DNA of 14,017 nucleotides, taken from NCBI GenBank assembly GCA_014885115.2, contig WKLE02000708.1:1-14017 (forward strand), given 5' to 3'. Source of the DNA: Asterionellopsis glacialis (lineage: Eukaryota; Bacillariophyta; Plagiogrammaphyceae; Rhaphoneidales; Asterionellopsidaceae). Each line of letters begins with the position of its first letter. Within the stretch, counting starts at the first letter, position 1. Both the position numbers and the translations under genes were made by a program. Below, one piece after another: positions 1 through 14,017 of this stretch. A model generated the notes under the pieces. The model was not told the DNA's origin. It made no database searches and saw nothing but the letters and a program-made list of their open reading frames with translations.

Positions 1-1
1 T

Positions 2-703
2 GCTTTAAAAGGCTCGATTCCTGACTCTGTCGCTGGTCTCAAAAGTATCGGTGAGTCCATCTTTAGAACCCTTTTAGTGTCATGCTATTCCCGCTTTGCT
101 TGACCAATGGCACGAGTGTACTTACTCGTTTTTACTTTTCTCGCATCAAACTACCAGAGGTCCTATTTCTAAGTTCGAATCAGCTTACAGGAACGATCCC
201 TTCGAATATTGGCGCTCTTGATCGCACTTTGAGGGGTCTCTACTTATCTGATAACAAGCTGGATGGGAAAATATCAGAAATGCTTTGCGAACTTGAGGAG
301 TTAGAGGCGTTGTTCTTGGACGAGAACAAATTTTCTGGGGAGCTTCCTGACTGTTTGAACTCCATGTCGAGTCTGCGTCAGCTCTACGTGTTCAAAAATG
401 AGCTGTCAGGGGAGGTTCCAAGTAATCTTGAGAATTTAAAATTATTGAGTGAGTTCTGAGGAGGAGACAGAACCGATATTTAGGTATTTGTGTGGTTGTG
501 ACATTTATCTCACCCTTTTCATTACTTGTAAAACAGGTGGACTCGGTTTGGAAGGAAACAGTTTTGTCGGAGAAATTGCTCAAGGTATTTGTAGTTTGAC
601 TACAGACCCTCTCGTTGATTTGTGGGCAGATTGCGGAGGAAGTTCTCCAGCGGTCACTTGCAGCTGTTGCTCAGCTTGCTGTCCTGGTGCACATTGTACG
701 TAG
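2..703 (+). CDS. Leucine-rich repeat protein, 3' part of gene (5' end outside window)
   Basis: Three exons can be joined: 2-50, 158-448 and 537-703 (stop TAG). Both introns (51-157 and 449-536) start GTGAGT and end CAG, and the reading frame is kept across each (phase 1). The joined product is the last 168 residues of a plant-type LRR protein. About five 24-residue repeats follow the pattern LxxLxLxxNxLxGxIP, for example VLFLSSNQLTGTIP and ALFLDENKFSGELP. The repeats are followed by a short tail, DLWADCGGSSPAVTCSCC, and then more cysteines up to the stop. This Cys-rich end is what I recall from many diatom LRR proteins (knowledge, not searched). LRR domains bind proteins or ligands, but the upstream part that would show a signal peptide, membrane segment or kinase is missing, so location and partner are unknown. 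A reading without splicing would start inside intron 1 and end early. Confidence 0.85.
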
Positions 704-898
704 ACATGAAGTACCGCACATGACTTTGTTCAAAAGTATTGAAGAACGTTGCTTAAAAGTAGTAATGATGTAGATGTATATCTTGCTCGGGTTATCTTCA
801 GATCAGCAGATGCAATTTTGTTTTTCCTGCATAAGAGCCGTATAGCTTTATTGGTGTCGCCTTTTTTAAGCTCAGTACGACAACAAAACTACTTTCTG
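704..898. other. Short convergent intergenic region
   Basis: This is the 3' flank shared by the LRR gene (+) and the FSH-type hydrolase gene (-). No open frame, repeat or clear polyadenylation signal stands out. Confidence 0.5.
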
Positions 899-1618
899 TC
901 ATTTTTCTGATTTATTTGTTAAAGCTTGTGTTGACGAGTTCTCATCTAAGAATCCTAAAAGGAGCCGCTTAAGCTCTGGTTCTCGACGAAGAATTGTCAT
1001 ATCAATTGTATGCCCACCCTTGTGTGTATATGACTTTCTCGTTGCATCTGTCCAGTACTGCTCCAACTTTGTGCTTTGGTCCAAAATCTGGTCTGTTGCC
1101 CCCTTCAAGTGCAAAGTCGGAATATCAATCCCTTTCGCTGAAAGCCGACGACGGCTCGTTTCCAACCATTGAAGACCACCTGCACATGCAAGTATGGCAA
1201 ATTTCCAAGGGCGGTCCGAAAAATCAAATTGGTCACGCCAAATTGCAGGGTCGGAAAAAATGGTTACCAACGTACAACTCAAAGAAAAGCAATACACACC
1301 GTCATACGGTCCATTCTCTCTGAGATGATTTGCTAAATACTCCAAGCTATTCTCCAAGGATTCCTGTGCAACTGACGAGACGTCGACCCATGTGTACCAC
1401 GGTCCGTTCGAAAAGAGTGCGAGGCCATCTCCTGCTTTTCCAGGATACGGCCCATGTAAAAAATCGCATTTTGCACGCTTGTCGAGCTCTAAACCAAAAA
1501 TTTGCATTTCGGTGATCTCGTTACACGAATTATGCCCGTGCAAGCACAGTATTCGAGGTCTAAATGATGTCCCATCTTTTCCCTTGGAGCTCTCTGAACT
1601 TTGCCCTTTATTCATCAT
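899..1618 (-). CDS. FSH1/OVCA2-type serine hydrolase, altered nucleophile elbow
   Basis: This intact frame of 239 aa has no intron and two adjacent Met codons at its start. RPRILCLHGHNS at residues 20-31 is the first strand and oxyanion-loop region typical of the FSH1 family (alpha/beta hydrolases). FLHGPYPG (53-60) and GPWYTW (72-77) also fit the family. The catalytic triad can be assigned as Ser112 in YCFSLSC, Asp176 in KGATDQILDQST and His203 in HKGGHTID. The family's elbow is normally GFSQG; here it reads C-F-S-L-S, so both glycines and the Gln are replaced while Ser, Asp and His remain. Members are small esterases or thioesterases with mostly unsettled substrates. No leader peptide is evident, so the protein is probably cytosolic. 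The C-terminal 15 residues are polar and low in complexity. Family assignment is firm; activity is uncertain. Confidence 0.85.
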   Translation of the reverse strand: MMNKGQSSESSKGKDGTSFRPRILCLHGHNSCNEITEMQIFGLELDKRAKCDFLHGPYPGKAGDGLALFSNGPWYTWVDVSSVAQESLENSLEYLANHLRENGPYDGVYCFSLSCTLVTIFSDPAIWRDQFDFSDRPWKFAILACAGGLQWLETSRRRLSAKGIDIPTLHLKGATDQILDQSTKLEQYWTDATRKSYTHKGGHTIDMTILRREPELKRLLLGFLDENSSTQALTNKSEK

Positions 1619-1652
1619 CTATTGAAACATCCTCTTTTGTTGTCTCCTCTCT

Positions 1653-1720
1653 AGACTACCGGAAAAGAACCATACAACCTGTAGGGTCCTTTGGACTTCT
1701 TTCTGGTCCTCCGGTAGTCT
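1653..1720. repeat. Perfect 11-bp inverted repeat, 46-nt spacer
   Basis: AGACTACCGGA at 1653-1663 is the exact reverse complement of TCCGGTAGTCT at 1710-1720. It lies 35-102 bp upstream of the FSH-type start codon, so it could be a regulatory inverted site, a hairpin in the 5' UTR, or the ends of a very short element. CTACCGG also recurs inside a palindromic stretch at 13765-13779. Confidence 0.6.
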
Positions 1721-2013
1721 CAAGTTGCTGCCGCGCTTTTTAGTGTCACGTTAGATAGCTGCGCGCACCCGCGGAGGGAAAGCGAAAATGTGTACATAAT
1801 AGCACGCGGTACACCCGTAACAAAGAACATCTGAACACTGAACACAGACAGCCAGTCAGTAGTCAGTAGATTAGTCAGTAGTCCTCGTTGCTGAGGACAT
1901 GTAGAGACTATTCCGATCTGTAAAGAGAGAGCTACTTGATAATGTAGAAAAACAAATTGAAAATCTTCAAAATAGCTGGATAGTGGAGTAGTCATCATTG
2001 TCTACTCTAGTGT

Positions 2014-2037
2014 TTTCTAGAGAGCTCTCTCTAGAAA
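2014..2037. repeat. Perfect palindrome of TCTAGAG type
   Basis: TTTCTAGAGAG (2014-2024) and CTCTCTAGAAA (2027-2037) are perfect reverse complements separated by 2 nt. The same TCTCTAGA core recurs in other intergenic parts of the window (1648-1655, 3003-3012, 5459-5466, 11933-11944). Confidence 0.6.
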
Positions 2038-2346
2038 TAGATTAGTTCTGTGGAGCGTAATGAGTGTTTAAAATGCTGTGCGGGAATGTGGTGATAGTTT
2101 TTAAGATAGTGAAAAGGTTATGAGAAACGATCTGCGTGACAAATGGATTTTTGGATTACTATTGCTTAGAGTTGGACTCAATATATATCTAACCTTCAAA
2201 AATGGTGTCTATTATGCATCCAAGGTGCATTTTCCCGAGGAAATGCTGTTATTGTAAGAAAATCTAGTTCATGCATGGATGGTTCTTGTTAGTGAATTTG
2301 TACTGTCATTAGTAGTCATGAGAATTTGAAAAAAAAACTGTTGCAG

Positions 2347-2771
2347 TTAATTTCCAATTATCATAAACCACATGTCATAGTCAGCTTCATACTGAGTGAA
2401 ATAGAAAGCAATCAGACAAAATTTGGGCTTAGTGTTTAACATGGTGGCATTGCAAGCCATTCTAGCCACCAGTTTTCATCGTACTGTGTTTGAATTTAGG
2501 GCAATGGTGGAAATTTTTGGCTCGTAAAAGACTGCTTGAAGAAAACAAAGCAAAGTCAAAAATAAATGGAGAAACTTACATCATTCATCAACTTTTCTAA
2601 AGCACTTTTCTTCTCTTGAGCTTCTGTTGACGCACCAGCCTGACGGTTGGTCGTGGACATGCCTCTCTTGGACGATTGCTGTCCGGATTGAACATTGCTG
2701 TTTCCTGTCACCTTTCGTATCGTCTGCTGCGTTCCCCGTCTATATGATTGCCAAAGTGCTGCCCATGTCAT
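2347..2771 (-). CDS. Small mitochondrial-type protein, two exons, family not recognised
   Basis: Exon 1 is 2771-2580 and exon 2 is 2391-2347 (minus strand). The intron, 2579-2392, is 188 nt and phase 0, with donor GTAAGT and acceptor TCAG. The product is 78 aa. It begins MTWAALWQSYRRGTQQ, which is hydrophobic and basic without acidic residues, and reaches KRGMSTTNRQ, resembling an R-x-hydrophobic-S/T presequence cleavage site. Exon 2 supplies the last 14 residues, YEADYDMWFMIIGN. An in-frame ATG at 2795 would add MRHSLLST; I prefer the inner Met because it resembles the starts of the other two small genes here, but the choice is uncertain. Without splicing the frame runs into a stop just past the donor. 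Mitochondrial import is inferred from the leader; function is unknown. It diverges from SHMT. Confidence 0.6.
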
Positions 2772-3121
2772 GGTCGATAGCAATGAGTGTCTCAATGTAT
2801 GCTAAATTATCTTGCGTTGTCGTTGTCTATTGACGTTCTTTTTTACTTTTTGGAACTCTAGACTAGTTCTCCAGCAAAAAAAGAGAACGAACGAGAAGGC
2901 AGATATAGATGTCAAAGCAAAAAAAAGAGAAGGGGTGTCAAAACTTTGTCTTCGTGCGTGCCGTACGCATTGCGTTCGGGCATTTCTTTGATTCGACGAG
3001 ACTCTCTAGAGACACGTCGCTAATAATATGATTGGTATATACTGTCTCTACACAACGTACATAGCCAAAAAAGCTACATGTACTTGAGACAGAGAATAAA
3101 ATGTTCGCAATGGAGAAGTCA

Positions 3122-3183
3122 ACGTCATTCATGATGTCATCTTGAAGTCATCGATGACGTTAACCTGGGAAAAAATGACGTCA
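3122..3183. promoter_or_regulatory. Cluster of CRE-like (TGACGT) sites upstream of SHMT
   Basis: ACGTCA at 3122-3127, TGACGT at 3155-3160 and the full palindrome TGACGTCA at 3176-3183 lie within 62 bp. The degenerate copy TGATGTCA is at 3132-3139, and the perfect palindrome GTCATCGATGAC at 3147-3158 overlaps the second core. Core starts are 33 and 21 bp apart, close to whole helical turns. In the diatom Phaeodactylum tricornutum, TGACGT-type elements bound by a bZIP factor give CO2/cAMP and light control of a carbonic anhydrase gene. A similar role here is inference. Confidence 0.55.
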
Positions 3184-3233
3184 CAGATCAAGCAGAACGC
3201 TATTCACGTTGAAATCTTACCTTTTATGTAAGA

Positions 3234-3276
3234 TACCCGGGTACACGTGCTGGTAGTTCCTACATGGTAGGACTAC
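3234..3276. repeat. Palindrome, G-box and imperfect hairpin upstream of SHMT
   Basis: TACCCGGGTA (3234-3243) is a perfect palindrome directly followed by CACGTG (3244-3249). Next, GTAGTTCCTAC (3253-3263) pairs with GTAGGACTAC (3267-3276) around a 3-nt loop with one bulged T. The sequence style (GTACC, CTAC, CCGG) matches the palindromes at 11953-12043 and 13765-13779. Confidence 0.5.
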
Positions 3277-3441
3277 GAGCTACAGTAGCCTACCATCTAG
3301 AAATCGGGGCACGTAGAAGGATCTTCGATCTGACAGACACACACACACATCTCAAAGTCAGCGTAATGCAAGCATAACGAATACACAAGATTTCCAAATT
3401 GACTTCGATTTCATTTCATTCTTCCACAAATCCACGTCAAG

Positions 3442-5219
3442 ATGTTGTCTGCAAGATCCGCTTTTGCCCCCGCCATCCGTCGTACAGGTGCAAGGTTCTT
3501 CGCCGCTTCATCCTCAGGGGCTGAATTGAATAAGCACCTCTCTGAAGTAGATCCTGATTTGTGCCAATTGATTGAGCAAGAAAAGGCTCGGCAACGCAAC
3601 AGTCTTGTCCTCATTGCTAGTGAAAACTTCACCAGTAAGGCAGTGCTCGACGCTCTTGGCTCGGTTCTTTCCAATAAGTACAGTGAGGGATACCCTGGTG
3701 CGCGCTACTATGGAGGAAATGAGAATATCGATCAAGTTGAAATGCTTTGTCAGAAGAGAGCATTGGAGGCTTTCCATTTAGATCCGGAAGAGTGGGGAGT
3801 GAACGTGCAATCCCTTTCAGGATCTCCAGCGAATTTCCAAGTAAGTTAGTTTGCTTGATTTTGTCTAAGCATGTTTTGGAGGGTTTTGCTCTCTTGAAAT
3901 ATGTTATCAGGGACTGGTTCGGTTGGTATTATTTTCTTGTTTTTCAGTTTTCAATGGTTCAGAAATTTCTTGAATGTTTAGAAACTGAATTCATTTCAGA
4001 GATATCTACCTGGTAGTCGCATTATTGTTCATTGGATGGGGGGGTTCTGTTATTTCATCGTTGGGAATCCTGATCTCAACCATTTTCTTTTCTTATACTA
4101 CAGGTCTACACTGCACTCCTTGAAACACACGATCGTATCCTTTCCCTGGATCTTCCCCATGGAGGTCATCTTTCGCATGGATACCAGACGGCAAACAAAA
4201 AAATCTCGATGGTTTCACGTTATTTTGAGTCTATGCCTTATCAGCTTGACCCAGCGACAGGCGAGATTGATTACGATCAAATGGAAAAGAGTGCTGAACT
4301 TTTTCGTCCCAAAATGATTGTCGCTGGTGCCTCTGCATACGCCCGACTAATCGACTACGAACGCATCCGAAAAATTGCAGACAAGGTTGGAGCTTACGTC
4401 TTGGCGGACATGGCTCATATTTCTGGGCTTGTTGCTGCTGAGGTCATTCCTTCTTGCTTTCCTTATGCTGACGTTGTCACAACAACTACCCACAAGAGTC
4501 TTCGGGGACCTCGTGGTGCTATGATCTTCTACCGTAAGGGCCAAAAGGGAACCGATAAGAAAGGGAATCCAATAATGTATGATTTGGAAAGCAAAATTAA
4601 CTTTGCCGTTTTCCCTGGACTCCAGGGAGGACCTCATAATCATACGATTGCGGCACTTGCTACTTGTCTCAAACAAGCAAATACTCCTGAGTTTGTCACC
4701 TACCAGAAGCAGGTTCTGAAAAATTGTTCCCGTTTCGCAGACAAGCTCAACGAGTTGGGATACACACTTGTTAGTGGTGGTACTGATAACCATCTTGTCC
4801 TTGTTGATTTGAAAACTTCTCGTGGCATTGACGGAGCACGTGTAGAACGTGTCCTTGAACTTGCGTGTATTGCAAGTAATAAGAACACAATCCCTGGTGA
4901 CACATCAGCCCTGACACCTGGTGGCATCAGAATGGGTACTCCAGCTCTTACATCTCGTGGGTTGGAAGAGGAAGATTTCGCCAAGGTGGCTGAGTTCTTT
5001 GACAGAGCTGTTGCCATAGCGCTCGAACTAAAGAATACTGACCAAGGAAAAAAATTAAAAGGGTTCAAGGAAATGTGCGCAGTCGGGCCTTCAGTTTCTC
5101 CTGACTTGGTACAGCTTCGAAAGGAGGTATCCGAGTTTGCTTGCTCTTTCCCAACTGTTGGATTCAACGAAGACGAAATGGATTTTGAAGGAGAATACAA
5201 CGTCGATTTTGTTGCATAA
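3442..5219 (+). CDS. Serine hydroxymethyltransferase, mitochondrial
   Basis: Two exons, 3442-3840 and 4104-5219, flank a 263-nt phase-0 intron (GTAAGT...CAG). The 504-aa product is the usual length for an organellar eukaryotic SHMT, a PLP enzyme that interconverts serine plus tetrahydrofolate with glycine plus methylene-tetrahydrofolate. Visible family motifs are LIASENF (57-63), [17 protein letters not shown] (81-97), [11 protein letters not shown] (149-159), [10 protein letters not shown] with Asp235 and His238, and [13 protein letters not shown] with the PLP-binding Lys264. The leader [20 protein letters not shown] is basic and free of acidic residues, giving a mitochondrial presequence with probable cleavage near ARFFAAS. 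An upstream in-frame TGA at 3400-3402, with no ATG between, fixes the start. SAFAP at 6-10 imitates the diatom plastid motif, but no signal peptide precedes it. A role in photorespiratory glycine-to-serine conversion follows from the family and predicted location. Antisense frames inside exon 2 are shadows. Confidence 0.97.
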
Positions 5220-5612
5220 ATTTACCATGATACCTTTGTTTTGTGTCTACCCATGATTATGCCAATGACACCAAAACAGTTACTTATTTTGAAACCTGTA
5301 AAGAAATTACTATACTGAATATATGTTGAAGTCTTTTTTCGGGAAAAGAAAGGAGCCGGTTGTTCTTTAATTACAAACTTGAAACTTGCCATATTTGGGA
5401 TGAATTGCTGAATTTTTTTGTCTGGAGATTACAGAACATGATCTTGTTGCGATGATGCTCTCTAGAAAATCTTCTAGCCCTTGACAAACAGCGTGTTTCT
5501 GTTGATGATGCTTTTCCTCCTAGCTCTCTTTGTTTATGAAATTTACTGTGGCTTGTTGCACCATTCAACTTCTCATTTGAGATACCAAACAAAACACTTC
5601 AGCTACCGCACG
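5220..5612. other. 3' flank of SHMT
   Basis: No gene is seen. This transitional sequence is about 40% G+C in the 60-base lines I tallied and still contains CpG (for example near 5340, 5449, 5607 and 5611). It carries another TCTCTAGA at 5459-5466. A 73-codon minus-strand frame at 5371-5592 has no recognisable features. Confidence 0.5.
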
Positions 5613-6640
5613 CTTTTTCAAAGGGAATGAATCAAACCCAAATACAACTTTTCAGGTGCTGCATATATGATCTCACCATGGAAGGCAAAAAATTGTAAAC
5701 TGGGGAGTCTACAGGTGTTGAGCAAGAAGCTAATCTTTAGCATTTTTGTTGTCTTCAAAGCCTATTATATTTCTTTGCTGATTCTATTACTTTGCTGTTT
5801 ATAGGATTGTCTAAGTGACCTATTGTTGGGCAAAAATGTTGCACACAGCACCTGCTCAAGCTAAGATTGTGCATTCATATGCCCAGGATTTCTTCCCATG
5901 TGGATTGCTGGTAGCTCAAAAAAAAGTTTGCATGATGTAGTTATAAATTAGAAATAGTCCATTGCTGATAGACCTTTTTTGTCCTGGTTTCCATGATGTA
6001 CTGATAGCGTCTTGGATACTATTTTTTTCCTGTTTGGCTGGTAACTGGTGCTTGGTTTGAGGTTTGAGATTACTATTCTCTCTGGGCCTGTATTAAAAAA
6101 ACAATACAGCTGCTTGCTGCTGTACTGTTTGTCTTGATAGTGGGTGCAAAGATTGACAGACATGAAGCACATGATTTTTGTTTGCTTGTTGGTGTATCTT
6201 CTTAGGGCAGTTATTATTGTTATTATATCAGAAGTTTTGGAAGTTTGTGTACCTTTCAATAATTTTCTAGTTGTCTTCTACTCTAGTACTATACTAATTT
6301 TTTAGGAGTGATTCTTTCTTTTAATCAATTTTAAGACTTTTTAATTAGTCATCTAGCAATATCAGCAAAATTATTTACTTTCTTCTTGTTTAATATCTCA
6401 AAAATGTTGGACTGGAAGATACACAAGCCATTTTTAAACATCTTTTCTTTAAAAGCCCCATTGTATTAGCAGGTATATAAGAACAGTCTTCTTTAAAAAT
6501 CAACTTTTTTTATGTGAAAAGTGCTTGATAGAATGAATGCATGAATAGAAGCTTAGCTGTTTCTGGCTGTCTCTTACCTTTTTCTATGAAAAATCATTTT
6601 TATGCCATATTGAAAATTTATCATGATAAAAGAGTAGTAG

Positions 6641-6693
6641 TATTATGAAACAGATGATATTATTATGAAACAGATGATATTATTATGAAACAG
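6641..6693 (+). repeat. 20-bp tandem repeat, 2.65 perfect copies
   Basis: The unit TATTATGAAACAGATGATAT is present at 6641-6660 and 6661-6680, and its first 13 bases recur at 6681-6693. The copies are identical, which suggests a recent duplication within otherwise degenerate sequence. Confidence 0.85.
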
Positions 6694-8956
6694 AAATCTT
6701 TTTCTTTGCTTTTTGTGAAATCGTTGTGGTACCATTTAGTAAAAAATACATGAAAAGATTTTATGATCATCATATAAAACAGCAGACAATGCTCACTCCC
6801 TGCAACTTAAATTTAGAAGTACTATACTACTGTGGTAGTAGAATATGGATCATATCCCTTCAGAAAAGAGAAAAATCCAGTTGCATATACAAAATAGGTT
6901 CTAGTTCTTACAGAGGAACCCAATTCTACATTCAAAGAACAAACAAAGAAGAAAAGGTTTCTCATTTCTTGCTAAAAGAGGAGTGGAAAAGGGAAGTACC
7001 AGATTGATTACCATTCCCAAACTAATTTGATAATTTATAGTAAAAAAAATGATAGTCTACAAGAATTTAATATGGGTTGGAAGGATAAAATATGTTCAAT
7101 ATATTGACCTGTCATTAATATGCAGAATGCCTTTTTCATCACCAAAGGGTCTGCTTTATTCACATATTAAAGTACTAGCTAGAGTGCTACCAGTTTACAA
7201 CAGAACTAATATTGCTTAGCTACAGTCATTAACAATAGTTAATTATAAAGAACAGAAGAAGAATTCTGAAGATTGCTTATGATACTATCACAATAAAAAG
7301 AGAATACCCCCCTCAAACATGAACAAGAATGAGTTCAAGAACAAGTACTAAAATTTTAAAAGTATAAGTAGAGCTTTTGGTGACAGAATAATCAATGTAC
7401 AAAATATTTAGCTATACTTTTGGCTTCAAAATAATTCTTAGTAGTAATAACACAAAGCATCATTTGTTCTTCTTTGAACAAATAGACAACAACAAAAGTA
7501 TTGTTCTTAACTAGAAAAGTAAATATTGTACTCCTGGACAAAGTCAAAGAATAAAATTAAAACAAAAAATATCCAGGTTGCAAGGATGAAATTAACCTTA
7601 CTGCTGATACTAAGTATATAGTATTAGAGAAGTGCTGCTTGAGATTATTTTTACCCAGATCTAATATTAGTGTAAGTAGAAATAATGCAAATAACAAGGA
7701 TTGCTAATGTATGAGAGACAACAAGGGACTGATATGTTATACCTGACCAAAAGACCAATCAACATATACAAATAAGATCAGATAGTAGTGAACTTGCTTT
7801 AGTCAGTTTGTGTGGTTTGTGGTTCAATCATTTATTTGGCTGATTCTTAAAATATCAAAATGTACTCTTACTATAACTAAAATTGTAGTAGCAGGACCAC
7901 TTACTACTATAGGATTCTAGTAGAACATAGTGATGGATACTACAAAAGGGAAAAGTGTGTGATGTATTATAATGCAGTATTGGTAATACGCACTGGCATT
8001 GTTTCTATTTTTGGTTTCTTGTTGCAGCATTTAGAAAGTGCATAGTGGATATATTAATGATCAACTTTATATTACTGCTATTCTTTACTTTCTTCTTCCT
8101 GGTATACTATTTTTAAAAGAGAACAGAGATCTTTTTTACTATGTGTGCAAAGTCATCTCCATAATTTGGTAGACAACAACCCTCTAGATAATTAGAGGAG
8201 GAAATCTAAAGAAGCTTGTCTTATGTTCAAACCAGCAATATCTTTCTTACTGCTTTAATAGAAATAAAGAAATAGTACACTCAAGAAAAAAAAATCCTCA
8301 TTAAGCTCTGTAAACTTTGATCTAAAAATATTTATGTATATCAATGGATTAAGGGGCTGATAATAGAAATAATCCAGGGTGGTACTCTAACTGGAAGAAA
8401 TTTTATTCTAAAGTCCCCCATACTTCAATATAGCTATCCTTAGAACAGCATCAATTGCATACTATCAACAGCAGCTCTAGAAAATGAGAGATAACTTATA
8501 ACCTAAGAAGGTAAAAAAATTAAAAGTACTTATTATACTTAATCTTAATTATGCCCTGCCATAATAAAGTATGCACCATGACATTTGATGACTGCAGTAG
8601 AATAGATAAGAAGTGACAATGTCATCCTCCCTTCACATTTTGTGAAATTCTTTGCTCATGATACAATCAACCAAAAGAACAATAATAGTACCACAAATAT
8701 ATTACTAAATACAAAGGAAAACAAAAGAATATAATGTGAGATTATTTTAAATAGAAAAGTACTATTAGTAGTTACAATTAAAGTATAGAACAACAGAATC
8801 TTACATACACAGTAATTACATGATGTGTAGCATTATATGGTAAACTTGAAAATTGCAGTGTTGCTTATATGATAACATCTTTCTCACACACACATTTTTG
8901 AAAATATTGAGTAAATTTTGGCTAAAAAATCTTGAATGATGTCACATAACATAACA

Positions 8957-9047
8957 AATGAGCAATGTTGCTAAGGTTAAGCTTGAAAAAAGGGACCAAT
9001 ATAAGGAATTTCAAGCTTTCCAAAAATTATAGTCCCTGTTGCTCATT
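8957..9047. repeat. Nested inverted repeat inside the AT-rich block
   Basis: The outer arms AATGAGCAA (8957-8965) and TTGCTCATT (9039-9047) are exact reverse complements. Inside them, AAGCTTGAAA (8979-8988) pairs exactly with TTTCAAGCTT (9009-9018) around a 20-nt loop. Together they can form a 91-nt interrupted hairpin. It might be a small folded RNA, a relic of a miniature element, or chance; no flanking target duplication was recognised. Confidence 0.55.
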
Positions 9048-10824
9048 ACTGGTTTTTACTATAGTGATAATAGCATTCAACATTCAACCATATGTTCCAC
9101 CATTTTGCTAGGCAAATGATGTTGTTTAGAATTAATGAAACCACATGGAATACAACAGTAGTGATATGTATTTTGTGAACAATATTTTTCTCATATCTTC
9201 TCTCTTAATATTTATAGGCATGTGTGAGTTGTAAAGAGGAAATATAAATGATCAGATTTCGTACCACACCTCTATAATTCCTGCCTTTAAGCTACAGAGC
9301 TTTAAACTACTTACTTACTCAAGCATATTTAGTGCTAATCAAATTTTATTTTCTATTGACTACCATAGTAATAATTATTACAAAAAATGAATACCCTACC
9401 ATCATGACTAGGCCAGGACCATGAATTATGAATCAAGCATATTTATTTTGCCAAACTGCTGTTGGTACTGCACCATAGAAGCAGGTACCAGAAAATAATT
9501 TGTATGCAATTTTTTTGTCCTCTTGTTAAAGGGTAGATCAAGAACTTGCACACATAGATAACCACAATGGTGGTCATTTTCTTCCATGTAAGCTAAATGA
9601 TATGCTGAATGAACATAATATTATCTTTGGTGTTATTTATAATACAGCGACTGTCATATGTAAGCCATTTTTAATATTCTTTCTTATCAACACTTTACCC
9701 TTATTGCTTATTGGTGCTTCTGTCAAGAAAGAATGGTATTATAACATGATTCAATTGTGGTTGATTAATAAATGTTGGAAAAATTGAGGAAGAGGATAAC
9801 AGATTGATAAATGTTACATTAGTTGCCATTATATGTATGAATTATTCTGCAATTTCTTTTTCTATACTTGAGCAATGTACTAGCAGAAGTACTAATCCAT
9901 CAGTATTCTTTTGCTATTATCCTTCCCATTCCTATTCTAACACTATGTGGACAAAGTAAAGCAATACTACAGTAGGTACACATCACTGATTATTAGAAGA
10001 GCAGCTAGTAGAGAGCAGTATAAACTTTTGCCAAAATTTCCAAATCCATTAAAAAAGACACACTATTTAAAAAAGAAATGGGAAGAAGTATTTGCAACAG
10101 TTTGTGGAATCTAGTAGGTTACCACCAGTTGTAACAGAAGCTACCACATGCCACTAGTAGTTGTGCTGAAATTGTAGTAGAGTGACTACTAAACAGCAGA
10201 AGCAAAGTATAAAAAGTAATAAAGTAGGGTACAACCACCACTAAGCAATGGGAGGAATGAATACTAGCTTTCAGTTCGTCTTTTCTAATTACAGGACTAT
10301 ATGCATCAAGGTCATCATGTAGATATTATCATCCTTAAATTATAAAAAGTGATACAAACACAGAACATAATATTAAACAGACAGTTTATCAATCCTCCAA
10401 AAATGTGATTGCTACTGACAAAGAATCACCCCCAGACAGCATAGTAGTGTATATTGTTTGATTTTTAATATAAGTCAACCCAAACAACCATCAACACACA
10501 TGGTATAAATGCTAAGTTGGCTTTTTACTACTGGCATTTATTATTTGAACCCTTTTATCTAAGACTGAGTAAATTACTTGATAATAACAACTCGATGATA
10601 CATGTAAAGTGTCATAGAAAAAATAAGATACATCAGCAATGGAGATTTGAAGAAGACTTTCATAAAATTTTGGTCCTGTATGCTTAAAGGGAGCAAAGCA
10701 TCTTTGAAAGTCTTATATCCAGAATCATCACTGACCACAAGGAAAGACAAGAAGAATTTTTGTCCTGCCACTGAAAATAAAGAAAATATTAGAGGACCCA
10801 CACAGAAAATCTGGCAGTACATAT

Positions 10825-11119
10825 CGATTGTAAATGCCGCTTTTTGAGTTTGCAGCGTTTTCTTCGAATTATTGAGAATTAATTAGATATTGGTAAGTGC
10901 TCTGCACCACCATTGTTCAGTTGTTGTTTTCAAAGGAGTTCAACCTAACTAGCTTTTTGATCACGTGGGATTAGCCGAAGGTTGAATTACACGTATTTCA
11001 CAAAAATTGGTGCTATACTATCAAATAAATTAGACGTTATGATCTTCAAAACGAAAATGCATTCCATCGGTAACACGATAATGTAACATCACCGAAGAAT
11101 CAAAATCTTGAAGTCCTTT
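10825..11119. other. Right flank of the CpG-poor block, 3' of the 11120-11730 gene
   Basis: CpG returns abruptly here (10825, 10838, 10854, 10865 and many more), although the region is still non-coding. No gene, RNA or repeat was recognised. Confidence 0.5.
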
Positions 11120-11730
11120 TTAGTGACTCTCGTATTTTGCCTCTTCACGGTAGTCGATGTAACGGCCGAAAGCATGATCAGTCAAAATGGATCTACATTC
11201 TTTTTTATTTTCTTTCAAAGATTGAATCGAATCAGTTTGGCTGATTTCGTCTCTTACAAGCGCCAAATCGTGTTGTAGCGATAATGCCTTTTTCAGAACA
11301 TCTCGATTCTCAACAGCTTCGACACTGCAAACACCCTCTACTAAATCTTCACATTCTTTGTTTAAGTTTTCGAGTTCTGGAAAGTATCATGAGGAGGTTA
11401 TTCAAGAAAACATTTAGAACCCTTTCTTCAGTTTAAACATGGTATATGAGAAGATGATTTTCACTACTTACCCTGGATCATTTTAGTCATTTCTTCAAGC
11501 GAGCAACCTTCTCCAGACTCAGCACATGTAACAACCCGGTCCATGTCGAATCCTTCAGAATTGTTTGATATTTCACTCTTGAATTCAAAGTGAACATCGC
11601 GGTAAAAGTCGGTTCTAGCTGTCATGGCCATGGACTTGGCATTTTTATTAGATCGCAAGAGGAGTGTGCCAAAAGATGATCCTCTTTCAAAGATCATGAA
11701 GACCGACAGAAATACTATTGTTGTTTTCAT
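11120..11730 (-). CDS. Secreted or plastid-directed Cys-containing protein, 171 aa, family not recognised
   Basis: Exon 1 is 11730-11472 and exon 2 is 11376-11120, ending in TAA. The 95-nt phase-1 intron has donor GTAAGT and acceptor CCAG. Exon 2 has no ATG and is found only by splicing. Residues 1-20, MKTTIVFLSVFMIFERGSSF, look like a signal peptide. Phe20 at the probable cleavage site, followed by a basic, Ser-containing stretch (GTLLLRSNKNAKSMAMTART), resembles the bipartite leader of diatom plastid proteins, though it is not a full ASAFAP match. The mature part is acidic and probably helical, with Cys69, 76, 95, 103 and 147, and contains CSLEEMTKMIQELENLNKEC across the exon junction. An upstream in-frame ATG at 11829 would hide the signal peptide behind 33 polar residues, so the inner Met is preferred. 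Function unknown. Confidence 0.65.
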
Positions 11731-11911
11731 TGTAGTGCTACCTGCTGGGTTGTCACGTTTAGTTTCGTATGTTTTGTTTGTTCTCTTTCGAATGCTATTC
11801 GAGGGATTGTAGTGTGAAATGCAATACATAAAAATATGATGAAAATTTGGGATCTAATTTTTGAAGTTGAGAGAATGGAAGTGTCATCGTTGTGTGATGT
11901 CAACTTTTCCT

Positions 11912-11977
11912 AGTCCTCTAGATGAAGACACGCTCTCTAGAGAGAGGACTATGTACCTGTAGGGCCTGTACAGGTAC
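11912..11977. repeat. Three adjacent inverted repeats
   Basis: AGTCCTCT (11912-11919) pairs with AGAGGACT (11943-11950). The second arm overlaps CTCTCTAGAGAG (11933-11944), itself a perfect 12-bp palindrome. Directly after, GTACCTGTA (11953-11961) pairs exactly with TACAGGTAC (11969-11977) around a 7-nt loop. Confidence 0.65.
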
Positions 11978-12031
11978 CTGGTACTAGCCTACAATGGTAC
12001 CGGGTACGGTTCGACCGGCGGTGGTGAGTAC

Positions 12032-12043
12032 CCAGGTACCTGG
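12032..12043. repeat. Perfect 12-bp palindrome CCAGGTACCTGG
   Basis: This lies within a run of GGTAC-containing words (near 11973, 11995, 12036 and 12042). The region goes on with another CTCTCTAGAG at about 12092-12100 and CTCTACTAGAG at 12117-12127. Confidence 0.6.
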
Positions 12044-12568
12044 TACGGCTGCAGCAATAGTCTTATTAATAATTAGGTCTACTAAGTCCTCTCTCTAGAG
12101 TAGGTATCTGGTACGTCCTCTACTAGAGAGAGAGTTCCTCTACTATCACGCAACGAACCTCATCCGTAGTAAGTAGCCCGAACAAAATCTACCATGTATT
12201 GTCTTGCTGTGGCTGACTTGATCTTGCCAGTCGTGTCAGCGTTACAAAAAAGAATAAAAAATGGTGTCAAGAGAGTCAAGAGGATTGACAGCACCCCTTT
12301 GCTGACGTGGACTACGACTGTGTAGGGAAAGTAAGACGGAAGTGTTTCTCATTTAGTGTTAGGGATATTTGTAACGGGTTCTCGTTTCCTCCACTTTTCC
12401 TCCTCACTTTTTAGATGCGTGTCAAGTTATTATTTTGGATGCCAAGCAATCGTGAGGAGTGCATTCCGATATAATCATAAAAAGAAAGACCGAAAAAGGA
12501 TTCGGATCGAAAGCATAAATTTCCACTGATTAAGATTACAGTATCCCAACAATATCAAGAGTATCAAA

Positions 12569-12908
12569 ATGGTGTGGACAGCGTTTTTCCCCACGCTTCG
12601 AGCAGGAACTCGATCAGCTGTCGCGAGAGGTGGCACTACGAAAAGGACAATTTCGAGCACAACACCATCAAAACAAATACAAGGAAGCACTAGCCAAGCA
12701 GTAAAAGAAGCGGTCAAACCCAAGTGGTGGGACATGCAGACCTGGGACAAAGCCTGTAAGGAGGTACGTGTAAGGATTCTTCTTAATGATGTTGCTCTAT
12801 TGTAAATGAAAGATAATGATACACAATCACAGCTATAATCTCACCCTTTCATCTTTTATGTATTATACATATGGACAGGACTATGATGCCTTCTTTTACG
12901 GATTTTAG
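12569..12908 (+). CDS. Small mitochondrial-type protein, two exons with 9-codon last exon
   Basis: Exon 1 is 12569-12763 and exon 2 is 12879-12908 (stop TAG). The 115-nt phase-0 intron has donor GTACGT and acceptor ACAG. The 74-aa product starts MVWTAFFPTLRAGTRSAVAR, an Arg-rich leader free of acidic residues, and passes a likely presequence cleavage site at KRTISSTT. The mature part is about 45 aa and has a Trp- and acid-rich end: KPKWWDMQTWDKACKE joined by splicing to DYDAFFYGF. Read unspliced, the frame would end in intron sequence instead of this aromatic tail. Mitochondrial location is inferred. The exon plan (64 or 65 codons, phase-0 intron, tiny last exon with DYD) is like that of the gene at 2347-2771, but sequence similarity is too weak to call them paralogues. 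Confidence 0.65.
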
Positions 12909-13321
12909 TACAGGCAATAGATTGCGTTTTTAAACTTAAAACTGTAGAAACTAGTTGCAGCTTAAGAGAAAACGAAATACTTACCAAGCAATGTGACACT
13001 GAGTGAACGACAAATAACAAATTAAAAAAATAGTTCTGATGCATTATTCTTATGAACCTAGAGAAAATTTCTAATTCGTTTCTGTTTCTTTTCATTCGTG
13101 AATTACTTCTATAAATATGTGTTTGCATGTTATCTTGTATCCTCGGCTGGGGCACACATTTGAAAATTATTATCCCTGTTCTTCTCGTTCCTTGATATTA
13201 TACTTTATTGGCTGTAGAGAGCTAGATAAGGTCTAATCCCTACGTTTGTACACAGTACGTATCATTTTTTAGAAATGGCAAAATCGCATTTTTACGAAAC
13301 ACGCCAAAAATTGGTTAGCTA
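12909..13321. other. Convergent intergenic region
   Basis: This lies between the 3' ends of the genes at 12569-12908 (+) and 13322-13612 (-). It is AT-rich without the CpG loss of the central block. A 99-codon minus-strand frame at 12856-13155 overlaps the last exon of the plus-strand gene and has no features of a protein. Confidence 0.5.
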
Positions 13322-13612
13322 TCAATCGCCACGATAAAGGTAAGTACACCCATGCAGAATCTCATCAATGCTTACATCAATTTTAAATGCCTGAAACACT
13401 TCTTTGGCTTCTCCCATGGTTGAAATTGGTGGTTCCAGCTTTGCGGGAACGGAAAATTGCCCATTGGTTTCTTCTTGCAGCCATTCTTTCGTGTTTGTAG
13501 AAAGTTGACGAACTTGGGGCTCTTTCACATCTGTTTGCTGGATGCGTCTCGCCCAAGATGCCGTTGCACGTCGAACACCTTGCTGAGTGGAGGATAGAAA
13601 TGAGAAAGTCAT
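13322..13612 (-). CDS. Small mitochondrial-type protein, 96 aa, family not recognised
   Basis: This single intact frame starts MTFSFLSSTQQGVRRATASWARRI, an Arg-, Ser- and Thr-rich leader without acidic residues. It is followed by VRQLSTNT, which fits the R-x-hydrophobic-S/T pattern of mitochondrial presequence processing. The mature part, about 55 aa, is acidic and seems helical (MGEAKEVFQAFKIDVSIDEI), ending HGCTYLYRGD. A GT-containing stretch near the end (13340-13350) could be a splice donor, but the frame reaches its own stop and I see no convincing downstream exon. Import into mitochondria is inferred from the leader only; I do not recognise the family. Confidence 0.6.
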   Translation of the reverse strand: MTFSFLSSTQQGVRRATASWARRIQQTDVKEPQVRQLSTNTKEWLQEETNGQFSVPAKLEPPISTMGEAKEVFQAFKIDVSIDEILHGCTYLYRGD

Positions 13613-14017
13613 GTTCGATTTTGGTTCTTGTAGCCTAGTCGGAAAATTAGACCTTTTGTTGTTATTCGTGTGGGGATGAGTCGTTTTAGTTAGTTGCCAC
13701 TCAAGTAGTTAGCCTATCAAATTATAGCAGAACAGCCTGTGTATCGTTGATGCTAGCTGGTACAGGTAGTCTACCGGTAAGAAAAATAGCGTGGTTGTCA
13801 AAAGCATTGCCTCTGTTCACTAGAGGAACTCGTCTAGAGTCTAGCGAGAAAGTAGCAAAGATCTCTTTTTGCAGAACAAATCCTGTCAGAAGTCAGAAGA
13901 TCGGTGTCTTCATGAGGGTTTCAGACATTTGATTGTAGTGTCACATCTATAAAAAATACACTATGTCCATTCTATGCATATCACAACTATTCCTATGTGC
14001 ACGTAGTATATTACATA
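13613..14017. other. Upstream region of the 13322-13612 gene
   Basis: It contains the palindromic stretch at 13765-13779 (GGTAGTCTACC overlapping TACCGGTA) and CTAGAGTCTAG near 13833-13843. A 61-codon plus-strand frame at 13747-13932 runs through these palindromes and is not supported as a gene. Confidence 0.5.

What the first reader, a model, noticed from the sequence alone, without database searches (positions are those of the whole stretch)
5613..10824. 5.2-kb gene-free block with nearly complete CpG loss
Seen: seven CG in 5212 bp by reading each line. With G+C near 30%, roughly a hundred would be expected by base composition (rough estimate from sampled lines). GpC, TpG and CpA stay common. 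SHMT exon 1 has 17 CG in 399 bp, and CpG recovers within about 50 bp of the right edge even in non-coding DNA. Known: methylated CpG decays to TpG/CpA. Inference: this domain has been methylated in the germ lineage for a long time, as silenced transposon remains, heterochromatin or centromere-like DNA. Diatom centromeres are known to be AT-rich, but CpG loss is not a described mark of them.
Basis: partly seen in the sequence, partly recalled or inferred. Interest (0 to 1): 0.75.

Follow-up and report, generated by a model that had tools for sequence, protein, structure and literature searches.

The report
CpG-decayed DNA island in a diatom
Beside a diatom gene lies a 5-kb stretch of apparently non-coding DNA that has lost nearly all its CG letter pairs, most likely because it was kept chemically silenced (methylated) for a very long time, and it is one of many such stretches in this genome rather than something special.

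Summary
Window 5613-10824 has 7 CG against 129 expected, O/E 0.05 versus 0.80 and 0.86 in the flanks. The loss is confined to CpG: C/(C+T) is 0.019 before G, 0.34-0.39 before other bases.
The block is one of many. Fourteen others on 10 contigs have O/E 0.03-0.14; in an unchosen sample 10 of 80 windows of 500 bp, on 3 of 24 contigs, have O/E below 0.2.
Position 8842-9052 is a truncated copy of a ~300-bp transposon-like repeat. Copies on 19 other contigs all sit in CpG-poor DNA. Aligned copies alternate TG with CA at 13 sites, against 0-3 for other double-transition pairs, which points to decayed CpG.
The genome carries cytosine methyltransferases, two laid out like DNMT5. The other ~5 kb of the block shows no other copy and no Pfam match.
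Best reading: a long-methylated, silenced island holding at least one mobile-element relic. A centromere is not supported. Methylation itself was not measured. The mechanism is ordinary; near-total loss in many blocks of a diatom genome is mildly interesting.

The parts
5613..10824 (.). CpG-depleted, AT-rich, apparently non-coding block (7 CG; O/E 0.05; G+C 31.5%)
   Evidence: no gene found
8842..9052 (+). truncated copy of a ~300-bp repeat with terminal inverted repeats (MITE-like); copies on 19 other contigs
   Evidence: the window copy lacks the left end
5612..5613 (.). left edge of the depletion, ~390 bp after the SHMT stop codon (last CGs at 5607 and 5611); CpG already sparse in those 390 bp
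10824..10825 (.). right edge, abrupt: CG at 10825, 10838, 10856, 10865
3442..5219 (+). left neighbour: serine hydroxymethyltransferase, open frames 3442-3849 and 4209-5219 (splice ends not determined), CpG-normal
   Evidence: (PF00464)
11464..11829 (-). right side: open frame of 121 aa, no Pfam family and no homologue at E<=1e-3; may or may not be a gene

Best explanation
The block is a stretch of intergenic DNA, holding at least one dead mobile element, that was kept CpG-methylated (as silent chromatin) over a long span of cell generations. Methylated C in CpG deaminates to T, so each CpG became TpG or CpA until almost none was left. Shown: CpG-only loss, a transposon-like relic inside, TG/CA alternatives among its sister copies, other similar blocks, and methyltransferase genes in the same genome. 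Inferred: that the block was and is methylated, that a DNMT5-type enzyme does it, and that the rest of the block is old transposon debris rather than other intergenic DNA caught in the silent domain.
For: CpG-specific loss: C/(C+T) before G is 0.019, versus 0.394, 0.342 and 0.340 before A, C and T; O/E 0.05. TG/CA alternatives in the repeat alignment: 13 sites, versus 0-3 for the seven other double-transition pairs. Column shuffles gave a mean of 6.3 and a maximum of 11 such sites in 300 trials, and on average 47 CG in the rows (minimum 33) versus 5 observed. All 19 other contigs found with the repeat are CpG-poor around it: 10 in blocks of O/E 0.03-0.14 and 9 with O/E 0.00-0.30 over about 1 kb, against 10 of 80 unchosen windows below 0.2. 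Two of the 14 other blocks hold a reverse-transcriptase match (C1208, C834). Of stops inside 148 reverse-transcriptase matches 84 are TGA, 45 TAA and 33 TAG, the bias expected from CGA to TGA. Methylase followed by SNF2 on one strand at C368 and C1019. Published: diatom methylation is mainly at CpG and on repeats, in stretches up to 30 kb (PMC5124317, passages); DNMT5a loss removes CG methylation and de-represses transposons in Phaeodactylum (PMC9998398, passages).
Against: No methylation data. Only about 211 of 5212 bp are a recognised repeat; no second copy of the rest was found, and PMC8566409 (passages) says intergenic DNA in diatoms is generally unmethylated. Twelve of the 14 other blocks hold no match of the (capped) RVT_1 list. 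About half of the 13 TG/CA sites would be expected from column composition alone (mean 6.3), and TG or CA sites are commoner than most others in the alignment (46 candidate sites; the other pairs 14-49). The reverse-transcriptase age test was mixed: four hand-picked pieces without stops had O/E 0.59-1.10 and four with three or more stops 0.10-0.62, so the classes overlap, and an open 690-aa frame at C1208 has only 0.14. The TGA excess has no codon-usage control. TG and CA excess over composition is moderate (1.27 and 1.24, flanks 1.07-1.20).
Confidence: 0.85

Rival explanations
1. The block is the centromere, or part of it, of one chromosome, and CpG loss is a by-product of its chromatin.
For: AT-rich and apparently gene-free over 5 kb; the CENP-A regions of Phaeodactylum are described as short simple AT-rich sequences (PMC7082073 passages) and have been sought by low G+C (PMC9266582 passages).
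Against: Similar blocks are common: 10 of 80 unchosen windows, and 15 blocks on 11 contigs including the window's. Its lowest 500-bp G+C is 0.262, inside the range of the other 14 blocks (0.206-0.338).
Confidence: 0.04
2. CpG is avoided by selection or by a mutation process other than methylation (for example one tied to AT-rich DNA).
For: Low G+C and low CpG go together across 502 windows, mostly chosen ones.
Against: GpC is 1.20 and C before A, C and T is not lost. Some windows of low G+C have normal CpG: 38 of 155 with G+C 0.31-0.37 have O/E at least 0.5. TG/CA alternatives at the same sites are most simply decay of CpG.
Confidence: 0.05
3. The block is foreign DNA (virus, organelle, contaminant) with its own CpG-poor composition.
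For: Sharp composition change at the right edge; no Pfam match.
Against: It carries a repeat found on 19 other contigs of the same assembly, lies on one contig with a diatom-type SHMT gene, and shows no similarity to phage records (distant mode). Organelle and eukaryotic-virus records were not searched.
Confidence: 0.04

Closest known systems
CpG-methylated repeat regions of diatoms (Cyclotella cryptica, Phaeodactylum tricornutum)
   Same: kb-scale stretches poor in genes and with mobile elements, beside CpG-normal genic DNA; DNMT5-type layout of methyltransferase genes in the genome
   Different: here methylation is inferred from sequence; most of the window's block is not a recognised repeat; near-total CpG loss was not described in the passages read
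CpG decay of methylated mobile elements in other eukaryotes such as vertebrates (recalled)
   Same: CpG to TpG/CpA, TG/CA alternatives among copies, CpG-normal genes beside CpG-poor repeats
   Different: O/E about 0.05, with an abrupt right edge against CpG-normal DNA, in a unicellular alga
Diatom centromeres (Diner et al. 2017; paper not held, known from PMC9266582 and PMC7082073 passages)
   Same: AT-rich, for the most part without repeats
   Different: many such blocks in this genome; no CENH3 evidence
MITEs of the Tc1/mariner kind (recalled)
   Same: ~300 bp, no protein seen, terminal inverted repeats beginning CAGTC next to TA in some copies
   Different: superfamily and target duplication not proven; window copy truncated

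Membership tests
CpG-methylated silent island (diatom type) | CpG-specific depletion | tested here: met
CpG-methylated silent island (diatom type) | decay products TG and CA at ancestral CpG sites | tested here: met
   13 sites versus 0-3; shuffles mean 6.3, maximum 11 in 300; tested in the repeat only
CpG-methylated silent island (diatom type) | mobile-element content | tested here: met
   only ~211 of 5212 bp in the window block
CpG-methylated silent island (diatom type) | CG methyltransferase of DNMT5 layout in the genome | tested here: met
   PF00145 then PF00176 on the same strand at C368 and C1019; RING domain and a single gene model not checked
CpG-methylated silent island (diatom type) | cytosines methylated in the cell | not testable with these tools
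   needs bisulfite or nanopore reads
CpG-methylated silent island (diatom type) | transcriptionally silent | not testable with these tools
   needs RNA-seq
Diatom centromere | AT-rich core that stands out in the chromosome | tested here: not met
   not extreme among 15 blocks; chromosomes themselves not available (1503 contigs)
Diatom centromere | CENH3 binding | not testable with these tools
   needs ChIP-seq
MITE with TA target site (Tc1/mariner-like) | terminal inverted repeats | tested here: inconclusive
   found in 3 of 5 sister copies tested (C1433, C590, C1362), not in C1208 or C198; window copy lacks them
MITE with TA target site (Tc1/mariner-like) | TA target-site duplication | tested here: inconclusive
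   some copies begin TACAGTC or end GACTGTA in the alignment; empty sites not examined

The most novel reading that the evidence does not exclude
Apart from one short relic no second copy of the block's DNA was found, yet it is as completely CpG-decayed as blocks with transposon remains, and its right edge is abrupt. A methylated domain may therefore have been inherited at this place by maintenance methylation (DNMT5-type) for so long that the sequence itself records it, without repeat homology to guide it.
Probability: 0.15. Interest if true: 0.6.

Novelty: new member of a known kind. Interest (0 to 1): 0.33.

Why it matters
If right, CpG observed/expected alone draws a map of the long-term silent compartment in diatom genomes, including those known only from assemblies and never methylation-sequenced. 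In the small unchosen sample here the CpG-poor class makes up 10 of 80 windows, on 3 of 24 contigs. It also warns that AT-richness alone would over-call centromeres in such genomes.

Tried and rejected
Centromere: rejected as an identity because such blocks are common and this one is not extreme. Hidden gene or decayed protein: six frames of the block against Pfam, stops read as X, gave nothing up to E 1; three ORFs gave only a sub-cut-off DsrC match, E 0.14. RNA genes: none in Rfam at gathering scores, no tRNA. Phage-like DNA: no match. Other repeats in the block: three sub-block searches, leaving out 8821-9075, found only the place itself at E up to 1 (that search skips very common words). 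Spacing of the remaining CpGs in the 15 blocks: 206 pair distances showed no clear period by eye, so a linker-methylation pattern could not be seen. AT and GC skew along the block change sign but led nowhere. Homologues of the right-hand ORF: none at E 1e-3. Dropped rows: a 'block' at C311:13903-28610 is a run of N; 2 of 10 sampled contig starts and 3 of 19 sampled 500-bp pieces were N; the repeat at C334 was left out of the alignment (19 of 20 contigs used, window included), and second partial matches on C252 and C1352 were not added; 3 of the 13 TG/CA sites (columns 38, 269, 433) were left out of the ten-site tally because I judged them poorly aligned or mostly TA. Papers on CpG loss in diatoms: the rows listed (20, 20, 20 and 12 of 133, 20, 201 and 141 papers) held none that I recognised as describing it from title and abstract start; that is no proof of absence. 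The Diner 2017 and Huff and Zilberman 2014 papers were not held under the DOIs I gave.

Full report
What was checked. The block 5613-10824 holds 7 CG (O/E 0.05), with flanks at 0.80 and 0.86. 2000 shuffles gave 129 on average and never fewer than 99. The edges are set by CGs at 5611 and 10825. On the right, CpG density jumps at once to 4, 3, 5, 5, 7, then 1 per 100 bp. On the left it is softer: between the SHMT stop codon and 5612 there are 0, 2, 2, 2 per 100 bp. The loss touches only C before G: C/(C+T) is 0.019 there and 0.34-0.39 before other bases.

Where it is. The window is G000:C311:1-14017 of an unnamed 40.3-Mb assembly in 1503 contigs. The left gene is serine hydroxymethyltransferase (PF00464). 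Among the 120 best of 7998 matches shown, named relatives include the diatoms Nitzschia inconspicua (89%), Fragilariopsis cylindrus (88%), Seminavis robusta and Pseudo-nitzschia multistriata (87%); an unnamed metagenome protein is 97% identical. The organism is therefore very probably a diatom, not identified further.

One of many. A two-state segmentation of the DNA around other copies of a shared repeat gave 14 blocks on 10 contigs, 1.1-9 kb as far as fetched (some run off the fetched stretch), with O/E 0.03-0.14. These were chosen because they hold the repeat, so I also took a sample without choice: 8 unmasked of 10 contig starts of 4 kb and 16 unmasked of 19 pieces of 500 bp. Of 80 windows of 500 bp, 10 had O/E below 0.2, 7 had 0.2-0.4 and 63 at least 0.4. 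The 10 lie on 3 of the 24 contigs, C1151, C1302 and C38, so the estimate is rough. Over 502 windows held by then (mostly chosen, a few overlapping) the O/E values form two groups, below 0.2 and around 0.5-1.0.

The repeat. Block position 8842-9052 has 22 further matching stretches on 19 other contigs, at 72-89% identity (a lower bound). Sister copies show an element of about 300 bp. Terminal inverted repeats were found by tool in 3 of 5 sister copies tested, C1433, C590 and C1362, and not in C1208 or C198. Some copies begin TACAGTC or end GACTGTA in the alignment. This resembles a MITE of the Tc1/mariner kind (name recalled, not tested). The window copy lacks the left end. All 19 other contigs are CpG-poor around it: 10 in blocks, and 9 with O/E 0.00, 0.00, 0.07, 0.00, 0.00, 0.30, 0.16, 0.17 and 0.18 over about 1 kb each, 656 bp for the one at 0.30.

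The fingerprint. In the alignment of 19 of the 20 contigs' copies, 13 dinucleotide sites have both TG and CA in at least two copies each. The other pairs of dinucleotides two transitions apart give 2, 1, 0, 3, 2, 1 and 2. TG/CA has more candidate sites than most pairs, 46 against 49, 14, 21, 35, 32, 16 and 22, which explains only part of the difference. Shuffling letters within columns gave a mean of 6.3 and a maximum of 11 such sites in 300 trials, and on average 47 CG in the rows against 5 observed. At ten of the 13 sites, picked by me, TG occurs 59 times, CA 53, TA 13, CG 2 and anything else 19. TG and CA are the two single-step products of CpG, one from each strand, so the simplest reading is that CpGs of the ancestral element decayed separately in the copies. 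The five of these ten sites present in the window copy read CA, TG, TG, TG, TG.

Machinery. PF00145 matches lie at C597, C398, C44, C368, C1019 and C466. At C368 and at C1019 a SNF2 domain follows on the same strand about 3 kb downstream, the layout of DNMT5, the enzyme class whose loss removes CG methylation in Phaeodactylum (PMC9998398, passages). The C398 protein also has a chromodomain match, E 1.9e-5, just under Pfam's cut-off. I did not build gene models.

Mobile elements. The genome has at least 148 RVT_1 matches (150 of 186 candidates scored) and 50 RVT_2 matches; none listed is on C311. Two of the 14 other blocks hold an RVT_1 match (C1208, C834), 12 do not. Stops inside the 148 RVT_1 matches are 84 TGA, 45 TAA and 33 TAG, suggestive of CGA to TGA but without a codon-usage control. 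Four hand-picked stop-free reverse-transcriptase pieces of 350 bp had O/E 1.10, 0.77, 0.66 and 0.59; four from matches with three or more stops had 0.62, 0.10, 0.51 and 0.48; pieces already held gave C1208 0.14 (open frame), C834 0.00 and C1007 0.53. The trend is as expected but the classes overlap, and C1208 goes against it.

What the rest of the block is. No second copy of the rest was found in the genome (the search skips very common words), and no frame matches Pfam. Its origin is unknown: old debris beyond recognition, or ordinary intergenic DNA inside a silent domain. The right flank (10825-11463) has G+C 0.362 and 0.039 CG per bp; losing one G or C per CpG would give about 0.32, near the block's 0.315. 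AT-richness may thus be largely a result of the CpG loss; this is arithmetic on one flank of unknown coding status, not a test.

Centromere. Diatom centromeres are described as AT-rich and have been sought by low G+C (PMC9266582 and PMC7082073, passages). In this genome that mark is common, and this block is not extreme (lowest 500-bp G+C 0.262; the other 14 blocks 0.206-0.338). I found nothing else that speaks for it; CENH3 binding could not be tested.

Verdict. A real, strong and well-placed observation; the likely cause is the known decay of methylated CpG in a silent, transposon-bearing compartment. Methylated repeat stretches are known in diatoms (PMC5124317, passages). I found no paper describing near-total CpG loss there among the rows listed, of which I saw titles and abstract starts only. 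I file it as a new member of a known kind.

Noticed in passing
L019:8282-10000 continuing into L020:1-351 (G000:C1208:8282-10351): An open frame of 690 aa with a reverse-transcriptase domain (PF00078) lies inside a CpG-depleted block and has only 10 CG (O/E 0.14); 13 of 17 arginine codons are AGA/AGG. A frame can stay open while CpG is nearly purged.
   Followed up: partly
L030 (G000:C398, around 28.4-29.4 kb): A cytosine methyltransferase with a chromodomain-like match upstream (E 1.9e-5, just under the Pfam cut-off).
   Followed up: no
window 11926-11955 and 12080-12109: Inverted repeat with 30-nt arms, 80% complementary, 124 nt apart, in CpG-normal DNA.
   Followed up: no
window 6638-6697: Short tandem array, 20-bp unit, about 2.7 copies, inside the block.
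   Followed up: no
window 899-1618 (-): Serine hydrolase of the FSH1 family (PF03959), left of the SHMT gene.
   Followed up: no
G000:C311:14018-28496: The contig reads N directly after the window, for about 14.5 kb.
   Followed up: no
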